Assembly (NCBI RefSeq): GCF_003173615.1
Contig: NZ_QGNA01000007.1
Span: 1 to 64,000, forward strand
Direction: 5' to 3'
DNA length: 64,000 nucleotides
DNA from: Falsiroseomonas bella
GTDB taxonomy: Bacteria; Pseudomonadota; Alphaproteobacteria; Acetobacterales; Acetobacteraceae
Part shown: one piece after another, positions 1-64,000 of the stretch
Layout: every line of letters starts with the position of its first letter
Position numbering within the stretch: position 1 is the first letter of the stretch
Notes under the pieces: model-generated
Told to the model about the DNA's origin: nothing
Database searches by the model: none
The model's input: the letters and a program-made list of their open reading frames with translations, nothing else
Made by a program: the position numbers and the translations under genes

Positions 1-127
1 ATGCTTCAACCGGCTGAAGCACTTCCGCCGCATCGCCACGCGCTTCGACAAGCTCGCTCGAAATTACCTCAGCGCCGTCGCCATCGCCGCCATCAGGCTA
101 TGGACCAGGTTTGAGTCCAGGACCTAG
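1..127 (+). pseudogene. IS5-type transposase, C-terminal end only
   Basis: The frame starting at base 2 is open from the window edge to a TAG at 125-127. It encodes about 41 residues, beginning CFNRLKHFRRIATRFDKLA and ending TRFESRT. This matches the C-terminal helix of IS5-family DDE transposases (RLK-FRRIATRFDK-A-NYL). The gene enters from the left, so whether it is intact outside the window cannot be seen. Its 3' end overlaps by 30 bases, convergently, the 3' end of the DUF4269 gene. That is unusual for an insertion sequence, which normally has a terminal repeat after the transposase stop. Confidence 0.75.
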
Positions 128-766
128 CCGCAGCAGCGCGTCGTCGTCGCAAGCCTCGCATGCGAGCAGCGCGCGATACGGGTCTCCCTCAAGCCCCAGC
201 ACCGCCGCGAACGCACGCTCGGTCTTCATGCCCTGCCGCCGCTGATCCATCACGCGGTCTCGAAGCGCCATGCCGCCAATCCGCAGCAGCCTGGCCTCGA
301 TGCGGGCATGCCGCCAGGCCATCTGCTGTTCAACCGGTTCGGCGGCGGCGAAGATCTCGACCTCCCAGCCGCCGGCCTGGAAGCGCGCCACGAGCGGGCG
401 GTAGGCGCCGCGCCATTGCCACGACGCGAACCCCGGCCAGCCGGAGCAGAGCGGCCAGAGCACGGCGAGGAACGCATCTGGATCCGGTGCGTGGCAGAGG
501 ATGTCGAGGTCGCTGCCGGGCAGGTCGAGCCCGAGCGCCGGCGTGCCGGCGACCCGCGGGTCGAAGGGATCGAGCCGCCGCGCCGGATCGAGGTACCGCA
601 GCACCTCCTGCCATGGCAGTCGCGCCACCGCCCGCGCTTGCGTCTCAGCCAAGCCTCTCCTCCCTTCGCATGACTGCGACAGACTCCCTCTCGGAAGCTT
701 CGCGGTGCATTGCGACCCATGCTCGCATGCCCTCGGTCGCGACAGAGTGCAAATGGTCGATACCAC
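98..766 (-). CDS. DUF4269 family protein (nucleotidyltransferase-like fold)
   Basis: The product shows the DUF4269 signature: a GTPALGLDLPGSDLDILCHA segment in which the SDLDI acidic pair resembles a nucleotidyltransferase-like active site, and a closing KTERAFAAVLGLEGDPY motif. No biochemical role is established for the family. The 222-residue frame is somewhat longer than expected, and its first 40 or so residues look unlike the family, so the true start probably lies inside the frame near position 640. The last residues overlap the neighbouring IS5-type transposase tail, so the natural C-terminus may have been replaced by a few codons. It is transcribed towards the element and away from the AraC gene. 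Confidence 0.7.
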   Translation of the reverse strand: MVSTICTLSRPRACEHGSQCTAKLPRGSLSQSCEGRRGLAETQARAVARLPWQEVLRYLDPARRLDPFDPRVAGTPALGLDLPGSDLDILCHAPDPDAFLAVLWPLCSGWPGFASWQWRGAYRPLVARFQAGGWEVEIFAAAEPVEQQMAWRHARIEARLLRIGGMALRDRVMDQRRQGMKTERAFAAVLGLEGDPYRALLACEACDDDALLRLGPGLKPGP

Positions 767-872
767 CGCTGACGGCTGTCACGATCACCTCCGCCACCTC
801 CTCCGATGTGCCCCCGCTGACTGGGGTCCACATCGCGTGGTCCATCCAGAGTGTCGGAGCAACCCGGTCGAG

Positions 873-1859
873 TTACGATGCGGCCCGGCCATCCAGCCCC
901 GCCAACTCACATCGATGGCGTTTCGAGACGGACGCTGGCTCCTGCGGTTCGGGCCGGGTTTCAACGCAGCTGCGCAGCCGGCCAGCGTGTCTGGCGGGGG
1001 GCATACCAAAGATGCGGGTGTAGTCGCGACTGAATTGCGAAGGGCTGCCGTATCCGACGCTGAAGCCTGCGCCAGCGGCGTCCACGGCGTCACCGACCAT
1101 GAGCCGCTGCGCCTCATGCATTCGCAGATGAGTGCGGAATTCAAGCGGACTCATCGACGTAATCGCCTTGAAATGGGCGTGGAAGGCGGAGCGGCTCATG
1201 CCCGCAACCTCAGCCAGTTTCTCGATCGGACAGGCCTCCCGAAAATGCGTTCTCATCCAGACGATGGCACGGGCGATCTGACTGAGGCGGCTGTCGGCGC
1301 GTGCCATTTGCCGGATCGTGGCGCCGCTGTCCCCGGTCAGAAGGCGATAGAGGATCTCGCGGATCGTCAGCGGCGCAAGCGCCTCGATGTCGTCAGGCGT
1401 GTCCAGCAGGCCCACGAGCCGGGTCGCGGCGTCGAGCAGCGCGGGCGTTGTCCGGTTCAGCGCAATCCCCACGGGAAGGCCGTCCGCCTCGGGGCGGGTT
1501 TCAGGATGGCGGATCGCCAGCTCTCCGAGCGCCGTCATGTCGAGGTCGAGACGCAGGCAGAGATATGGCCGCTCCGCGCTGGCCTCGATCACCGATCCCA
1601 TGAGCGGCAGGTCCACCGACGCGATCAGATAGCTCGCCGCGTCATAGATGAAGGCGGTCGCACCCAGCACGGCCCGCTTGCGCCCCTGCGCGACGATGCA
1701 CAGCGTCGGCTCGTAGACGACGGGCATCGGCATCGTCGGCGTCGAAGAACGCAGCAGTGATACGCCCGGCAACGGGCACGGATGGATGCCGTCCGCAGGT
1801 GCGTGACGGCTCAGTGTCTCCGTGAGCGCCGCGAGCTGGTTCATGGCCGCGTGTCGCAT
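873..1859 (-). CDS. AraC family transcriptional regulator
   Basis: This 328-residue regulator has an AraC_N-type sensor domain in its first ~180 residues ([21 protein letters not shown] and [15 protein letters not shown] segments). Two helix-turn-helix motifs follow at the C-terminus ([19 protein letters not shown], then [19 protein letters not shown]). I place the start at the ATG ending at 1859; a second ATG at 1844 is also possible. It is divergent from the SDR dehydrogenase gene beginning at 1992, with 132 bases between them, an arrangement often seen where the AraC protein controls the reductase. Family assignment is firm; control of the neighbour is inferred. Confidence 0.88.
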
Positions 1860-1991
1860 GAGGGCGAGGTAGGGGAAAGAGGCGATCGGCCAGGTTCGGA
1901 CAATCGTGCAAGAACTCCGGACGAATGGTCTACCGCCGCCGAGCACCAATCGGCCAAAACACGGTGCCCGACGAACGGAGGAGTTCAGGCC

Positions 1992-2723
1992 GTGACCGAT
2001 AGAATGGACAAAGTCGTTCTCATCACGGGCGCCAGCAGCGGCATTGGCGAGAGGACGGCGATCACGCTGGCGGCTGCCGGCGCGAGGGTTGTGATCGGCG
2101 CGCGCCGCATCGATCGCCTGGAACGCCTTGCCTCCGACATCGAGGCCGCGGGCGGCAAGGTGCTGGCCCGCAGCCTCGACGTCACCTCGCGCGCGAATGT
2201 GCAAAGCTTTGCGGATGCCGCCGTCGAAGCGTTCGGCCGCATCGACGTCATCATCAACAATGCCGGCATCATGCCGCTGTCGCTCATGGCCTCCCTCAAG
2301 GTCGAGGAATGGGACCGCATGGTCGATGTCAACATCAAGGGCGTCCTCTACGGGATCGCCGCGGTGCTGCCGGTCATGAACCGACAGGGGGCGGGGCAGA
2401 TCATCAACGTCTCTTCGATCGGTGGGCTCTCTGTAGCGCCGACCGCGGCCGTCTACTGCGCGACGAAATACGCCGTGCGGGCGATCTCGGACGGGCTGCG
2501 GCAGGAGAACGACAAGATCCGTGTCACCTGCGTCTATCCGGGCGTCGTGGAGTCGGAACTGGCGAATACGATTAGCGATCCGGTCGCGGCCGAGGCCATG
2601 GTCGCCTACCGCCAGATCGCTCTCAAGCCCGCAGCGATCGCCGACGCGATCGCCCACGTGATCGCCCAGCCGCGCGAGGTCGATACGAGCGAGATCGTCA
2701 TCCGACCTACCTCCAGCGCCTGA
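1992..2723 (+). CDS. SDR family NAD(P)-dependent oxidoreductase
   Basis: This is a classical short-chain dehydrogenase of 243 residues. It shows the dinucleotide-binding TGASSGIG motif (residues 12-19), NNAG (89-92), a catalytic serine pair near 141-142 and YCATK with Tyr155 and Lys159. The GTG start at 1992 is preferred because GGAGGAG lies 9 bases upstream; an in-frame ATG at 2004 is the alternative. It is cytoplasmic, with no signal peptide. The substrate cannot be read from the sequence. It is divergently paired with the AraC regulator gene, which probably controls it. Confidence 0.9.
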
Positions 2724-2802
2724 TCTTGAATGCTGTGTCCACCGCCGAGGCGCCTGCGCAATGGACACCGTCGCATCAGCATCAATCTGTGTACTGGCGC
2801 TG

Positions 2803-2937
2803 GCGCTCGAACGCGCTGGTCGTGGCGCGCGCGACAGCCCGGGCCGCTCCGCCGCGCGGGAGACATGCGCCTCCTCCGACAGGGCGTCGAGGATGACAGG
2901 CAGTTTCAGGTCTGCGGCGCGAAGCTTCGCGGCATGA
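2803..2937 (-). pseudogene. LysR-type regulator remnant (N-terminal fragment)
   Basis: Read leftward, this segment encodes a decayed copy of the first ~35 residues of the LysR regulator whose gene starts at 5357. KLRAADLKLPVILDALSEEA and HVSRAAERPGLS match KLRGVDLNLLVILDALLEEA and HVSRAADRLGLS. The start codon is lost, helix residues have been replaced by prolines, and similarity stops soon after the recognition-helix region. Nothing of the effector domain remains. It cannot make a working regulator. Confidence 0.7.
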
Positions 2938-3015
2938 ATAATGGGAAATACAAATTATCTGTTGGAAGCATTTCGCCTGACCTCCCAGTGTCTGACCCGA
3001 ACACAGGAGGCCGGC

Positions 3016-3051
3016 ATGACCAGAAACTTGGTCCTCAGCTCTCCTTCATGA
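3016..3051 (+). pseudogene. quinone reductase remnant (first 11 codons)
   Basis: ATG at 3016 is preceded by AGGAGG and starts MTRNLVLSSPS, followed by TGA. This parallels MTRTLILFFHP, the start of the flavodoxin-fold reductase at 5443. With the LysR fragment on its left it forms the stump of a second divergent regulator/reductase pair. It is too short to be functional. Confidence 0.5.
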
Positions 3052-3088
3052 TCAATGCGTTGACGTTTCATCCAGACGAGGTTCCATC

Positions 3089-3526
3089 ATGGCTGACACG
3101 TTCGATAGCTTCTCTGACCTCCTTCGTGCCGCCCTCGGTGACAGGCTCGCCTCTTCAGACAGCTTGCTCGGCCTGTTCACACACGATGTCGTCTTCGAGT
3201 TTCCCTATGCGCCTGACGGGCTGCCCAGGCGGCTGGAAGGGACGGCTGCCCTTGCGGCCCACCTGGAAAGGCTCGGCCCGTTGCTCACCTTCGGGCCCAT
3301 GGAGCTGGGCAAAGTTCATGCCGTTGCCGACACGGTGGTCTTCGAGTTTTCCTGCAGTGGCGAAGGCGTGGCTACAGGTGCGCCTTACAATCAGCTCTAC
3401 ATCTCGGTGGTCACTTTGCGGGAAGGGCGGATTGCGCATTACCGCGACTATTGGAACCCGCTCGTCGTCCTGACGGCGTTGGGAGGCACCGAGGCCGCGG
3501 CCGCCGCGTATGCGGGGGCAGCCTGA
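3089..3526 (+). CDS. NTF2-like / SnoaL-like domain protein
   Basis: This 145-residue protein has the length and hydrophobic pattern of the NTF2-like superfamily (SnoaL and ketosteroid isomerase relatives). Features include an N-terminal helix, a VVFEFPYAPDGLPRRLEG strand-turn, and a C-terminal sheet ending HYRDYWNPLVV. Members bind small hydrophobic molecules or act as isomerases; no substrate is evident here. Its stop overlaps the start of the next gene by one base (TGATG), so the two are translationally coupled and may act in one pathway. Confidence 0.75.
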   Translation: MADTFDSFSDLLRAALGDRLASSDSLLGLFTHDVVFEFPYAPDGLPRRLEGTAALAAHLERLGPLLTFGPMELGKVHAVADTVVFEFSCSGEGVATGAPYNQLYISVVTLREGRIAHYRDYWNPLVVLTALGGTEAAAAAYAGAA

Positions 3527-4359
3527 TGGCGGTTGAGCGCGTCCTCATCACTGGAGGCACGGGCAAGACAGGCCGTCACGTGGCCGCCCGCCTGACCGCG
3601 ATGGGCATCGACGTCGCGATCGGCACACGCACGCCCGATGGTCCCCGGCACAGGCGCTTCCACTGGGCGGATCCGTCGTCCGCATCGGCCTTCGATGGAT
3701 GCGATGCGGCCTACCTTGTCGCGCCAACGGATCGCGCCGACCACCTGGCGGTCATGCAACCACTTCTGCAGGAAGCCATGGGACGGGGCGTCCGTCGCTT
3801 CGTTCTGCTGAGTTCGTCGCTTCTGGAGGCCGGCGGCCCCATGATGGGCGAGGTTCATGCATGGTTGGCAAGGAACGCCTCGGCCTGGGCGGTGCTGCGC
3901 CCCTCCTGGTTCATGCAGAACTTCTCGGAAGGGCCGCACGCCGCGACGATCCGGGAAGAGGGGATCATCTACACCGCGACCGGCACAGGGCGGGTCGGCT
4001 TCATCGACGCCGAGGACATCGCCGCTACGGCCGCCGCGTCCTTGACTGCCGCAACGCCCCTCAATTCCGACATCGTGCTGACGGGTCCGGAAGCGTTGAG
4101 CTACGACGATACCGCGGCAATCATCACTGCGGCCCTTGGCCGGCCGGTGCGCCACGTGTCCCTCGACCCGGCCGCTCTCGCAACGCGCCTCGTGGCGCAG
4201 GGCCTCCGGGCTGACTATGCCGAGATGCTCACGGGCCTGGACGCGGATATCGCGTCAGGCGCCGAGGATCGCACGACACTGGGCGTCGAGCAGGTGACCA
4301 GGCAGCGGCCTGCGTCGTTCCGCGCCTTTGCCGACCGCGTCCGCGAGACATGGAAGTGA
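3526..4359 (+). CDS. NmrA-like NAD(P)-binding protein (atypical SDR)
   Basis: The product is 277 residues, starting at the ATG that overlaps the previous stop. It has an N-terminal Rossmann motif, TGGTGKTGRHVA (glycines at residues 10, 11, 13 and 16). It lacks the classical Tyr-x-x-x-Lys pair, as expected for NmrA-like atypical SDRs. SWFMQNFSEG and GFIDAEDIAATAA are typical of the subfamily that includes azoreductase-like and ergot-alkaloid-type members. It may be a redox sensor or a reductase. Coupling to the NTF2-like gene suggests joint action on a small molecule. Confidence 0.82.
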   Translation: MAVERVLITGGTGKTGRHVAARLTAMGIDVAIGTRTPDGPRHRRFHWADPSSASAFDGCDAAYLVAPTDRADHLAVMQPLLQEAMGRGVRRFVLLSSSLLEAGGPMMGEVHAWLARNASAWAVLRPSWFMQNFSEGPHAATIREEGIIYTATGTGRVGFIDAEDIAATAAASLTAATPLNSDIVLTGPEALSYDDTAAIITAALGRPVRHVSLDPAALATRLVAQGLRADYAEMLTGLDADIASGAEDRTTLGVEQVTRQRPASFRAFADRVRETWK

Positions 4360-4454
4360 CGCTCCGACGGCTCGCGTTCGATCGCCTTCGTGGCATGGCG
4401 GAATGCGTGGCTCGGCTGCTTGGCGATGGCGAAGCCGCGAACGGCAACGGTTGA

Positions 4455-5357
4455 TCACGTGGCAACCCGCGCCACCGCCTGCAGCGTCTCTGCCACGTGT
4501 CGTACCGCCGGATCGCCCTCCCGCCGGCGATGCCAGGCCAGGTGTACTGGAAACCCTTCCACGGCGACGGGCGGCTCCAGGACCGAGAGCCCCTCGCGCA
4601 TCGCGCCCAGGATGGACCCGCCCGGCAGCAGGGCGATGAGGTCCGAGCCCAGCAGCAGCGGCGGCACCAGCAGGAAGTGGGGCACCACGCAGCCGACCCG
4701 CCGCGTGCGCCCATGCCGCGCCAGCGCCTCGTCCAGCGCGCCGCGCATGTCGCCGCGGGTGGAGACGAGCACATGCGGGTAGGCGAGCCACCGCTCCAGG
4801 TCGAAGCCTTCCAGGGCCGGGTGGCCGCGGCGCATGGCCACGACATACTCCTCGCGCAGCAATTCCTTGCGGCGGAGATCGGGCCCGGCCGGCGGGATCA
4901 GCGAAACCGCGAGGTCGAGCGTGCCCCGCGCCAGCCCGTCCAGCGCGGCGGCCCCGCCCTGCCAGGGCTGCACGACCACATCCAAGCCCGGCGCGCTGCG
5001 CGCCAGCGCCGCCACCAGCGGGCCGAGGAGCAGGGCGGCGAGGCTGTCGGCCATGAGCAGCCGCACCGTCTGGCGCAGCTCTGCGAGCGGCACCTCCGGC
5101 AAGTCGAGTACGCCGCCGAGGACGGCCAGCGCCTCCTTCAACCGCGGCCGCAGCGCCTCGGCCCGGGGCGTGCGGCGCATGCCCCCGGCCGCACGCTCCA
5201 GCAACCGGTCGCCGAAAAGCTGTCGGCAGCGCTCGAGCGCGCTGGAGGTGGCGGGCTGCGACAGGCCGAGCCGGTCCGCGGCGCGGGAGACATGCGCCTC
5301 CTCCAACAGGGCGTCGAGGATGACGAGCAGGTTCAGGTCCACGCCGCGAAGCTTCAT
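4455..5357 (-). CDS. LysR family transcriptional regulator
   Basis: This is a full-length LysR regulator of 300 residues. The N-terminal winged helix-turn-helix covers residues ~1-65 (DLNLLVILDALLEEAHVSRA, then LGLSQPATSSALERCRQLFG). The effector domain fills the rest (LDLAVSLIPPAG; AMRRGHPAL). It is divergent from the quinone reductase gene at 5443 with only 85 bases between starts, and that gap contains the AT-rich ATTATCTGTTGG. It probably controls the reductase and itself. A broken copy of this arrangement lies at 2803-3051. Confidence 0.9.
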   Translation of the reverse strand: MKLRGVDLNLLVILDALLEEAHVSRAADRLGLSQPATSSALERCRQLFGDRLLERAAGGMRRTPRAEALRPRLKEALAVLGGVLDLPEVPLAELRQTVRLLMADSLAALLLGPLVAALARSAPGLDVVVQPWQGGAAALDGLARGTLDLAVSLIPPAGPDLRRKELLREEYVVAMRRGHPALEGFDLERWLAYPHVLVSTRGDMRGALDEALARHGRTRRVGCVVPHFLLVPPLLLGSDLIALLPGGSILGAMREGLSVLEPPVAVEGFPVHLAWHRRREGDPAVRHVAETLQAVARVAT

Positions 5358-5442
5358 GGGATGGATAATGCCATATACAGATTATCTGTTGGAAGGATTT
5401 CGTCCCGTCGCCCAGTTTCCGGCCCGTACACCGGAGGCTTCG
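5358..5442. promoter_or_regulatory. shared LysR/reductase divergent promoter region
   Basis: This 85-base gap between two divergent starts is clearly AT-richer than its surroundings. It contains ATATACAGATTATCTGTTGG, where CAGATTATCTG is an imperfect inverted repeat (CAGAT/ATCTG around one base) of LysR-box type (T-N11-A family). The copy at 2938-3015 keeps AATTATCTGTTGGAAG. The preservation of this core beside two decayed genes suggests it is the operator, but that is inference. Confidence 0.45.
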
Positions 5443-6033
5443 ATGACCCGAACCCTGATCCTTTTCTTCCACCCCGATCCTGCGGGCTCCAAAGCGAATG
5501 CCGCGCTGCTCGCCGCAGCCCGGGCCTTGCCCGGCGTCGAGGTCGCCGACATGGCGCGGCTCCACCCCGAGGGCGTGTTCGACACGGACGCAGAGGTCCG
5601 TCGCCTCCACCGGGCTGACCGGCTGGTGCTGCAATTCCCTGTGCAGTGGTATTCGACGCCGCCGCTGCTGAAGGTCTGGCAGGACGCGGTGCTGAGCCGG
5701 ATGGTCTATGCCCGTCCCGAGGAAGGCGAGCGGCTGCGCGACCTGCCTGTGCTGGTGGCCGCGACGGCGGGCAATGTCCCGGAGGCCTATGGGCCGGCGG
5801 GCGTGAACCTCTACCCGCTCGAGGAGTTGCTGCGGCCGCTGGAGGCCACCGCCCATCGCTGCGGCCTCGCCTGGACCCGGCCCCATCTGCTCTTCCGGGC
5901 GAACCGGCTTTCCCCCGCGGAGCGTGATGCGGCGGGCGAGGCCTATGCCGCGCGGCTGCGGCGCTGGATCGCGGCGACGGCGCAGTCCGTCGCGGCCCGC
6001 TCGCGCCTGCTGCCGCTTTCGGCGGAGGCCTGA
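5443..6033 (+). CDS. flavodoxin-fold NAD(P)H oxidoreductase (MdaB/KefG/YwrO type)
   Basis: This 196-residue protein has the flavodoxin-like quinone reductase pattern. TRTLILFFHPDPAGSKAN is the phosphate-binding N-terminus, LVLQFPVQWYSTPPLLKVWQ the family hallmark, and YGPAGVNLYPLEELLRPLE a later conserved block. Such enzymes pass two electrons from NAD(P)H through FMN or FAD to quinones. The ATG at 5443 has GGAGG 7 bases upstream. It is divergent from the LysR gene and is followed after 3 bases by a membrane protein gene, so it likely heads a short operon. Confidence 0.87.
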   Translation: MTRTLILFFHPDPAGSKANAALLAAARALPGVEVADMARLHPEGVFDTDAEVRRLHRADRLVLQFPVQWYSTPPLLKVWQDAVLSRMVYARPEEGERLRDLPVLVAATAGNVPEAYGPAGVNLYPLEELLRPLEATAHRCGLAWTRPHLLFRANRLSPAERDAAGEAYAARLRRWIAATAQSVAARSRLLPLSAEA

Positions 6034-6036
6034 GCG

Positions 6037-6447
6037 GTGCGGTCCCTTCCCGACGCCCTGCCCCCGCCCGCCCCCTTCGTGCTGGCGGCCCGCGCCTTGC
6101 CGCTCGGGCTGCTGGCGCAGTTCCTCACCGCGGGCCAGGCGCTGTTCCGCGATGGCGGGCTCTGGGACGCCCATGCCGCGCTCGGCGTGACGCTGGCCCT
6201 GCCGGTGGGCGGGCTGCTCGGTGGGGCGCTGCTGGTGCGGCGACTGCGCGGCTTTGCGACATCGGCTTGCCTCATCGCGGGCCTCTACGTGGCGCAAGTC
6301 GTCCTGGGGGCGGCGGACGCCGCGCTGCCCCTCTCGCTCCATCCGCTCAACGGCGCGCTCCTGCTCGCGGCAAGCCTCGTGCTGCTCGTGCGGGTGGAGC
6401 GCGGGCGGGATGCCATGGCCGCGGCGCCGGCCGGCGCGAAGCCGTGA
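6037..6447 (+). CDS. small four-helix membrane protein (DUF6220-like)
   Basis: This 136-residue protein has four hydrophobic stretches (about residues 12-32, 46-66, 74-95 and 103-121), separated by short polar loops such as VRRLRG. It ends in a charged, Ala-rich tail. The layout resembles the DUF6220 family of small inner-membrane proteins with no known role. It begins with GTG at 6037, three bases after the reductase stop, so the two are probably co-transcribed; a partnership in quinone or electron handling is possible but unproven. Confidence 0.6.
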   Translation: MRSLPDALPPPAPFVLAARALPLGLLAQFLTAGQALFRDGGLWDAHAALGVTLALPVGGLLGGALLVRRLRGFATSACLIAGLYVAQVVLGAADAALPLSLHPLNGALLLAASLVLLVRVERGRDAMAAAPAGAKP

Positions 6448-6518
6448 GCGCACGCGCACCCGGGCCGGACCGCGCCGCGACCGCCCGGACATCGCCAATC
6501 CACGAAAGGCCGAGCACC

Positions 6519-6749
6519 ATGTCTTCCCATCGCGTCTCCCCTGCCTTCCGCACCTCCCGCCGCGCGGGCGTCGCCCTGCTGATGGGCTTCTCCGTCGCAG
6601 GGTGCGGCTCGGCTGGCGGCTCCCTGGAGAGCGCCTACCGGGCGAACCTTGCCAGCACTACCGCCCTCAACGCGCAGATCATCAGCGACCGTGCCCGCGC
6701 CCAGCGCTGCGACCGGGATCCGACCCGCCGGGAATGCGGCCCTCGGTGA
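6519..6749 (+). CDS. small putative lipoprotein
   Basis: The product is 76 residues. The basic N-terminus, hydrophobic stretch and VAGC end (GVALLMGFSVAGC) form a signal-peptidase II lipobox with the cysteine at residue 29. The mature part is about 48 residues, polar, and includes a second pair of cysteines (RCDRDPTRRECGPR). It is probably lipid-anchored at the inner or outer membrane. No family is recognised. It follows the membrane protein gene by 71 bases on the same strand. Confidence 0.6.
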   Translation: MSSHRVSPAFRTSRRAGVALLMGFSVAGCGSAGGSLESAYRANLASTTALNAQIISDRARAQRCDRDPTRRECGPR

Positions 6750-6837
6750 TGGGCGCTGGCGAGGCCCGGGGCCTTGCCATGGCACCGCCCGACCGACGCG
6801 AGCGCGTTCTTCCACCAGCACCCATGGAGCAACCGGC

Positions 6838-7236
6838 ATGAACCGGCCCGAGCCCGTCTTTCCGCCTGGGCGTCACGCCCTCTACGAGGCGCACCGCTAC
6901 TCGGCGGCCATCCGCTCCGGCGACCTGCTCTTCGTCTCGGGCCAGGTCGGCAGCCGCGCCGATGGCAGCCCCGAGCCCGGCCTTGAAGCCCAGGTGGAGC
7001 GCGCCTTCGACAATCTCGCGGCGACGCTGGCGGCAGCCGGCTGCGGCTTCGCGGACGTCCTCGACGTCACGACCTTCCACACCGATCCGCAGGCCCAGTT
7101 CGAGACGGTGCTGAAGGTGAAGGACCGCGTCTTCCCCGCGCCGCCCTACCCGGCCTGGACGGCGGTGGGCGTCACTTGGCTCGCGGGCTTCGACTTCGAA
7201 GTCAAGGTCGTCGCGCGCATTCCGGTCAGTCCGTGA
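6838..7236 (+). CDS. RidA family protein (YjgF/YER057c/UK114)
   Basis: This 132-residue protein has the RidA fold landmarks: a YSAAIRSGDLLFVSGQVG strand pair, a central AFDNLAATLAAAGCGFADVL helix with following DVTTFHTD, and a C-terminal YPAWTAVGVTWLAG. Archetypal members hydrolyse reactive enamine/imine intermediates using a conserved Arg near the C-terminus. Here the expected position is occupied by VARIPVSP, so this could be a non-RidA subfamily with another role. It starts at the ATG at 6838 and is cytoplasmic. Confidence 0.87.
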   Translation: MNRPEPVFPPGRHALYEAHRYSAAIRSGDLLFVSGQVGSRADGSPEPGLEAQVERAFDNLAATLAAAGCGFADVLDVTTFHTDPQAQFETVLKVKDRVFPAPPYPAWTAVGVTWLAGFDFEVKVVARIPVSP

Positions 7237-7449
7237 CAATGCGACGCCTGCCCGCATCGCGCCGCCGTGCCTTGCTGTCCAGCATCCTCGGCACCGCCCC
7301 CGTCGCCGCGCCGTCGCGTCTGTTGCCCATCGCCGCATGATGGACGGGGCTGGCGTGACGATGGTGACCGACGCCGACCGTGTTCAATCAAGGAGACGGC
7401 TCATGACACACGTCGCTCATGCATCGGCTTGGCGCACCGAGGTCGCACG

Positions 7450-8391
7450 GTGATTAGGCGCAGGACACTGCTCGCCGGAACGTCGGCGATCGCGGCCAGC
7501 GCGCCCATCGCATCACCCGCAAGGACGAGTGGGCGTTTCGGGCAGCTCGAGGCCGCCCTGCGCGAGATCGAGGCGGCGCGCGGAGGCCGGCTTGGTGTCG
7601 CCGTGCTCGACAGCGCCAGCGGCGAGGCGGCAGGTCATCGCGCGACGGAGCGCTTTCCATTGACCAGCACCTTCAAGCTGCTCGCCGCCGGCGCCGTGCT
7701 CGCGCAGGTCGATGCCGGCCGGATGCGTCTCGATGACCGCATCCGCTACCGGCGTGAGGAGGTGGTGACCTATTCGCCGGTCACGGAGCGCCATGCGGGC
7801 GCGGACGGGATGACCGTAGGCCAGCTTTGCGAGGCGACGATGACGCTCAGCGACAACACCGCCGCCAACCTTCTGCTGCGTGGCCTCGGCGGCCCCGCGG
7901 GCCTGACTGCCTGGCTGCGCGGCATCGGTGACGACGTCACGCGCCTAGACCGATGGGAGACTGCGCTGAACGAGGCTCGGCCGGGCGACCCACGCGACAC
8001 CACGACGCCGGCCGCGATGCTGGCGACGATGCAGCGCCTCACACTTGGCGACGTGCTCTCGCCTGGTAGTCGCGCGCATCTGCTCGCCTGGCTTCGCGCC
8101 AACAGAACGGGCGGTACGCGGCTGCGCGCTGGCCTGCCGCCGCGCTGGCAGGCAGGTGAACGCACCGGAACGGGGCCGAACGGCACGAGCAACGATGTGG
8201 GCCTGGTATGGCCGCCAAGCGGCGCGCCGCTGCTGGTTGCCGCCTACCTGACGGAGGGAGCGGCTGATATGGCGACGCGCGACGCGGCGCTTGCCGATGT
8301 TGGCGCTTCGGTCGCGGCGGCGTGGCGCGATGGCAGACCCTGGCGCTCTGCGGCTCAGGATCGCGGCAGCACCCTTTCGGGCATCCTGTGA
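7450..8391 (+). CDS. bla: class A beta-lactamase
   Basis: The product is 313 residues from a GTG at 7450. It begins with a twin-arginine-like signal, VIRRRTLLAGTSAIAASAP, so periplasmic export is expected. All class A motifs are present: the nucleophile box STFK (residues 73-76), SDN (134-136), the omega-loop E-x-x-L-N (ETALN, 170-174) and the R-T-G triad (238-240). The last is normally KTG; arginine there is typical of the CARB/PSE branch. NDVGLVWPPSGAP follows. The gene stands alone, with no LysR-type AmpR beside it. Substrate range cannot be read from the sequence. Confidence 0.9.
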   Translation: MIRRRTLLAGTSAIAASAPIASPARTSGRFGQLEAALREIEAARGGRLGVAVLDSASGEAAGHRATERFPLTSTFKLLAAGAVLAQVDAGRMRLDDRIRYRREEVVTYSPVTERHAGADGMTVGQLCEATMTLSDNTAANLLLRGLGGPAGLTAWLRGIGDDVTRLDRWETALNEARPGDPRDTTTPAAMLATMQRLTLGDVLSPGSRAHLLAWLRANRTGGTRLRAGLPPRWQAGERTGTGPNGTSNDVGLVWPPSGAPLLVAAYLTEGAADMATRDAALADVGASVAAAWRDGRPWRSAAQDRGSTLSGIL

Positions 8392-8563
8392 ATGACGACC
8401 GGTGGAGCGGGATGGGTCGTGCGCAGGCGGGCATGATGCGGGACGGGTATCGCGACCAGCCACCGACGGCCCGGAACGAGCGCTGCGCCAGCGTGGCGTT
8501 GAGGCCATCCCGCCACCGGAGCAAGCGTCGCTCCGCGCACCCATTCATCCGGGAGGAGCACAC

Positions 8564-8974
8564 ATGAGCATTCACGGGGACGTCACCGAATTCTTTGGCG
8601 CCTACGTCGATGCGTTCAACCGCGACGCTGCCGCAGCGCTCAGCGAGCTCTGGGACGAGGTCGGCTTGTTCCCCTCGCCAACCGGCAACTTCGCCATGGA
8701 GCGCGAGGCGTTCCGCGCGCATTGCGTGGGGCTGATGGAGTTCTACCGCCAGCAGGGCGTCGTGCGTGCCGAGGCCCGCGTGCTTTCCGCAAGTGAGCTG
8801 TTCCCTAACGTCGCCCAGGCCCGCCTGGTCTGGCGCATGCACGGCCAGGAGGCTGATATCGTCGCCGCGTGGGAGCATGTCTACATCTTGCGCCGCAGCG
8901 ACCGGTGGCGCGTGTCACTGACAGTCGCGGATGGCGAGATGGCGGCGTGGGCGGCGAAAGGGGCGTGGCTCTGA
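8564..8974 (+). CDS. SnoaL/NTF2-like protein
   Basis: This is a 136-residue protein with an N-terminal helix (FFGAYVDAFNRDAAAALSEL). Strands follow with the family-type WRMHGQEADIVAAWEHVYIL and a closing RWRVSLTVADGE. The size and order fit a single NTF2-like domain, probably dimeric. The strong ribosome site GGGAGGAG lies 7 bases before the ATG at 8564. The function is unknown. It lies downstream of the beta-lactamase gene by 172 bases, and no operon is evident. Confidence 0.7.
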   Translation: MSIHGDVTEFFGAYVDAFNRDAAAALSELWDEVGLFPSPTGNFAMEREAFRAHCVGLMEFYRQQGVVRAEARVLSASELFPNVAQARLVWRMHGQEADIVAAWEHVYILRRSDRWRVSLTVADGEMAAWAAKGAWL

Positions 8975-9218
8975 CGTGCGCTGCGGCGGGCCTCTTCGTC
9001 CGGGCGAGCCGCCGCGAGCGGCCCGGCTGCGCTGCGGGCCGGCGGACGCACACCCGACGACGTATCCATGCTGATGGGACTGGCGGAGGAAGCCCGTTTC
9101 CGACCCGGCGCGCCTTGATCTTCTCCGCCACGGCCGTCGCGCCGGCACGTGGATGCCGGGCGCATCGCCGCCCGAAGCGGCGCCCGGTTGATGTCGACCG
9201 CAGACGAGGAAGAGACAG
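8975..9218. other. intergenic, nothing recognised
   Basis: This 244-base GC-rich gap separates the SnoaL-like gene from the regulator at 9219. Open frames here have atypical composition and no family resemblance. Only the GAGGAAGAGA ribosome site just before 9219 can be named. Confidence 0.5.
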
Positions 9219-10856
9219 ATGCTCGACGGCTTCAATGCCCTTGCCGCGCCAGCCGACTCGCCGGACGCCTATGCGTTCGGCCGTTTCCTCTTGCGCGTGC
9301 GCGAGCGCGTCCTGCTAGAGGAAGGCGTTTCCGTCGAGCTCGGCAGTCGCGCCCTTGACGTGCTGTTGGAACTGCTCGCCTCGGGCGGGCAGCTGCTGAC
9401 CAAGGAGGCGCTGCTCGACAGGGTGTGGCCCGGCGTCATCGTCGAAGAGAACAACCTCCAGGTTCAGATCTCGGCATTGCGTCGTGCGCTCGGGCCATTC
9501 CGGGACTGGATCGCGACCGTGCCGGGGCGCGGCTACCGATTTACTGCGCCGGTCACGATCATCGCAGAGCCGACGACGGTGACCCATGCGGCCTACGCAG
9601 CCGCGGAGGCGCCAGCGCTTTCCGTGCTCGTGTTGCCTTTCGCCGGTCGCGGCGAGGGCAAGGCGCATCAATGGTTCGCCGATGCGCTGACCGACAGCAT
9701 CACCACCGACCTTGCGCGCGCCCTCCCGCGCGGCGGTGCTGTCGCCGCGCAGGTGACGGCGGACACCTATCGCCTGCACGCGGCCGACGCGCGCGAGATC
9801 GGGCGCTCGCAGCGGGTGCGCTACGTGGTCGAGGGCAGCGTGCTGGTGGTCAGCGACAGCGTGCGCGTGAACCTTCAGCTCATCTGTGCCGACACCGGCG
9901 CGCATCTCTGGGCCGACCGCTTCGATCTCCCCTGCACGGGCGATGTGCTGGCGCTTCAGGATGTGATCGTAGGGCGCGTTGTCCGCTCCATCGCGCCGCG
10001 CCTCATCAATGCCGATGCCGACCGGGCGGAGCGCGCTGAACGTGAGCGTCCGGGCGGCGGCACGGCCGAGGACTACACGCTGCTCGGCTGGTCCGCCTTC
10101 TGTCGCGGTGCCCCGCTGCGAGAGCACCTGGACCTCGCGCGCGCGTACTTCACCCGCGCATTGGCGCGCGACGCTGAGCACGCAGATGCGCTGGCCGGGA
10201 TCGGCATGCTAGCGGTGAAGGCGGTCGTGGAGGGGGCTCCCTTCGACGACGCTGCTGCGCGTGACGCGAAGCTCGCCGAGGCGGACGAGATGTTCCAACG
10301 AGCGCTGAAGCTCGCACCGGGCCACTATCTCGCATTGAAGGGCGGCCTCGGACTGCTGCGGGCGCGCGGCGCATTCGACGATGCCATCATTGCCGCAAAG
10401 GCGATGCTGGCGCGCAACCCTGCCGAGGTGTTCATCCATCGCGAGCTGGGCCTCAATCTGCTGCATCTGGGCCGCGCCGAGGAGGCGCTCGACTGGTTCC
10501 GCCGCGCCGACGCCTTCGGCGCCAGCGAGCCGATGCGCTGGATCTGGCTGCAGGGCGAAGGCCGCGCCCTGCTGGAGCTCGGCCGCGACATCGAGGCAGT
10601 GGAGGCGCTGCGCCTATCCATCGCGGGCAATCCGACCTTTGCCGCCACCCACGCCCTGCTCGCGGCGGCGCTGGCCATGGCCGGCCAGGACGACGCTGCG
10701 CGGGCCGCGATCACCGTGTTCCGCCGCGCCGAGCCGGATGCGGCGCTGGAGTACTTGGCGCAGCCGACGCCCTTGCTCCCCGCCCAGGGCCCCCTTCCAG
10801 GCGGCAGGCGCGTGCTGGAGGGTCTGCGTCGCGCCGAAGCGCTGTCCGGCGCATAG
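9219..10856 (+). CDS. winged-helix (OmpR/CadC-type) regulator with TolB/FlgO-like and TPR domains
   Basis: The protein is 545 residues with three parts. Residues ~18-110 form an OmpR-type winged helix (LGSRALDVLLELLASGGQL; PGRGYRFTAP). Residues ~130-250 form a FlgO/TolB-N-like domain (LSVLVLPFAGRG; VRYVVEGSVLVVSDSVRV; GAHLWADRFD). Residues ~285-530 form helical TPR-type repeats (NPAEVFIHRELGLNLLHLGR). I see no membrane segment, unlike CadC, so it is probably a cytoplasmic sensor. This architecture is common in Rhizobiales and Acetobacteraceae. GAGGAAGAG precedes the ATG. Confidence 0.85.
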   Translation: MLDGFNALAAPADSPDAYAFGRFLLRVRERVLLEEGVSVELGSRALDVLLELLASGGQLLTKEALLDRVWPGVIVEENNLQVQISALRRALGPFRDWIATVPGRGYRFTAPVTIIAEPTTVTHAAYAAAEAPALSVLVLPFAGRGEGKAHQWFADALTDSITTDLARALPRGGAVAAQVTADTYRLHAADAREIGRSQRVRYVVEGSVLVVSDSVRVNLQLICADTGAHLWADRFDLPCTGDVLALQDVIVGRVVRSIAPRLINADADRAERAERERPGGGTAEDYTLLGWSAFCRGAPLREHLDLARAYFTRALARDAEHADALAGIGMLAVKAVVEGAPFDDAAARDAKLAEADEMFQRALKLAPGHYLALKGGLGLLRARGAFDDAIIAAKAMLARNPAEVFIHRELGLNLLHLGRAEEALDWFRRADAFGASEPMRWIWLQGEGRALLELGRDIEAVEALRLSIAGNPTFAATHALLAAALAMAGQDDAARAAITVFRRAEPDAALEYLAQPTPLLPAQGPLPGGRRVLEGLRRAEALSGA

Positions 10857-11365
10857 CGCCGCTGAGAGCCGCCGGAGGGGCTTGCAGCGCCCGCCCGACG
10901 ACTTCCGCGCACACGCCGTTCATCGTCTCCGTCTTGACAAGCCATCGGGAGGACGATGATGGCGGGTGGAGCTGCGGTGCGATGGCGTTCGGCTGTTCGA
11001 CCGGCCGCTGCAGCAGGTTTGCCGGCAAGGTCAGCATCGCCGTTCGGATCGGCACCAGGCACTTCGGCGGGGCGTCCGGCGGCGCCGCCTTCGTGCCGGC
11101 CGCGGTGCCGCACAGCTCCCACATCCTCCCGGTGCGTGGACGACGGAGGTGCCCGGCCGCCATCGTCGTCCTCGCCATGCGCCTTCCGTGAGGGTGCCCG
11201 CGGTGATCTCGGGGGCGCCGAGGGCACGACCTACGGCTGAACCGCGGCGCAGACGGCTTCAGGACATGCCAAGGCGAGCCCAAGGACGTCTCAGGTGGCG
11301 CTCTCCATTCTCCTCCGCAAGCCGACGCACGGTGCGTCGGCACGACACGTAGAGGATCCTGCACC
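10857..11365. other. 509-base stretch without a recognisable gene
   Basis: Several overlapping open frames occur on both strands, but all are low-complexity, Arg/Ala/Pro-rich and unlike any family I know. No tRNA, repeat or hairpin stands out. The last 25 bases contain the AGAGGA ribosome site for the gene at 11366. Confidence 0.5.
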
Positions 11366-11785
11366 ATGACTCGCATGCTTCGCATCCTGATCGGCGGCGC
11401 CGCATTGCTTGCGCTGCCCTACGCTCAAACCGCCTTCGCCGAGGGGTTCTACCCGCGCGTCACGGGCAACGGCGAGAATGTCGAGATCGACTACGGTCCC
11501 GGCCCTCGCGGCAACATCATTGGCGGCGGCCGCGTCGTCGTCACCGGTAGCGGCGAGAACATGCAGATCGGGCACCTCGATCCCCAATTCGCCCAGCAGC
11601 CGGTGCCGGGCCTCGTTCCCGTGAGCGTCGGCTCGGGCGAGAACGCGTCGGTCGTCTGGGTTGCGGCCGGCACGAGCCCGTGGCGCCTGGCGCTCATCGG
11701 CGGCGACGGTTCGCTGCCGGCCGAGGGAGCCGCCACCCACAACCCGCTCGCGCGGCTGTTCGGCGGCGCGCCGGACCGCGGCTGA
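11366..11785 (+). CDS. secreted protein with three GxGEN repeats
   Basis: This is a 139-residue protein with a clear signal peptide (MTRMLRILIGGAALLALPYA, cleavage probably after TAFA near residue 25). The mature part carries three spaced copies of a short motif: VTGNGENVEIDYGPG, VTGSGENMQIGHLDP and VGSGENASVVW. This regular G-x-GEN pattern suggests a small repeat-based beta structure in the periplasm or outside the cell. I do not recognise the family. The start is supported by AGAGGA upstream. No operon partner is evident. Confidence 0.6.
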   Translation: MTRMLRILIGGAALLALPYAQTAFAEGFYPRVTGNGENVEIDYGPGPRGNIIGGGRVVVTGSGENMQIGHLDPQFAQQPVPGLVPVSVGSGENASVVWVAAGTSPWRLALIGGDGSLPAEGAATHNPLARLFGGAPDRG

Positions 11786-11993
11786 TCATCCCACAACGAC
11801 GAGGAAGACGCGCGCCATCGCGCGCCTTCCGCAAGCCTTCTCTGCCGATCGGGATGCGATCGCCATGCGCAGCAAGGGCGACAGCGGTCGGCTCGATCTC
11901 TTTGGAAGAATTTGGCCGCCACGCAACGACGCGTCCTGCCGCCCCAAGACATGGTGAGGACGGCCCGCGACGAGCGGAACAGGACAGGGAGTC

Positions 11994-12971
11994 ATGGATA
12001 TGGACGCGGCACTCGATCGGACACGGCGCCAGGCAATCGAACTGGGGGCGGCCGCAATGATCGCGCTCGCCGGCCTGCCGCGCGCGGCCGGAGCGCAGAG
12101 CAACACCAACCGACAAGGAACAACCAGCATGCCCTATTTAACGACCCACGACGGCGCCGAGATCTTCTTCAAGGACTGGGGTCCGCGCGATGCCCAGCCC
12201 ATCGTGTTCCATCACGGATGGCCGCTGTCCTCCGACGATTGGGATGCACAGCTGCTCTTCTTCCTGCAGAACGGCTACCGCGTTGTCGCGCATGACAGGC
12301 GTGGCCATGGCCGCTCGGCCCACGTCTCGAACGGTCACGACATGGACCACTACGCGGCGGATGCCTTCGTCGTGGCGGAGCATCTCGACCTCCGCAACGC
12401 AGTGCATATCGGACATTCCACGGGCGGCGGCGAAGTCGCGCGGTACCTGGCGAAGCACGGCCAGCCGGCCGGTCGCGTCGCCAAGGCCGTGCTGGTGGCG
12501 GCCATCCCGCCGATCATGCTCAAGACGGAAGCCTATCCGGGCGGTCTGCCGATCGAGGTGTTCGACGGCTTCCGCAACGCGCTGGCGGCCAATCGTGCGC
12601 AGTTCTTCCGGGATGTGCCGGCGGGGCCATTCTACGGTTTCAACCGGCCGGGCGCCACGGCGCATGAAGGCGTGATCCAGAACTGGTGGCGGCAGGGGAT
12701 GAGCGGCAGCGCCAAGGCGCACTACGAGGGCATCAAGGCGTTCTCCGAAACCGACCAGACCGATGACCTGAAGGCGATTACCGTACCGACGCTGGTGATG
12801 CACGGCGAGGACGACCAAATCGTGCCGATCGACAGCTCGGCTAGGATCGCGGTCAGGCTGCTGAAGAACGGCACGTTGAAGACCTATCCAGGCTTCTCGC
12901 ACGGCATGCTCACGGTGAACGCCGACGTGCTGAACCGCGACCTGCTCGCCTTCGTGCGCGGCGGGGCCTGA
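11994..12971 (+). CDS. alpha/beta hydrolase, non-haem chloroperoxidase/arylesterase type
   Basis: From the ATG at 11994 the product is 325 residues, with a Tat-like leader (RTRRQAIELGAAAMIALAG, then AAGAQS). The catalytic domain starts at MPYLTTHDGAEIFFKDWG, exactly where cofactor-free haloperoxidases normally start, so the extra 45 residues act as an export signal. The oxyanion region is HHGWPLSSDDW, the nucleophile elbow GHSTGGG, the acid HGEDDQIVP and the histidine GFSHGM. These enzymes hydrolyse esters and show perhydrolase activity. An internal start at 12129, preceded by AAGGAA, could make a cytoplasmic form. Confidence 0.85.
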   Translation: MDMDAALDRTRRQAIELGAAAMIALAGLPRAAGAQSNTNRQGTTSMPYLTTHDGAEIFFKDWGPRDAQPIVFHHGWPLSSDDWDAQLLFFLQNGYRVVAHDRRGHGRSAHVSNGHDMDHYAADAFVVAEHLDLRNAVHIGHSTGGGEVARYLAKHGQPAGRVAKAVLVAAIPPIMLKTEAYPGGLPIEVFDGFRNALAANRAQFFRDVPAGPFYGFNRPGATAHEGVIQNWWRQGMSGSAKAHYEGIKAFSETDQTDDLKAITVPTLVMHGEDDQIVPIDSSARIAVRLLKNGTLKTYPGFSHGMLTVNADVLNRDLLAFVRGGA

Positions 12972-13212
12972 CTGGAGCGGTGGGGCGATCGGCCGGACCG
13001 ATTGCTCCCACCGCGTGCCGAGCCAGCTCCCGCAGCCGAATGCGCGGCCCGGCATCGCCTCGCAGTGCCCGCCTCTGGCCACACCGGTGTCGTCGCTGCG
13101 ATGTCGCCGCGACGACGGCGGGTGAGGATGGGGGTGCAGCCACGCCGGAACGGCGAGGCCGGCCTGCTGGCGGCAACGGAGCCTTGGTCCCGGTCCAGCG
13201 AGGAAGAGATGA
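12972..13212. other. intergenic, nothing recognised
   Basis: This 241-base gap between two hydrolase genes on the same strand has no convincing frame or repeat. GAGGAAGAGATGA just before 13213 serves as the ribosome site. Confidence 0.45.
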
Positions 13213-14157
13213 ATGTCCGAAGCAGCCACTGACATTGGGGGAGACCACGTGGCGGGCATCACCCGCCCCATACTTTCGGTAGCGCCCATCAGCCTCCCGT
13301 TGCAGGGGCGCGGAGCGCCTCTCCAGGTACGCATCTCGGCACCGCTCGACGGGGCGGCGCTCCCGGTCATCGTGTTCTCCCATGGCAACGGCCAGTCGCT
13401 CTATGCCTACGGCCCGTTGGTGAACCACTGGGCGGCACAGGGCTTCGTGGTCATACAGCCCACTCACTTGGATTCGCGCATGTTCGGGCTGGCGCAGGAC
13501 GACCCACGTCGGCCGCAGCTGTGGCGGCATCGGGAGAACGACCTGGTCCACGTCCTCGACGCGCTGCCCACGCTTCTCGCCGCCGTTCCGGCGCTGTCCG
13601 ACCGGGTCGACCGTGATCGGATCGCGGTTGCCGGCCATTCCTGGGGAGCGCAGGCGGCCAGCATGCTGCTGGGCGCCCGCCATCCGGATCCTGACGACGG
13701 ATCGGTTGTGATTATCCGCGACGAACGTGTCAGGGCCGGGATCCTGCTGACCCTTCCGGGGACGGGCGGCGCCAATCTGAGCCCTTTTGCGGCCCAGAGG
13801 TTCCCTTTCATGCATCCGGACTTTTCCGGGATGACCGCTCCGGCCCTCATCGTGGCAGGCGGCGCCGACAAGGGCGCCATGACCGTCCGCGGGCCGGAGT
13901 GGTGGCGTGAGGCATACGACCAGAGCCCCGGGCCCAAAGCGCTGTTCACGCTCCATGGTGGCGAACATTCGCTGGGCGGCATTCCGAACTACGAGGCGCG
14001 CGAGACAACCGATGAGCGGCCAAGACGGGTAGCGGCCATCCAGCGCCTCTCGACCGCATTCCTATTGAGCGTGTTCCAGCCCGACGATGTCAGCTGGCGC
14101 GATGCGATCGCCGATGTGACCGGCCGGACGCCTGAAGGGCGTGTTGAAACGAAGTGA
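13213..14157 (+). CDS. alpha/beta hydrolase (chlorophyllase/acetylhydrolase-like)
   Basis: This 314-residue hydrolase has no signal peptide. VIVFSHGNGQSLYAYGPL is the oxyanion strand, GHSWGAQAA the nucleophile elbow, VAGGADKG the acid-bearing strand and LHGGEHSLGG the catalytic histidine loop. The pattern resembles chlorophyllase-like and PAF-acetylhydrolase-like enzymes that cleave esters of hydrophobic alcohols. Its 3' end directly abuts a phage tail gene fragment that begins around 14155 on the other strand, so the last residues may be a recombination product. No operon partner is seen. Confidence 0.78.
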   Translation: MSEAATDIGGDHVAGITRPILSVAPISLPLQGRGAPLQVRISAPLDGAALPVIVFSHGNGQSLYAYGPLVNHWAAQGFVVIQPTHLDSRMFGLAQDDPRRPQLWRHRENDLVHVLDALPTLLAAVPALSDRVDRDRIAVAGHSWGAQAASMLLGARHPDPDDGSVVIIRDERVRAGILLTLPGTGGANLSPFAAQRFPFMHPDFSGMTAPALIVAGGADKGAMTVRGPEWWREAYDQSPGPKALFTLHGGEHSLGGIPNYEARETTDERPRRVAAIQRLSTAFLLSVFQPDDVSWRDAIADVTGRTPEGRVETK

Positions 14158-14395
14158 ATGCTGCCCTGCGCCAGGCACCGTCACGTCGATGGTGGCCATC
14201 GCGCCAGGCCCGAGGCCCTGCAGATCCCAGCTGGTCTCCAGCCCCGGTGTCTGCGCACCCGCCGGCAGCGACGGGCAGCCGTAGAGCACCACCGGTGCAT
14301 CCTTTGGCAGGCTGTATAGCGGGACGCGCCTCGAGCGCGTTCGATCCATCGACACCGATGAAGCCGCCCTGGGCGAAGATCACGCCACCGTTGTG
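14155..14395 (-). pseudogene. phage tail gene fragment, frameshifted
   Basis: Read leftward, this encodes two pieces that match residues in the C-terminal part of the intact tail protein at 35716-37548. In one frame it reads VIFAQGGFIGVDGSNALEA. After a shift near 14325 it reads LYSLPKDAPVVLYGCPSLPA, then LETSWDLQGLGPGAMATIDV. Matches run at roughly three quarters identity by eye and stop at the hydrolase gene end. The start and remainder are missing, so it is a decayed remnant of a prophage. Confidence 0.72.
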
Positions 14396-14470
14396 CTTGC
14401 AGATATGCCCTGGCCCAAGCCTTCGTCAGCTGGCATCGTCTTACCGTCAGATCACACTGGATGCGTCGCC

Positions 14471-14677
14471 ATGACCGACAATGCGACCGGGGCGAAGCTC
14501 AGGCGCGTCCCTGGTCGCAAGCCTGCGCTTGCACAGCGCGGCGAGTTGCTTCGGATCTGGGGCCATGTCGATGACGACGGCCGCAAGCTGATGCTGTTCT
14601 TCGCGCGGACGCTGGCGCGCGATCAGGGCCTGGTACCGGCAGGCACACAGCTCCTGATGACCGATCGCGTATTCTAA
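14471..14677 (+). CDS. small hypothetical protein between tail fragments
   Basis: The frame gives 68 residues starting MTDNATGAKLRRVPGRKP, with a central LLRIWGHVDDDGRKLMLFFA and an end at TDRVF. The amphipathic core suggests a small helical domain of the kind found beside phage-type regulators, but no family can be named. It lies between two fragments of the same phage tail gene and on the opposite strand, so it is likely prophage cargo left behind. It could be real or a remnant. Confidence 0.4.
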   Translation: MTDNATGAKLRRVPGRKPALAQRGELLRIWGHVDDDGRKLMLFFARTLARDQGLVPAGTQLLMTDRVF

Positions 14678-14682
14678 CTCGA

Positions 14683-15035
14683 CTACGGCACCCGCCTCTT
14701 CGTCACCTGCACCGCGAGAGGCGCCGCAGCGAGGTCCACTGTCGAGGCGCTGACGTTCCTCGCCGTCACGCGCGCGCTGTTGTTCGACCAGACATGGCAG
14801 TCCAGCACGAAGGCGATGCTGCTGGTGTCGAGCGAGGCATCGGCGAAGTCGCCCGCCGCGCGCCGGGGACGGTGACGTCGGCGTTGGCCGTCGCGCCGGG
14901 GCCGAGGCTCGGCAGGTCCCAACTGGTCTCCAGAGCCAGCGTCCGCGTCCCGGCCGGCAAGGAGGGGCAGCCGTAGAGGATCGCCGGCGCGTCCTCCGGC
15001 AGGCGGTAGAGCCGCAGCGCCTCTACGGCGCCTCC
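14683..15035 (-). pseudogene. phage tail gene 3' fragment, frameshifted
   Basis: The last 55 codons (to TAG at 14683) read DFADASLDTSSIAFVLDC, HVWSNNSARVTARNVSAS and AVQVTKRRVP. They are nearly identical to the C-terminus of the intact tail protein at 35716. Upstream, a different frame continues with EALRLYRLPEDAPAILYG and LETSWDLPSLGPGATANADV, so one frameshift lies near 14860. Similarity ends near 15035. The high identity shows that this copy is much younger than the one at 14155. Confidence 0.78.
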
Positions 15036-15634
15036 GCCACGGCTGCCGCGGCGAGGATATCGTTGGCTTCCCATCTCTCGCCCTGCCTTCGGCCGTTAGC
15101 AGAAGCATGGCGGGGCAGTGGGAGCCATCCACCGCGCGGAATCCCCGGGCTTAGGCTTGGGGGGAAGGTTGGCGATTCGGCGTCCCGAGGCGATCGCCCG
15201 AGCAATGCGCTTGCTGAAAGTGTCGGACGGGCGCGCCGCGAAAATGATGGAAAAACAAGACTCTGAACCTTGTAGACCAAAGCTGCCAAGTCCCAAGGTT
15301 CGGAGAGAATCGGGCAAAGAGAGACGCCCGGAGGCCGTCGTTACCATCTCGAAGTATCAACCCTCCCGCGCCGAACACTGGCCAAACTGCGCCTCAGCGC
15401 GGCGGCCCGGTGAGGAGAGGCAGGTTGTGAGGAGACCGACTGGAGCAGCGGTGGGAACCGTGGAATGAAAATCTCTGGCTGGCGGCGACTGCGGAACTGG
15501 AGCGGACGGTCCGGATGATCGCCGCCCGCCGCCGCGCTGCCGCTCGCCCGCGCCGTACGGCGATGCGGAGGCGAGGGCGCGACAGGAGGTGATCCGTCGC
15601 GTAGCGCCGCAGCGCGAGGCGGATCACCTTCCCC
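15036..15634. other. 599-base stretch without a recognised gene, lower GC than its surroundings
   Basis: The segment 15150-15370 is visibly less GC-rich than its flanks. It contains open frames on both strands (for example one from 15347 leftward), but none resembles a known family. The region follows directly on a phage tail fragment and may be leftover phage or foreign DNA. No repeat or RNA gene is evident. Confidence 0.45.
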
Positions 15635-16480
15635 TTACCGCTGAGGCAACGGCCGGAGACCGACAAGCGCGACGTGGTGGATACCCTGGTCGAAGGAGAC
15701 GCGGTAAGCCGCAGGCCAGGCCAGCGCGCCCACCGCACCCTGCGGTGCCCGGACCGGCAGGATCGCCTCCGTTCGCGCCTGGAGGAAGGCGCGGGTGATC
15801 ATGGGCTCGACGAATGTCAGCTCGCCGTCATAGGAGCCGAGGAGCAGCGTCCTCTCGAAGGGCTGTCCGGCAAGTTCTGGCGCATCGGCGGCCACCCAAT
15901 GCGCGCCCATGCGCGGCACGCCGCTGGGCACGCGTGCGAAACCCGGGGGCACGAGGCCCGCGGCCGGCTCGCGCGCCAGCTTCGCCTCGTAGTCGGGATC
16001 CTCGGGCGTGATGCGGTCGCGAGCGGCGACGCTGATCCGGTAGAAGTGCAGGTCGAAGTGCGGCTTGTCATAGACGCCGGCCGGTTCGTGCCCGTGCGGG
16101 ATCCAGTCCAGCCCCACATGGTCGTAGCCGAGCGTCCCGGCCTCGGCGGGCAGTGCCAGGTTGAGTTCCGTGGCCGCGTCCGGAAGCTCGTCCAGGGCCG
16201 TCTGCGTCACGCCGATGCCGAGCGAGATCGGCCTGCCGGCGGCGTCCAGGCCGACCCAGCTGAAGGCCTCGCCACGGCCCAACGCCTGGCGCGGCCCTTC
16301 CACGGTCCGCGCGGGCGCGACCGCCGTCTCGGCCTGGGTCGCAACGGAGACGAGCGTCGGGGCCGCTCGGCTTACCGATGGGGCGGGGCCGGCATGGGCG
16401 GGGTGCGCCTGCGATGGCTGCAGGATCGCCGGCAGGGCCATGAGGGTGCTCGCAGCCAAGCATGTCCGGATGGTGTTCAC
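15635..16480 (-). CDS. secreted TTHB210-like (DUF5602) domain protein
   Basis: The protein is 281 residues from a GTG whose first base is at 16480. A signal peptide (MNTIRTCLAASTLMALPA, ending near SQAHPAHA) directs export. The TTHB210-like domain follows: GRGEAFSWVGLDAAGRPIS, GYDHVGLDWIPHGHEPAG, YDKPHFDLHFYRIS with conserved histidines, and VPRMGAHWVA. The His-rich HGHEP and HFDLHFY motifs look metal-binding. No enzymatic role is established. It lies 50 bases after the E1-beta stop in the same direction, so it may be the third gene of that operon, though its periplasmic location makes joint catalysis unlikely. Confidence 0.72.
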   Translation of the reverse strand: MNTIRTCLAASTLMALPAILQPSQAHPAHAGPAPSVSRAAPTLVSVATQAETAVAPARTVEGPRQALGRGEAFSWVGLDAAGRPISLGIGVTQTALDELPDAATELNLALPAEAGTLGYDHVGLDWIPHGHEPAGVYDKPHFDLHFYRISVAARDRITPEDPDYEAKLAREPAAGLVPPGFARVPSGVPRMGAHWVAADAPELAGQPFERTLLLGSYDGELTFVEPMITRAFLQARTEAILPVRAPQGAVGALAWPAAYRVSFDQGIHHVALVGLRPLPQR

Positions 16481-16530
16481 TGTCTGCCTCCTCCTTGAAG
16501 CTGGGGCCGTGCGTGGTCCCCTGGTTGATT

Positions 16531-17523
16531 TCACACGGGGACGCCGGCGAGTTCGACGTCCCGTACATCCCGCGTGCCGAGCAGGTCGCGCACCGTGGTG
16601 ACGATCTGACCGGGCTGCGGCACGAAGGCCTGCTCGAGCGGGAAGCTTGCGGGCGCCGGCGCATCGGGGCCGGTCAGGCGCAGCACGGGCGCCCGAAGGT
16701 CCCGGAAGGCCTTCTCCGCGACGATGGCGGCGACTTCCGCGCCGATGCCGCACATTCGGCTGGCCTCGTGGACTACGACGACGCGACCGGTCCGGCGAGC
16801 CGATGCGAGCACCGTCTCTTCGTCGAGCGGCTTCAGCGTGCGCAGGTCCAGGACCTCGGCGCTGATGCCGCGATCGGCCAGCTGTTCCGCGGCCGCCAGG
16901 CAGGTGTGGACGGTCTTCGCGTAGGAGATCAGCGTGACATCGCGGCCGTTGCGACGGATTGCGGCCTGGCCGAGCGGCACGACCTCGTCGGTCACGTCAC
17001 CCTCGGTGAAGCCGAGAGCGAGGTCGGTGAAGAACAAGACCGGATTGTCGTCGCGGATCGCCGCCTTGAGCAGACCCTTGAAGTCCGCCGGCGTGGACGG
17101 CATCGCCACCTTCAGGCCTGGGCTGTGCGCGAACCAGGCCTCGATGTTGTGGTTGTGCTGAGCGCCGACGCCCCAGCCCGCGCCGGTGGCGGCCAGGACC
17201 ACCATCGGGAAGGCGAACTGCCCGCCCGAGAGATAGCGCAGCTTGCCGGCGCTGTTCACGATCTCGTCCATCGCGTAGCACAGGAACGGCGCGAACAGCA
17301 GGTCGATGACCGGGCGCAGGCCGGTGGCCGCAGCGCCGGCGGCGGTGCCGGCGATGATGCCTTCCGCAAGCGGCGTGTTGCGGACGCGCGCAGCGCCGAA
17401 TTCCTCCAGCAGATCCCTGCGCTTCGTCGCGACGCCCTCGCCGAACATGAGGACGCGGCTGTCGCGGCGCATCTCCTCGATAAGCGCGCTGGTCAGCGCG
17501 TCGTTCGCCGTCATCCGTGGCAT
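16531..17523 (-). CDS. thiamine-diphosphate 2-oxo acid/acetoin dehydrogenase E1, beta subunit
   Basis: The 330-residue protein matches the E1 beta subunit (transketolase pyrimidine domain plus C-terminal domain). FGEGVATKRRDLLEEFG carries the glutamate that activates thiamine diphosphate; PLAEGIIAGTAAGAAATGLR and GAQHNHNIEAWFAHSPGLKV follow. The C-terminal part has EVLDLRTLKPLDEETVLAS. It forms an alpha2beta2 tetramer with the product of the gene 12 bases upstream. No E2 or E3 gene lies nearby, so the partner acyltransferase must be elsewhere or absent. Acetoin, pyruvate or branched-chain acids are all possible substrates. Confidence 0.87.
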   Translation of the reverse strand: MPRMTANDALTSALIEEMRRDSRVLMFGEGVATKRRDLLEEFGAARVRNTPLAEGIIAGTAAGAAATGLRPVIDLLFAPFLCYAMDEIVNSAGKLRYLSGGQFAFPMVVLAATGAGWGVGAQHNHNIEAWFAHSPGLKVAMPSTPADFKGLLKAAIRDDNPVLFFTDLALGFTEGDVTDEVVPLGQAAIRRNGRDVTLISYAKTVHTCLAAAEQLADRGISAEVLDLRTLKPLDEETVLASARRTGRVVVVHEASRMCGIGAEVAAIVAEKAFRDLRAPVLRLTGPDAPAPASFPLEQAFVPQPGQIVTTVRDLLGTRDVRDVELAGVPV

Positions 17524-17535
17524 GTCTGCTGCTCC

Positions 17536-18486
17536 TCAGGCGTAGACGTCGGTGGTGAGGGCATCGAGCGACGGATACGGGTTGGCCTCGGCGAAGCCGA
17601 CCGCCTCCTCGATGCGCCGGCGCACGCGTTGCTCCATGCGCTGCTGCCCGGCGGCGTCCAGTACGCCTTCCCCGTCCAGCTTCCGCTTCAGCAGCAGGAT
17701 CGGGTCGCGCGCGCGCCAATGCGCCAGCTCCTGCGGGTCCACGTAGGACTGGTCGTCGGGCTCGTAGTGGCCGCGCAGGCGATAGGTCACCGTCTCCAGC
17801 AGGTAGGGCCGGCCGGTCTTGCGGATGTGGGCGATGGCCGCGCTTGCGGCGTCGTGCACAGCCTCCACGTCATTCCCGTCCACCGCGTTGCTCTCGACGC
17901 CGTGGGCCGGCGCATGCGCAGTGATGCTCTCGACCAGCATCGTCTCGCGCCGGTGCACAAAGGCCTGCCAGTGGTTGTTCTCGCAGACATAGAGGACCGG
18001 CAGTTCCCACACCGCGGCGAGGTTCAGGGACTCGTGGAAGCGTCCCTCGCAGGCCGCGCCGTCGCCGAAGAAGCAGGCGACGATGCCCGGCTGGCCGAGC
18101 ATCTTGCGCGACAGCGCCACGCCGGTCGCCAGCCCAAGCTCGCCGCCCACGATCGTGGAAGTGAGCACGACGCCGAGCTCGCGCGCGGAGATGTGAAGCG
18201 AGCCGCTCTTGCCGGCGCAGTAGCCATCCTGTCGTCCCAGGATCTCGGCCATGGTGCGGCGCGGATCGGCGCCGCGGGCCAGCAGGTGCCCGATGCTGCG
18301 ATGATTGGTGAGGATCTGGTCGTTCTCGGTGAGCGCCATGACGACGCCGACGGCGGAGGCCTCCTGCCCGACCGCCGTGCAGGTGCCGCCCGCCTTGCCG
18401 GCGCCCTGCAGCGCGACGGCTGCTTCCTCATGGGCCCTGATGAGCAACATCTGCTCCAGGGCCTCGATGCGCTGCTTAGGTGTCAC
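17536..18486 (-). CDS. thiamine-diphosphate 2-oxo acid/acetoin dehydrogenase E1, alpha subunit
   Basis: This 316-residue E1 alpha subunit has the thiamine-diphosphate/magnesium motif from GDGAACEG (Gly-Asp-Gly at 141-143) to CENN (~168-171). Other conserved blocks are GKSGSLHIS, GGELGLATGVALS and the phosphorylation-loop-like RLRGHYEPDDQSYV. The length and the loop fit acetoin-dehydrogenase-like (AcoA) enzymes as well as pyruvate dehydrogenase. It is the first gene of a leftward operon with the beta subunit. The upstream gap to the divergent gene at 18709 holds a spaced direct repeat that could be an operator. Confidence 0.87.
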   Translation of the reverse strand: MTPKQRIEALEQMLLIRAHEEAAVALQGAGKAGGTCTAVGQEASAVGVVMALTENDQILTNHRSIGHLLARGADPRRTMAEILGRQDGYCAGKSGSLHISARELGVVLTSTIVGGELGLATGVALSRKMLGQPGIVACFFGDGAACEGRFHESLNLAAVWELPVLYVCENNHWQAFVHRRETMLVESITAHAPAHGVESNAVDGNDVEAVHDAASAAIAHIRKTGRPYLLETVTYRLRGHYEPDDQSYVDPQELAHWRARDPILLLKRKLDGEGVLDAAGQQRMEQRVRRRIEEAVGFAEANPYPSLDALTTDVYA

Positions 18487-18708
18487 GGCGCCGCTCCCAA
18501 TGCTTCGGTGGGGCGGGTGATAGGCCGGGGCGCGCGGGAAGGCTTGCTAAGTGTTCCTGAGCGAAATGCTAAATTGATCCTAAGCGCGGGACCGACGGCG
18601 CCGCCCGGGCGCCGGCCGCGGCTTCCTGTCGTGTCCACCAGCCGCTAGAGTCACGCCCCAAGAGCGAAGCCGCAACAGCGGAACGGTTGAGATGAACTCC
18701 GTGGCTTC
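18487..18708. promoter_or_regulatory. divergent control region with 22-bp-spaced direct repeat
   Basis: Between the E1-alpha start and the flavin-fold gene lies a locally AT-rich patch. Two imperfect copies of TGCTAA-(5 or 6 bases)-CCT-x-AG begin at 18545 and 18567. They are 22 bases apart, about two turns of the helix, on one face of the DNA. Such spacing suggests a dimeric or tandem regulator site controlling one or both flanking units. The regulator is not identified; the winged-helix-like protein encoded at 19254 is a candidate. Confidence 0.4.
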
Positions 18709-19257
18709 ATGTCATTCGCCACCCTCCCGCGGAACTCCGGCCGGCATCGCCCCTGCGCCGCGAGGCCTGCCGTGCTGACGGCAGGTCCTCTCGACGCCGA
18801 CCTCGCCACCTTCTGCGAGAGCGGCCTCAGCATCGTGGTCGCCTGCAGCGGGCAGGATGGCTGGCCCATGGTCGGTCTCGCCCTGGCCTGCGCGGCCGAC
18901 GTCGCCGCGCAGCGGTTGCGCCTGGTGATGTCGCGGGACGCCAACCAGGCGTTGCTGGCGGCCGCGGCTCGCAGCGGCGCGATCGCGGCGACCTTCTCCC
19001 AGCCCGGCAGCCATCGCTCCATCCAGTTCAAGGGCGGCCTGGCCTGCGCGGAGGTCGCGCAGCCCGAGGACATCCGCCGCGCCGCGGAGCAGACCGACGC
19101 CTTCTGCCGCATCCTCGTGCGCGCGGGCTATTCGGAGACCCTGGCATCCGCCTACTGCGCCCACGATCCGGCGGGACTGGCGGTCTTGAGCTTCTCGCCC
19201 AGGGACGCCTTCCTGCAGACCCCGGGCCCCGGCGCCGGCGGCGCCCTGCCGCGATGA
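18709..19257 (+). CDS. PNPOx-like flavin-fold protein
   Basis: The frame gives 182 residues; the conserved part begins near residue 22 (VLTAGPLDADLATFCESG), so a GTG at 18772 may be the real start. The remainder resembles a split-barrel pyridoxamine-phosphate-oxidase-like domain (LSIVVACSGQDGWPMVGLA; LRLVMSRDANQALLAAAARS; AATFSQPGSHRSIQFKG). These small proteins bind FMN, F420 or haem, or serve only as scaffolds. Its TGA overlaps the ATG of the next gene (ATGA), so the two are translationally coupled and probably form one complex. Confidence 0.72.
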   Translation: MSFATLPRNSGRHRPCAARPAVLTAGPLDADLATFCESGLSIVVACSGQDGWPMVGLALACAADVAAQRLRLVMSRDANQALLAAAARSGAIAATFSQPGSHRSIQFKGGLACAEVAQPEDIRRAAEQTDAFCRILVRAGYSETLASAYCAHDPAGLAVLSFSPRDAFLQTPGPGAGGALPR

Positions 19258-20660
19258 GCCAGCTCAACATCGACGCCATCCGCGACTGCCTCGAGGGGTT
19301 CGTGCCGGCGAAGATCGCGACCTGCGATGCCGACGGCGTCCCGAATGTCTCGATCCTCTCCCAGGTCCATTACGTGGACAGCGGGCACGTCGCGCTCTCC
19401 TACCAGTTCTTCAACAAGACGCGCCGCAACGTGCTGGCGACGCGGCGGGCGAGCGTGCTGGTCATCGACCCGGTGACGATGGCGCAGTACCGGCTTCGCC
19501 TCGCCTATCTGGGGACGCAGACGGAAGGGCCGCTGTTCGAGATCATGAAGGCGCGGCTCGCCGGCATCGCGACCTATGACGGCATGGAAGGCGTGTTCCG
19601 CCTGCTCGGCTCCGATCTCTATCGCGTGCTGTCCATCGAGCGGGTGCCCGGGCCCACGCTTCCCCCGCCGCCGCGGCGCAGCCTGCTTGCCGCGACGCGG
19701 CGTTGCTGCGCGCGGATCTCGGCCTGCACGGAGCTCGCGGAGCTGTTCGACGCCACGCTGGCGGAGCTGCGGAGCCTGTTCGGGATCGAGCACGCGATGG
19801 TGCTGATGGCCGATACCGCGGCGTCGCGCCTCTATACCGTGGCGTCGCAGGGCTACGCCGCGTCGGGCATCGGTTCGGAGGTCGCCTTCGGCGAGGGCGT
19901 GATCGGCGTCTGCGCACGCGAGGGCGTGCCGATCCGCATCACGCATGCGACCTCGGAATACGGCTATGGCAGGGCCATAGCCGACAGTGCCCGCCGGTCC
20001 GGGATGAGCTGGGCGAGCATGACGGAGATCCCCTTTCCGGGGCTGCAGCAGCCGCACAGCCAGCTTGCGCTGCCGATCCTCGGCGATAACCGGGTCGCGG
20101 GCGTGCTGTTCGTCGAGAGCACCCAGGCGATGAGCTTCTGGTACGACGACGAGGATGCGCTCGCCGTGATTGCCTCGCATCTTGGGATGATGATGCGGGC
20201 GATGCCGCATGAGGAGGCGGGCGCGCCCACCGCCGCGGTCGCGGCCGCCGCGCCAGAGCCGGCGCGCAGCCTTGTCGTCCGCCACTATCAGGCGGACGAC
20301 AGCATCTTCCTGGATCACGACTACCTCATCAAGGGCGTCGCTGGCGCCATCTTCTGGAAGCTCGTGCGTGAGCATTCGCAGCAGGGACGAACCGAGTTCT
20401 CGAACCGGGAACTGCGCCTCGATCCCGAGATCCGGCTGCCGGAGCACGCCGAGAACCTCGAGGCGCGCCTCGTGCTGCTGCAGCGCCGGCTCGCCGAGCG
20501 CGCTGGCTGCATCAGGATAGAGAAGTGCGGTCGCGGCAGGTTCCGCCTGGACGTGTCGATGAGGCTAGTCCTGGAAGATGTCGCACCGGCCGGCGAGCCG
20601 GCAGACCGCGGCGCGGTCCAACAGGCCGCACGGCCGCGAGAGGGAAGACCGATGCAGTGA
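19254..20660 (+). CDS. PNPOx-like + GAF sensor protein with winged-helix-like tail
   Basis: This 468-residue protein has three regions. Residues ~1-130 form a PNPOx-like split barrel (FVPAKIATCDADGVPNVSIL; LSYQFFNKTRRNVLATRRAS). Residues ~150-320 form a GAF domain (LAELFDATLAELRSLFGIEH; VAFGEGVIGVCAREGVPIRI; LALPILGDNRVAGVLFVES). Residues ~345-440 form a charged helical tail (GVAGAIFWKLVREHSQQGR; RLVLLQRRLAERAGCIRIEK) that looks like a winged-helix or oligomerisation module. It reads as a cytoplasmic redox or ligand sensor. It is coupled to the preceding flavin-fold gene and may regulate nearby operons; this is inferred. Confidence 0.7.
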   Translation: MSQLNIDAIRDCLEGFVPAKIATCDADGVPNVSILSQVHYVDSGHVALSYQFFNKTRRNVLATRRASVLVIDPVTMAQYRLRLAYLGTQTEGPLFEIMKARLAGIATYDGMEGVFRLLGSDLYRVLSIERVPGPTLPPPPRRSLLAATRRCCARISACTELAELFDATLAELRSLFGIEHAMVLMADTAASRLYTVASQGYAASGIGSEVAFGEGVIGVCAREGVPIRITHATSEYGYGRAIADSARRSGMSWASMTEIPFPGLQQPHSQLALPILGDNRVAGVLFVESTQAMSFWYDDEDALAVIASHLGMMMRAMPHEEAGAPTAAVAAAAPEPARSLVVRHYQADDSIFLDHDYLIKGVAGAIFWKLVREHSQQGRTEFSNRELRLDPEIRLPEHAENLEARLVLLQRRLAERAGCIRIEKCGRGRFRLDVSMRLVLEDVAPAGEPADRGAVQQAARPREGRPMQ

Positions 20661-20952
20661 AAGGACCGGCGAGGGCATGCGGCTCCTTCTTGCCGGAGGG
20701 AATGCGCCCGGATTCGAACCGCCGCCGGCCGATCCCGCCGCGCGCCGCCTGAACCAAGGACGACCTCCGGGGTAAGGGAGCGCCAAGACGTCTAGTAGGG
20801 CACATCCAGCGCCAGGAGTTCCCGATCGCGTTCCCCAGCCGGCGGCGCTGGACCCCCGGCTTGCCGTCATGACATGTATGTTGCAGTGATGTGACAGCGG
20901 CGCAGAGGGCGGGTGCTAGAGTCGACGCCCGCGGCACAGGGAGGACAAGCGC
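20661..20952. promoter_or_regulatory. leader region of the ABC importer operon
   Basis: This 292-base gap precedes the long importer run. It contains the 9-bp inverted arms TCCAGCGCC (20805-20813) and GGCGCTGGA (20844-20852), with a 30-base loop. A locally AT-richer patch around 20870-20897 is followed by GTGCTAGAGTC (20913-20923), a plausible -10 region. GGGAGG lies 7 bases before the start at 20953. No iron box or riboswitch is convincing. Confidence 0.35.
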
Positions 20953-22302
20953 ATGGCGCAACCAAATCGCACAGGGCGGCGTGCGGTTCTCGCGGCTGCT
21001 TCCGCAGCTCTCTTGCCCGTGGCGCAACTCCGCGCCCAGACAGCGCTCGAACAGCGGGTCGTCATCATCACCAGCTTCTCGCGCGACGTCACCACCCCCT
21101 TTGTGCAGGCCTTCGAGCGGGCCCATCCGGGCACCAAGGTCGAGGTGCAAAACCGTAGCACCACGGCAGCCGTCGCCTTCATCCGCGAGACGCGCTCCAG
21201 CCCGCCCGACCTGATGTGGGCCAGCGCCCCCGACGCCTTCGAGGTGCTGAAGGCCGGCAACCTGCTGGCCAAGCCGCAGATCGACACATCCGGCATCCCG
21301 CCGCGGGTCGGCGGCGGACCGACGCACGACCCGGAGGGCCACTACTTCGGCTTCGCCGTGTCGGGCTACGGCATCATGTACAACACGCGCTACCTGCGGG
21401 CGAACAACCTGCCGGTGCCGCGCGAATGGGCGGATCTCAAGAAGCCCATATATCACGGCCATGTCGGCATCTCCTCGCCAAGCCGGTCCGGCACCACGCA
21501 CCTGACGGTGGAGACGATCCTCCAGGGCGAGGGCTGGGAGGCCGGTTGGGCGCAGCTGCTCGAGATCGCGGGCAATTTCGCGCAGGTCTCCGACCGCAGC
21601 TTCGGCGTGCCGGACGCCGTCAACAGCGGCCAGTACGGCATCGGGATCGTCATCGACTTCTTCGGCTTCTCGGCCAAGGCGTCCGGCTTCCCGGTGGAGT
21701 TCGTCTATCCGTCGGTCACCACGCTGGTGCCGGCGAACATCGCCATGGTGCAGAACGCGCCGAACCCTAACGCCGCGCGCGCCTTCATCCAGTTCCTCCT
21801 CTCGCCCGCCGGGCAGGAGGTGCTGTTGGATCCGAAGGTCATGCGTCTGCCGGTGCGGCCCGAAACCTACGCCAAGGCGCCGCAAGGCTTCCCGAACCCC
21901 TTCACCGATGCCTCCCTCGGGGCACGGGTGCGCTTCGACAACGACCTCTCCGAGAAGCGGTACGAGCTGCTGAACAGCCTGTTCGATCGCCTCGTCACCT
22001 TCCGCCTGCGGGAGCTGACCGCGGCCTGGAAGGCGGTGCACGAGGCCGAGGCCGCGCTCGCCCGGCGCGACAATGCCGAAGGCCGGCGCCTCGTGGCGGA
22101 AGCGCGCGTGAAGCTCACCCGCGTGCCGATCACGGCCGAGCAGGCCATCGACCCGGCGACGGCCGGCGCCTTCCAGCCGACCCGCCCGAACCGGCCCGCC
22201 GGCCCGCGCCAGGCGCAGCTCGAGGAGGAGTGGGACCGCTTCGCCGTCGCGAACTACGCGGAGGCCCGGCAGCTGGCCGAACGCGCCCGCAGCGCGCGCT
22301 GA
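20953..22302 (+). CDS. ABC transporter substrate-binding protein (PgtC/Fe(III)-type)
   Basis: This 449-residue periplasmic binding protein has a twin-arginine-like leader (TGRRAVLAAASAALLPVAQ, then LRAQ). The bilobal binding fold follows: VVIITSFSRDVTTPFVQAFE, PPDLMWASAPDAFEVLKAG and YFGFAVSGYGIMYNTRYL. It is about 100 residues longer than the three binding proteins downstream. The extra length is a charged helical C-terminal extension (after residue ~340), as in PgtC-type proteins. It is the first gene of a rightward run and is followed after 9 bases by its permease. Confidence 0.85.
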   Translation: MAQPNRTGRRAVLAAASAALLPVAQLRAQTALEQRVVIITSFSRDVTTPFVQAFERAHPGTKVEVQNRSTTAAVAFIRETRSSPPDLMWASAPDAFEVLKAGNLLAKPQIDTSGIPPRVGGGPTHDPEGHYFGFAVSGYGIMYNTRYLRANNLPVPREWADLKKPIYHGHVGISSPSRSGTTHLTVETILQGEGWEAGWAQLLEIAGNFAQVSDRSFGVPDAVNSGQYGIGIVIDFFGFSAKASGFPVEFVYPSVTTLVPANIAMVQNAPNPNAARAFIQFLLSPAGQEVLLDPKVMRLPVRPETYAKAPQGFPNPFTDASLGARVRFDNDLSEKRYELLNSLFDRLVTFRLRELTAAWKAVHEAEAALARRDNAEGRRLVAEARVKLTRVPITAEQAIDPATAGAFQPTRPNRPAGPRQAQLEEEWDRFAVANYAEARQLAERARSAR

Positions 22303-22311
22303 CGGCGCGCG

Positions 22312-24054
22312 GTGTCCGCAACGACGCTGCCTTCCGCGGCGGCGCGCCCCTGGCGCGCCCGCTGGCGCATCGAGGCCTCGCCGGTCCAGGTGCTGGCGGC
22401 GCTGCTGGTTCTTGCCTTCCTGCTCGCCTTCCTGGTGGTTCCGGTCGGGCGCGTCTTCGTCGTCGCCTTCACCGGCGCCGAGGGCGGCTTCACCCTGGTG
22501 CATTTCGGCGACTTCTTCCGCACCAGCCTCTTCATCGAGAGCTTCTGGAACAGCCTCTACGTCGCGGCGATGAGCGTCGTCGTCGCATCGCTCATCGCCG
22601 TGCCGCTGGCGGTGATCCTGGCGCGGCACCGCTTTCCCGGCGCGGCGCTGATCACGACGCTCGGCGTGCTGCCGCTGGTCATGCCGCCCTTCGTCGGCGC
22701 GGTTGCCATGCAGCTGGTCTTCGGCCGCAACGGCACGGTGAACCTGCTGCTGATGGATTGGTTCGGCTTCCGCATTCCGCTGATGGAGGGACTGAACGGC
22801 GTCATCTTCGTCCAGGCGCTGCACTATTTCCCCTTCATCCTGATGAACCTGACCGCGTCGCTCTCCAACATCGACGTCGCGATGGAGGAGGCGGGGCAGA
22901 ACCTGGGCGCCAAGGGCTTCACCCTGCTGCGCACCATCGTCCTGCCGCTGGCCCTGCCCGGCTACCTGGCGGGCGCCTCGCTGGTCTTCGTGAAGGTGTT
23001 CGACGACCTGGCGACGCCGCTGCTGCTGAACGTCACGAACATGCTGGCGCCGCAGGCCTATCTGCGCGTCACGTCGGTCGGTCTTGGCGACCCGATGGGC
23101 TATGTGATCAGCGTCATCCTCGTCGTCGTCTCGGTGATCGCCATGGCCGGCGCGGCGCTGATCCTGCGCGGGCGCGACTTCGCGACGCAGCAACGCGGCG
23201 GCGGCGGGCTCGCGCGCCGGCCGCTCTCGCCGCTCGGCAAGGCCTTGGCCTGGAGTTTCGTGATACCCGTGCTGCTGCTGGTGCTGGCGCCGCATGTGGG
23301 CATCCTGCTGCTGAGCCTCGCCACCGTCTGGTCCTTCAGCCCGCTGCCCGACGGCTTCACGCTGGCGCATTATGCGACCGTGCTGCGCGAGACGCCGCAG
23401 TTCCTGACGAACACGCTGCTCTATTGCGGCCTCGCCGGCGCGATCGACGTGGTGATCGGCGTCGTCATCGCCTGGCTGGTGCTGCGCACGAAGCTCCCCG
23501 GTCGCAAGCTGCTCGACCTGATGGCGATGTCGGCGCTGGCGGTGCCCGGCCTCGTGCTCGGCATCGGGATCCTTCGGACCTATTTCGACGTGAAGATGCC
23601 GGACGGCGCCTCGCTCGCGACCTCCTGGATCATGCTGACCATCGTCTATGCGGTGCGGCGCCTGCCCTACGCCCTGCGCGCAGCCACCGCGGCGCTGCAG
23701 CAGGTGCATCGCAGCCTCGAGGAGGCGGCGGAGAATCTCGGCGCCGGCAAGACGACGACGCTGACGCGCATCGTCGTGCCGCTCATGGCGGGCGGCCTCG
23801 CAGCCGCCTTCGTCACCAGCTTCGCAACCGCGGCGGTCGAGCTCTCGGCCACGCTGGTGCTCGCCACGCGCGACGTGGACGCGCCGCTCTCCTACGGCAT
23901 CTATGTCTTCATGCAGAGCGCGGCCGGCCGTGGCCCGGGCGCGGCGCTCGGCGTCATCGCGGTGCTGACGGTCGCGGTCTGCACCTATGCCGCGCACCGC
24001 ATCGCCGAGCGCGAAAGATCGCGCCGCATGCGCGAGGGAAGGGCCACGGCATGA
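22312..24054 (+). CDS. ABC transporter permease, fused two-domain (Fe(III)/FbpB type)
   Basis: The 580-residue permease carries two homologous membrane domains of about six helices each. Each has an EAA-type coupling loop: MEEAGQNLGAKGFTLLRTIV in the first half and LEEAAENLGAGKTTTLTRIV in the second. This fused arrangement is typical of iron(III), phosphonate and related importers, so no second permease is needed. The GTG start at 22312 is 10 bases after the previous stop. The stop overlaps the ATPase start (ATGA). Confidence 0.9.
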   Translation: MSATTLPSAAARPWRARWRIEASPVQVLAALLVLAFLLAFLVVPVGRVFVVAFTGAEGGFTLVHFGDFFRTSLFIESFWNSLYVAAMSVVVASLIAVPLAVILARHRFPGAALITTLGVLPLVMPPFVGAVAMQLVFGRNGTVNLLLMDWFGFRIPLMEGLNGVIFVQALHYFPFILMNLTASLSNIDVAMEEAGQNLGAKGFTLLRTIVLPLALPGYLAGASLVFVKVFDDLATPLLLNVTNMLAPQAYLRVTSVGLGDPMGYVISVILVVVSVIAMAGAALILRGRDFATQQRGGGGLARRPLSPLGKALAWSFVIPVLLLVLAPHVGILLLSLATVWSFSPLPDGFTLAHYATVLRETPQFLTNTLLYCGLAGAIDVVIGVVIAWLVLRTKLPGRKLLDLMAMSALAVPGLVLGIGILRTYFDVKMPDGASLATSWIMLTIVYAVRRLPYALRAATAALQQVHRSLEEAAENLGAGKTTTLTRIVVPLMAGGLAAAFVTSFATAAVELSATLVLATRDVDAPLSYGIYVFMQSAAGRGPGAALGVIAVLTVAVCTYAAHRIAERERSRRMREGRATA

Positions 24055-25091
24055 GCGCCGGCGTCGAGATCGAGCGCGTCTCCTTCGGCTATGGCGCGAC
24101 GCGCGTGCTAGAGGATGTCTCGCTCACCATCCGCAAGGGCGAGTTCTTCGCCTTCCTCGGCCCCTCGGGCAGCGGCAAGACCACGCTGCTGCGTCTGATC
24201 GCCGGCTTCGGCATGCCGGACTCCGGCCGCATCCTGATCGGCGGCCGCGACGCGACGCGGCAGGCGCCCTGGGCGCGGAATGTCGGCCTGGTGTTCCAGA
24301 GCTACGCGCTCTGGCCGCACATGACCGTCGCGCAGAACGTCGCCTTCGGCCTCGAGCGCCGCCGCGTTCCTCGCGCGGAGCGCGAGCAGCGCGTGAAGGC
24401 GGCGCTCGAGCTTGTCGGGCTGGCGCACCTGATGGACCGGCGCCCCGCGCAGCTATCCGGCGGGCAGCAGCAGCGCGTCGCGATCGCGCGCACCCTCGCG
24501 ATCGAACCCGAGGTCCTGCTGCTGGACGAGCCGCTGTCCAACCTCGATGCCGGTCTGCGCGCGGGCGTGCGCGCCGAGCTCGTGGAGTTGCAGCGCCGCC
24601 TCGGCCTGACGACGATCCTGGTGACCCACGACCAGGAGGAGGCGAACGCCGCCGCGGACCGGATGGCCGTGCTGGACGAGGGCCGCGTCCTGCAGGTCGG
24701 CAGCCCCGCCGAGCTCTACGACCACCCGGCCAATCGCTTCGTCGCCGGCTTCCTCGGCACCGCCAACCTGATCGACGGCGAGGTGACCTCGGACGGGTTC
24801 CGGGCCGGCGGCATCGCCCTGCCGGTGCATGCCGGGGCCACGCCGGGTCGCGCCACCCTGGCGCTGCGGCCGCAGGCGCTCAGCCTGCTGCGCGACGGGG
24901 CCGGCTCCCTGCCTGCCCGGGTGGTGCGCGCCGAGTTCCTCGGCGGCCATGTCCGCTACACCCTCGAAGCCGGCCAGGGCATCCGACTGATCGCCGAGGA
25001 ACCGCATCTGCGCGGGCTTCAGCCTCTGCCGCCGGGCGCTCCGGTCGGCGTGGCCGTGGACCCGGCGCAGACGACGCTGCTGCGCCACTGA
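24051..25091 (+). CDS. ABC transporter ATP-binding protein (Fe(III)/polyamine type)
   Basis: This 346-residue ATPase has Walker A GPSGSGKT (residues 37-44), the Q-loop VFQSYALWPH, signature LSGGQQQR (135-142), Walker B LLLDEP (156-161) and H-loop VTHDQEE. Residues after ~240 form a TOBE-type regulatory domain (NLIDGEVTSDGFRAGG; RATLALRPQALSLL). It powers import through the adjacent permease. It overlaps the permease gene by four bases, and the next binding-protein gene follows after 31 bases. Confidence 0.92.
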   Translation: MSAGVEIERVSFGYGATRVLEDVSLTIRKGEFFAFLGPSGSGKTTLLRLIAGFGMPDSGRILIGGRDATRQAPWARNVGLVFQSYALWPHMTVAQNVAFGLERRRVPRAEREQRVKAALELVGLAHLMDRRPAQLSGGQQQRVAIARTLAIEPEVLLLDEPLSNLDAGLRAGVRAELVELQRRLGLTTILVTHDQEEANAAADRMAVLDEGRVLQVGSPAELYDHPANRFVAGFLGTANLIDGEVTSDGFRAGGIALPVHAGATPGRATLALRPQALSLLRDGAGSLPARVVRAEFLGGHVRYTLEAGQGIRLIAEEPHLRGLQPLPPGAPVGVAVDPAQTTLLRH

Positions 25092-25122
25092 CCAACCACA
25101 CGCAAGGGAAGGACCAGGCTCC

Positions 25123-26157
25123 ATGCGACGCCGACACACATTCCTCGCCGCCGCGCTCCTCGCGGGCGCTGGCTTCGCAGCCGCGCCCGCCGCGGCGCAG
25201 GGCTCGCTGAACCTCTACTGCTCGGTGCAGGTCGAGTGGTGCCAGGCCATCGCCACCAACTTCCAGCGCGACACCGGCATCCGCGTGAACATGACGCAGC
25301 GCGGATCGGGCGAGACGCTGGCGGCCATCCGCGCGGAAGGGCAGAACCCGCGCGCCGATGTCTGGTTCGGCGGCACCGGCGATCCGCACCTCGCCGCGGC
25401 GGAGGAGAACCTGACCCAGGCCTACACCAGCCCGAACAACGCCCAGCTGCACCCCTGGGCGTTGGCGCAGTGGAACCAGTCCAACCAGCGCGCCATCGGC
25501 GTCTATGCCGGCGCGGTCGGCTTCGGCTTCAACACGGAGCTGCTCGCCCGCAAGAACATCGCCCCGCCGGCCTGCTGGTCCGACCTGCTGGATGCGCGCT
25601 TCCGCGGTGAGATCCAGGTGGCGAACCCGAACTCCTCCGGCACGGCCTATGTCGTCATCGCGACCCTGGTGCAGCTGATGGGCGAGGAGGAGGCCTTCGC
25701 CTACATGCGCCGCCTCCACCCGAACGTGAATTCCTACACCCGCTCCGGCACGGCGCCGATCAAGGCCGTGGCGCGCGGCGAGACGGGCGTCTCGCTCTCC
25801 TTCGTGCATGACGCCGTGACGGAGCGGAACGCCGGCTTCCCCGTCTCCTACACCACGCCCTGCGAGGGCACGGGCTACGAGATCGGCTCCATGTCCATCA
25901 TCCGCGGTGCGCGCAACCTGACGCAGGCGCGGCGCTTCTACGACTGGGCGCTGACCGAGCCCGCGCAGCGCCTCGGCTTCGAGGCGGGCGGGCAGTTGCA
26001 GACGCCCTCCAACCGCGCAGCGCCGCTGCCGCCGAACGCGCCGGATCTCGGCCGCATCCGGCTGATCGAGTACGACTTCGCGAAGTATGGCCGGGCTGCC
26101 GAGCGGCGGCGCCTGATCGAGCGCTGGGACCGCGAGGTCGGCTCGCAGCCCCGCTGA
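25123..26157 (+). CDS. ABC substrate-binding protein, first of three tandem paralogues
   Basis: The product is 344 residues with a signal peptide (MRRRHTFLAAALLAGAGFAA, cleaved near AAAQ). The mature protein begins GSLNLYCSVQVEWCQAIATN. The two cysteines are shared by all three paralogues and could form a disulphide. Further conserved blocks are RADVWFGGTGDPHLAAAEEN, NPNSSGTAYVVIATLVQLM and MSIIRGARNLTQARRFYDWA. It belongs to the Fe(III)-type (AfuA/FbpA-like) binding proteins; the ligand could be a metal complex or another anion. An intercistronic hairpin follows its stop. Confidence 0.88.
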   Translation: MRRRHTFLAAALLAGAGFAAAPAAAQGSLNLYCSVQVEWCQAIATNFQRDTGIRVNMTQRGSGETLAAIRAEGQNPRADVWFGGTGDPHLAAAEENLTQAYTSPNNAQLHPWALAQWNQSNQRAIGVYAGAVGFGFNTELLARKNIAPPACWSDLLDARFRGEIQVANPNSSGTAYVVIATLVQLMGEEEAFAYMRRLHPNVNSYTRSGTAPIKAVARGETGVSLSFVHDAVTERNAGFPVSYTTPCEGTGYEIGSMSIIRGARNLTQARRFYDWALTEPAQRLGFEAGGQLQTPSNRAAPLPPNAPDLGRIRLIEYDFAKYGRAAERRRLIERWDREVGSQPR

Positions 26158-26166
26158 CGTCAACAC

Positions 26167-26189
26167 GGGCCGGCGCGGCGCGCCGGCCC
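26167..26189 (+). promoter_or_regulatory. intercistronic hairpin between binding-protein genes
   Basis: A perfect 9-bp inverted repeat, GGGCCGGCG and CGCCGGCCC, surrounds a 5-base loop and begins 10 bases after the stop of the first paralogue. There is no following T-run, so it is probably an mRNA-stabilising or attenuating structure rather than a full terminator. It could raise the amount of the first binding protein relative to the downstream transporter genes. Confidence 0.55.
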
Positions 26190-26217
26190 CCACCATCGCT
26201 TGCCAAGGCCACCCGCC

Positions 26218-27240
26218 ATGCTGCTCCGTCGTCTTGCTCTGGCCGGCGTCTTCGCCGCCTCACTGTCCGTGCCCGCATTGGCGCAGGGCAGCCTCAACAT
26301 GCTCTGCGCGCCCGCCGCTGACTGGTGCGAGGCGATCGCCGCCGGCTTCCAGCGGGAGACCGGCATCCGCGTGAACATGACGCGCAAGTCCTCCGGCGAG
26401 ATTCTCGCCCAGCTGACCGCCGAGGCGCAGAACCCCCGCACCGATGTCTGGTTCGGCGGCAGCGCGGAGACGCACATCACCGCAGCCGAGCGCAACCTCC
26501 TGCAGACCTACACCTCGCCCAACATGGCGGGGCTGCACGACTGGGCGCAGCGCGCCCATCGTCTCTCCAACGGGCACTGCGTCGGCGTATCCTCCGGCGC
26601 GATCGGCATCGCCTACAACCGCGAGCTGATGGCGCGGAAGAACCTGCCCATCCCGCGCAGCTGGGAAGACCTGGCGAGCCCCGCCTATCGCGGCGAGGTG
26701 CAGCTGCCGAACCCGAACTCGTCGGGCACCGCCTACACGATCATCGCCGGCCTCATCCAGCTCTGGGACGAGGACCGCGCCTTCGACTACCTTCGGCGGC
26801 TGCATCCGAATGTGAACGCCTACACGCGCTCCGGCGCCGCGCCGATGCAGGCGGTGGCCCGCGGCGAGACGGCGCTGGCCGCAAGCTTCAACATGGAGAC
26901 AGCCTCCATGCAGCAGGCGGGCTTCCCGATCGACATCGTCTATCCGGCCGAAGGCACCTCCTACGAGGTCGCCTGCATGTCCATCATCCGCGGCGCGCGC
27001 AACATCAGCCAGGCGCGGCGCTTCTACGACTGGTACCTGACGCCAGCCGCGATGGACATCGGCCCGAAGGTCAACCAGTGGCACGCGCCGGCGCATCGCG
27101 GCGCCGCGCCGGATCCGCGCATCCCGGACCTCTCGACCATCCGCCTTGTGGACTACGATTTCGCGAAGTTCGGCCAGGCCGCGATGCGCCGCCGCATCCT
27201 GGAGCGTTGGGACCGCGAGATCGGCTCGCTGCCGCGCTGA
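26218..27240 (+). CDS. ABC substrate-binding protein, second of three tandem paralogues
   Basis: The product is 340 residues with a signal peptide (MLLRRLALAGVFAASLSV, cleaved near ALAQ). The N-terminal cysteine pair is kept (SLNMLCAPAADWCEAIAAGF), as are TDVWFGGSAETHITAAERN, NPNSSGTAYTIIAGLIQLW and the SIIRGARNISQARRFYDWY block. It is the most divergent of the three: GTGDPH is replaced by GSAETH, and SFVHDAVTERN by SFNMETASMQQ, both around the expected ligand cleft. It may therefore bind a different ligand while using the same transporter. Confidence 0.87.
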   Translation: MLLRRLALAGVFAASLSVPALAQGSLNMLCAPAADWCEAIAAGFQRETGIRVNMTRKSSGEILAQLTAEAQNPRTDVWFGGSAETHITAAERNLLQTYTSPNMAGLHDWAQRAHRLSNGHCVGVSSGAIGIAYNRELMARKNLPIPRSWEDLASPAYRGEVQLPNPNSSGTAYTIIAGLIQLWDEDRAFDYLRRLHPNVNAYTRSGAAPMQAVARGETALAASFNMETASMQQAGFPIDIVYPAEGTSYEVACMSIIRGARNISQARRFYDWYLTPAAMDIGPKVNQWHAPAHRGAAPDPRIPDLSTIRLVDYDFAKFGQAAMRRRILERWDREIGSLPR

Positions 27241-27262
27241 CACCCCGGACGGAAGGAAGACC

Positions 27263-28288
27263 ATGACGCCGCGCCGCCTCGCGCTCCTTGCCTCCCTCGC
27301 CCTGCTGCCGGCGCTGCCGGCGGCGGCACAGGGGCAGCTCAACCTCTACTGCTCGGCGACGATCGAGTGGTGCCAGCCGATCGCGCGCGGCTTCGAGCGC
27401 GAGACGGGGGTCCGCGTCAACCTGACGCAGCGCTCCACCGGCGAGATGCTGGCCGCGATCCGCGCCGAGGCGCGCAACCCGCGGGGCGACGTCTGGTGGG
27501 GCGGCACCGGCGACCCGCATGTCGCCGCCGGCGAGGAAGGGCTGACCGAGGCCTATGAAAGCCCGCGCATCGCGGAACTGCATGACTGGGCGCAGGCGCA
27601 GTGGCGCCAGACGCAGGGGCGAACCGTCGGCGTCTATGCCTCCGTCCTCGGCTTCGGCTTCAACACGGAGCTGATCGCGCGGCGCAACCTGCCGGCACCC
27701 CGCTGCTGGGCGGACCTGCTGAACCCGGCCTATCGCGGCGAGATCCAGGTGGCGAACCCGAACAGCTCGGGCACCGCGTACATCGTGATCGCGACGCTGG
27801 TGCAGATGATGGGCGAGGAGCCGGCGTTCGACTACCTGAAGCGCCTGCACGGCAGCATCAACGCCTATCCGCGCAGCGGCACCGCGCCGATCACCGCCGT
27901 CGCGCGCGGGGAGACGGCGATCTCGATCTCCTTCGTGCACAACGCGGCGGAGGAAGCCGCGGCCGGCTTCCCGGTGGGCCATGCCGTTCCCTGCGAGGGC
28001 ACCGGCTACGAGATCGGCTCCATGTCCATCATCCGCGGGGCGCGCAACCTGCAGAACGCCCAGCGCTTCTACCACTGGGCGCTCTCGGCCGAGGCGCAGC
28101 TGACCGCCAGCCGGGAGGCGAAGAAGCTGCAGACCATGGCGAACCGCAACGTGCCGCTGACCGACGGCGCGCCGAACATGGCGACGGCGCGAATCATCGA
28201 CTACGACAACGCCCGCTTCGGCGCGAGCGCGGAACGCCGCCGCTTGCTGGCGCGCTGGGACCGGGAGGTCGGAGCGCTGCCGCGCTGA
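27263..28288 (+). CDS. ABC substrate-binding protein, third of three tandem paralogues
   Basis: The product is 341 residues with a signal peptide (MTPRRLALLASLALLPALPA, cleaved at AAAQ). It is closest to the first paralogue: QLNLYCSATIEWCQPIARGF, VWWGGTGDPHVAAGEEGLTE, GFGFNTELIARRNLPAPRCW and SISFVHNAAEEAAAGFPVG. The same cysteine pair is present. It starts at the ATG at 27263 with GGAAGGAAG upstream and is followed 9 bases later by the permease, so it is the paralogue most tightly linked to the translocator. Confidence 0.88.
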   Translation: MTPRRLALLASLALLPALPAAAQGQLNLYCSATIEWCQPIARGFERETGVRVNLTQRSTGEMLAAIRAEARNPRGDVWWGGTGDPHVAAGEEGLTEAYESPRIAELHDWAQAQWRQTQGRTVGVYASVLGFGFNTELIARRNLPAPRCWADLLNPAYRGEIQVANPNSSGTAYIVIATLVQMMGEEPAFDYLKRLHGSINAYPRSGTAPITAVARGETAISISFVHNAAEEAAAGFPVGHAVPCEGTGYEIGSMSIIRGARNLQNAQRFYHWALSAEAQLTASREAKKLQTMANRNVPLTDGAPNMATARIIDYDNARFGASAERRRLLARWDREVGALPR

Positions 28289-28297
28289 CACCCCGCC

Positions 28298-30511
28298 ATG
28301 TTCCTGGGCTCCTCCCTTTTCTTCTGGTCGGTCGCGGCGATCGGCGCGGTCCTGTTGCCCTGGCACATGCAGCAGGACGGCGTGACGCTCGGCACGCTCT
28401 TCGCGCTCGGCCAGCAGGACCCGGAAGCCGCCTCGGCGCTGTGGCAGGCGCTGGCCCATGGGCGCTTCTGGTTCTGGCCGGTGATCGCGGCCCTCACGCT
28501 GGCGCTGCCGGGCGCGCTGCCGGCGGGCACTGCGGCACGACGCGCGCGCTTCCTGGTCTGGGGCGGAGGGCTCGGGCTCGCGGCGATCGTCGCGCAGGGC
28601 TTCGTGATCGGCGTGCAGGGCTGGTCCTATCCCGGGCTCGCCGCGCTGTTCGGCGAGCTGGATGACCGGCAGTTCGGCATCGGGCTTGGCGGCTCGCTGG
28701 CGTTCCTTGGCTGCCTGATCCTGCTGACGGACGGGCTCGCGCTGCGCGGCCTGTTCCGCGGCGACCGCTTCATCTCCGGCGCCGTCGGCGTCCTGATCGC
28801 CGCGATCGCGATCTTCACCGCCTGGCCGGTGCTGACGGTTCTGTCGCAGATGTTCACCCCGCGCGAGGAGCTTGGCGTCGCCGCGGCGCTCGGCGCGCGC
28901 CTGCTGGACGGCAAGATCTGGGGCCTCGCCTGCATCGGCGCCGACGTAAATTGCGGCGTGTTCTGGAACACGCTGCTGCTGGCGACCTCGACCGCGAGCG
29001 CCGCCACGCTGCTCGGCCTCTGCTTCGCGCTGATCGTCACGCGTACCGCATTTCCGGCACGGCGGGCGATGCGGCTGCTGACGGTGTTGCCGATCATCAC
29101 GCCGCCCTTCGTCATCGGCCTCGGCCTGATCCTGATCTTCGGCCGCTCCGGCGTCGTGAACCAGCTGGCGGAGGCGATGTTCGACGTGCAGCTCGGCCGC
29201 TGGATCTACGGCTTCAACGGCGTCTTCCTCGCCCAGGTCTTCTCCTTCACGCCCACCGCCTTCCTGGTGCTGATCGGCGTCGTTGAGGGGATCTCCCCCA
29301 CCATGGAGGAGGCATCGCAGACGCTGCGCGCGGACCGGATGCGCACCTTCTCGTCCGTCACGCTGCCGCTGATGCTCCCCGGCCTTGCGAATGCGTGGCT
29401 CGTCGTCTTCGTCGAGAGTCTCGCGGATTTCGGCAACCCGATCGTGCTGGGCGGCTCCTTCGGCGTGCTCTCGACCGAGATCTTCTTCGCCGTCGTCGGC
29501 GCGCAGCAGGATTTCGGCCGCGCGGCGGTGCTGGCGGCGATCATGCTGGTGGTTGCCCTCGTCGCCTTCCTCGTGCAGCGCGCGGTCGTCGGGAAGCGCT
29601 CCTATGTCTCGATGACCGGCAAGGGCGATGTCGGCCTGCCGACGCCGCTGCCGCGCCGCGTGAAGGCGCTCGCTTTCGCGATCGCCATCCCCTGGGCGGT
29701 CCTGACGGTCGTCGTCTACACCATGGCGCTGGCCGGCGCCTTCGTGCGCGTCTGGGGCCGGGACTGGACGCCGACGCTCTCCCACTTCCAGCGCGCCTTC
29801 GCCCTCGAATGGACGCCCCAGGGGACGCTGCTGTTCTCGGGCGGCGCCTGGCATTCGCTCTTCACCACGATCCAGCTCGCCGCCATCGCGGCTCCCATCA
29901 CGGCCCTGCTCGGCCTGCTCGCGGCCTGGGTGCTGACGCGCCAGCGCTTCCGCGGCCGTACCGCGCTGGAATTCGCGCTGATGCTGACCTTCGCGGTGCC
30001 GGGGACGGTGATCGGCGTCGCCTACATCCTCACCTACAATCTGCCGCCGCTCGAGATCACCGGCACGGCGATGATCCTCATCGCCTGCTTCGTCTTCCGG
30101 AACCTGCCGGTCGGCGTGCGGTCGGGCGTCGCGGCGATGAGCCAGCTGGACAAGTCGCTGGACGAGGCGGCCGTGACGCTGCGCGCCTCCACCTTCCGCG
30201 CGCTGCGCACCGTGGTGCTGCCGCTGCTGAAGCCCGCCATCGTCACCGCGCTGGTCTATTCCTTCGTACGCGCGATGACGACGGTCTCCGCCGTAATCTT
30301 CCTGGTCTCGGCGCAGTACGAGATGGCGACGGTCTTCATCATCAACCGCGTGATCAATGGCGACTATGGGCTTGCCATCGCCTATTGCGCGGTGCTCATC
30401 GTGCTGATGATGGGCGCGATCGGGCTGATCAACCTGCTGGTCGGGCGCCGCCGGCTCGGGCGCCGCGGACCCGGCGGCGCAGGCGCCATTCCGGTCGGAG
30501 GCCGCGCATGA
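28298..30511 (+). CDS. ABC transporter permease, fused two-domain with extra N-terminal helices
   Basis: The 737-residue permease is about 150 residues longer than the one at 22312. The extra N-terminal part has several hydrophobic segments (LFFWSVAAIGAVLLPWHM; FWFWPVIAALTLALPGAL; ALRGLFRGDRF follows) before the first canonical domain. Two coupling loops are present: MEEASQTLRADRMRTFSSVT and LDEAAVTLRASTFRALRTVV. The extended form is known in Fe(III)-type importers of proteobacteria. It overlaps the ATPase gene by four bases. Confidence 0.9.
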   Translation: MFLGSSLFFWSVAAIGAVLLPWHMQQDGVTLGTLFALGQQDPEAASALWQALAHGRFWFWPVIAALTLALPGALPAGTAARRARFLVWGGGLGLAAIVAQGFVIGVQGWSYPGLAALFGELDDRQFGIGLGGSLAFLGCLILLTDGLALRGLFRGDRFISGAVGVLIAAIAIFTAWPVLTVLSQMFTPREELGVAAALGARLLDGKIWGLACIGADVNCGVFWNTLLLATSTASAATLLGLCFALIVTRTAFPARRAMRLLTVLPIITPPFVIGLGLILIFGRSGVVNQLAEAMFDVQLGRWIYGFNGVFLAQVFSFTPTAFLVLIGVVEGISPTMEEASQTLRADRMRTFSSVTLPLMLPGLANAWLVVFVESLADFGNPIVLGGSFGVLSTEIFFAVVGAQQDFGRAAVLAAIMLVVALVAFLVQRAVVGKRSYVSMTGKGDVGLPTPLPRRVKALAFAIAIPWAVLTVVVYTMALAGAFVRVWGRDWTPTLSHFQRAFALEWTPQGTLLFSGGAWHSLFTTIQLAAIAAPITALLGLLAAWVLTRQRFRGRTALEFALMLTFAVPGTVIGVAYILTYNLPPLEITGTAMILIACFVFRNLPVGVRSGVAAMSQLDKSLDEAAVTLRASTFRALRTVVLPLLKPAIVTALVYSFVRAMTTVSAVIFLVSAQYEMATVFIINRVINGDYGLAIAYCAVLIVLMMGAIGLINLLVGRRRLGRRGPGGAGAIPVGGRA

Positions 30512-31581
30512 CCCTGATGCTGAAAAGCCGTGGCGCCGAAGTGCGGCTGGAGGGCGTGGGCAAGCGCTACGGCGCGGTGCAGGCCGTGAAGCCGCTCGAC
30601 CTGGCCATCGAGGGCGGCACGCTGGTAACGCTCCTCGGCCCTTCGGGATGCGGGAAGACGACGCTGCTGCGGATGATTGCCGGGCTCGAGCAGCCGACAG
30701 AGGGTCGTCTGCTCATCGGCGGCCGCGACGTCACGCTGCTGCCGCCGGGCGAGCGCAACGTCTCCATGGTGTTCCAGTCCTACGCGCTGTTCCCGCACAT
30801 GAGCGTGCTCGACAACGTCGCCTACGGACTGGTCTCTTCGGGGTTGCGCAAGCGCGACGCGCATGCCAAGGCCGAGCTCGCGCTGGAGACGGTGGGCCTC
30901 AAGGGCTTCGGTGGAAGGCTCCCGTCGGAGATGTCGGGCGGGCAGCAGCAGCGCGTCGCGGTCGCCCGCGCCCTGGTGCTGGAGCCGGAGGTGCTGCTCT
31001 TCGACGAACCGCTGTCGAACCTCGACGCGCGGCTGCGCCGCTCGATGCGGGAGGAGATCCGCGCGCTGCAGCAGCGGCTCGGCCTAACGGTCGTCTATGT
31101 CACGCATGACCAGTCGGAGGCGCTCGCCGTTTCCGACAAGATCGTGGTGATGCGCAACGCGGAGATCGCGCAGGTCGGCACGCCGGCGGAGCTCTACACG
31201 CAGCCCAACTCAGTCTTCGTCGCGACCTTCATGGGCGAGGCCAACCACGTTCGCGGGCACATCGAGGCGGTGCGGGGAGATACGGCGGAGGTGGTGCTGG
31301 ATGCGACGCGGCTTGAGCTCCCAGTGCGCGGCTTGTCGGCGGGCCCGGTGGATATCGTTATACGGCCGGAGGCAATTCGCGTGGTGGACATGGCTTCCGT
31401 AGAGGCGATGCCTGCCACTGTTTCCCGCGCCACCTACATGGGCTCACACTCGGAGTACTACTTGTCGACGCCGCTGGGCGACCTATTCGCGCTCGCGCCG
31501 GACCGGCTGCAGCGCCGCGTTCCAGGCGAGGCGGTGGGGGTCCAATTCGAAGTGGAGGGTGTCGTTCTGGTGCGGCCGTAG
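30508..31581 (+). CDS. ABC transporter ATP-binding protein (Fe(III)/PotA type)
   Basis: The 357-residue ATPase has Walker A GPSGCGKT (residues 44-51), Q-loop VFQSYALFPH, signature MSGGQQQR (142-149), Walker B LLFDEP (163-168) and H-loop VTHDQSEAL. The C-terminal TOBE-type domain covers residues ~250-357 (GDTAEVVLDATRLELPVRG; VDIVIRPEAIRVVDMAS). It closes the importer run; no clear terminator follows. It pairs with the large permease just upstream. Confidence 0.92.
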   Translation: MTLMLKSRGAEVRLEGVGKRYGAVQAVKPLDLAIEGGTLVTLLGPSGCGKTTLLRMIAGLEQPTEGRLLIGGRDVTLLPPGERNVSMVFQSYALFPHMSVLDNVAYGLVSSGLRKRDAHAKAELALETVGLKGFGGRLPSEMSGGQQQRVAVARALVLEPEVLLFDEPLSNLDARLRRSMREEIRALQQRLGLTVVYVTHDQSEALAVSDKIVVMRNAEIAQVGTPAELYTQPNSVFVATFMGEANHVRGHIEAVRGDTAEVVLDATRLELPVRGLSAGPVDIVIRPEAIRVVDMASVEAMPATVSRATYMGSHSEYYLSTPLGDLFALAPDRLQRRVPGEAVGVQFEVEGVVLVRP

Positions 31582-31952
31582 CTCGTGCGCCTGTGCAGCC
31601 CCATTGAGTGCGACAAGCGCCGGCCCGGAGGATTGCTTTTGGCGCTTCGCGGCGCGCGGCTTGCCGAAACTGGGCAGTGGAGCGCACCAACGGCAGGTAA
31701 TCGTCAGCGATGCCGAGCGACTGATATGAGCTGGCGTCACTCTGTCATCCGGCGGTCCGCTCACGATCGAACGCCGTGAGAGACGTCGAATCGGCACGAT
31801 ACAGCGCGTGTGGCCTACGGCGGCTGCGACTTGCCCAAGTTGCCGTTCTTTCGGATCGTCATTCTGCGTACATTTCCGCGGTGGCAGACCTCACGATGCT
31901 TGGGGGCATAGCCTGGTTGACCGAAGTCCGGGTGCGCAAGCGCGCGTGTTCG
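31582..31952. other. 371-base stretch with no recognised gene
   Basis: Frames here are short and lack family resemblance. The base composition is more even than in the preceding operon, and the region borders phage tail remnants, so it is probably a scar of past insertions. I see no terminator hairpin for the importer operon. Confidence 0.4.
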
Positions 31953-32020
31953 CTCAGCGCCTCAAGCCCGATCTGCCCGTCGAAACCGATGATCCCGATC
32001 TGCGCGAGGGGCAGGGCGCT
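31953..32020 (-). pseudogene. phage tail gene sliver
   Basis: Read leftward this 68-base piece encodes ALPLAQIGIIGFDGQIGLEA, matching AFAQIGIIGFDGQIELEALR within the intact tail protein at 35716-37548 (DNA near 36055-36115). Similarity ends on both sides. It sits immediately downstream of another phage-like fragment, as a third displaced piece of the same tail gene. Confidence 0.6.
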
Positions 32021-32021
32021 C

Positions 32022-32388
32022 TCACGCCCCCCACTCAAACCGCAGGAACGTGCGGCTCGGATCATTGCCGTAGGACACCAGCCCGAAGGTGCCGCTCGGC
32101 CCGCACTGCACCCGGAACTGATGGCCCGGCGATACGGTGATGTTCGCGGGCGGCACGTCAATGGTCTGATCCGGCGTGCCGCCCGGGTGCGAGGCAGTGC
32201 CCTCGCTTATGGTGTCCCAGGTCGAGCCGCCATTCGTGCTGCGCTGTATGCGCGCGAAGACTGTGCCTGCCGCGGAGCCGCCCTGACCGTCATGCCGTAC
32301 GCGCGCCCAGACGCGCGCTGATCCGACGCCGGCGGGAACGGTGACGATGCTGCTGGTCGGGCTGAAGGCGTTCAGCGGGACCTTCGGA
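32022..32388 (-). pseudogene. C-terminal domain of a phage tail/fibre protein
   Basis: The leftward frame ending in TGA at 32022-32024 reads PLNAFSPTSSIVTVPAGVG, VWARVRHDGQGGSAAG, TVFARIQRSTNGGSTWDTIS and a closing NDPSRTFLRFEWGA. This looks like a beta-sandwich receptor-binding-type domain of a tail protein. An in-frame stop lies just upstream (32391-32393) and there is no start, so only the end of the gene remains. It is a different tail domain from the neighbouring sliver. Confidence 0.55.
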
Positions 32389-32923
32389 ATTCGTCAGCCG
32401 AAGCTTCGCGGATTTTTGCGACGTACAGCTCCCCCTTCGCACCCCAGCCCTTCACACCTTCCGGCACCTCCGGCCGGAACCGCTCGTAGAGGCGGAAGCC
32501 CACACGGTTCAGTTCGTCCGGCGGCGCCGATGCCGCCAACGCCTCCATCGCGTTGCGCGCCTCTCCGAGCCGCTCGCCGAACGCTCGCTGCAGGTAGGTT
32601 CGCACGGGCTCGGCGGGCGAGGGCTTCCCGTCTCTGCCAGCTGCCAGCACCACGCCGTCCGCATCGGCGGTCATGCCGATGTCCTTGCCGAGCAGCCGGA
32701 CCGTATGACGGAGCGTCGGCACGTCCCGCAGATCCTCCAGCGACTGCGGCCGGTCCTCGGCCAGGCCGAGCCGCTTCGCCTTCGCATGCGCCGCCGTGCC
32801 CGCCACCGCGCTCGCCAGGCTCAGGGCTGTGTCGGGAGGGTGTCCCAGCCGCTCCGCGACAACAGCGGCCCACAGGGTCAGCACGGGCGCGCGGTTGACC
32901 TTGATCGGCGTTTCCTCAGGCAT
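32372..32923 (-). CDS. conserved hypothetical protein with altered C-terminus
   Basis: From the ATG at 32923 the product is 183 residues, starting MPEETPIKVNRAPVLTLWAA, VVAERLGHPPDTALSLASAV and AGTAAHAKAKRLGLAEDR. This is a conserved bacterial family of unknown role (I recognise the VNRAPVLTLWAAVVAERLG signature but not a function). The family normally ends shortly after VPEGVKGWGAKGELYVAKI. Here the last dozen residues (REASADEFRRSR) run into the phage remnant, so the C-terminus appears replaced at a recombination joint near 32395. It is divergent from the gene at 32983. Confidence 0.62.
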   Translation of the reverse strand: MPEETPIKVNRAPVLTLWAAVVAERLGHPPDTALSLASAVAGTAAHAKAKRLGLAEDRPQSLEDLRDVPTLRHTVRLLGKDIGMTADADGVVLAAGRDGKPSPAEPVRTYLQRAFGERLGEARNAMEALAASAPPDELNRVGFRLYERFRPEVPEGVKGWGAKGELYVAKIREASADEFRRSR

Positions 32924-32982
32924 CGTCGTGCGGCTCCACAGACGGTCTTGCGCGGAGAACACAAAGCGAACATGATCTCGCC

Positions 32983-33339
32983 ATGCCCGAGCATAGCCCG
33001 ATCGACCCGCAGGTCATCTTCCGCATGCGCGAGACCATCCGCCTCGCCATCGCGCAGCGCTCCGCCAGCATCAACGAGGCGGCGGCGGAGGCACGTGGAC
33101 TAGGACGCGGCTTGGCTCCCGCGCTGCCGGCCAGCGTCATCGACGAGGTGGTGGTGAGCATCCTGCGCGAGCTTGGCGCCTATCAGCCGCCGGCTGCGCC
33201 ACTGGAGCATCGCGGCCAGGAGCTGCGGCATGTCACCTGGGAGGAGGTCGCGGACTCGCTCTCCTACGCGATGCGGTTCAACGAGCAGGGCAGGGCGCGC
33301 AAGACCGGATACGAGCATGCTGTAGCCGCCGGAGTGTGA
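32983..33339 (+). CDS. hypothetical protein ending at the IS3 element
   Basis: The product is 118 residues, starting MPEHSPIDPQVIFRMRETIR, probably helical, with a central LPASVIDEVVVSILRELGAY and an end at GYEHAVAAGV. No family is recognised. The stop codon TGA (33337-33339) is formed by the terminal bases of the IS3-family element, so the original C-terminus may be missing. Only 59 bases separate its start from the divergent gene at 32923, so the two share a promoter region. Confidence 0.55.
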   Translation: MPEHSPIDPQVIFRMRETIRLAIAQRSASINEAAAEARGLGRGLAPALPASVIDEVVVSILRELGAYQPPAAPLEHRGQELRHVTWEEVADSLSYAMRFNEQGRARKTGYEHAVAAGV

Positions 33340-33370
33340 CCAGCCCCCATCGAGTGGTCCGGGTGGAATT

Positions 33371-34249
33371 TTAGTGGGCCATCACAGCCGCACCTGCTCG
33401 TGAGCCGATCTGCGACCCGGGCAAGGGCACTGTCTCCGGGGCGGGCGGGCGATAGCCCAGTGCCGAATGCGGCCGGACCCGGTTGTAGTGCCGTCGCCAG
33501 CCCTCGATCAGCACCTGCGCCTCCCGAAGCGTGTTGAACACCTCGCCGTTCAGCAGCTCGTCGCGCAGCTTGCCGTTGAAGCTCTCGACGTAGCCATTCT
33601 CCCACGGGCTCGCCTTCTCGATGTAGGCGGTCCTCGCCCCGACGCCCTCGATCCAGCCCTTCACCGCGTCGGCCACGAACTCCGGCCCCTGGTCCGAGCG
33701 GATGTGCGTCGGCGCCCCCCGCGCAATGAACAGATCGGCCAGCACGTCGATCACGTCGGCCGAGGAGAGCTTCCGCGCCACCCGGATCGCCAGCGCCTCG
33801 CGCGTGAACTCGTCCACCACGCACAGCATCCGGAACTTCCGACCCTCCCGCGTCCGGTCCTCGACGAAGTCATATGCCCACACATGATTGGCGTGCTCCG
33901 GCCGCAGCCGCACGCAGGACCCGTCCCCCAGCCACAACCTGCCGCGCTTCGGCTGCCGCGGCGGCACCTTCAGCCCCTCGCGACGCCAGATCCGCTCCAC
34001 CCGCTTCCGGTTCACCGCCCAGCCCGCATCCCGCAGCAGCGCCGTGATCCGCCGGTAGCCATACCGCCCGTAGCGCTTCGCAAGCTCGACGATGTCCGCC
34101 GTCAGTGCCGCTTCGTCGTCCGGCGCACGCGCCGCCTTCCGCTGCGTCGATCTGTGGTGCCCCAGCACCGCGCAGGCCCTCCGCTCCGACACGCCGAGCT
34201 CGCGCACGACGTGTTCGACGCAGGCCCGCCGCCGCGCAGGGCTCACCAC
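33371..34249 (-). CDS. IS3-family transposase OrfB (DDE integrase domain)
   Basis: The protein is 292 residues. An HTH_21-type region (LAKRYGRYGYRRITALLRDA) is followed by the rve integrase core with the catalytic triad: Asp in VWAYDFVED, Asp in HIRSDQGPEFVA and Glu in ENGYVESFNGKLRDELL. The end GWRRHYNRVRPHSALGYRPP is typical. It overlaps orfA by seven bases in another frame, so the active OrfAB product is expected from frameshifting. It looks intact. Confidence 0.93.
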   Translation of the reverse strand: MVSPARRRACVEHVVRELGVSERRACAVLGHHRSTQRKAARAPDDEAALTADIVELAKRYGRYGYRRITALLRDAGWAVNRKRVERIWRREGLKVPPRQPKRGRLWLGDGSCVRLRPEHANHVWAYDFVEDRTREGRKFRMLCVVDEFTREALAIRVARKLSSADVIDVLADLFIARGAPTHIRSDQGPEFVADAVKGWIEGVGARTAYIEKASPWENGYVESFNGKLRDELLNGEVFNTLREAQVLIEGWRRHYNRVRPHSALGYRPPAPETVPLPGSQIGSRAGAAVMAH

Positions 34250-34533
34250 TTTCCCGAGGCGGCTTCCTTCAGGATGACCTTCTCGAGCGTCAGGTCCGAC
34301 ACCGCTTTCCGCAGCCGCGCGTTCTCACGCTCGAGCTCCTTCAGCCGCTTCACCTGGTCGAGCTTCAGGCCACCAAACTCCGTCCGCCAGCGGTAGTACG
34401 TCGGCTCCGTCACCCCAATCGCCCGCACCGCATCGGCCACCGTCTTGCCCTGGCCCATCAGCACCTCCGCCTGCCGGAGCTTCGCAACAATCTCCTCCGG
34501 CGTGTGCGCCTTCTTCCGCGCCATCCCAGCCAC
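34243..34533 (-). CDS. IS3-family transposase OrfA
   Basis: This 96-residue protein has an HTH_8-type DNA-binding domain (HTPEEIVAKLRQAEVLMGQG; IGVTEPTYYRWRTEFGGL). A leucine-zipper-like helix follows (QVKRLKELERENARLRKAVS), as in all IS3 OrfA proteins. It binds the terminal repeats and contributes the N-terminus of OrfAB. It appears intact. Confidence 0.92.
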   Translation of the reverse strand: MAGMARKKAHTPEEIVAKLRQAEVLMGQGKTVADAVRAIGVTEPTYYRWRTEFGGLKLDQVKRLKELERENARLRKAVSDLTLEKVILKEAASGKW

Positions 34534-34586
34534 CCCTTCGCTGCCGCCGGACTACATTACCGGCGGACCGCTTCTACGGGGGCAGG

Positions 34587-34901
34587 TCACTCTGCCAGTT
34601 CCTCACGCTCGAAGGCAGGATTGTCCCTCAGTTCCTGGGTCTCCCGAGCGAGGTCGGCCTGTTCCGTGTCGGATTGAGAACTGACCGAGACGTACTCGCC
34701 AGCCGCCATCGACATGGCACCGGCGACCAGGCCGGCCACGCCGGCGATCAGGACGTCGCTCTGTGTGGCCGCAGCGGCGGCCACGCCGACGATCAGGCTG
34801 GCGGTGGAGACGATGCCGTCATTCGCTCCCAGCACCGCCGCCCGGAGCCACCCGATGCGCGAGACCAGATGGCGTTCCGGGTGGAGGTGGAGGCGAGGCA
34901 T
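34587..34901 (-). pseudogene. VIT1/CCC1-family transporter, truncated by IS3
   Basis: The 104 residues read [60 protein letters not shown] and [16 protein letters not shown]. These are the first two membrane helices and the start of the cytosolic metal-binding region of a VIT1/CCC1-type iron or manganese exporter. Full-length members are about 230 residues; the second half is absent. The stop codon (34587-34589) is made by the IS3 end. The product is unlikely to transport. It follows the cytochrome b gene by 69 bases. Confidence 0.82.
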
Positions 34902-34970
34902 CGGATTTCCCTTCTGGGTGCGGGCGTTGCCTGCGGAGATTTGAGCCTGTTGCTGCGCGCGTGCCGTGGA

Positions 34971-35552
34971 TCAAGGCGCGCGACCGGTGTCGACTTGTGG
35001 GGGTTTGGGCGTTGCGATGAACAGCATGAAGCGCGCCAGCGGGCGCTTGAACAGGAACAGGTAGGCGACATGAAGACCGACAATGATCATGAGAAGGTTC
35101 GATAGCCCCTCGTGCAGTTCGCCAACGACGCCATCCTCCCGCTCGCCGCCAGGGCCTTCCGCGTCTCGCCGGCGTTCACGGCCGTCATCTCGCGCCTGCG
35201 CTTCGCTCACGACGACGCTGGTGGCCATGCCGAGCGTCCTACCGCGATCCATCGCGATGCCGGTGGTCGTGGCCAAGATCAGGCAGGCGGCAATACCAGC
35301 CAGCAGCGTCTTGCTGATGGCTGGGTGGGTGAAGGCGTTGCCGAGCGTCAGCCCATCAAACTGCGGGTAGAAACGCGTCAGCCCGAGTTGCCGGAGACCT
35401 GAGAGAGCAGCAATGACCCGGCCTGCGATGATGACCGCGATCGCGTAACCCAGCACCGCGTGGATCGTGCCCAGTTCGCCTGTCAGAAAGGTGGCAATGA
35501 CGAGAAGGCCGAGAACGGCGTGATAGGCCCGTAGGCCCTGCATGATGGACAT
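34971..35552 (-). CDS. cytochrome b/b6-type membrane protein (Ni/Fe-hydrogenase cytochrome-b-like)
   Basis: This 193-residue protein has four hydrophobic segments with histidines placed for haem: YHAVLGLLVIATFLTGELG, TIHAVLGYAIAVIIAGRVIA and SNLLMIIVGLHVAYLFLFKR. A charged loop (SEAQARDDGRERRRDAEGPG) lies before the last helix and ends ELHEGLSN. The fold is that of di-haem cytochrome b561/hydrogenase-cytochrome-b proteins that pass electrons between a periplasmic donor and quinones. The partner is not in the window. It is transcribed towards the truncated transporter gene. Confidence 0.78.
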   Translation of the reverse strand: MSIMQGLRAYHAVLGLLVIATFLTGELGTIHAVLGYAIAVIIAGRVIAALSGLRQLGLTRFYPQFDGLTLGNAFTHPAISKTLLAGIAACLILATTTGIAMDRGRTLGMATSVVVSEAQARDDGRERRRDAEGPGGEREDGVVGELHEGLSNLLMIIVGLHVAYLFLFKRPLARFMLFIATPKPPQVDTGRAP

Positions 35553-35684
35553 GTTGATCCTTCAGCGGCAGCCGACGGATGCCGTATGGTGCAAGCCTAA
35601 GCGCGATCGCGGCCGATATCCTTGATGGACGTCAATCTTTCAGCCCGAGAGGCGAGGTGAGCGGCGCTTGCGGCCACGGTTGTG

Positions 35685-35722
35685 CGCTTACGGTCACCCC
35701 GTCCAGAATAGCCGCTTACGGT
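35685..35722. repeat. 10-bp direct repeat at the left border of the prophage
   Basis: CGCTTACGGT occurs at 35685-35694 and 35713-35722, 28 bases apart. The second copy includes the stop codon of the tail gene. It lies at the exact transition from chromosomal-looking to phage genes, so it might belong to an attachment region, but the other end is outside the window. Confidence 0.3.
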
Positions 35723-37548
35723 ACCCGCCGCTTCACCACCTGCACCGCCAGCGGCGCCGCGGCGAGGTCCACCGTCGATGCGCTGACGTTCCGCGCTGTC
35801 ACGCGCACGCTGTTGTTCGACCAGACATGGCAGTCCAGCACGAAGGCGATGCTGCTGGTGTCGAGCGAGGCGTCCGCAAAGTCGCCCCGCCGCGCACCCG
35901 GCACCGTGACATCGACGTTGGCCGTCGCGCCAGGACCGAGGCTCGGCAGGTCCCAGCTGGTTTCCAGCGCCAGCGTCCGCGTCCCCGCCGGCAGCGACGG
36001 GCAGCCGTAGAGGATCGCCGGGGCATCCTCTGGCAGGCCGTAGAGCCGCAGCGCCTCGAGCTCGATCTGCCCGTCGAAGCCGATGATGCCGATCTGCGCG
36101 AAGGCAACGCCCGCCCCGAGCCGCACCGTCTGCCGACGGTTGAGCGAGCTGTCCTGCATCACCGCGCCCGCCTGCCAGCTCTTCGAGGCGGTGTCCCACT
36201 GCATGGTGGTGCCGGAGGCCAGCACGTCCTGCGGCTGGTTCTCCCGCACGGTGCCGGCGCCGTCGAAACAGCGCACGCAGAGCCGCCCGCCATCGGCACC
36301 ACCGACCAGCCAATGGGCCAACGCGAACTCCTTCGCGTGCGTGGTCTGCACCACGAAGGCGACGCCGCGATTGGCGTTCAGCAGAAGCCCTCGTCCAGTC
36401 GCGGCGATGCCGTCCAGCCCGTTCCAGGACAGCGCCGCCATGGCGGTCTCGGTCGTGGTGGAGGTCGCGATGATGCAGGCCCCTTCGACGCCGATCTCGG
36501 TGTTGCTGTGCCGGAAGGCCGCGGCGCGCAGGTTCGGGATGTTGGCCAGCAGGCGGGTCAGCCGCGAGGCCGGCGCGCGGTGGCGGTTGAACACGCCGTT
36601 CCCCGCCCGGGTCGCCGTCGCCGTGTAGTCGATACCGATGACGTAGGTCTGCGCCCAGGCCACCTCGTACTCGCAGTCGGTCGCCGCCCCGGTGTGCCGC
36701 GCCGCGAGCGGCGAGCACGCCTCCATGCGCATCCCCCGCGCGATGATCGCGGTGCCGCTGGTCTCGTTCAGGAAGGGGATGGCGACGTTCGGGTCGAGCT
36801 GGCGGAGCTCGAAGTTCGGCCCGTCGAAGATGTGCCGGTTGTGGTTGTTGTACGCTCCGGCCTGGCGCGAGAAGCGCACCCCGAAGCGGTCGAGCGTTGG
36901 GTTTATCCCGGTCGCGCAGGCGAAGTGGCCGCCATAGTAGCGGATGGAGGTGTTCCAGGCCGTGGCGGTGCCGCAGTGAGCGTCGAGGCCGAAGCGGTTG
37001 TTGAGGATGCGCCCGAGGATCAGCGTGGTGTCCTCGAAGCCGCGGCCGTCGCCAAGGGTGCGCAGCCCGATCGTGAAGCCCGAGACGAGGCGGAGGTCGA
37101 GCAGCGAGGAGTCGAGGTTACGCGCTAGGATGCCGATGTCGGCCTCGCTCAGCCAGTCGGACTGGATCTGCCGCGTGACCTGCAGATTGAGGTACAGCTT
37201 CTCGCCATTGCGGGTGGTGCCGCCGTCGCCCAGCGTCAGCACGGTGGCCGGCGCATTGGCCGCACCGGTGTACTGGATCACGCCTTGCATGATCAGGCCG
37301 CGTGCGCCGCCACCGAGCGTCACCCCGGCGTCGACGTTCCAGGTGCCGGGCGGGACGACGGCGAACTTCCCGTCCGCCGCGGCGCGGTCGAAGCAGGCCT
37401 GGATGGCGGCGCGGTCGTTGGCGGCGCCGTCGCCGAGGCCGCCGAAGTCGCGCGGCAGCACCGCCTCGCGGTCGCGCAGGTACTTCGCCAGGTCGGTCTT
37501 GGAGATGTTCTGGCCGAGGACCATCAGGTCGTCGATGCGGGCGGCCAT
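35716..37548 (-). CDS. phage tail fibre/spike-like protein (beta-helix)
   Basis: The product is 610 residues from the ATG at 37548 (MAARIDDLMVLGQNISKTDL); the frame extends further upstream but is probably not used. The N-terminal DFGGLGDGAANDRAAIQACF with VVPPGTWNVDAGVTLGG is a pectate-lyase-3-like right-handed beta-helix. This is followed by a long repetitive beta-rich middle. The C-terminal ~150 residues (QIGIIGFDGQIELEALRLYG to VQVVKRRVP) form a separate domain also found as broken fragments elsewhere in the window. It is the last gene of the prophage structural module and probably binds or degrades host surface sugars. Confidence 0.75.
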   Translation of the reverse strand: MAARIDDLMVLGQNISKTDLAKYLRDREAVLPRDFGGLGDGAANDRAAIQACFDRAAADGKFAVVPPGTWNVDAGVTLGGGARGLIMQGVIQYTGAANAPATVLTLGDGGTTRNGEKLYLNLQVTRQIQSDWLSEADIGILARNLDSSLLDLRLVSGFTIGLRTLGDGRGFEDTTLILGRILNNRFGLDAHCGTATAWNTSIRYYGGHFACATGINPTLDRFGVRFSRQAGAYNNHNRHIFDGPNFELRQLDPNVAIPFLNETSGTAIIARGMRMEACSPLAARHTGAATDCEYEVAWAQTYVIGIDYTATATRAGNGVFNRHRAPASRLTRLLANIPNLRAAAFRHSNTEIGVEGACIIATSTTTETAMAALSWNGLDGIAATGRGLLLNANRGVAFVVQTTHAKEFALAHWLVGGADGGRLCVRCFDGAGTVRENQPQDVLASGTTMQWDTASKSWQAGAVMQDSSLNRRQTVRLGAGVAFAQIGIIGFDGQIELEALRLYGLPEDAPAILYGCPSLPAGTRTLALETSWDLPSLGPGATANVDVTVPGARRGDFADASLDTSSIAFVLDCHVWSNNSVRVTARNVSASTVDLAAAPLAVQVVKRRVP

Positions 37549-37558
37549 GTCGCGGCTC

Positions 37559-39559
37559 CTACAGGGCGGTCGCGGTGACGGGTCCGGCGAGGGCCGAGAC
37601 ATTGCCCTCGGCGGAGACGGCGCGGAGCCAGTACCAGCGGGCCTGGCCTGCGGTGAGGCCGGTGCGGTCCCAGGGCAGCGCGGTCGGCTCGGTGACGAGC
37701 TTCACGGCAGCGGCGAGGCTGGCGCTGCTGGCCTCGAACACCTGCAGCCGGACCGCATCTGCAGGGAAGCCGCCCGAGAGGCGCACGCCGCCGGCAACGC
37801 CGAGCGCGGCAGGCGTGGTGACGGCGCCGGGGATGGCTGCCTCCCGCCAGCCCGACACGGCCCCGCTGCGCGCCACGGCGCGCGCCCGGAAGGCGGTCGG
37901 CTCGGCGGTGGGGATCGAGGCCGCGGTCGCGCCCAGGGCGCCGCCGTAGCCCTGCCAGGTGGCGACGGAGGCGGGGCGGAACTCGAGTTCGTAGCCGGCC
38001 AGGTAGGCGCTGCCGACCGCCGACCACGACACGCCGAGGGCGGCAAAAGTCGGGGCGAGCGGCGTTTCGACTGTGATGCTGGTGGGGGCAGCGATGACGC
38101 CCGGGTTCGGCAGCACCACCGAGGGGCTGTCGCCGGCGGCGCGCTCGTCCACCACCGGGTTCCAGTCCCACACCGCCGGGTCCTCCTCGGAGAGCGTGAG
38201 GTCGACACCGCCGTCCGGCGACAGCCGCCAGCCGGTGACCCGCGCCGGGAAGGGCCCGACGCGGTCGAGGGCGACCGTCACCCCGTCCCAGGGCCGGAGC
38301 CGCAGCGCCGAGAGGTTGGCCGGAAACGCGACCTCGCGCTGGCGACGGATGCGCTCCAGCTCGGCCTTCATGAGCCGCTGCACGGTCGCGACCGAGGTGG
38401 TCAGCGGGTACTCGATGTCGCGGTAGATCTGCTCGCCGCCATCCTCAGCGACGTAGTTCGAGGCGAGCAGCGGCGGCGCATCGGTGGGCTGCCAGTTCTT
38501 GGCCGGGTCGACGTAGACCGCCCGCACCCCGTTGAAGAGGTCCCGCCGCGGACGGCTGCCCTGGATGGTGACGTCGCCCCGGAGATCATCCGAGGTGAGC
38601 GTCGCCGCCGGCAGCGCCGGCCCGCCAGCATGGATGAAGAACCGCCCGCCAGAGACGACCAGCGCGCCGGCCATGGCGGCGACGAGCTTGCGGGTGATGG
38701 CGATCTTGCCCTCGCCGAGCGAGACGCGGCCGTTCACCGTGTAGCGCCGCTCGGTGACGCCGGCGCGGGTGCCGATCAGCTCGTCGCAGATGTTGGCCGC
38801 GGCGATCAGGGCGGGGATGTCGATGTCGTCCCAGGAGGCCTTCCAGCCGAAGGGCGCGGTGAGGTACCAGGCCAGGCAGAGGGCCGGGTTGTCCGACCAG
38901 CCGGTTGCGCCGGTGCGCGGGTCGAGGATCGTGTCGGCCCCCTCGACCAGGGCGGCGATGTTCGGCGGGCCGGAGGGGAAGGCCTCGGCGGTAATCTTGA
39001 GCCGCACGGCGACATAGGCCCGGCCGCGGCCGCGGTGCTCGGCGGTCCACTTCCCGCCGGTCTCGGCGATCAGGTTGGCGTTCGCGGCCTGGTCCGGGGC
39101 GCCGAGGTGGCGATCGATGCGCACCAGGCCGGCGAACTTCGCGTCGGTCGCCAGCGTGTCGCCGAGCCAGACGTCGCCGATGGTGCGGACGCGGTGCGCG
39201 GCGAGCACGACGACCGCGTAGAACCAGCCATCGGCGCGGCCGGCGTCGTCGGTGGCCGAGTGGATGAAGACGATCGGCCCGCCGACCTTGCAGCGGCCGA
39301 AGACGATCTGGTGCTCGGTAATGGGCTGGCGGAAGGACTGGGTGCGGCCGGCGCCGGGTGCGGTGGGGTCGTCGCCCGGGCGGAGCGAGGCGGAGGGCGT
39401 CGGCGACGTCGGCCGCTTGGCGGGGAACACCGAGGCGCCGATGGTCGAGACGACGAAGGCGGCGCCGGCGCCGACGATCGCGCCGATGATGCCGCCGCCG
39501 ACCGCGGCCGAGGCGACGCCGCCGGCGACGACCGCAATGAGGGGAACGGCGGCGGGCAT
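37559..39559 (-). CDS. phage tail tip / host-specificity (gpJ-like) protein
   Basis: The 666-residue protein starts with a Gly/Ala-rich hydrophobic segment (AVVAGGVASAAVGGGIIGAI). A conserved tail-tip region follows (RQPITEHQIVFGRCKVGGPI; DGWFYAVVVLAAHRVRTIGD). The C-terminal half has fibronectin-III-like modules (SWSAVGSAYLAGYELEFRPA; GLTAGQARWYWLRAVSAEG). Together with the upstream small tail genes this is the tail-tip complex of a siphovirus. It lies 10 bases upstream of the fibre-like gene in the same leftward operon. Confidence 0.8.
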   Translation of the reverse strand: MPAAVPLIAVVAGGVASAAVGGGIIGAIVGAGAAFVVSTIGASVFPAKRPTSPTPSASLRPGDDPTAPGAGRTQSFRQPITEHQIVFGRCKVGGPIVFIHSATDDAGRADGWFYAVVVLAAHRVRTIGDVWLGDTLATDAKFAGLVRIDRHLGAPDQAANANLIAETGGKWTAEHRGRGRAYVAVRLKITAEAFPSGPPNIAALVEGADTILDPRTGATGWSDNPALCLAWYLTAPFGWKASWDDIDIPALIAAANICDELIGTRAGVTERRYTVNGRVSLGEGKIAITRKLVAAMAGALVVSGGRFFIHAGGPALPAATLTSDDLRGDVTIQGSRPRRDLFNGVRAVYVDPAKNWQPTDAPPLLASNYVAEDGGEQIYRDIEYPLTTSVATVQRLMKAELERIRRQREVAFPANLSALRLRPWDGVTVALDRVGPFPARVTGWRLSPDGGVDLTLSEEDPAVWDWNPVVDERAAGDSPSVVLPNPGVIAAPTSITVETPLAPTFAALGVSWSAVGSAYLAGYELEFRPASVATWQGYGGALGATAASIPTAEPTAFRARAVARSGAVSGWREAAIPGAVTTPAALGVAGGVRLSGGFPADAVRLQVFEASSASLAAAVKLVTEPTALPWDRTGLTAGQARWYWLRAVSAEGNVSALAGPVTATAL

Positions 39560-39560
39560 A

Positions 39561-39914
39561 TCAGCCGATCCTCCAGGCAGCGGTGCAGAGGGTGATCGGC
39601 GCCCGCAGCAGGCCGCGCGGGCCGACGAAGGCGACGCGGCCGGCGTCGAGCACCACGCCGAGGCGGTCGGGATCGGGGGCGAGGACGACGTCGCCCATGC
39701 GGGCCCGCAGCGGCGCCATCCGCGGGAAGCCAGTGCTGTCGACGGAGGCGGCCAGATCGGGCAGCACCCGGAAGGCGGGCCGCTCCCCCGTTACCGCCTC
39801 GATGGCCGCGAGGGCAAAGCGCCCGCAATTCCAGCGATGGGCATCGAAGGGGCGCGTCTCCACCGCCGACAGCAGCGCTGCCAGCCGCACCGCCCAGTCC
39901 GGCTGCCGCGTCAC
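39561..39914 (-). CDS. phage tail protein, DUF6950-like (NlpC/P60-related)
   Basis: From the GTG at 39914 the product is 117 residues. HRWNCGRFALAAIEAVTGER places a cysteine in an NCGRFA context, as in the DUF6950 family, which resembles NlpC/P60 cysteine hydrolases. ARMGDVVLAPDPDRLGVVLD and AGRVAFVGPRG continue the fold. The position next to the tip protein fits a tail-associated peptidoglycan hydrolase or assembly factor (lambda K-like). Its start overlaps the previous stop (GTGA). Confidence 0.68.
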   Translation of the reverse strand: MTRQPDWAVRLAALLSAVETRPFDAHRWNCGRFALAAIEAVTGERPAFRVLPDLAASVDSTGFPRMAPLRARMGDVVLAPDPDRLGVVLDAGRVAFVGPRGLLRAPITLCTAAWRIG

Positions 39915-40486
39915 TGGGCGGGGAGACGGATCTCCGCCTCCTGCAGGGCGGGGACGTATTCGAGGAATCGGTCGCCCGGGTATTCGGCCTGCTGGTCGGC
40001 GTCGGTGTAGCGGCGGACCTCGGCGCGCTCGAGGTCGACGAGCCGGCTCTCGCAGGTGAGCGCGACGCGCGGCTCGGCGCCGTCGGTCACCTCCATCGTG
40101 TCCATCAGGCCTGCCCAGAGCGGGAACGGATCGGCGACGAAAGCGCCCTCGGCATCGAGCAGCGCGCCCCACAGCCGGGCGGGGCGGAGGCGGAAGCTCC
40201 GCTCGGCGAGCGCGATGTCCACCACCTCCTGTGGCACGGGCGACAGCGCCAGCGTCAGCCGCACGGCGCGGAGCTCGACCGTCTCCTCGACCTCCCCCAC
40301 CGCGCCGATCGAGCCGACGCCCTCGAACACCTTCCCCGCCCAGTTCAGCTGGCCGAGGCCGGTCCAGGCCCGGAAGGGGCCGGAGGCGAAGTCGAGCTCG
40401 ACCAGCACGACCGGGGCGGCGACCGGCGAGGTGGCGGAGGAAGCCGCATGCGGCGACAGCCGCGGCGTGCCGTTGCTGTCTGACAT
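39911..40486 (-). CDS. phage tail protein (DUF2163-like, BR0599 family)
   Basis: The product is 191 residues from the ATG at 40486. VVLVELDFASGPFRAWTGLG, QLNWAGKVFEGVGSIGAVGE, LWAGLMDTMEVTDGAEPRVA and EVRRYTDADQQAEYPGDRFL are characteristic of the DUF2163/BR0599 tail proteins of alphaproteobacterial siphoviruses and gene-transfer-agent-like clusters. It corresponds to a hub or baseplate component. Both its ends overlap neighbours by four bases, showing tight coupling. Confidence 0.75.
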   Translation of the reverse strand: MSDSNGTPRLSPHAASSATSPVAAPVVLVELDFASGPFRAWTGLGQLNWAGKVFEGVGSIGAVGEVEETVELRAVRLTLALSPVPQEVVDIALAERSFRLRPARLWGALLDAEGAFVADPFPLWAGLMDTMEVTDGAEPRVALTCESRLVDLERAEVRRYTDADQQAEYPGDRFLEYVPALQEAEIRLPAQ

Positions 40487-41172
40487 CACAGAGCTTCCTC
40501 GAGGCGGATGGTGATCGCCGTGAAGCGTCCCGGCCGGGTCGGGTTGGCGGCCTCGTCGTCGGAGACCAGGCGCATGGCGACGGTGGGCTTGCTGAGCACC
40601 AGCGGCTGGTTGATCAACAGCGGCTCGCGCAGCGGCGGCGCGATCGGGATGGTCGCCGTGCCGGCGCCGGAGGCGGTGACGGTCTCGGTGGCGATGTGCA
40701 GCCGCCCGGCCAGGCCGATCAGGTCGCCCGCGCCGACCGCGATGCCGTTCGGCCACCAGCCCCCGGTCTGGATCGCCAGCGCCCCGCGCGGCGCGCCGGC
40801 GGCGAGCGAGGGATTGCCCGAGCCGACGACGAAGCCGGTGCCGTCCGTGAAGATGGTGGCGTCGGAGTAGGAGAACGGCCCGCTCGGCACGTCGCCCTGC
40901 ACCCGCGGATCGCCGGTGCGGAACTCGCGCCGCCAGTCCCAGATGCGGACCGTGTTCACCGAGCCGGCCAGCGCGGCGAGCAGGCCTTCGAGCAGGCCCG
41001 CGCGCAGGCGGTCGAGCGGATCGAAGGTCGCCTGCGCCACCCAGCGCGCGCCCTCGCGACGCAGCACCTGGGTGGCGCGCGTGACCGGCGAGACGAAGCG
41101 CGTGGTGTTGTGCTGCAGGTAGAAGGTCAGCCGCGTCGGGCGCAGCGCCTCGGGCCAGGCGTATTCCACCAT
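40486..41172 (-). CDS. phage tail protein (distal tail / minor tail component)
   Basis: The product is 228 residues from the ATG at 41172. VEYAWPEALRPTRLTFYLQH, VSPVTRATQVLRREGARWVA and GSVNTVRIWDWRREF match a group of siphoviral proteins encoded directly after the tape measure gene. Its size and place fit a distal tail-type adaptor joining tube and tip. A more exact assignment is not possible from the sequence alone. Its TGA overlaps the next ATG. Confidence 0.65.
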   Translation of the reverse strand: MVEYAWPEALRPTRLTFYLQHNTTRFVSPVTRATQVLRREGARWVAQATFDPLDRLRAGLLEGLLAALAGSVNTVRIWDWRREFRTGDPRVQGDVPSGPFSYSDATIFTDGTGFVVGSGNPSLAAGAPRGALAIQTGGWWPNGIAVGAGDLIGLAGRLHIATETVTASGAGTATIPIAPPLREPLLINQPLVLSKPTVAMRLVSDDEAANPTRPGRFTAITIRLEEAL

Positions 41173-41177
41173 GGCGG

Positions 41178-43346
41178 CTACCCCCGCACCGTCTCGTAGG
41201 CGCTGCCGCCGCGGCGGATGGCGTCGAGCGTCATCGCCGAGGCCTGCCGCGCGATCTGACCGGCGAGCAGCCGCAGCCGCGCCTCGACGCCGGCGTCCGC
41301 CCCGCGCGCGTCGATGTTGATGGTCTGCTGGATGAGCGGGCCACCCGGCGACACGCCGTTCGGCAGCACGGTCCCGCCGCGGTCCGGCACGAACCACTCG
41401 GGCCCGCGCTCGCCGACGATGTAGGGCTGGCCGGCGGCGACTGGCCCGCCCTCGGCCCGAAACAGCCCGCCGAGCCAGGAGCCGATGCCGTCGAACCAGC
41501 TGCCGGCGCCGAGGCTGGTGAGACCGGCCGAGACGGCGTTGCCGAGCGGCTCGGTGATGGTGCGCCGGGCGATGATGCGGGTAATGTCCTGCAGCAGGCC
41601 CTGCGTGACCTTCGACAGCTTGTCGCCGCGCACGATCGCGTCCTCGAAGGCCGAGGAGAACGCGAAGCCCAGCTCCCGCGCCGCCTCGCGCGTGCCCTCG
41701 GTGCTGCGCTGAAGGCGGCGCTCGGCCTCCTCCAGATCGTCCAGCGCGCGCTGCGCCTCCCGCCCGATCGTCTCGTCGGGGATCGGCCGGCCGGCGCGTT
41801 CGGCGCGCTGCACCAGGTCGCCGAGCCGCTCCAACCGGCGCTGGTAGCGCTCATAGGCGGTCTCGTTGTCCTGGATCAGCCGCTCGCGCTCGCGCAGCAG
41901 GTCGTTCAGCTGCCGCTCGGCGTCGCGCGCCTCCCGCGCGCCCTCGGTGCTGGCGCGGCGCACCGCGGCGATGCGCGGCTCCAGCCGGCGCAGCGCCTCG
42001 TCGCGCTCCTGCAGCGCGAGCGTCTCGAGGCGGGTGCGCTCGGCGGCGGTGACGGCGCCGGCCGCCTCGGCCTCCCGCAGGCGCCGGACACGTTCCTCGT
42101 ACTCCCGGTTGATCCGGAAGCGGTCGTCGAGATCGCGGGTGAGCTCCTGGACGTCCTGTGTGGCGCGGCGCCGGCGGGCATCGGCCGCGGCCTGGCCGGC
42201 GCGCTCCTGCTCCTCAAGGCGGCGGTTGAGCGACTCCCGCTCGGCGGTGTCGATCTCGGCCAGCGTGGCGAAGTAGTCGCGGCGCAGCTCCTCCAGCCGC
42301 GCCCGGCTGTCGACGCCCGCCTGCTGCTCGGCGGTGCCGATCAGGCCCGGGCGGATGCTGCCGCGGCGGACCGGGGCGCGCAGGCTGTCGCGGCCGTCGC
42401 CCTCGCTCTCCAGCCGGCCGATCTGCACCGACAGCGCCTCGGCCTGGCGGCGCAGGCCGGCGAGGCGCTCCTCCTCGCTGCGCAGGCCGGCGCCCTGGCG
42501 GACGCTGTCCACCGCGCGGGCGGCGGCCGAGAGCGCGCGGGCCAGCGCGTTGGACAGGCCGATGGCGCGGTCGAGCTGGCCGAGGAAGTTCTCGGTCGCC
42601 GCCGTCAGCTGGCCGAAGGCGCGGCCGAGCGAGAGCGGCGCGCGGTCGAGCTCGGCGCCGAGGCGCTCGGTGGCGCGCAGCAGGGCGGGAAACACCCGCT
42701 CGGCGGTGAGCTTGCCCTCGGAGCCGAGCTTGCGGAGCTCGCCGATGGAGACGCCGAGCTCGCGCGCCAGGCCCTCGGCCAGCAGCGGCATGGCCTCGAG
42801 GATGGAGCGGAGCTCATCGCCCTGCAGCACGCCGGAGGCCAGCGCCTGGGCGAGCTGCAGGGTCGCGCTGCTGATCTCCTGGGTGGAGGCGCCGGAGACG
42901 ATGGCGACGCGCTGCAGGCCACCGACGAGGCGGACCACCTGGTCGGAGGTGGCGCCGATCTCGCGGGCGGCGATCGAGAAGCGCTGGAAGGCGTCGACGC
43001 TCTCCGAGACCGCGACGCCGGTCGAGAGCGCGTTGCGATAGAGCGCCTCGTAGACCTGCCCGGCACGCTCGACGGAGCCGGTGGCGTTCTGCAGACGCGA
43101 CAGGCCCTGGGTGAGCGCGTCGCCGGCCTGCACCAGGGCACGGGCGGCGACGGCGACACCGGCGATCTGGATGCCGCGCGTGGCGACATCGAGCAGTTCG
43201 AGGGAGCGGGAGGCGCGTTCAGCGCCGCCCTTGATCTGGTCGAGGGAGCGCTGGCCCGTCTCGCCGACCTCGCGCAGCCCCGCCTTGACCCGGGCGGCAT
43301 CGTCCAGCGAGAGGCGCACCGAGACGCGGCGGGTGGCGTCGGCCAT
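41178..43346 (-). CDS. phage tail tape measure protein
   Basis: The 722-residue protein has the tape-measure layout. An N-terminal helical part carries the family block (LQRVAIVSGASTQEISSATL; QLAQALASGVLQGDELRSIL). A long Arg/Glu-rich coiled-coil middle spans roughly residues 270-560. A C-terminal part (FAFSSAFEDAIVRGDKLSKV; RAEGGPVAAGQPYIVGERGP) resembles lambda-type tail length proteins. The length of the helical part would set a rather short tail. It precedes the tip genes by 5 bases. Confidence 0.88.
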   Translation of the reverse strand: MADATRRVSVRLSLDDAARVKAGLREVGETGQRSLDQIKGGAERASRSLELLDVATRGIQIAGVAVAARALVQAGDALTQGLSRLQNATGSVERAGQVYEALYRNALSTGVAVSESVDAFQRFSIAAREIGATSDQVVRLVGGLQRVAIVSGASTQEISSATLQLAQALASGVLQGDELRSILEAMPLLAEGLARELGVSIGELRKLGSEGKLTAERVFPALLRATERLGAELDRAPLSLGRAFGQLTAATENFLGQLDRAIGLSNALARALSAAARAVDSVRQGAGLRSEEERLAGLRRQAEALSVQIGRLESEGDGRDSLRAPVRRGSIRPGLIGTAEQQAGVDSRARLEELRRDYFATLAEIDTAERESLNRRLEEQERAGQAAADARRRRATQDVQELTRDLDDRFRINREYEERVRRLREAEAAGAVTAAERTRLETLALQERDEALRRLEPRIAAVRRASTEGAREARDAERQLNDLLRERERLIQDNETAYERYQRRLERLGDLVQRAERAGRPIPDETIGREAQRALDDLEEAERRLQRSTEGTREAARELGFAFSSAFEDAIVRGDKLSKVTQGLLQDITRIIARRTITEPLGNAVSAGLTSLGAGSWFDGIGSWLGGLFRAEGGPVAAGQPYIVGERGPEWFVPDRGGTVLPNGVSPGGPLIQQTINIDARGADAGVEARLRLLAGQIARQASAMTLDAIRRGGSAYETVRG

Positions 43347-43436
43347 GGTGCCCTCTCCGGCTATCGGTTTCGTTAGTTGCGTTTACTGCGATCGCTTCGT
43401 ATAAGGGCGAGCAACCAGAGGCCACTGGAGGGCCCC

Positions 43437-43892
43437 ATGCTCGCTCTGCTCGACCAGGCCGAGCCCATCGTCGCCGACGAGGCCGAGGCCGCCATCGCCA
43501 AGACCGCCGCCGCCAGCCTGGCCCCCGCCGCCAGGGCCGGTCAGGGCGTGCAGTTGGTGCTGCGCGAGCAGCCCAACGTGGTCGTCCCGCTGCCGGCTCG
43601 CGCGGTTGAAGTCGTGCTCACCGTGCTCGGCGCCATGGCCGAGCGACGGCCGATCTCGGTTATCCCCCACGAGGCCGAACTCACCACGCAGCAGGCCGCC
43701 GACTACCTCAACGTGTCGCGGCCCTTCCTCATCAGCCTTATCGACCGGGGCGAGATCCCCCACCGAATGGTGGGGCGGCATCGGCGTGTGCGGTTCGCAG
43801 ACCTATTGGCATTCGAGCGCACCTCCGCCGACAAGCGGAAGCAGGCGCTGGCGGAGATGGCCGCGGAGGCGCGCCGGCTGGGACTGGACTGA
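43437..43892 (+). CDS. excisionase-type helix-turn-helix antitoxin
   Basis: The product is 151 residues. An N-terminal region (GVQLVLREQPNVVVPLPARA, VEVVLTVLGAMAERRPISVI) precedes a MerR/excisionase-type helix-turn-helix (LTTQQAADYLNVSRPFLISL, IDRGEIPHRMVGRHRRVRFA). This two-part form is the known antitoxin partner of PIN-domain toxins; it would bind the toxin and repress the pair. The gene is opposite in strand to the phage tail genes around it and lies 3 bases before the toxin start. Confidence 0.8.
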   Translation: MLALLDQAEPIVADEAEAAIAKTAAASLAPAARAGQGVQLVLREQPNVVVPLPARAVEVVLTVLGAMAERRPISVIPHEAELTTQQAADYLNVSRPFLISLIDRGEIPHRMVGRHRRVRFADLLAFERTSADKRKQALAEMAAEARRLGLD

Positions 43893-43895
43893 GGC

Positions 43896-44498
43896 GTGAT
43901 CTCGACCTTCACGGCGTTCTTCGACGCGAATGTCTTTTACGGGGCACGCCTGCGCAGCCTCGTGCTCTTCCTCGCCCAGACGAAGCTGTTCCGGGCGAGG
44001 TGGAGCGACCGGGTGCACGATGAATGGATCCGAAATCTGCTGCAGAAGCGGCCAGACCTGAAGCCTGCTGATCTCGCGCGGACCCGCCAGCTGATGGACG
44101 CATCAGTCCTGGACGCACTGGTCACGGGCTACGAACCGCTCATCGACGCGATGGTCCTGCCGGATCCTGACGACCGCCATGTCCTCGCCGCCGCGGTGGT
44201 CTGCAAGGCGAGTTGCATCGTAACCTTCAACGTCTCCGACTTCCCGCCGGACCGCCTGGCGCCCTACGGCCTGCACGCCGTGCACCCGGACGACTTCCTA
44301 CTCGACGTCGAGAGCATCGATCCGTCGGCCTTCGCCGATGCGGTGCGGGAAGACCTGGATCACTACCGCGCCCCGCCGCTCGAGCTCCCCGAGTATGTCG
44401 TCGCGCTCCGCAAGGCCGGAGTTCCCCGTATCGCGGACCAGATTGGCAAGCTCGCTCCGATCCTGGAGCGGCGACCGAGCGACCTGCCGGCGGATTAG
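43896..44498 (+). CDS. PIN-domain toxin (VapC-like ribonuclease)
   Basis: The 200-residue toxin starts at a GTG at 43896. PIN-domain acidic residues are visible: Asp10 in AFFDANVFYGARL, Glu43 in VHDEWIRN, and the Asp pair at 92-93 in LPDPDDRHVLAAAVVCKA; CIVTFNVSDFPPDRL follows. PIN toxins cleave RNA, often tRNA or rRNA, and are held in check by the antitoxin. The stop overlaps by two bases the stop of the tail chaperone fusion frame on the other strand, so the module fits snugly into the tail operon. Confidence 0.83.
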   Translation: MISTFTAFFDANVFYGARLRSLVLFLAQTKLFRARWSDRVHDEWIRNLLQKRPDLKPADLARTRQLMDASVLDALVTGYEPLIDAMVLPDPDDRHVLAAAVVCKASCIVTFNVSDFPPDRLAPYGLHAVHPDDFLLDVESIDPSAFADAVREDLDHYRAPPLELPEYVVALRKAGVPRIADQIGKLAPILERRPSDLPAD

Positions 44499-44824
44499 GT
44501 GGCAGGACTCGCCGCGCTGCGCTCTGCGCTGCCCTCGGCCATGCCGATGCGGATAGCGAGTAGCAGTTCGGTGGCGGCCCAGCCGCCGGCGCCCAGTTCG
44601 CGCGCCGCGGCGAGCGCGCCGGCGGTGTCGAGCGTCAGGCCGGCCATCGTGACTTCGGCGCAGGTGGTGCCGGCGGCCCAGCAGGCGTGCCCTTCAACGC
44701 TGGCGGGGGTGTGCGCGGCGTAGGGGCAGGCATCGGCGCAGTCGCGGCCGAGGGCGGCACAGCCGCGGCAGTATTCGGGCCCGCGGCCGAAGTGCCAGGC
44801 GGCGCGGGCCCTCAGCCGTTTCCC
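44495..44824 (-). CDS. tail assembly chaperone T-like extension, made by -1 frameshift
   Basis: The frame from the slippery site at 44818-44824 to TAA at 44495 encodes about 107 residues and has no start codon at its 5' end. It begins RLRARAAWHFGRGPEYCRGC. A cysteine-rich segment (CRGCAALGRDCADACPYAA, later HACWAAGTTC) may bind zinc. A helical tail follows (GALAAARELGAGGWAATELL). It is expected only as the C-terminal part of a 231-residue fusion with the upstream G-like protein, as with lambda gpGT, which links tail tube and tape measure during assembly. An internal start is a less likely alternative. Confidence 0.72.
   Translation of the reverse strand, partial: GKRLRARAAWHFGRGPEYCRGCAALGRDCADACPYAAHTPASVEGHACWAAGTTCAEVTMAGLTLDTAGALAAARELGAGGWAATELLLAIRIGMAEGSAERSAASPAT
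44777..44824 (-). promoter_or_regulatory. -1 programmed frameshift signal
   Basis: Reading leftward, the slippery heptamer G GGA AAC (44824 to 44818) is in the exact zero frame of the G-like gene. It is followed by a 6-base spacer GGCTGA that contains the stop codon. A perfect 9-bp stem then follows, GGGCCCGCG (44811-44803) with CGCGGGCCC (44785-44777), around a 17-base loop. Heptamer, spacer and stem all meet the usual requirements for -1 frameshifting, and lambda uses the closely related GGGAAAG at the same gene position. Confidence 0.82.
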
Positions 44825-45189
44825 TCGGCGGCCACCGCGGCGACGGGCGCCGTGGCGCGGTCCCAGAAGGCGGCGGCGATGTCGTCGAGGTCCATCAGAC
44901 GCTCGACCGCCTCGGGCGAGAGCGGCAGCGGCTTGCCGGCCGCGTCGCCGACGCCCTCCCAGGCGGTGACGGCATGGCGAGCCAGCGCCTTGACGAGGAA
45001 GGCGAAGGACAGGCCGCGCGACATGTCCGGGTCGAGGTCTGGGTCGGCGATGCGGATCGCGGCGAGGCGGCGCGCGGCGGCGGCCTGGGCCGCCGACATG
45101 ACCGCCGTCGTCACCGGGCGGATCTCGACGCGGACGCCGCGCGGCAGGTCGAGCCAGTACGGCTCGGCCGGGAGGTCGAGGGTGAGCAT
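44812..45189 (-). CDS. phage tail assembly chaperone, G-like
   Basis: From the ATG at 45189, preceded by AAGGA, the product is 125 residues: MLTLDLPAEPYWLDLPRGVR, VEIRPVTTAVMSAAQAAAAR, DMSRGLSFAFLVKALARHAV and EAVERLMDLDDIAAAFWDRA. It is predicted to be mostly helical. Its place between tail tube and tape measure genes, its size and the frameshift signal at its 3' end identify it as the gpG-type chaperone that coats the tape measure protein. A longer start at 45249 is possible but lacks a good ribosome site. Confidence 0.75.
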   Translation of the reverse strand: MLTLDLPAEPYWLDLPRGVRVEIRPVTTAVMSAAQAAAARRLAAIRIADPDLDPDMSRGLSFAFLVKALARHAVTAWEGVGDAAGKPLPLSPEAVERLMDLDDIAAAFWDRATAPVAAVAAEGNG

Positions 45190-45355
45190 CGGGGAGATTC
45201 CTTGGTGGGGGTGATTGAGCTGAGCCGCTAAGGTCTGGGGCACGCTCAAGAGGAACGCACACGCATTGACTGGCGTGCCCCAGCGATGGCGCTTGGACCG
45301 ATACGACGCTGTCGCTCCGGTCCTCGGGTCGATTCAGACGTTCAACGGCCGCGGC

Positions 45356-46366
45356 TCAGAAGGTATTTGCCCTAACGAGCCCGATGAGACGACGGAAGTC
45401 GGCATCGGCGCTGTCGCTCTTCCAGCGGTTCACGAAGCGACACACGATCTGCAGGTTGCCCGGCTCATAGTGTCCTGCACTGTCGATCCGATCGAGCGAG
45501 CAACGCAGCTCGGGGTCGCTACCGTCCTCATCAAATTGCAACGCGATCCCGGTGATCGCACAGAGGCCGTCCTGATCATCGATGAGGGATGCGACGTACT
45601 TTTCCAGCGCCGGCTTGTCGAAGGACGTGCGCTTGTCCTTCAGGGTGCGCAGCACCTGCTGACCATTCGCGGCAGCCACCGTGCTGAACACGGTCTCAAC
45701 CATCCGAAATATGGTCTTGCGCTTGGCGTCATAGATGGTCGCGGGGTTGCGGCCGGTTCGCACAACCTTTGCCTGCCATTCGGGCCTGCCGTGCCAGGGC
45801 TCGAGGCCGACGCCATCAATGAGAGCGAGCGCGTATTCCGCATTGTCGGGTGAGAGCTGCTGCAACGTGCCTTCGGTGAAGAGGAAATCGCGAGCCTTTG
45901 GGTGGAGGCCGGCCCAAGGCAGGGGGCGTCCCTTTCGGTCGCGGTCTCGCCATGGTTCGGCTGGCTTGTGCAGCTCGAAGACGCGAGGGCCATCGCGCTG
46001 CGGATTGAAGGAGGGCATCAGGGTGATCTCGACGGGCTCAGGCCGCGAGATCGTCCACCACAGCTTATCCTTCTCCCTGTGGATCCAGACGTCACCGCTT
46101 GTCTCGGCGATGGCATCGTTCAGGCCGAACCAGCGTGAAGCGACCGCCCGTGTGGGAATCTCCATGCGGGCCGTCTTGAGGTTTGCCACTGCGAAGTCGA
46201 CGAAACCGTCGCGGTCCCGGCGCTCCCAAAAGGGATGGACGCGCTCGTTGTTGATGGTCGCGACGGTGCCGCGCTCCAGACATCTCGGCCAGAGATAATT
46301 CGACTGACCGAAGTTCGCGATGAAGACCCTCAACGCTATTGCCTCTTCCCCGTCGGCGGCGCTCAC
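45356..46366 (-). CDS. HNH endonuclease-like protein inside the tail module
   Basis: The product is 336 residues from the GTG at 46366; a TTG at 46333 with GGGGAAGAGG upstream may be the true start (RVFIANFGQSNYLWPRCLER). The C-terminus is HNH-like: DDQDGLCAITGIALQFD, then SLDRIDSAGHYEPGNLQIVC and RFVNRWKSDS, where DRID...GNLQ-VC-x-x-N is the catalytic/metal region. The N-terminal ~200 residues are not recognised (WIHREKDKLWWTISRPEPVE). It sits between tail tube and chaperone genes, where free-standing homing endonucleases or anti-phage nucleases are found. Function is inferred only. Confidence 0.68.
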   Translation of the reverse strand: MSAADGEEAIALRVFIANFGQSNYLWPRCLERGTVATINNERVHPFWERRDRDGFVDFAVANLKTARMEIPTRAVASRWFGLNDAIAETSGDVWIHREKDKLWWTISRPEPVEITLMPSFNPQRDGPRVFELHKPAEPWRDRDRKGRPLPWAGLHPKARDFLFTEGTLQQLSPDNAEYALALIDGVGLEPWHGRPEWQAKVVRTGRNPATIYDAKRKTIFRMVETVFSTVAAANGQQVLRTLKDKRTSFDKPALEKYVASLIDDQDGLCAITGIALQFDEDGSDPELRCSLDRIDSAGHYEPGNLQIVCRFVNRWKSDSADADFRRLIGLVRANTF

Positions 46367-46436
46367 GAGAGGGAGATATTCTGGCGGCCTTGATGCGAAA
46401 GCGGAAGAGCTCGCCAGGCCGGACCCGGCTGAAGCG

Positions 46437-47393
46437 TCACGCGTACTCTGTCCCCGCCTGCTGGTTCTTCAGCACGGTGGTCATCATCCGCGTCGCCGTC
46501 GCGTTGAACGCCGCGCGGAATTCGAAGCTCGCCTCGACGCCGGCGGGCCCCTCTATCGGCGTCTTCGCGAGCGCCAGATAGACCTCGTGCAGCGTGAAGG
46601 TGAGGCTGCGGTTCGCGTCGATGGTGAACGCGAAGGCGAACTCCGCCGCGGTGCCGTTCTGCGCCTGCGTCAGCAGTGTCGTGTCGGCAAAGCGCGCGGT
46701 GATCTGGCCGGTGGCGCGGGCGATGCCGGGATCCGCGCCCTCGATCTTGCGATCGGCGCGGATTGTGCGCACCGCCTCGACGCTGTTCGAGTAGGCGAGC
46801 CGCGCGCCGGTAACCTGCGCCAGCGCAGAGCCGGCGCGAGAGATGGAGCCCTGCGCCTTGTTGAAGGCCGTGTAGGCGGCCGAGACCGGTGTGCCGCCGG
46901 AGGACGAGCCCGAGCGCGTCGAGCCCTGGGCGATCAGCTTGATTGTCGCCGTCGCCGGCCCGGTCGGCGAGAAATCGATCTCCAGCGCGTCCGCGCGCAC
47001 GCCGGCGCAGACGTCGTAGCTCGGCACGTCCGGGTAGCCGATCTCGATCGCCTGCGAGGGCAGCGTCGCCGCACCCGATCCGAAAGTATGGGTGAAGTTC
47101 GGGTTGGTGCCGGTGGTGGTCGGCGCGCCGAGTAGCAGCCGCAGCCAGTGCCCGATGTTGATCAGGTCCACCGGCACGACGACGTCGCCCTCGACGGTGA
47201 CGGTGTCGAAGAACGGCGCGGCCGGATCGCGATTGCCGCCGAGGCCGATAACATCGGCATCCAGCAGCGGCTGCTCGGCGCCGAGGTTGCAGGAGAGAAA
47301 GGGCACGCGCCGCCAGTTGCCGCCCGGCGCGGTGCCGTAGGTGACCTCGGGGATCATGAGCAGGCGCGAGTTGGCACCGATGGCACGGGGCAT
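46437..47393 (-). CDS. phage tail tube protein
   Basis: This 318-residue protein begins MPRAIGANSRLLMIPEVTYG, TAPGGNWRRVPFLSCNLGAE, typical of the Phage_tube_2-type major tail proteins. The rest is beta-rich with VTVEGDVVVPVDLINIGHWL, PNFTHTFGSGAATLPSQAIE and a C-terminal TPIEGPAGVEASFEFRAAFN. It polymerises around the tape measure to form the tail tube. It lies next to the connector genes, as in siphoviral structural order. Confidence 0.83.
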   Translation of the reverse strand: MPRAIGANSRLLMIPEVTYGTAPGGNWRRVPFLSCNLGAEQPLLDADVIGLGGNRDPAAPFFDTVTVEGDVVVPVDLINIGHWLRLLLGAPTTTGTNPNFTHTFGSGAATLPSQAIEIGYPDVPSYDVCAGVRADALEIDFSPTGPATATIKLIAQGSTRSGSSSGGTPVSAAYTAFNKAQGSISRAGSALAQVTGARLAYSNSVEAVRTIRADRKIEGADPGIARATGQITARFADTTLLTQAQNGTAAEFAFAFTIDANRSLTFTLHEVYLALAKTPIEGPAGVEASFEFRAAFNATATRMMTTVLKNQQAGTEYA

Positions 47394-47414
47394 GGGGCGT
47401 CTCCGGGAGCGGGA

Positions 47415-47843
47415 TCAGGCCAGCGGCGAGCCGGCGACGGTGAAGGACAACGTGACGGGAACGGAGGCGGCGCGGGCCGCGGCGGCGCCTTCAGTCTCGG
47501 CGTCGTCGAAGGAGGACGCGCCGGGCTGCGCCCACTCCACCGCGCCGCCGAGGGTGCGGTCGCCGGCGATCGCGGCCGCGATGTCGACCAGCAGCGCATC
47601 GAGCAGCGCGCCCGTGGTCGCGACGACCTCGACCTCGGCGCGATGCTCGACCGCCCAGGCGAGCGGCGAGAGGATGGCGGTTTCCTCCACCGTCTCGCCG
47701 TCACGGACCACGACGAGCCCACCGGGCGGAAGGCGCTGCGGAACGGTCTCGTTGCGGAGGACCTTCGGGGCGGGGTTCCGCGCGGCCAGGGCGGCACCCA
47801 GGCGGGCGTACAGGGCAGCCAGAGCCGTCTCGCGCACACTCAT
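47415..47843 (-). CDS. phage minor tail / tail terminator-like protein
   Basis: The product is 142 residues from the ATG at 47843. MSVRETALAALYARLGAALA, LPPGGLVVVRDGETVEETAI and HRAEVEVVATTGALLDALLV fit a small alpha/beta tail-terminator (lambda U-like) fold. Its position directly before the tube gene and its size support that role. It overlaps the previous stop by four bases. Confidence 0.65.
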   Translation of the reverse strand: MSVRETALAALYARLGAALAARNPAPKVLRNETVPQRLPPGGLVVVRDGETVEETAILSPLAWAVEHRAEVEVVATTGALLDALLVDIAAAIAGDRTLGGAVEWAQPGASSFDDAETEGAAAARAASVPVTLSFTVAGSPLA

Positions 47844-48562
47844 CCGGTCCTCGCCGTCTCGGCTTCCCAGGCCGCCACGAAGCGCCGCGGCAGGCGACGT
47901 AGGGCGCGCAGCGATGCTCCGCGGACGTCGAGGCGCTTGGTCAGCTTCACCTGGGGCAGCAGCAGGAACATCGGCACCATCCCCTGTTCGAGCAGGCCGC
48001 GGGCCCAGGCCTCGCGGCCCTTGCGGTTGGCCGTCCCGACCTCGGCGACGCCGCCGGCGATCAGGCGGGTCCGCCGCCGTCGGCCGGTCTGCGTCCCCTG
48101 GCGCAGCGGCAGGCACCAGACGAAGCCCCGCCCCGAGCGGAAGGGCCGCAGGAAGCCCTGGCCGGAGGCGACCATCTGAGCCGGCGTGACGCGCAGCCCC
48201 TTGTCACCGCGGCCGCGCCAGCCGCGGGCGGCGTTGAAGCCGGTGGCGATCGCGAGGAAGCGCCCGCCGCCCTTCGGCCGGATCAGCGCCCCACGCTCGA
48301 AGGCTTCGATCACCAGCGGGGTCTTGCTCCAGACCAGGCCGGCGGCGCGCATCGACACGCCGGTGCGGGGGAAGACCTGGGAGCGCCAGGCATTGGCGAT
48401 GCCGCGGGCTTTCCCGCCCAGGGATCCGGTGACCTGGCCGCGGAGCTCAGTCTTCAGCGCGTCGGTCTCGGCGCGCACGGCGTGGGAGGCGGCGCGCTCG
48501 CCGGCGCGGACCTCCTCGGCCAGCACCTTCCGGAGATCGCCGACGACAGCGGAGAGGCGCAT
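47840..48562 (-). CDS. phage minor tail protein (DUF6441-like, lambda Z-like)
   Basis: The 240-residue basic protein begins MRLSAVVGDLRKVLAEEVRA, GERAASHAVRAETDALKTEL, followed by a beta-rich core (SKTPLVIEAFERGALIRPKG; RFLAIATGFNAARGWRGRGD). This layout of an N-terminal helix plus an Arg-rich domain resembles the DUF6441/gpZ-like group that lies between connector and tail terminator genes. It probably works at the head-tail joint. Confidence 0.65.
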   Translation of the reverse strand: MRLSAVVGDLRKVLAEEVRAGERAASHAVRAETDALKTELRGQVTGSLGGKARGIANAWRSQVFPRTGVSMRAAGLVWSKTPLVIEAFERGALIRPKGGGRFLAIATGFNAARGWRGRGDKGLRVTPAQMVASGQGFLRPFRSGRGFVWCLPLRQGTQTGRRRRTRLIAGGVAEVGTANRKGREAWARGLLEQGMVPMFLLLPQVKLTKRLDVRGASLRALRRLPRRFVAAWEAETARTG

Positions 48563-48563
48563 G

Positions 48564-48872
48564 CTACCGCCGGCAGAGCACGCGCCAGGCGACCCCGGCA
48601 GCTTCTCGCTCGGCGCTGTCCACCGTCAGCAGGTCCGGGCCGATGGTGAAGGTGTCGCCCGGCTCGATCGCTGGCAGGGCCGCAATGGCGACTGTCAACA
48701 CGTCGGTCGCGCGCAGCACCGGAGTGTCGAAGGCGTCCACCACGCGATCAGGGCTGGAGCGCAGGACGCGAATGGGGAGAGGCGCGCCGGTGCCCGCGGC
48801 GCGGTAGGTCGCCTCGACGCTCAGGTTCGGGTCGGCGGCGAGCACCGCAAGTGCATCGTCGAAGACGCCCAT
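48564..48872 (-). CDS. phage head-tail joining protein (gpFII-like)
   Basis: The product is 102 residues: MGVFDDALAVLAADPNLSVE, ATYRAAGTGAPLPIRVLRSS and DTFTIGPDLLTVDSAERE. The size, beta-rich C-terminus and gene position agree with a lambda FII-type connector that closes the head and meets the tail. It lies 1 base before the DUF6441-like gene. Confidence 0.65.
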   Translation of the reverse strand: MGVFDDALAVLAADPNLSVEATYRAAGTGAPLPIRVLRSSPDRVVDAFDTPVLRATDVLTVAIAALPAIEPGDTFTIGPDLLTVDSAEREAAGVAWRVLCRR

Positions 48873-48878
48873 GTCGGA

Positions 48879-49154
48879 TCAGCCGAGCCCGAGCCATGAG
48901 GCGAGCTTCGCGCCGACTGCGGCGCCCACGATTCCGCCGGCTGCGGCCGCGCCCGTCGCCGGGATCGCGGGCGACGCGCCCGGCACTCCGCCCGCCGCCA
49001 GCGACAGCCGCGCCGTGAGTCCGGCCATCGCCTTGACCAGCTCCGTGACGGTGCGGGTCAGCTCGCGCATGTCCTTGTCACCCTCGGCCAGGCGTCGCTC
49101 GATCTCGGTCAGGCGGGTGACGATGATGCCGAGTTCGCGGTCGTGGTCCGTCAT
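48879..49154 (-). CDS. small coiled-coil/membrane protein, possible holin or lysis helper
   Basis: The product is 91 residues. The first half is a charged coiled coil (IIVTRLTEIERRLAEGDKDM, RELTRTVTELVKAMAGLTAR). The second half ends in a Gly/Ala-rich hydrophobic helix (AAAAGGIVGAAVGAKLASWL). The layout resembles XhlA-type or other small phage lysis proteins. Its start overlaps the stop of the endolysin-like gene (ATGA), so the two form a small lysis cassette. No definite holin family can be named. Confidence 0.5.
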   Translation of the reverse strand: MTDHDRELGIIVTRLTEIERRLAEGDKDMRELTRTVTELVKAMAGLTARLSLAAGGVPGASPAIPATGAAAAGGIVGAAVGAKLASWLGLG

Positions 49155-49807
49155 CGGGTGACCTCCCGCTGCCGCTGCAGCCGCTGGTGGATGGTCCAGG
49201 CCGCGACGCCGATCACCGCGGCGGCGACGCCCCAGGGGCCGATCGAGCGCAGCACGGCGGCCAGGCCCTCGGCATGCGGCGCCAGCGTCGTGACGGCATC
49301 AACCACCGCCGCCGCCGTGACGCCGGCGACCACCGAGCCCGCGGCGGCGCGGACCGTCCCGCTGTGCGCGAGACCCAGCTGGACCAGGCCGGCCATGCGC
49401 AGGCCCTCCGCGATCGTCTCCGGCGCGTAGGGCATGCCGCCGAGCTCGTGGCGGATGATCGCCTCGACGAGGCCGCGCATGGTGGCCGCGTCATGCAGGT
49501 CGATGGGATCGTCGAGCCCGACCCCGAGCCGTGCGGCGACCGCCGCCTGGTAGGCCCGCGTATCGTTCTCGCTGCTCGGGGCCCAGCGCGCGACGATGCC
49601 GCGCACCGTGCGCAGCCCATGCCGGTCCTGGTAGCTCTGCAGCAGCAACGCCAGCGCGCGGATGCCGTGCTGGTGCGAGCGGAACCGGCAGAACCGCCCG
49701 TCCGAGGGCGGCGTCTCGAGGCCAAGCCACTTGTTCGTGGGCAGGTGCTCGATGTTGCCGGGGTTGCGGTTGCGGTAGCCCCGGCTGAGCTTCGGATCGC
49801 CGCTCAT
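49151..49807 (-). CDS. phage endolysin-like protein (PRD1 P5 / lytic enzyme type) with membrane tail
   Basis: The product is 218 residues. The N-terminal ~120 residues read RGYRNRNPGNIEHLPTNKWL, RFCRFRSHQHGIRALALLLQ and WAPSSENDTRAYQAAVAARL, typical of phage structural/lytic proteins related to PRD1 P5. The remainder contains two hydrophobic segments (GSVVAGVTAAAVVDAVTTLA; IGPWGVAAAVIGVAAWTIHQ) that could anchor it in the membrane or act as a holin-like part. It lies between capsid decoration and connector genes. Confidence 0.7.
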   Translation of the reverse strand: MSGDPKLSRGYRNRNPGNIEHLPTNKWLGLETPPSDGRFCRFRSHQHGIRALALLLQSYQDRHGLRTVRGIVARWAPSSENDTRAYQAAVAARLGVGLDDPIDLHDAATMRGLVEAIIRHELGGMPYAPETIAEGLRMAGLVQLGLAHSGTVRAAAGSVVAGVTAAAVVDAVTTLAPHAEGLAAVLRSIGPWGVAAAVIGVAAWTIHQRLQRQREVTR

Positions 49808-50154
49808 GCGCCGCTCGCCGGCACGCGGGCCAGCATCACGCGCACTGTGGCATCGGCCGCCAGGGCAGCGACAGTGCAGAGGCCGACCTGGAAGTTGCCG
49901 GTCGCGGTAGTGGTGATGCGGCGGTTGGTGTTGTCCCAGAACACCCGCGCGCCCTGGCTGATGGCCAGCGAGGGCTCCTTGGTCAGTTCGAACTCGCCGC
50001 GAGTCTCGCAGTCGACGCTGGCGTTCTGGGCGGCGTCGGACGCCGCCACCCCGAAGAAGGCGCCGACCAGCATGCCCTGGCCGGAGAGGATCCCGCCGGC
50101 ATAGGGCACCACCATCGGGATGGAGCGCGCGTCGGGACGGATGCAGTTGCGCAT
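49804..50154 (-). CDS. phage DUF2190 capsid decoration-type protein
   Basis: The product is 116 residues with the DUF2190 pattern: PMVVPYAGGILSGQGMLVGA, DCETRGEFELTKEPSLAISQ, GARVFWDNTNRRITTTATGN and FQVGLCTVAALAADATVRVM. Members coat or fasten the head surface. Its position immediately after the capsid gene supports this role. It overlaps the endolysin-like gene by four bases. Confidence 0.8.
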   Translation of the reverse strand: MRNCIRPDARSIPMVVPYAGGILSGQGMLVGAFFGVAASDAAQNASVDCETRGEFELTKEPSLAISQGARVFWDNTNRRITTTATGNFQVGLCTVAALAADATVRVMLARVPASGA

Positions 50155-50244
50155 GGGAGGGTCTCCTGAAAGCGCGCAGGGCGCCGACCGGCTCTCCGGC
50201 GGCGCCCTGGCGCGATGCGGATGGGAGGGAGGGAAGCGGCGGGA

Positions 50245-52362
50245 TCAGGTGCCCGGGTTGAACCAGGCGCCGCGCCAGTCGATGGCGCCGACGCCGAAGT
50301 CGAAGATCACGCTGACCTCGACGCCATCGGCGCCCTGCACCGGGCCGGTCGTGACCTGCGGCCCCTCGGCACCATTGAGGTAGCCGTAGACATAGACCGG
50401 CGCGGCGACCGGGTCGGAGAACAGGTACCAGCGGTTCGCCTGGATCAGCGGCTCGATCACCGGCTGCACGAAGCCGGCAAAGACGTTCGCCTTGCCGATC
50501 TCGTTCGCCTGCACCACCACCGTCGCCTGGCGCGCGGCGAGTTCGAGGTTTGGCCCCACCAGCAGCCGCATGGTCTGGCCCATCGAGATGGGCAGCCCGT
50601 CCAGCGTGCGCTGCTTCATGATGGCGGTGCGGCCGGCGCCGATGGTCGTGGTGTCGAGCACCGTGCCGGTGCTGGCCTTGTTGGCGCGCGCCGCACCGGT
50701 GGCGAATACGGGCGCGCTGCCGGTGGTCAGCGTCGGACCGTCACCATTGGCGCTGTTGAGCAGGTTGTAGGCGGTGGCGTTCTCGAACTCGGCGACGCGC
50801 CGGCCAATCGCCGCGGCGAAGTCGGTGAAGGCACCCAGATCGTCGTTCACCAGCATCGGTCGCGTGACGCGGATACGCCGCGCGAAGGTCTGCAGGAGCA
50901 CGATCTCCTGGCTCTCGGACATGGTGCCGACCTGGATCTCGCCGTTCTCCGCGAGCGGCAGCAGGGTCGGGAAGTCGCCAATGCGCAGGTGCCGGTGCGG
51001 CTTGAAGTCGCGGAAGTCGCGGCGGAGAAAGATCTGGCGGTAGGTCGGCTGCGCCGGCTGGTAGGCGGCGAGCAGCATCTTGTTGGCAGCGGCAGCCAGC
51101 AGCAGCGGAAAGTCGGAGCTGGTGTGGAAGGCGCGCTCGGCGAGGAGCGTGGGATTGCGGGGCACGCTCCGCGCGCCGCGGGCGCGCAGCAGTTCGCCGA
51201 TCATGTCGGAGGGGCGCCAGCCCATGAACTCGGCATGGCGGCCCGAACCCTGCGGCTGGTAGCCGGGCATGGCACGGGCGGCGAGCGCTTCGGCCATGGC
51301 GTCGAGGATCTGCGCCGGGTCGTCGTGGCCGGGGCCGGTCTCGGGGCGGGCCGGGAGCGTCGGGCGGCTCGTCTGCGTCTGGGTGAAGGCGTCCCACAGG
51401 CGGCCTCGCAGCACCTCGGGGCTGATACGCTCGCGGATGGCGGCCTGGCGCAGCGCGTCGATGGTGTCCGCGGCGAGCAGGCCGCGGGCAGCGGCGAGGA
51501 CCGGCTCGTAGCTGGCAATGCGCTCGGCGGCGGCGCGCTCGGCCTCGGCCCGGACGGCCTCGAGGTCGATCGCCGGCACGGCCGGTGCGGGCGCGGCGCG
51601 GGTCGGCTCGGGCGGCGTGGTCGGCGCGGGGCTGGTGGTCACGGTGGTCTCCTGGAACGGGGCGGTGGACGGCGACGCGGCAGGCGGCGCCGACGGGGCA
51701 GCAGCCGGCTCGGCCGGCGTCGTCTCGGGCATGGGTGGTTCCTCGTCAGGCAGGGCGGGCTCGATGGCGATGGCTGGCGCGCCCTGCGGCGCCTCGCCAC
51801 GCACCGCCGCATCCCGGTCCACCGGGACCGGCACGACGGAGATCTCAAAGGGCTCCCAATCCACCGCACGGTGGACGGTCTCGCCGGTGGCCGGATCAGG
51901 CCGCGGCTCGTAGCGGTGCACGCGATAGCCGACGCTCACTGCCCGCAGCGTGCCGTCAGCGATGCGCTGCCAGACAGGCTCGACGTCGGCGGCAGTGCTG
52001 AACTGCAGCGTGGCATAGCCGCGCCCGAGCTCGAGGCGGGCGGCGGTGACCCGACCGAGCACGTCGCGCGCGCCACCGCGGCGGTGGGTATCGAGCACCG
52101 GGGCGCGACCGGAGCGCAGCGCCTCCATGCGCACCGCGTTGGGCGACATCTCCAGCTCCTCGGTGATCAGGCCGAGGGCCGGGACGAAGTTCCGCGCGCG
52201 AGCGCCGGTGCTCCACACGACCTCGACGGTGCGCGCGGCACGATCGACGGTGGCAGGCGCTGTGATGGCACGCTGCGCCACGAGCGGAACGTCCGCCGCG
52301 GTGGGCGCAGTAGCAGGCTCCGGCGTGGCATCGCTGCCGCCCAGCCCATTGGTCTCGGTCAT
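50245..52362 (-). CDS. phage prohead protease-major capsid protein fusion
   Basis: The product is 705 residues from the ATG at 52362. The N-terminal ~210 residues form an HK97-type prohead protease: His in APVLDTHRRGGARDVLGRVT, Ser in GTLRAVSVGYRVHRYEPRPD, and EPFEISVVPVPVDRDAA. A Pro/Ala-rich linker and helical scaffold-like delta region follow (~residues 215-370). The rest is an HK97-fold capsid (LLLAAAANKMLLAAYQPAQP; AFTDFAAAIGRRVAEFENAT; YVYGYLNGAEGPQVTTGPVQ). The fused protein would cleave itself during maturation. Such fusions are known in related phages. Confidence 0.85.
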   Translation of the reverse strand: MTETNGLGGSDATPEPATAPTAADVPLVAQRAITAPATVDRAARTVEVVWSTGARARNFVPALGLITEELEMSPNAVRMEALRSGRAPVLDTHRRGGARDVLGRVTAARLELGRGYATLQFSTAADVEPVWQRIADGTLRAVSVGYRVHRYEPRPDPATGETVHRAVDWEPFEISVVPVPVDRDAAVRGEAPQGAPAIAIEPALPDEEPPMPETTPAEPAAAPSAPPAASPSTAPFQETTVTTSPAPTTPPEPTRAAPAPAVPAIDLEAVRAEAERAAAERIASYEPVLAAARGLLAADTIDALRQAAIRERISPEVLRGRLWDAFTQTQTSRPTLPARPETGPGHDDPAQILDAMAEALAARAMPGYQPQGSGRHAEFMGWRPSDMIGELLRARGARSVPRNPTLLAERAFHTSSDFPLLLAAAANKMLLAAYQPAQPTYRQIFLRRDFRDFKPHRHLRIGDFPTLLPLAENGEIQVGTMSESQEIVLLQTFARRIRVTRPMLVNDDLGAFTDFAAAIGRRVAEFENATAYNLLNSANGDGPTLTTGSAPVFATGAARANKASTGTVLDTTTIGAGRTAIMKQRTLDGLPISMGQTMRLLVGPNLELAARQATVVVQANEIGKANVFAGFVQPVIEPLIQANRWYLFSDPVAAPVYVYGYLNGAEGPQVTTGPVQGADGVEVSVIFDFGVGAIDWRGAWFNPGT

Positions 52363-52411
52363 GTGGATATCCCTGTGGAAAAGGTCGGGATGTTCTGTGG
52401 ACTGCGGACGC

Positions 52412-53899
52412 TCAGCCAGGCTCCGCCTGGCTCCCGGCCGGCTGCCGCAGCGGAGCTGCCGCTCCTGTCGCCGCGATCTCCACCGCTGCCATCTGCGCAG
52501 CGTCCTGGGCGGCGCCGGACTTCGCGACACGGCGCGGATCGGTGTCGAGCGAGATGCCCGCCTCGTCGAGTAGCGCATTGGCCTCGCGGATCATCTCGAC
52601 GGCCGCGCGGAAGTCGTAGCCAAAGGCACCGGCGGCCTCGGGCTGAGGCACGAAGCCGGCGCGAACCTGGGCAATGAGCGCCGTGGTGTCCTTCAGCGGG
52701 TCGATCATCTCGTGCGCTGGCGGGACGTGCGACACGCCGACCGGCATCTCCGCGCCCCACAGCCCGAGCAGCGCGCCCTGGGCGTGAAAGCGGTCCGCGA
52801 TCGGGCGGACCAGCATCGGGATCAACATCCCGTACTGCACCTGCTCACAGAGCCGGCGGAACTCGATCTTGCCGGCGCGGAGCGAGGAGTAGTTCGCCTG
52901 CGTCAGGTCGCCCGAGACCTGGTCGTAGGTGAGGCCAGCGCCGACCGCGGCGGCCTCCAGCGCGCGGCGGGCGAAGGCGGCATGGCTCCCGCCGCCGGAG
53001 GGGTTCACCACCTCCACGGAGCCCATGCCGCGGCGATACAGGATCATCCCTGGCTCGAAGCTCTCGACCGTCCGACCCTGGGCGTCGCGGAGCAGGCCGG
53101 TCGCCGCACCGGTGAGCGCCTCATCGCCCTCCTCGGTGACCACCGCCGCGAGGCAGGCCTCGATCTTGGCCTTCATCAGGAGGGCGGCCTCGTAGTCGCC
53201 GAGGTCGCGCAGACGGAGCAGGACCGGAGCGAGCCATGACACGTCGCGCAACTGGCCGGGCCGGCGCTTGCGGTAGATGTGCAGCACGTCGCCGGCGGGG
53301 ATGCGTTGGCTGCTCTGCCAGGTCACCCCCGGCAGGATCCAGGCGGCGCCGGGATGGACGCGGTGCAGCCAATAGCCGATCGGCTCCCCGGCCTCGCCAA
53401 GCGCGATGCCCTGGATGGTCGGCGCGCCCTCGACCATGCCGTTCCGCGCCGTGTCGAGATGGTCGCTCTCCAGCACCTGCAGGCGCAGGCCGATCGGGTT
53501 CGCCTGCGAGGGAGCAGTCATCAGGAAGCGCACGAAGCACTCGCCGCTCTCGACCACAGCCCGCATCACCAGCGCCTGCAGACCGTAGAGGTCGAGCCGT
53601 CCCTCGGCGTCGCAGGCGTTGCTCTCCGCCCAGCGCTGCCAGGCGCGGCCGTGCGCGTCGCCGGGCCAGCGGGTGGTGATGCCCGCGCCGACCGCATTGC
53701 CAGTCCAGAGATCAACGATGCGGCTGGCATAGGGATCGTTCCGCACGGCATCGCGGGCGCGGCGGGCGACCGTGGCCGCAGCCATGCCGACCTCGGCATT
53801 GGCGCTGCCGCCCGAGGGCGCCCAGGCGGAGGCGCGGTGGTCCTGCGCCGCGGCATAGCCGCGCAGCACCTGCCATGCATCGCGGAGACGTCGGATCAC
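52412..53899 (-). CDS. phage portal protein (lambda type)
   Basis: The 495-residue protein has lambda-type portal features: RRARDAVRNDPYASRIVDLW, RLDLYGLQALVMRAVVESGE, LRLQVLESDHLDTARNGMVE and GDLTQANYSSLRAGKIEFRR. It forms the dodecameric ring through which DNA is packed. It is preceded by the gpW-like gene with a four-base overlap and followed 49 bases later by the protease-capsid gene. Confidence 0.9.
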   Translation of the reverse strand: MIRRLRDAWQVLRGYAAAQDHRASAWAPSGGSANAEVGMAAATVARRARDAVRNDPYASRIVDLWTGNAVGAGITTRWPGDAHGRAWQRWAESNACDAEGRLDLYGLQALVMRAVVESGECFVRFLMTAPSQANPIGLRLQVLESDHLDTARNGMVEGAPTIQGIALGEAGEPIGYWLHRVHPGAAWILPGVTWQSSQRIPAGDVLHIYRKRRPGQLRDVSWLAPVLLRLRDLGDYEAALLMKAKIEACLAAVVTEEGDEALTGAATGLLRDAQGRTVESFEPGMILYRRGMGSVEVVNPSGGGSHAAFARRALEAAAVGAGLTYDQVSGDLTQANYSSLRAGKIEFRRLCEQVQYGMLIPMLVRPIADRFHAQGALLGLWGAEMPVGVSHVPPAHEMIDPLKDTTALIAQVRAGFVPQPEAAGAFGYDFRAAVEMIREANALLDEAGISLDTDPRRVAKSGAAQDAAQMAAVEIAATGAAAPLRQPAGSQAEPG

Positions 53900-54132
53900 C
53901 CGGTTCTCTCCCGCGAGAAGCTGGCGAGTGTCACGGAGGGACGGCGCGTTGCGCTCATCTCCGCACCGCGCAGCACGGCCAGCGCGCGGCCGAGCTCATC
54001 GAGGCTGCGATACTCCACCGTCCGCCCGTCGAAGCTCACGCGCGTCGTGCCGCCCGTGTAGGCGGCCGCCAGCGCCGCGGCGCGGCTCCCCTGCGGCTGC
54101 GCCAGCGCCCACGCGAGAACAGTCGGATCCAT
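53896..54132 (-). CDS. phage gpW-like head-tail joining protein
   Basis: The product is 78 residues: MDPTVLAWALAQPQGSRAAA, LAAAYTGGTTRVSFDGRTVE, YRSLDELGRALAVLRGAEMS. The helix-beta hairpin-helix pattern and its place just before the portal gene match gpW, which fills the portal and secures DNA. It overlaps neighbours at both ends. Confidence 0.75.
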   Translation of the reverse strand: MDPTVLAWALAQPQGSRAAALAAAYTGGTTRVSFDGRTVEYRSLDELGRALAVLRGAEMSATRRPSVTLASFSRERTG

Positions 54133-54740
54133 CACGCCGCCCTGAGCGTCGGCAGCGGCGTCGCCGCGTTGACGAGATAGGACAGCCCGGTGGGAGGGTT
54201 CGGCATAATCGGCACACCGGCCTGGTGCGTCAGCGCCGCGAAGAACCCGTTCTCGCTGCCGGTCGTGCCACCGCCGGCGCCGCCATCCGCCGCGGCCGAG
54301 CCGAGCAGCAGCGTGTTCCCGCCGCTGAATGCCTGCGTGCTGGTACCGCGTACCGAGGGAGCCCCGGAGAAGCACAGCAGCAGCCACCAGATGCCGGCCG
54401 AGATCCAGCGCGGCTGCGCGAAGGGGCAGAGTGCATTGCCAGTGGCGGCGGTGTCGGCGTCCACCACCGGCTCTTCGATCACCGCTCCCGGCCGGCCGGC
54501 ACCATTGTCCGCCGCGAGCGCCATACGCAGGAGTCCGGCCGCGCCCGTCGTCACACTGACAGCCATGGCCGAGAACAGCCCGGGACGCGCCAGCACGTAG
54601 GGGACGCAGTACAGCCGGTTCGCCGTCATCGCGACCGCGCCGCCGACGGCGCGCGCATGCTGCGAGGCGTAGAAGCGCCCCGAGACGTGGGGCAGCATCG
54701 CCGGCGCCGGCGGCAGGTAGTGCTGGAACAGCGCGGTCAT
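54132..54740 (-). CDS. phage structural protein of unknown role
   Basis: This 202-residue protein contains MTALFQHYLPPAPAMLPHVS, GRFYASQHARAVGGAVAMTA and NRLYCVPYVLARPGLFSAMA. It is beta-rich and Gly/Ala-rich. I do not recognise the family, but the middle resembles hydrophobic strands of a small virion protein. It lies between terminase and gpW genes with four-base overlaps, so it is almost certainly expressed with the head genes. Confidence 0.6.
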   Translation of the reverse strand: MTALFQHYLPPAPAMLPHVSGRFYASQHARAVGGAVAMTANRLYCVPYVLARPGLFSAMAVSVTTGAAGLLRMALAADNGAGRPGAVIEEPVVDADTAATGNALCPFAQPRWISAGIWWLLLCFSGAPSVRGTSTQAFSGGNTLLLGSAAADGGAGGGTTGSENGFFAALTHQAGVPIMPNPPTGLSYLVNAATPLPTLRAA

Positions 54741-55090
54741 GCGAGGGGCCGGATGCCGAGGGTGAGAGGGCGCTCCGCCACCTGGTTCACCGGCGCAGCG
54801 GCGAGGCCGGAGCGCATCCGCAGCCAGCGCCAGCCGAGCAGAAGGGTGGGCGGCAGGGTGAGTGCCCGGCCGGCGGCGGCGGCCAGCACCACCTCATTGC
54901 CGAGATGGTCGTAGAGATCCGCCCAGGCTGCAGGCTCGCCCTCGTCGAGCGAGCCTTGCAGGGTGAGCGGGGCGTCGGTCCAGGCGGCGGGCAGCAGCAG
55001 CAGGCAGACGCCATAGCCGACGCTGGCGACAGGGCCGCTCAGCGCCTGGCCGGCGGCGATACTGGTGCGCACGGGCACGATCGCGGTCAT
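54737..55090 (-). CDS. phage hypothetical protein, probable virion component
   Basis: The product is 117 residues from the ATG at 55090: MTAIVPVRTSIAAGQALSGP, VASVGYGVCLLLLPAAWTDA, TLQGSLDEGEPAAWADLYDH. The sequence fits a small beta-barrel-like virion protein but no family is recognised. It begins 14 bases after the terminase stop and overlaps the next gene by four bases. Confidence 0.6.
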   Translation of the reverse strand: MTAIVPVRTSIAAGQALSGPVASVGYGVCLLLLPAAWTDAPLTLQGSLDEGEPAAWADLYDHLGNEVVLAAAAGRALTLPPTLLLGWRWLRMRSGLAAAPVNQVAERPLTLGIRPLA

Positions 55091-55104
55091 CAGGGTCTCC
55101 AGGA

Positions 55105-57075
55105 TCAGCGCAACCAGCCGCTGCGCGGCGCGAGCCAGCCGCGTGGGCGATGGGTGTCGGGTGCGGCCGGCGAAGGCGACGGGGGAGCGACATTCCCGCC
55201 CGTGGGAAGTTCGGCTGCCGGCAACGACAGCGCATCGGCCATGCGCGCCCAGCGCCCGTCGCCCCAGCCATCCACGCCAAGCGCCGCCGCGGCCGCGCGG
55301 GCATAGACCCGGCAGTCCAGCGCCTCGTTCCTTTCGCGGGTCTTCACCCACTCCAGTCGGCGAAAGCCGTTGCGACCGGCACGGGCCACCAACTGCTCGG
55401 CGGTGAGCTGCCGGCAGAACTCCTCGCCCGCGGCATGCACCGGCAGGTGCACGTAGCCCGGCGGGAAGGGATCGCCGCTCTCCTCCGTCGGCCGGTCGAG
55501 CTTCAGCCAGCCATAGGTCTCGGCCTTCAGGAAGGACGAGCCGACCGGCCAGACCTTCAGCCCACCGAGCTTCCGGCCGTTGCGTCGCACCTCCGTTGCC
55601 GCGGGCTGGCCGACCGCGGCGCGCAGCCCGTCCTGGCCCTTCACGGCGAGCGCGCGGCCCGCGCCAGCGCGCCGCACGAAGGCGTACACCTCCGCGGTGG
55701 TCATGCCGTCGCCGCTGTCGATCGCCGCCATAGCGATGGGGAGGCGGTGCCCGCTGGCATGCCGCCAGGTCTCGCCCAGCAGCAGCCGCAGCTCCTCCCA
55801 GACCGCCGCCTCGAACGGGTTCCCCGCCAGCACGCGGTGCTCGACCAGCCAGGACTGGCGGTCCTGCCCCCAGGCCCAGAGGCTCGCCTCGAGGCGATCC
55901 CGCTGCACGTCCACGCCGGCGGTCAGCAGCAGCCCGCCCATCGGCACCGTGCCCGCGGGCCAGTGCTCGCGGCGGTCGTAGAGCCGTTGCCAGTCCGGTG
56001 CCTCCCCCGCCTCCTGCCAGGTCTCGCCCAGCACCGTGTTGCGAAAGGTCTTGATGGCGCGGTCGTCGCCCTGCGCCGCGAGCCAGAGCCGGGCGATTTC
56101 CGACCAGGGCATCCAGCCGGGCGGCGAGTAGAGCGCCGAGATGTGAAAGCCGATCGCATGGGGATCGGTGGCCATGGCGGTGGCTCGCCATTCGCCCGCG
56201 GCCAGCATCGCCGCCTTGTGCTGCTCGCCGATCGGCGCATCGCAGTCCTCGCAGAGGTACCGCGCCGTCTCGGGCTGACCCTCGTCCCAGACCAGCCGCT
56301 CGAAGCGCAGATGCTGGCGGTGGCCGCAATGCGGGCAGGGCACGAAGTAGCGCCGCTGGTCTGTCGCCAGATACTCCCGCTCGATCCGCGACAGCCCGGC
56401 GATGGTCGGCGTGCTGACCAGCAGCATCTTGCGCCGCCAGCCGAAGGTGCGGGCCCGCGCCTCGGCCAGTGCGATCGGGTCACCTTCGCCCTCGACGTCG
56501 CCGGGGTAGGCGTCAATCTCGTCGAGGAACAGGAACCGCGCCGACATCGAGCGCAGGCCCACGGCACTGTTCGCGCCGGTCATCACCAGCTGGCCGCCCG
56601 GGAACTCCTTGCTGAGCTGGCGATTGCCGCTGTCGCGGGAGCGGGCCGGCGCGACCCGTTCCCGGATCGCCGGCGTTTCCTCCACCAGCGGGTCGATGCG
56701 CTGGTCGGAGAAGCGCTTGGCCAGTTCGGTGGTCGGCTGCACCGCGAGCATCGGCCCCGGTGCGTGGTGGATCACGTAGCCGATCCAGTTGTTGCCGCAC
56801 TCGGTGCCGCCGACCTGCGCGCCCTTCATGAACACGACACGCCGAGCGGGATGCGCCGGCGACAGCGCGTCCATGATCTCGCGCAGGTAGGGCGTGCGCG
56901 CGGTGCGCCACGGCCCCGGTTCGGCAGAGCCGCGGCTGCCGAGCAGGCGATGCCGGTCGGCCCATTCCGACACGAGCAGCGCCGGCTCCGGCGCCATGCC
57001 GTCGCGCCAGGCCTGCAGTATTTCGGCGTCGCCCTCGAAGCGGCCAAGTTCGTCCAGCAGATGCTCCCCGACCAT
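55105..57075 (-). CDS. phage terminase large subunit (GpA-like)
   Basis: The 656-residue enzyme shows the GpA family blocks. The N-terminal ATPase has RVVFMKGAQVGGTECGNNWI (Walker A-like), RFLFLDEIDAYPGDVEGEGD (Walker B) and KMLLVSTPTIAGLS. A zinc-ribbon-like FVPCPHCGHRQHLRF with YLCEDCDAPI follows. The nuclease domain has LLLTAGVDVQRDRLEASLWA and MAAIDSGDGMTTAEVYAFV. It cuts and pumps phage DNA into the prohead. It overlaps the small-subunit gene by one base. Confidence 0.92.
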   Translation of the reverse strand: MVGEHLLDELGRFEGDAEILQAWRDGMAPEPALLVSEWADRHRLLGSRGSAEPGPWRTARTPYLREIMDALSPAHPARRVVFMKGAQVGGTECGNNWIGYVIHHAPGPMLAVQPTTELAKRFSDQRIDPLVEETPAIRERVAPARSRDSGNRQLSKEFPGGQLVMTGANSAVGLRSMSARFLFLDEIDAYPGDVEGEGDPIALAEARARTFGWRRKMLLVSTPTIAGLSRIEREYLATDQRRYFVPCPHCGHRQHLRFERLVWDEGQPETARYLCEDCDAPIGEQHKAAMLAAGEWRATAMATDPHAIGFHISALYSPPGWMPWSEIARLWLAAQGDDRAIKTFRNTVLGETWQEAGEAPDWQRLYDRREHWPAGTVPMGGLLLTAGVDVQRDRLEASLWAWGQDRQSWLVEHRVLAGNPFEAAVWEELRLLLGETWRHASGHRLPIAMAAIDSGDGMTTAEVYAFVRRAGAGRALAVKGQDGLRAAVGQPAATEVRRNGRKLGGLKVWPVGSSFLKAETYGWLKLDRPTEESGDPFPPGYVHLPVHAAGEEFCRQLTAEQLVARAGRNGFRRLEWVKTRERNEALDCRVYARAAAAALGVDGWGDGRWARMADALSLPAAELPTGGNVAPPSPSPAAPDTHRPRGWLAPRSGWLR

Positions 57076-57653
57076 CAGCCGACGCTCACGCGGACGTCGT
57101 GCCGCTCAGCGAGGTGCTGGCGCAGCCGCGCGTCCATCATCGTCTGCAGCCGGTGCGCATCGACCCCGAGCTCGGCTGCCATCTCTGCGGCGACGCGGGC
57201 GGGCCAGGCGAGGATGGCGTCCCGCTCCTCCTTGGCGAGGCGGTGCACCAGCAGGAGCGCGCGGGCCTTGTCGACCAGCTTGCCCTTGCGCTCGTCGAGC
57301 CGCAGCCGGCGCTCCTGCGCCTTGAGCACCTCGTTCGCCGTGCGCGCATCGTGGAAGGTATTCTGGGCGGCGCGCGGCAGCGGATCGGCCGCCGGCGCCA
57401 TCGCGGCGACAGGCGGTGGCGTCGCTAGCCGCGATGCTGCCGGTGCGGTTGGCGCCAGCGTCGCCGTCTTGCGGACGGGGTCGCTGCTGTCAGCGAGCCG
57501 TGCCCGAACCTTCTCGACATCCCAAGCGCCATCGGCCTCGGGCGCGATGCGGCCGGCGCGCTGCGCCTTCTGCAGCGCCGTGTGGGAAATGCCGAGGCGG
57601 CGCGCCACCTCGCGCTGCGAGGCCACGCGGCCCGGCTGCGCAGCGGCGATCAT
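57075..57653 (-). CDS. phage terminase small subunit (Nu1-like)
   Basis: From the ATG at 57653 the product is 192 residues. It carries an N-terminal winged-helix motif (RVASQREVARRLGISHTALQ, KAQRAGRIAPEADGAWDVEK) as in lambda Nu1. A Pro/Ala linker and a helical C-terminal part (LKAQERRLRLDERKGKLVDK) that binds the large subunit follow. A longer frame from 57722 is possible. It recognises the packaging site. Confidence 0.8.
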   Translation of the reverse strand: MIAAAQPGRVASQREVARRLGISHTALQKAQRAGRIAPEADGAWDVEKVRARLADSSDPVRKTATLAPTAPAASRLATPPPVAAMAPAADPLPRAAQNTFHDARTANEVLKAQERRLRLDERKGKLVDKARALLLVHRLAKEERDAILAWPARVAAEMAAELGVDAHRLQTMMDARLRQHLAERHDVRVSVG

Positions 57654-57765
57654 GATGTGATCGAGATCCCTCGAAGATAGCAATCGCCATCGCGGCGACG
57701 GCGCTTGGCTCGCGCGCGGCACAGCGCGAATGGTCCGTCACGCGATGCAGATGACGGAGCCGACC

Positions 57766-57990
57766 ATGACCAAGCGCGAAGCCAACCAGCAGCGGAGCCT
57801 CGAGGCCTTCCTCGCGAAGAAGGCAGAGTTCGACGCTCTGCTCGCGGAGTTGCAGCAGGCCAGCGATGACCACTTCGGCGCGGATCCCGAGGCGGTGCTC
57901 TGGTGCGAGACCGCCTGGCTCACCGACGCCACCGCGAAGCTGAAGGAGGTCGCCGACCAACATTTCCGGCGCGGCGAATACCGCGCCTGA
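57766..57990 (+). CDS. small hypothetical phage protein
   Basis: The product is 74 residues: MTKREANQQRSLEAFLAKKA, EFDALLAELQQASDDHFGAD, PEAVLWCETAWLTDATAKLK. It is acidic and helical. No family is recognised, but similar short proteins are encoded beside DUF3489 genes in alphaproteobacterial prophages. It is rightward, against the direction of the structural genes, and 98 bases upstream of the DUF3489 gene. Starts at 57745 or 57751 are also possible. Confidence 0.55.
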   Translation: MTKREANQQRSLEAFLAKKAEFDALLAELQQASDDHFGADPEAVLWCETAWLTDATAKLKEVADQHFRRGEYRA

Positions 57991-58088
57991 CGCGCCGCGC
58001 TCCCGCACCGCCCCGACCGGGTTCCGCCCGGCGGGGCTCCCGGCAGTAGGGGGCCGAGGGTCGGCTCCCGGAACCGGAGACCACGACG

Positions 58089-58943
58089 ATGACGCTTTCC
58101 GATACCCAGCGCGTGATCCTGAGCGCCGCGGCGCAGCACGAGATGGGCCTCGCCCGCGCGCCGAAGACCCTGCCGGCCGCCGCCCGCAACGCGGTGTTCC
58201 GCAGCCTGATCAAGAACAACCTGCTCACCGAGATTAACGCCCCGCGGGAGCATGTCGGGCTCGGCTGGCGACAGGATGAGGACGGGACCTGGATCGTGGC
58301 GCGCATCACGGACGAGGGGCTGCGCGCCATCGGCATCGACCCGAACGCGGGCGACGCGCGCGAGGAGGACGAGCAGAGCCCCGAGGCCATCGCCCGCCGC
58401 AACGCCGAGCGCCGCGCTGCCGCGGAGGCTGCCGCGCCGGTGGCCGACACGGCGCCCACGGGCGGGGAGGACGCCGCTGAGGGGGGTGCCCCCGCGGAGG
58501 ACGCCGAACCCGCCCAGGGCGCGCCCACGCCCGCCCCGCGCGCCAGCCTGCGCGACGCCGCCGCGGCGGTGTTGGCCGCCTGGGACGACGAGGCGAACCG
58601 TGAGACGGACATCATCACCGCCCTCGACGGCCCGATGCAGGCCCTGCGCGCCGCCCTGGCGGGCAAGCCGCCCCGCCAGGCGCGCGAGCCCGGCGCGCCG
58701 CGGAAGCCGCGCGAGGGGACGAAGCAGGAGGCGGTGCTCGCCCTGCTCCGCCGCGAGGAGGGCGCGACCATCGCGCAGATCTGCGAGGCGACCGGCTGGC
58801 AGCAGCACACGGTCCGCGGCTTCTTCGCGGGCCTGAAGAAGCGCCAGGGGATCGAGGTGCAGGTGCTGGAGCGGGTCCGCCAGGTCGGCCCGAACAAGGA
58901 GGGCGCGAAGGGCTCCTTCACCATCTACCACCTGCCGGCCTGA
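58089..58943 (+). CDS. DUF3489 domain protein
   Basis: The 284-residue protein has an N-terminal helical region (MTLSDTQRVILSAAAQHEMG). A long Ala/Pro/Glu-rich linker with low complexity covers residues ~95-170. The C-terminal DUF3489 winged-helix-type domain covers residues ~205-284 (GTKQEAVLALLRREEGATIA, QICEATGWQQHTVRGFFAGL, KKRQGIEVQVLERVRQVG). The domain probably binds DNA, so this may be a phage regulator. It is rightward, between the terminase and methyltransferase genes. Confidence 0.8.
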   Translation: MTLSDTQRVILSAAAQHEMGLARAPKTLPAAARNAVFRSLIKNNLLTEINAPREHVGLGWRQDEDGTWIVARITDEGLRAIGIDPNAGDAREEDEQSPEAIARRNAERRAAAEAAAPVADTAPTGGEDAAEGGAPAEDAEPAQGAPTPAPRASLRDAAAAVLAAWDDEANRETDIITALDGPMQALRAALAGKPPRQAREPGAPRKPREGTKQEAVLALLRREEGATIAQICEATGWQQHTVRGFFAGLKKRQGIEVQVLERVRQVGPNKEGAKGSFTIYHLPA

Positions 58944-58957
58944 TCGCGCCGAAGGAA

Positions 58958-60226
58958 TCACGCCGCCGCCTGCGTGCCGCGGGCGGCGGCGATGTCGTCG
59001 AAGACTCGATCCTCCCCGGCTAGCACGGCGGCGCGCCCCGTGAAGGTCTGCCAGCGCCGCACCGCTACGTCGATGTACCGGGCGTCGACATCCATCGCGT
59101 AGCAGATGCGCGCGGTGGTCTCCGCTGCGATGATCGTACTGCCGCTGCCGGAGAACGGCTCGTAGACCGCATCACCCAGCGCGGAATTGTTCACCATCGG
59201 CCGGCGCATGCACTCGACCGGCTTCTGCGTGCCGTGCACCGTCGCCGAGTCCTCGTCGCCACCGGTGCTGATCGGCCAGAGCGTCGCCTGGTCTCGCGCA
59301 CCCTGCCAGTGACCGGTGGCGCCCTTGCGCACCGCGTAGAGGCAGGGCTCGTGCTGCCAGTGGTAGTCGCCTCGCCCGAGCACAAAACGCGACTTCGCCC
59401 AGACGATCTGGCTCCGCACCGCGAAGCCGGCTGCCTCCAGGCTCTCGATCACGGTCCGCGCGTGCACGCCGGCGTGCCAGACATAGGCGACATCGCCAGG
59501 GAACAGCCCCCAGGCCTCGCGCCAGTCGGCGCGATCGTCGTTCGCCACCTTGCCGGTGCGCATCGTCGCCGACACGCCCGCCTCGTTCCGCCATTCGGGA
59601 TCGTAGTTCACGCCGTAGGGCGGGTCCGTGATCATTAGGTGCGGCCGCGCGCCGTCGAGCAGCCGGGCGACGTCCGCGGCGCTGGTCGCGTCGCCGCACA
59701 GCAGGCGATGCGGCCCGAGTAGCCACAGATCACCGGGCCGCGTGACGGGTGCCTCCGGCGGCTCCGGCGCCGGGGCGTCGGGATCGCCGCCGCCCTGCGC
59801 TGCCGCGTCCGGCGCCGCCTCTCCCAGCAACCGATCGAGTGTGGCGCCGTCGAAGCCGATCAGCCCGAGGTCGAACTCGTCCGTCCGGAGCGAGCGCAGC
59901 TCGGCGGTGAGCAGGCTCTCGTCCCAGGTGGAGTTGAGCGCCAGCTGGTTGTCCGCCAGACGGAACGCCCGCGCCTGCGCCTCGGACAGGTGCCCGAGCC
60001 GGATGGCGGGCACCTCCTCGAGGCCGAGCGCCTTCGCGGCGAGCACGCGGCCATGGCCGGCGATCAGCACGCCGGCGTCGTCCACCAGCACGGGCACGTT
60101 GAAGCCGAACTCGCCGATCGAGGCGGCCAACTGTGCCACCTGCTCGGTGGGATGGAGCCGGGCGTTCGCGGCGTAGGGTGCGAGCGCCGCCACAGGCATC
60201 ATCTCGACGCGGAGATCAGGCAGCAT
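58958..60226 (-). CDS. ParB-like domain + DNA methyltransferase fusion, copy 2
   Basis: The protein is 422 residues. Residues ~1-110 form a ParB/Srx-type N-terminal domain (LAPYAANARLHPTEQVAQLA; VLIAGHGRVLAAKALGLEEV; AFRLADNQLALNSTWDESLL). Residues ~165-420 form a beta-class N6-adenine/N4-cytosine methyltransferase: DPPYGVNYDPEWRNEAGVSA (motif IV) and, later, VYEPFSGSGSTIIAAETTAR (motif I). No restriction partner is seen, so it is an orphan phage methylase likely protecting phage DNA. It overlaps the preceding paralogue by 11 bases. Confidence 0.87.
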   Translation of the reverse strand: MLPDLRVEMMPVAALAPYAANARLHPTEQVAQLAASIGEFGFNVPVLVDDAGVLIAGHGRVLAAKALGLEEVPAIRLGHLSEAQARAFRLADNQLALNSTWDESLLTAELRSLRTDEFDLGLIGFDGATLDRLLGEAAPDAAAQGGGDPDAPAPEPPEAPVTRPGDLWLLGPHRLLCGDATSAADVARLLDGARPHLMITDPPYGVNYDPEWRNEAGVSATMRTGKVANDDRADWREAWGLFPGDVAYVWHAGVHARTVIESLEAAGFAVRSQIVWAKSRFVLGRGDYHWQHEPCLYAVRKGATGHWQGARDQATLWPISTGGDEDSATVHGTQKPVECMRRPMVNNSALGDAVYEPFSGSGSTIIAAETTARICYAMDVDARYIDVAVRRWQTFTGRAAVLAGEDRVFDDIAAARGTQAAA

Positions 60227-61718
60227 CGGCCGTCGCCTTACCGCCCTGCTCGGGCGCTGCCTGAAGGCTCGTGCGCGCCGCAGCGACCACGCAGTAGTCG
60301 CGGCCGTCGTCGGCCAGCGTCACCGGCAGCTCGGGATGCAGCATCCGCCAGCGGGCGATCGCGAGGTCGACATAGGCCGGCGCGAGCTCAATGGCGCGGA
60401 CGCGCCGACCCGTGCGCTGGCCGGCGAGGATGGTCGTGCCCGAGCCACCGAAGGGCTCGAACACGACGTCGCCCTCGTCCGTGTAGGCGCGCATCAGGAA
60501 CTCTGGCAGCGCGACGGGGAACACCGCCGGATGCTCGGTCTCGATGCCACGACCCTTGTGGCGGGTGATGCGCAGCACGCTGTCGGGGATGCGCATCTCC
60601 TGCACCGGCAGGCCAATATGGGTGTAGGCCTTCACCTCGCCGTCGGCGGCGCGCAGCCCGCTGCCCTTGTTCGGCGTGCCGGCCCATTTGCAGGGCACGA
60701 TCTTGTTGGGCGGCCGCGCCTCGCGATTGAAGTGGAACACCAACTCGAAGGCCGGTGCGAGGCGGCCGTTCCAGTCGCCCGGCAGGCCGGGCCCCTGGTC
60801 CCAGGCGTAGAGCCCGAAGCGCCGCCAGCCCTGGCCACGCATCCAGTCCAGCCAGCCCTGCCAATACGGCTGCCATTCACCCTCGCGATGGATCAGCCCA
60901 AGATTCACCAGCACCTGCGCGTCGCGGCGCAGCGCGCCGTCGAGATGCTGGAACACGCCCTGCATCAGCGCATCCCAGTCCGAGACGCCGCCGGTGGTGT
61001 AGTCCCGCTGGTTGCCGTAGGGCGGGCTGGTAAAGAGCAACGACGCGCGATCGGTGGCCATCACGCGCGCGACGGTGCTGCGGTTCGTGCTGTCGCCGCA
61101 GGCGAGGCGGTGCTCGCCGAGCAGCCAGATGTCGCCGACCCGCGCGACGGCCTGGCGTGGCGGCTCCGGCGTGGCATCCGCGGGGTCGTCGGCTGGCTCG
61201 GCGCTATCCGCGTCCGGCTGGTTGCCAGGGGCCGGCTCGGCACCGCTGGCAACCACCGGCGCCGGCAGGTTGCCGGCATCGGTTTCCAGCCCGGCCAGCA
61301 GCCGCTCGATCTCGGCGCCGTCGAAGCCGGTCAGCGCCAGGTCGACGCCGCCCATCTCCTGCAGCTTCGCGACCTCGGTCGCGAGCAGCGCTTCGTCCCA
61401 GCCGGCATTCAGCGCGATGCGATTATCGGCGAGGCGATACGCTGCCTTCTGCGCCTCGGTCAGGCCAGCGCGGACGATGGTCGGCACAGTGTCGAGGCCG
61501 AGGGACTTCGCGGCCAGCAGCCGGCCGTGACCGGCGATGAGCTCGCCGCGCTCGTCCACCAGCACCGGCGCGACGAAGCCGAACTCGAGGATGCTGGCCG
61601 CGATCTGCGCCACCTGCTCGGCGGAATGCGTGCGCGCGTTGCCGGCATAGGGCAGCAGCGCGGCGACCGCGCGCGCCTCGACGGCGCTTGCAGACCATGG
61701 GGCCTGGGGCATCTGCAC
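60216..61718 (-). CDS. ParB-like domain + DNA methyltransferase fusion, copy 1
   Basis: The 500-residue paralogue of the next gene has the same ParB-like part (LLPYAGNARTHSAEQVAQIA; LIAGHGRLLAAKSLGLDTVP; YRLADNRIALNAGWDEALLA). An acidic Pro-rich linker and a methyltransferase follow, with TSPPYGNQRDYTTGGVSDWD (motif IV) and VFEPFGGSGTTILAGQRTGR (motif I). TSPPY rather than DPPY and a longer target-recognition part suggest a different recognition sequence from copy 2. It is the first gene of a leftward pair. Confidence 0.87.
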   Translation of the reverse strand: MQMPQAPWSASAVEARAVAALLPYAGNARTHSAEQVAQIAASILEFGFVAPVLVDERGELIAGHGRLLAAKSLGLDTVPTIVRAGLTEAQKAAYRLADNRIALNAGWDEALLATEVAKLQEMGGVDLALTGFDGAEIERLLAGLETDAGNLPAPVVASGAEPAPGNQPDADSAEPADDPADATPEPPRQAVARVGDIWLLGEHRLACGDSTNRSTVARVMATDRASLLFTSPPYGNQRDYTTGGVSDWDALMQGVFQHLDGALRRDAQVLVNLGLIHREGEWQPYWQGWLDWMRGQGWRRFGLYAWDQGPGLPGDWNGRLAPAFELVFHFNREARPPNKIVPCKWAGTPNKGSGLRAADGEVKAYTHIGLPVQEMRIPDSVLRITRHKGRGIETEHPAVFPVALPEFLMRAYTDEGDVVFEPFGGSGTTILAGQRTGRRVRAIELAPAYVDLAIARWRMLHPELPVTLADDGRDYCVVAAARTSLQAAPEQGGKATADAA

Positions 61719-61980
61719 CTGCGTGATCGTGGAATGGTGGCCGGCGCGGCTGGCAACTGCTCGGCGCTGGCAACCTGGAAAAATGGCCTGGCGCTAGGAA
61801 CCTTGCGCGCTTCCGCCCCCCGCATACAGCAGGCCCAGGAAGGACCCTGCGGCTCGCGAGCCACTGTCTCGATGGAGCGACGCTGTGCCTGGTGAGCCGC
61901 GGCGCGGTCGCGCCTTCTCTACGTGTCCAGAGTCTAGCCTCATCGATTTCGGCGCCGCCAGCGGGCCAATTGTAACAGCG
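61719..61980. other. upstream region of the methyltransferase pair
   Basis: This 262-base stretch holds no convincing gene. It probably contains the promoter for the leftward methyltransferase genes. The segment 61930-61980 is AT-richer (CCAATTGTAACAG). Confidence 0.4.
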
Positions 61981-62010
61981 TGGCCGGGGCGGTGGAGATC
62001 GCCCCGGCCA
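61981..62010 (-). terminator. hairpin, probable terminator of the gene at 62017
   Basis: Perfect 11-bp arms TGGCCGGGGCG (61981-61991) and CGCCCCGGCCA (62000-62010) surround an 8-base loop, 6 bases beyond the stop of the leftward gene. There is no strong T-run, so termination could be partial. Confidence 0.6.
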
Positions 62011-62016
62011 CCGCTC

Positions 62017-62571
62017 TCACGCCGCCCGTGTGCGCGGCGTCAGGCCGAAGTGCATGGCGAGCGTGCCGAGCGTCCCCACCAGGATGCCCTGCCCGACAGG
62101 GCCGTGTACTGTCCGTCCCGCCCAGCCCTGGCGCATCGCCCACTCGCGGACCGAGAACTCCAGGCCGACGACGAACCATGCGCAGGAGCCGCCCGGGCTG
62201 TCGTGCCCACCGAGCGCATCCAGCGCTGCCGCGACACGGCGCCGCGCGTCGATCTGCAGCGTCGAGAGCGTGTCGACACGCATGCCGGGGAGGCGCACGA
62301 TCTGCGACGTCGACATGCCGTCGAAGCAAGCCGCGCGAAACAGCCCGCGGAAGATCTCGCCCGCTTCGTGCATCTGCGGCGTGATGGTGCCGTTGGCCAA
62401 CATCTGCCCAAGCGTGTCCACCGCACGGCGATGTTGCGTCGGTGACCCGGTCTCTGGATCGGCCGCGCGGATCGGCCCCTCGAAGGTGCCGTGCTGAAGC
62501 CGCCACTTCGACGGCTTCGCTAGATCCTCGTGCTTCGACGTTGCCCGCTTTGCCTTGCGCTTACCGGCCAT
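62017..62571 (-). CDS. DUF6456-like phage regulatory protein
   Basis: The product is 184 residues from the ATG at 62571. A basic N-terminus (MAGKRKAKRATSKHEDLAKP) is followed by RAVDTLGQMLANGTITPQMH, EAGEIFRGLFRAACFDGMST and a C-terminal GGSCAWFVVGLEFSVREWAM. The body resembles the DUF6456 family, which occurs in alphaproteobacterial phages and as a C-terminal part of some regulators. It is probably a DNA-binding control protein. It overlaps the small gene upstream by 11 bases. Confidence 0.65.
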   Translation of the reverse strand: MAGKRKAKRATSKHEDLAKPSKWRLQHGTFEGPIRAADPETGSPTQHRRAVDTLGQMLANGTITPQMHEAGEIFRGLFRAACFDGMSTSQIVRLPGMRVDTLSTLQIDARRRVAAALDALGGHDSPGGSCAWFVVGLEFSVREWAMRQGWAGRTVHGPVGQGILVGTLGTLAMHFGLTPRTRAA

Positions 62572-62788
62572 GCTGGTCCCCTCCGTGCCGACGCCCCCAG
62601 CGCCGGCTTGCTTCGTTGATGACGGCCTGGCGGAGCCAGGGATCGGTGATGTCCTCCACGGCCAGGGCGGCGACGCCGTGCCGGTGCCAGGCGGCGGCGC
62701 GCATGGCGTCGATGTCCATCGCCGTTGACGGGCTGCGTGCCAGGTCCAGACACGACCGGGGCGGACGCGGCGCATCGGGCAGCCTCAT
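62561..62788 (-). CDS. small hypothetical phage protein
   Basis: The frame gives 75 residues: MRLPDAPRPPRSCLDLARSP, AMRAAAWHRHGVAALAVEDI, TDPWLRQAVINEASRRWGRR. The ITDPWLRQAVINEA segment looks like a genuine helical motif of small phage proteins. Overlaps of four bases upstream and 11 bases downstream fit a compact early operon. No function is known. Confidence 0.55.
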   Translation of the reverse strand: MRLPDAPRPPRSCLDLARSPSTAMDIDAMRAAAWHRHGVAALAVEDITDPWLRQAVINEASRRWGRRHGGDQHGR

Positions 62789-63330
62789 GCTCGACCACCC
62801 TCCGGGTCGGTCGCCCAGAGCAACAGCGCCAGGGCGTCGGCCTCGTTGTCGTCGGCCGGCGCAAAGCCGCGGGCGCGCATGGCGGCGATGATCGCCGCCT
62901 TGTCTGAGTTGCCACGGCCGGTGGCGTAGCGCTTGATGGTGCCGACGGGCACGCCCTCGTAGGGGACGTCATGCTCCTCGCACCACGAGGTCAGCGTCGC
63001 CAGGAAACCGCCGTAGACGTGCGCTGCATCGGTGCCGGCGTGTCGGCGGACTTCCTCGAACACCAAGCGGCGGATGCCGTGGGCGTGCGTGGCGATCTCG
63101 ACGAGCCAGTCGACGAAGCGGACATAGCGCATGCCGCCGCCCTCGAAGCGGCGGGGCTTGAATGTCTCGACGCCGGACGTGATCCGGCCGGTGTCGAAGC
63201 GCAGGGCCCAGCCGGTGGTGGTGCCCAGATCCAGGGCGAGGATGCCCGGCTTGCGCGGCAGAAAGAGCGCCGGCTCGGGCAGGGCGCCGCTTGCATCGGC
63301 CGAGGGCATGGGGAGAGTCGCGAGATCCAT
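62785..63330 (-). CDS. RuvC-like Holliday junction nuclease (phage type)
   Basis: From the ATG at 63330 the product is 181 residues. The RNase H-like core shows the first catalytic Asp in GILALDLGTTTGWALRFDTG, a glutamate in RRLVFEEVRRHAGTDAAHVY, and the C-terminal Asp pair in FAPADDNEADALALLLWATD. VPVGTIKRYATGRGNSDKAA is also typical. These proteins resolve branched DNA during replication or packaging. The gene is the first after the TGCGGAAC repeat array. Confidence 0.82.
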   Translation of the reverse strand: MDLATLPMPSADASGALPEPALFLPRKPGILALDLGTTTGWALRFDTGRITSGVETFKPRRFEGGGMRYVRFVDWLVEIATHAHGIRRLVFEEVRRHAGTDAAHVYGGFLATLTSWCEEHDVPYEGVPVGTIKRYATGRGNSDKAAIIAAMRARGFAPADDNEADALALLLWATDPEGGRA

Positions 63331-63468
63331 GGTGGTCTCCGGGAGGGGACGGCTGTGGTGAGGGCGGCGACGGCGCGGTTCTTGGCGGAGCTCGCCGTCG
63401 CTGCCCGGCTTTCCGGGATGGCCCTCTCGGGGTGGACCACGAGCCCGAACCCGACCGCTCCGGGTGTG

Positions 63469-63515
63469 GTGTGCGCGCGCCGTTGAGGCGCGCACGCACA
63501 CCCCCCGTAGGGGGG
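63469..63515. promoter_or_regulatory. two adjacent GC hairpins
   Basis: The first has arms GTGTGCGCGCGCC (63469-63481) and GGCGCGCACGCACAC (63487-63501), imperfectly complementary. The second is CCCCCC (63501-63506), loop GTA, GGGGGG (63510-63515). They sit between the RuvC-like gene leader and the repeat array. They may act as a terminator or as part of a replication region. Confidence 0.45.
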
Positions 63516-63523
63516 TGGGATTT

Positions 63524-63712
63524 TGCGGAACTTGCGGAACTTGCCTAACCGATTGATCGGGTTGGATGTTTTCAAGTTCCGCAAGCCAGTTCCGCAAAGC
63601 CCGTTTGCGGAACTTGCGGAACTTGGCGAACCCGTTGATTCGCTTGGGCAAATCAAGTTCCGCAGCGAAGTTCCGCAGCGCTGCGGAACTTGCGGAACTG
63701 CCAAGTTCCGCA
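63524..63712. repeat. TGCGGAAC octamer array, 11 copies in both orientations
   Basis: Forward TGCGGAAC begins at 63524, 63533, 63606, 63615, 63682 and 63691. The reverse form GTTCCGCA begins at 63576, 63589, 63657, 63670 and 63705. Forward copies come in pairs 9 bases apart; reverse copies come in pairs 13 bases apart. The alternation forward-pair/reverse-pair repeats about every 80 bases. This is ordered, non-coding and unlike a CRISPR array. It could be iterons of a phage origin or multiple operators. Confidence 0.7.
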
Positions 63713-63740
63713 CGGTGCGAGAGCGTTCCGATCGGGCCGA

Positions 63741-64000
63741 TCATGCCTCGACCTCCGGGTCGTTCAGCACCCAGACCTCGGGGTTCTCGACCGGCAGGAC
63801 GGCGCTGTTGGTGTCGGACTGGAAGTGGCTGGGCAGCAGGCGGACCAGCGTGGGCGTGATCTCGCCGGTCTCGGGATCCACTGTCTCCTCGCCGGTCGCG
63901 AAGAGCATGTCCTGCACCAGCAGATAGCCCTTGGAGGATTTGCTGGCAGGAATGCCGTGCTCCGGGGCGGCGCGCAGGAACTTTATGTAGCCCTTGTTGG
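63741..64000 (-). CDS. phage protein, C-terminal part (runs off the window edge)
   Basis: The leftward frame is open from the edge to TGA at 63741-63743. It encodes about 86 residues including NKGYIKFLRAAPEHGIPASK, SSKGYLLVQDMLFATGEETV, DPETGEITPTLVRLLPSHFQ and SDTNSAVLPVENPEVWVLND. The family is not recognised from this part. Its place upstream of the repeat array and RuvC-like gene suggests an early or replication-related phage gene. Confidence 0.55.
   Translation of the reverse strand, partial: NKGYIKFLRAAPEHGIPASKSSKGYLLVQDMLFATGEETVDPETGEITPTLVRLLPSHFQSDTNSAVLPVENPEVWVLNDPEVEA

Follow-up and report, generated by a model that had tools for sequence, protein, structure and literature searches.

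Programmed frameshifting in the tail chaperone genes of phages is well known; a conserved tail chaperone frameshift was reportedly described by Xu et al. in 2004, and the slip site of lambda is GGGAAAG. In the lambda model, as given in the excerpted text of PMC5009743, G attaches to the tape measure protein, GT recruits the tail tube subunit through its T domain, and the ratio of the two products matters. The locus analyzed here lies in a 64,000 nt stretch of DNA from Falsiroseomonas bella (contig NZ_QGNA01000007.1, the window from here on) and has the same layout as lambda gpG/gpGT in that source, with a short chaperone and a -1 extended fusion encoded between the tail tube and tape measure genes. 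Unlike that of lambda, the slip site here has AAC at its end, and it is followed by a strong hairpin; its T, which may differ from lambda T, begins with a Cys4 motif. The Rhodobacter capsulatus phage RcKemmy (MW677517, RcC cluster; PMC8601537) resembles it in G (38% identity), in GGGAAAC and in a T frame with Cys4, and its G-T CDS is annotated as joined; its G stop is located 90 nt past the heptamer, compared with 3 nt in the window. A passage of PMC8601537 implies that most R. capsulatus phages show the frameshift. For two further groups the likeness is in the slip sites: the Caulobacter phages phiCbK and Colossus, with frameshifted pre-tape-measure chaperones and the sites AAAAAAC and GGGAAAC (excerpts of PMC3556154), and the haloarchaeal viruses HCTV-1, -2 and -5, which differ in having archaeal hosts and carry G_GGA_AAC and A_AAA_AAC in two of the three (excerpts of PMC5009743). 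Against this background, the present signal is unusually well supported, and the Cys4 part of T and the rule that the sites end in AAC are worth following.

Anatomy of the G-T locus

The tail module of this prophage is read on the minus strand in the order tail tube, endonuclease VII/HNH-like gene, G, T and tape measure (Table 1), so that G-T is located between the tail tube and tape measure genes, and cargo genes flank it on both sides. G is a tail chaperone by homology, with a match to PHROG 313; a Foldseek search of G against the PDB returned nothing below E 0.45, and the match to HK97 came only from the second-look aligner. The signal is on the minus strand, a point on which the original prediction was silent, and its described parts hold at the level of single coordinates: the heptamer stands in the G frame as G GGA AAC, and beyond the 6-base spacer GGGCCCGCG pairs with CGCGGGCCC in a perfect 9-bp stem that closes a loop of 17 bases. 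The predicted fold extends this stem inward by three pairs and contains a 1-nt bulge, for a total of 12 pairs and -25.8 kcal/mol. Translation across a -1 shift at the heptamer yields the expected fusion of 231 aa, and the T frame, which was said to have no start of its own, stays open upstream across all of G and has its first ATG only at T codon 58 (44647-44645), 3′ of the Cys motif.

Table 1 Features of the G-T locus and its surroundings in the window
Feature	Position	Strand	Remark
Tail tube gene, upstream	46437..47393	minus	Phage_tube_2, E 6.4e-51
Endonuclease VII/HNH-like gene, between tail tube and G	46366-45356	minus-strand transcription order	
G-like tail assembly chaperone gene, 125 aa	45189-44812	minus	ATG start, AAGGAA upstream
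Slippery heptamer GGGAAAC, G-frame phase G GGA AAC	44824-44818	minus	close to the end of G
Spacer GGCTGA, 6 nt	44817-44812	minus	includes the G stop TGA, 44814-44812
Hairpin 5′ arm	44811-44803	minus	nine pairs with the 3′ arm
Loop of the 9-bp stem, 17 nt	44786..44802	minus	44802-44800 pair with 44789-44787 in the predicted fold, 44786 bulged
Hairpin 3′ arm	44785-44777	minus	nine pairs with the 5′ arm
Cys4 motif of T (C17, C20, C27, C31)	44726..44770	minus	invariant in alignment A5
T frame, 107 codons and stop	44495..44818	minus	read after the -1 shift
PIN_3 and HTH_17 pair, toxin-antitoxin-like	43377-44498	plus	between T and the tape measure gene
Tape measure gene, downstream	41178..43346	minus	TMP_3, E 1.3e-50

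G and GT are very probably tail chaperones joined by a programmed -1 frameshift at GGGAAAC with its hairpin; that slippage occurs, and its rate, we infer. The majority of ribosomes would terminate at the G stop and release G, and a minority would pause on GGA-AAC at the hairpin, slip one base back to GGG-AAA and continue in the T frame to give the 231-aa GT fusion. By analogy with lambda (parts of PMC5009743), the tape measure protein would be coated by G, with tail tube protein recruited through the T domain, so that the rate of shifting would set the G:GT ratio. The heptamer alone was rejected as evidence, as GGGAAAC is about as frequent in the window as chance predicts (4 copies vs 3.38 expected), and chance therefore had to be tested by comparison.

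Conservation of the slip site, the two frames and the hairpin

Relatives were collected from the host genome, from 99 related genomes (17 with a match), from 385 genomes of the class (23 with a match), from phage records (17 with a match) and plasmid records (3 with a match), from viral contigs (the best 60 to 80 per scan) and from named genomes (the best 80), and the homologous codon was located by a profile of G. Among the 446 loci, 441 had a G match, 354 were distinct and 333 scored >60 with the site inside the contig. A slippery heptamer stands at the exact aligned codons in 329 of these 333 distinct loci, which are related and do not count as independent events; 202 sites are AAAAAAC, 123 GGGAAAC and 4 AAAAAAA, so that 325 of the 329 end in AAC, and none of the 329 ends in G (AAG). 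The four exceptions have a stop inside the site (L061), GGGGAAG (L297), a 1-nt shift at an A run (L326) and ACAAAAC (L364). The G stop falls 3 nt past the heptamer throughout the 87-member cluster of the window, and in a separate collection (80 loci, the best matches among the named genomes) AAAAAAC and the Cys motif were both present in 77 of 77 distinct loci.

One of the AAAAAAA loci, L353, has an extra A, and the resulting run of eight A places G and T in a single frame; this is a natural or an assembly-made loss of the frameshift. A continuous single frame in homologues, which the original prediction took to speak against frameshifting, was found in this one locus of the 333 and not in the others. 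That a sequencing error or a decaying gene mimics the frameshift is the most improbable of the alternatives: the single-frame form exists, and the PIN/HTH pair inserted beside T could mark decay, but 328 of 333 distinct loci have the two-frame layout, as does each of the four host-genome copies, and both frames are under purifying selection. L353 could also point, together with the runs of about seven A in the AAAAAAC relatives, to a fusion made by transcriptional rather than ribosomal slippage. The site in the window, however, has only GGG and AAA, runs that are too short for RNA polymerase slippage, and this origin of the fusion is highly improbable as well.

Selection on the two frames was examined in 103 ungapped family sequences, with pN/pS taken over 1000 random pairs. 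The most variable codon position upstream of the heptamer is the third of the G frame (0.296), and downstream it is the third of the -1 frame (0.329), so that codon conservation carries over the frame change, with the phase passing from one frame to the other at the heptamer, as the original prediction would have it. pN/pS was 0.19 for G in its own frame and 0.31 for the downstream -1 frame, and the two remaining frames downstream gave 1.67 and 1.50; T is thus under purifying selection in the -1 frame only, including the region before the ATG at codon 58 with its Cys motif. The drop in variation that had been anticipated is complete from column -2 to column +7, counted relative to the heptamer's first base, where the 103 sequences do not vary at all; this set was chosen for a heptamer and an open T, so that neither counts as evidence here, whereas the codon phase does. 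In a set of 104 sequences under the same selection, the Gly codon GGA is always used at the site and occurs once in 675 codons elsewhere in G.

These data also bear on the reading that T is a separate protein, translated without any fusion either by ribosomes that re-initiate past the G stop or from an internal start, for example the ATG at 44647-44645. An ATG stands at the same place in most of the family rows listed, and the annotation of Nostoc phage Nsp-JY21 lists two separate ORFs. Yet the purifying selection in the -1 frame already covers the region before that ATG, start codons in the T frame number just 5 across the 103 sequences in the interval from -90 to +48 nt, and the fixed heptamer and hairpin would be left unexplained. 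We consider a separate T very improbable, if somewhat less so than the two alternatives above, and retain the programmed frameshift.

Hairpin stability was compared with shuffled sequences that keep the T protein and the family codon usage. The window hairpin has a z of -2.4, and 1.5% of 2000 codon-shuffled versions were as stable or more so. Each of the 84 distinct family sequences folds more stably than the mean of its own shuffles (-24.4 vs -16.9 kcal/mol), with a mean z of -2.07 and 63% below -1.645, and with one representative for each of 41 clusters the mean z was -2.09 (38 below zero, 25 below -1.645). The hairpins of L093, L204 and L313 have z above zero and are no more stable than their shuffles. 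A sliding stability profile over every third sequence reaches its minimum directly downstream of the heptamer, so that folding, a check put forward in the original prediction, shows this stretch to be the most stable of the region.

Far relatives (38 thinned sequences) have a common helix whose register, numbered from the heptamer, is i+j=59 and in which 75.6% of cells pair vs 67.0% for the 9-bp register of the original prediction, and that exact register was accordingly rejected as the family structure; the nine outer pairs of the window sit in the neighboring register, with a bulge. Covariation in register i+j=59 amounts to 34 double changes vs 14.8 after shuffling (0 of 500). Slid versions of the helix pair at 41-56%, and sliding by +1 gives 33 double changes vs 34 but a covariation score of 0.179 vs 0.251; this control favors register i+j=59, which was derived from the same sequences. 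RNAalifold on the 38 sequences gave mixed registers and a weak structure (-2.58 kcal/mol). The stem had been regarded as special to this phage, which it is not, as far relatives also keep one, equally spaced from the heptamer and shifted slightly in register.

The Cys4 motif of T and the AAC sites

C17, C20, C27 and C31 are invariant in the 47 aligned T domains of alignment A5, which leaves out L164, whose T lacks two of the four Cys. The motif is present in 155 of 176 distinct loci, and the misses are truncated, rearranged or weak loci, plus L164. A Cys-rich T, put forward as a special feature of this phage, is therefore the rule in this superfamily, as seen in the 47 aligned domains and in the 77 of 77 separate loci. 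The predicted T fold is compact (mean pLDDT 92.7, pTM 0.84), its first helix begins right after the slip, and the four Cys may bind a metal. Fold searches with the T model gave nothing clear (best E 4.0 in the PDB and 0.44 in BFVD), with rows named tape measure chaperone only at E 3.3 and 4.7, and a T profile against PDB sequences returned capsid proteins only, at E 0.018 or worse. A literature search for a zinc-binding tail chaperone found none, the sole match using the words in unrelated places in its accessible text, and no Roseomonas prophage paper on these subjects was found.

The Pfam family DUF7697 (PF24752) matches 36 of the 47 aligned T domains at E 0.01 or better and DUF1799 matches 6 of the 47, but the window T matched neither model. 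PHROG 11212 matches the T of L096, and DUF7697 matches the C-terminal part of the same T. The Cys4 part is absent from both models, which are 52 (DUF7697) and 55 (PHROG 11212) long; it falls outside DUF7697 because that model has only 52 residues and matches the C-terminal part of the L096 T. Plausibly, the Cys4 part is missing from the family models because it is reached only by the frameshift. Its absence fits gene callers that place the beginning of T at an internal codon; in Nostoc phage Nsp-JY21, for instance, the second ORF begins 120 nt into the T frame. A record named Nostoc phage (L113) has G and T sequences identical to those of L114, recorded as a Synechococcus phage; both are related to this mostly alphaproteobacterial family, and the named hosts may deserve a check.

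According to passages of PMC4066793, the AAC-to-AAA shift is tolerated less readily by the bacterial ribosome and is poor in E. coli. The literature puts about half of bacteria at one lysine tRNA and links a second one to poorer AAG slipping in Thermus. The host genome has both tRNA-Lys(CUU), as a separate gene, and tRNA-Lys(UUU), which together with the 325 of 329 sites ending in AAC suggests that the type of slip site follows the host tRNA set and that the strong hairpin compensates. The fixed C could also result from common ancestry alone, though the XXX part of the heptamer has switched between GGG and AAA. In a survey of the class, a loose pattern for tRNA-Lys(CUU) matched 137 of 143 genomes; the survey was discarded and yields no count, as a control pattern matched many of the genomes too. 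Tentatively, and with less confidence than we would need to favor it, hosts with tRNA-Lys(CUU) might lock the tail frameshift to AAC-type, eukaryote-like sites with a strong covarying hairpin, AAG no longer slipping; the slip would append a zinc-binding Cys4 domain that annotation misses for want of a start codon, and the last base of the heptamer would read out the lysine tRNA set of the host. The family is a large and clean comparative case of tail chaperone frameshifting that uses a site class poor under E. coli rules, and its AAC sites make the dependence of bacterial frameshift rules on host tRNAs testable.

Genes around G and T

The host genome has four copies of G in total, all with the heptamer; the three others belong to further prophages (C12:177445-177819, C11:76401-76775 and C8:227069-227443) and are 90-98% identical. 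Positions 45190-46436 of the window, and the same interval in L005-L084, form a cargo slot between the tail tube gene and G. The gap between these genes is at least 600 bp in 62 of 64 relatives whose locus contains both; 60 of those relatives have an ORF of at least 80 aa inside the slot, and the longest ORF is antisense in 40 of 58. Ten hand-picked cargo proteins all had defense-like Pfam matches (TIR, caspase, SIR2, GmrSD, patatin, Mrr and others), and 8 of the same ten matched PADLOC models; ten other cargo proteins gave a Pfam match in 5 cases. The cargo of the window is the HNH gene, found in one of 80 loci (L028).

On the other side of T, the PIN_3/HTH_17 pair is antisense to the tail genes, and only L033 has one among 80 loci; the interval between T and the tape measure gene is too small for such a pair in 62 of 69 relatives. 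A pair of overlapping ORFs farther away, on the minus strand at 33371-34533, resembles on visual inspection the OrfA/OrfB of an IS3-type transposase, a group of enzymes that also uses -1 frameshifting.
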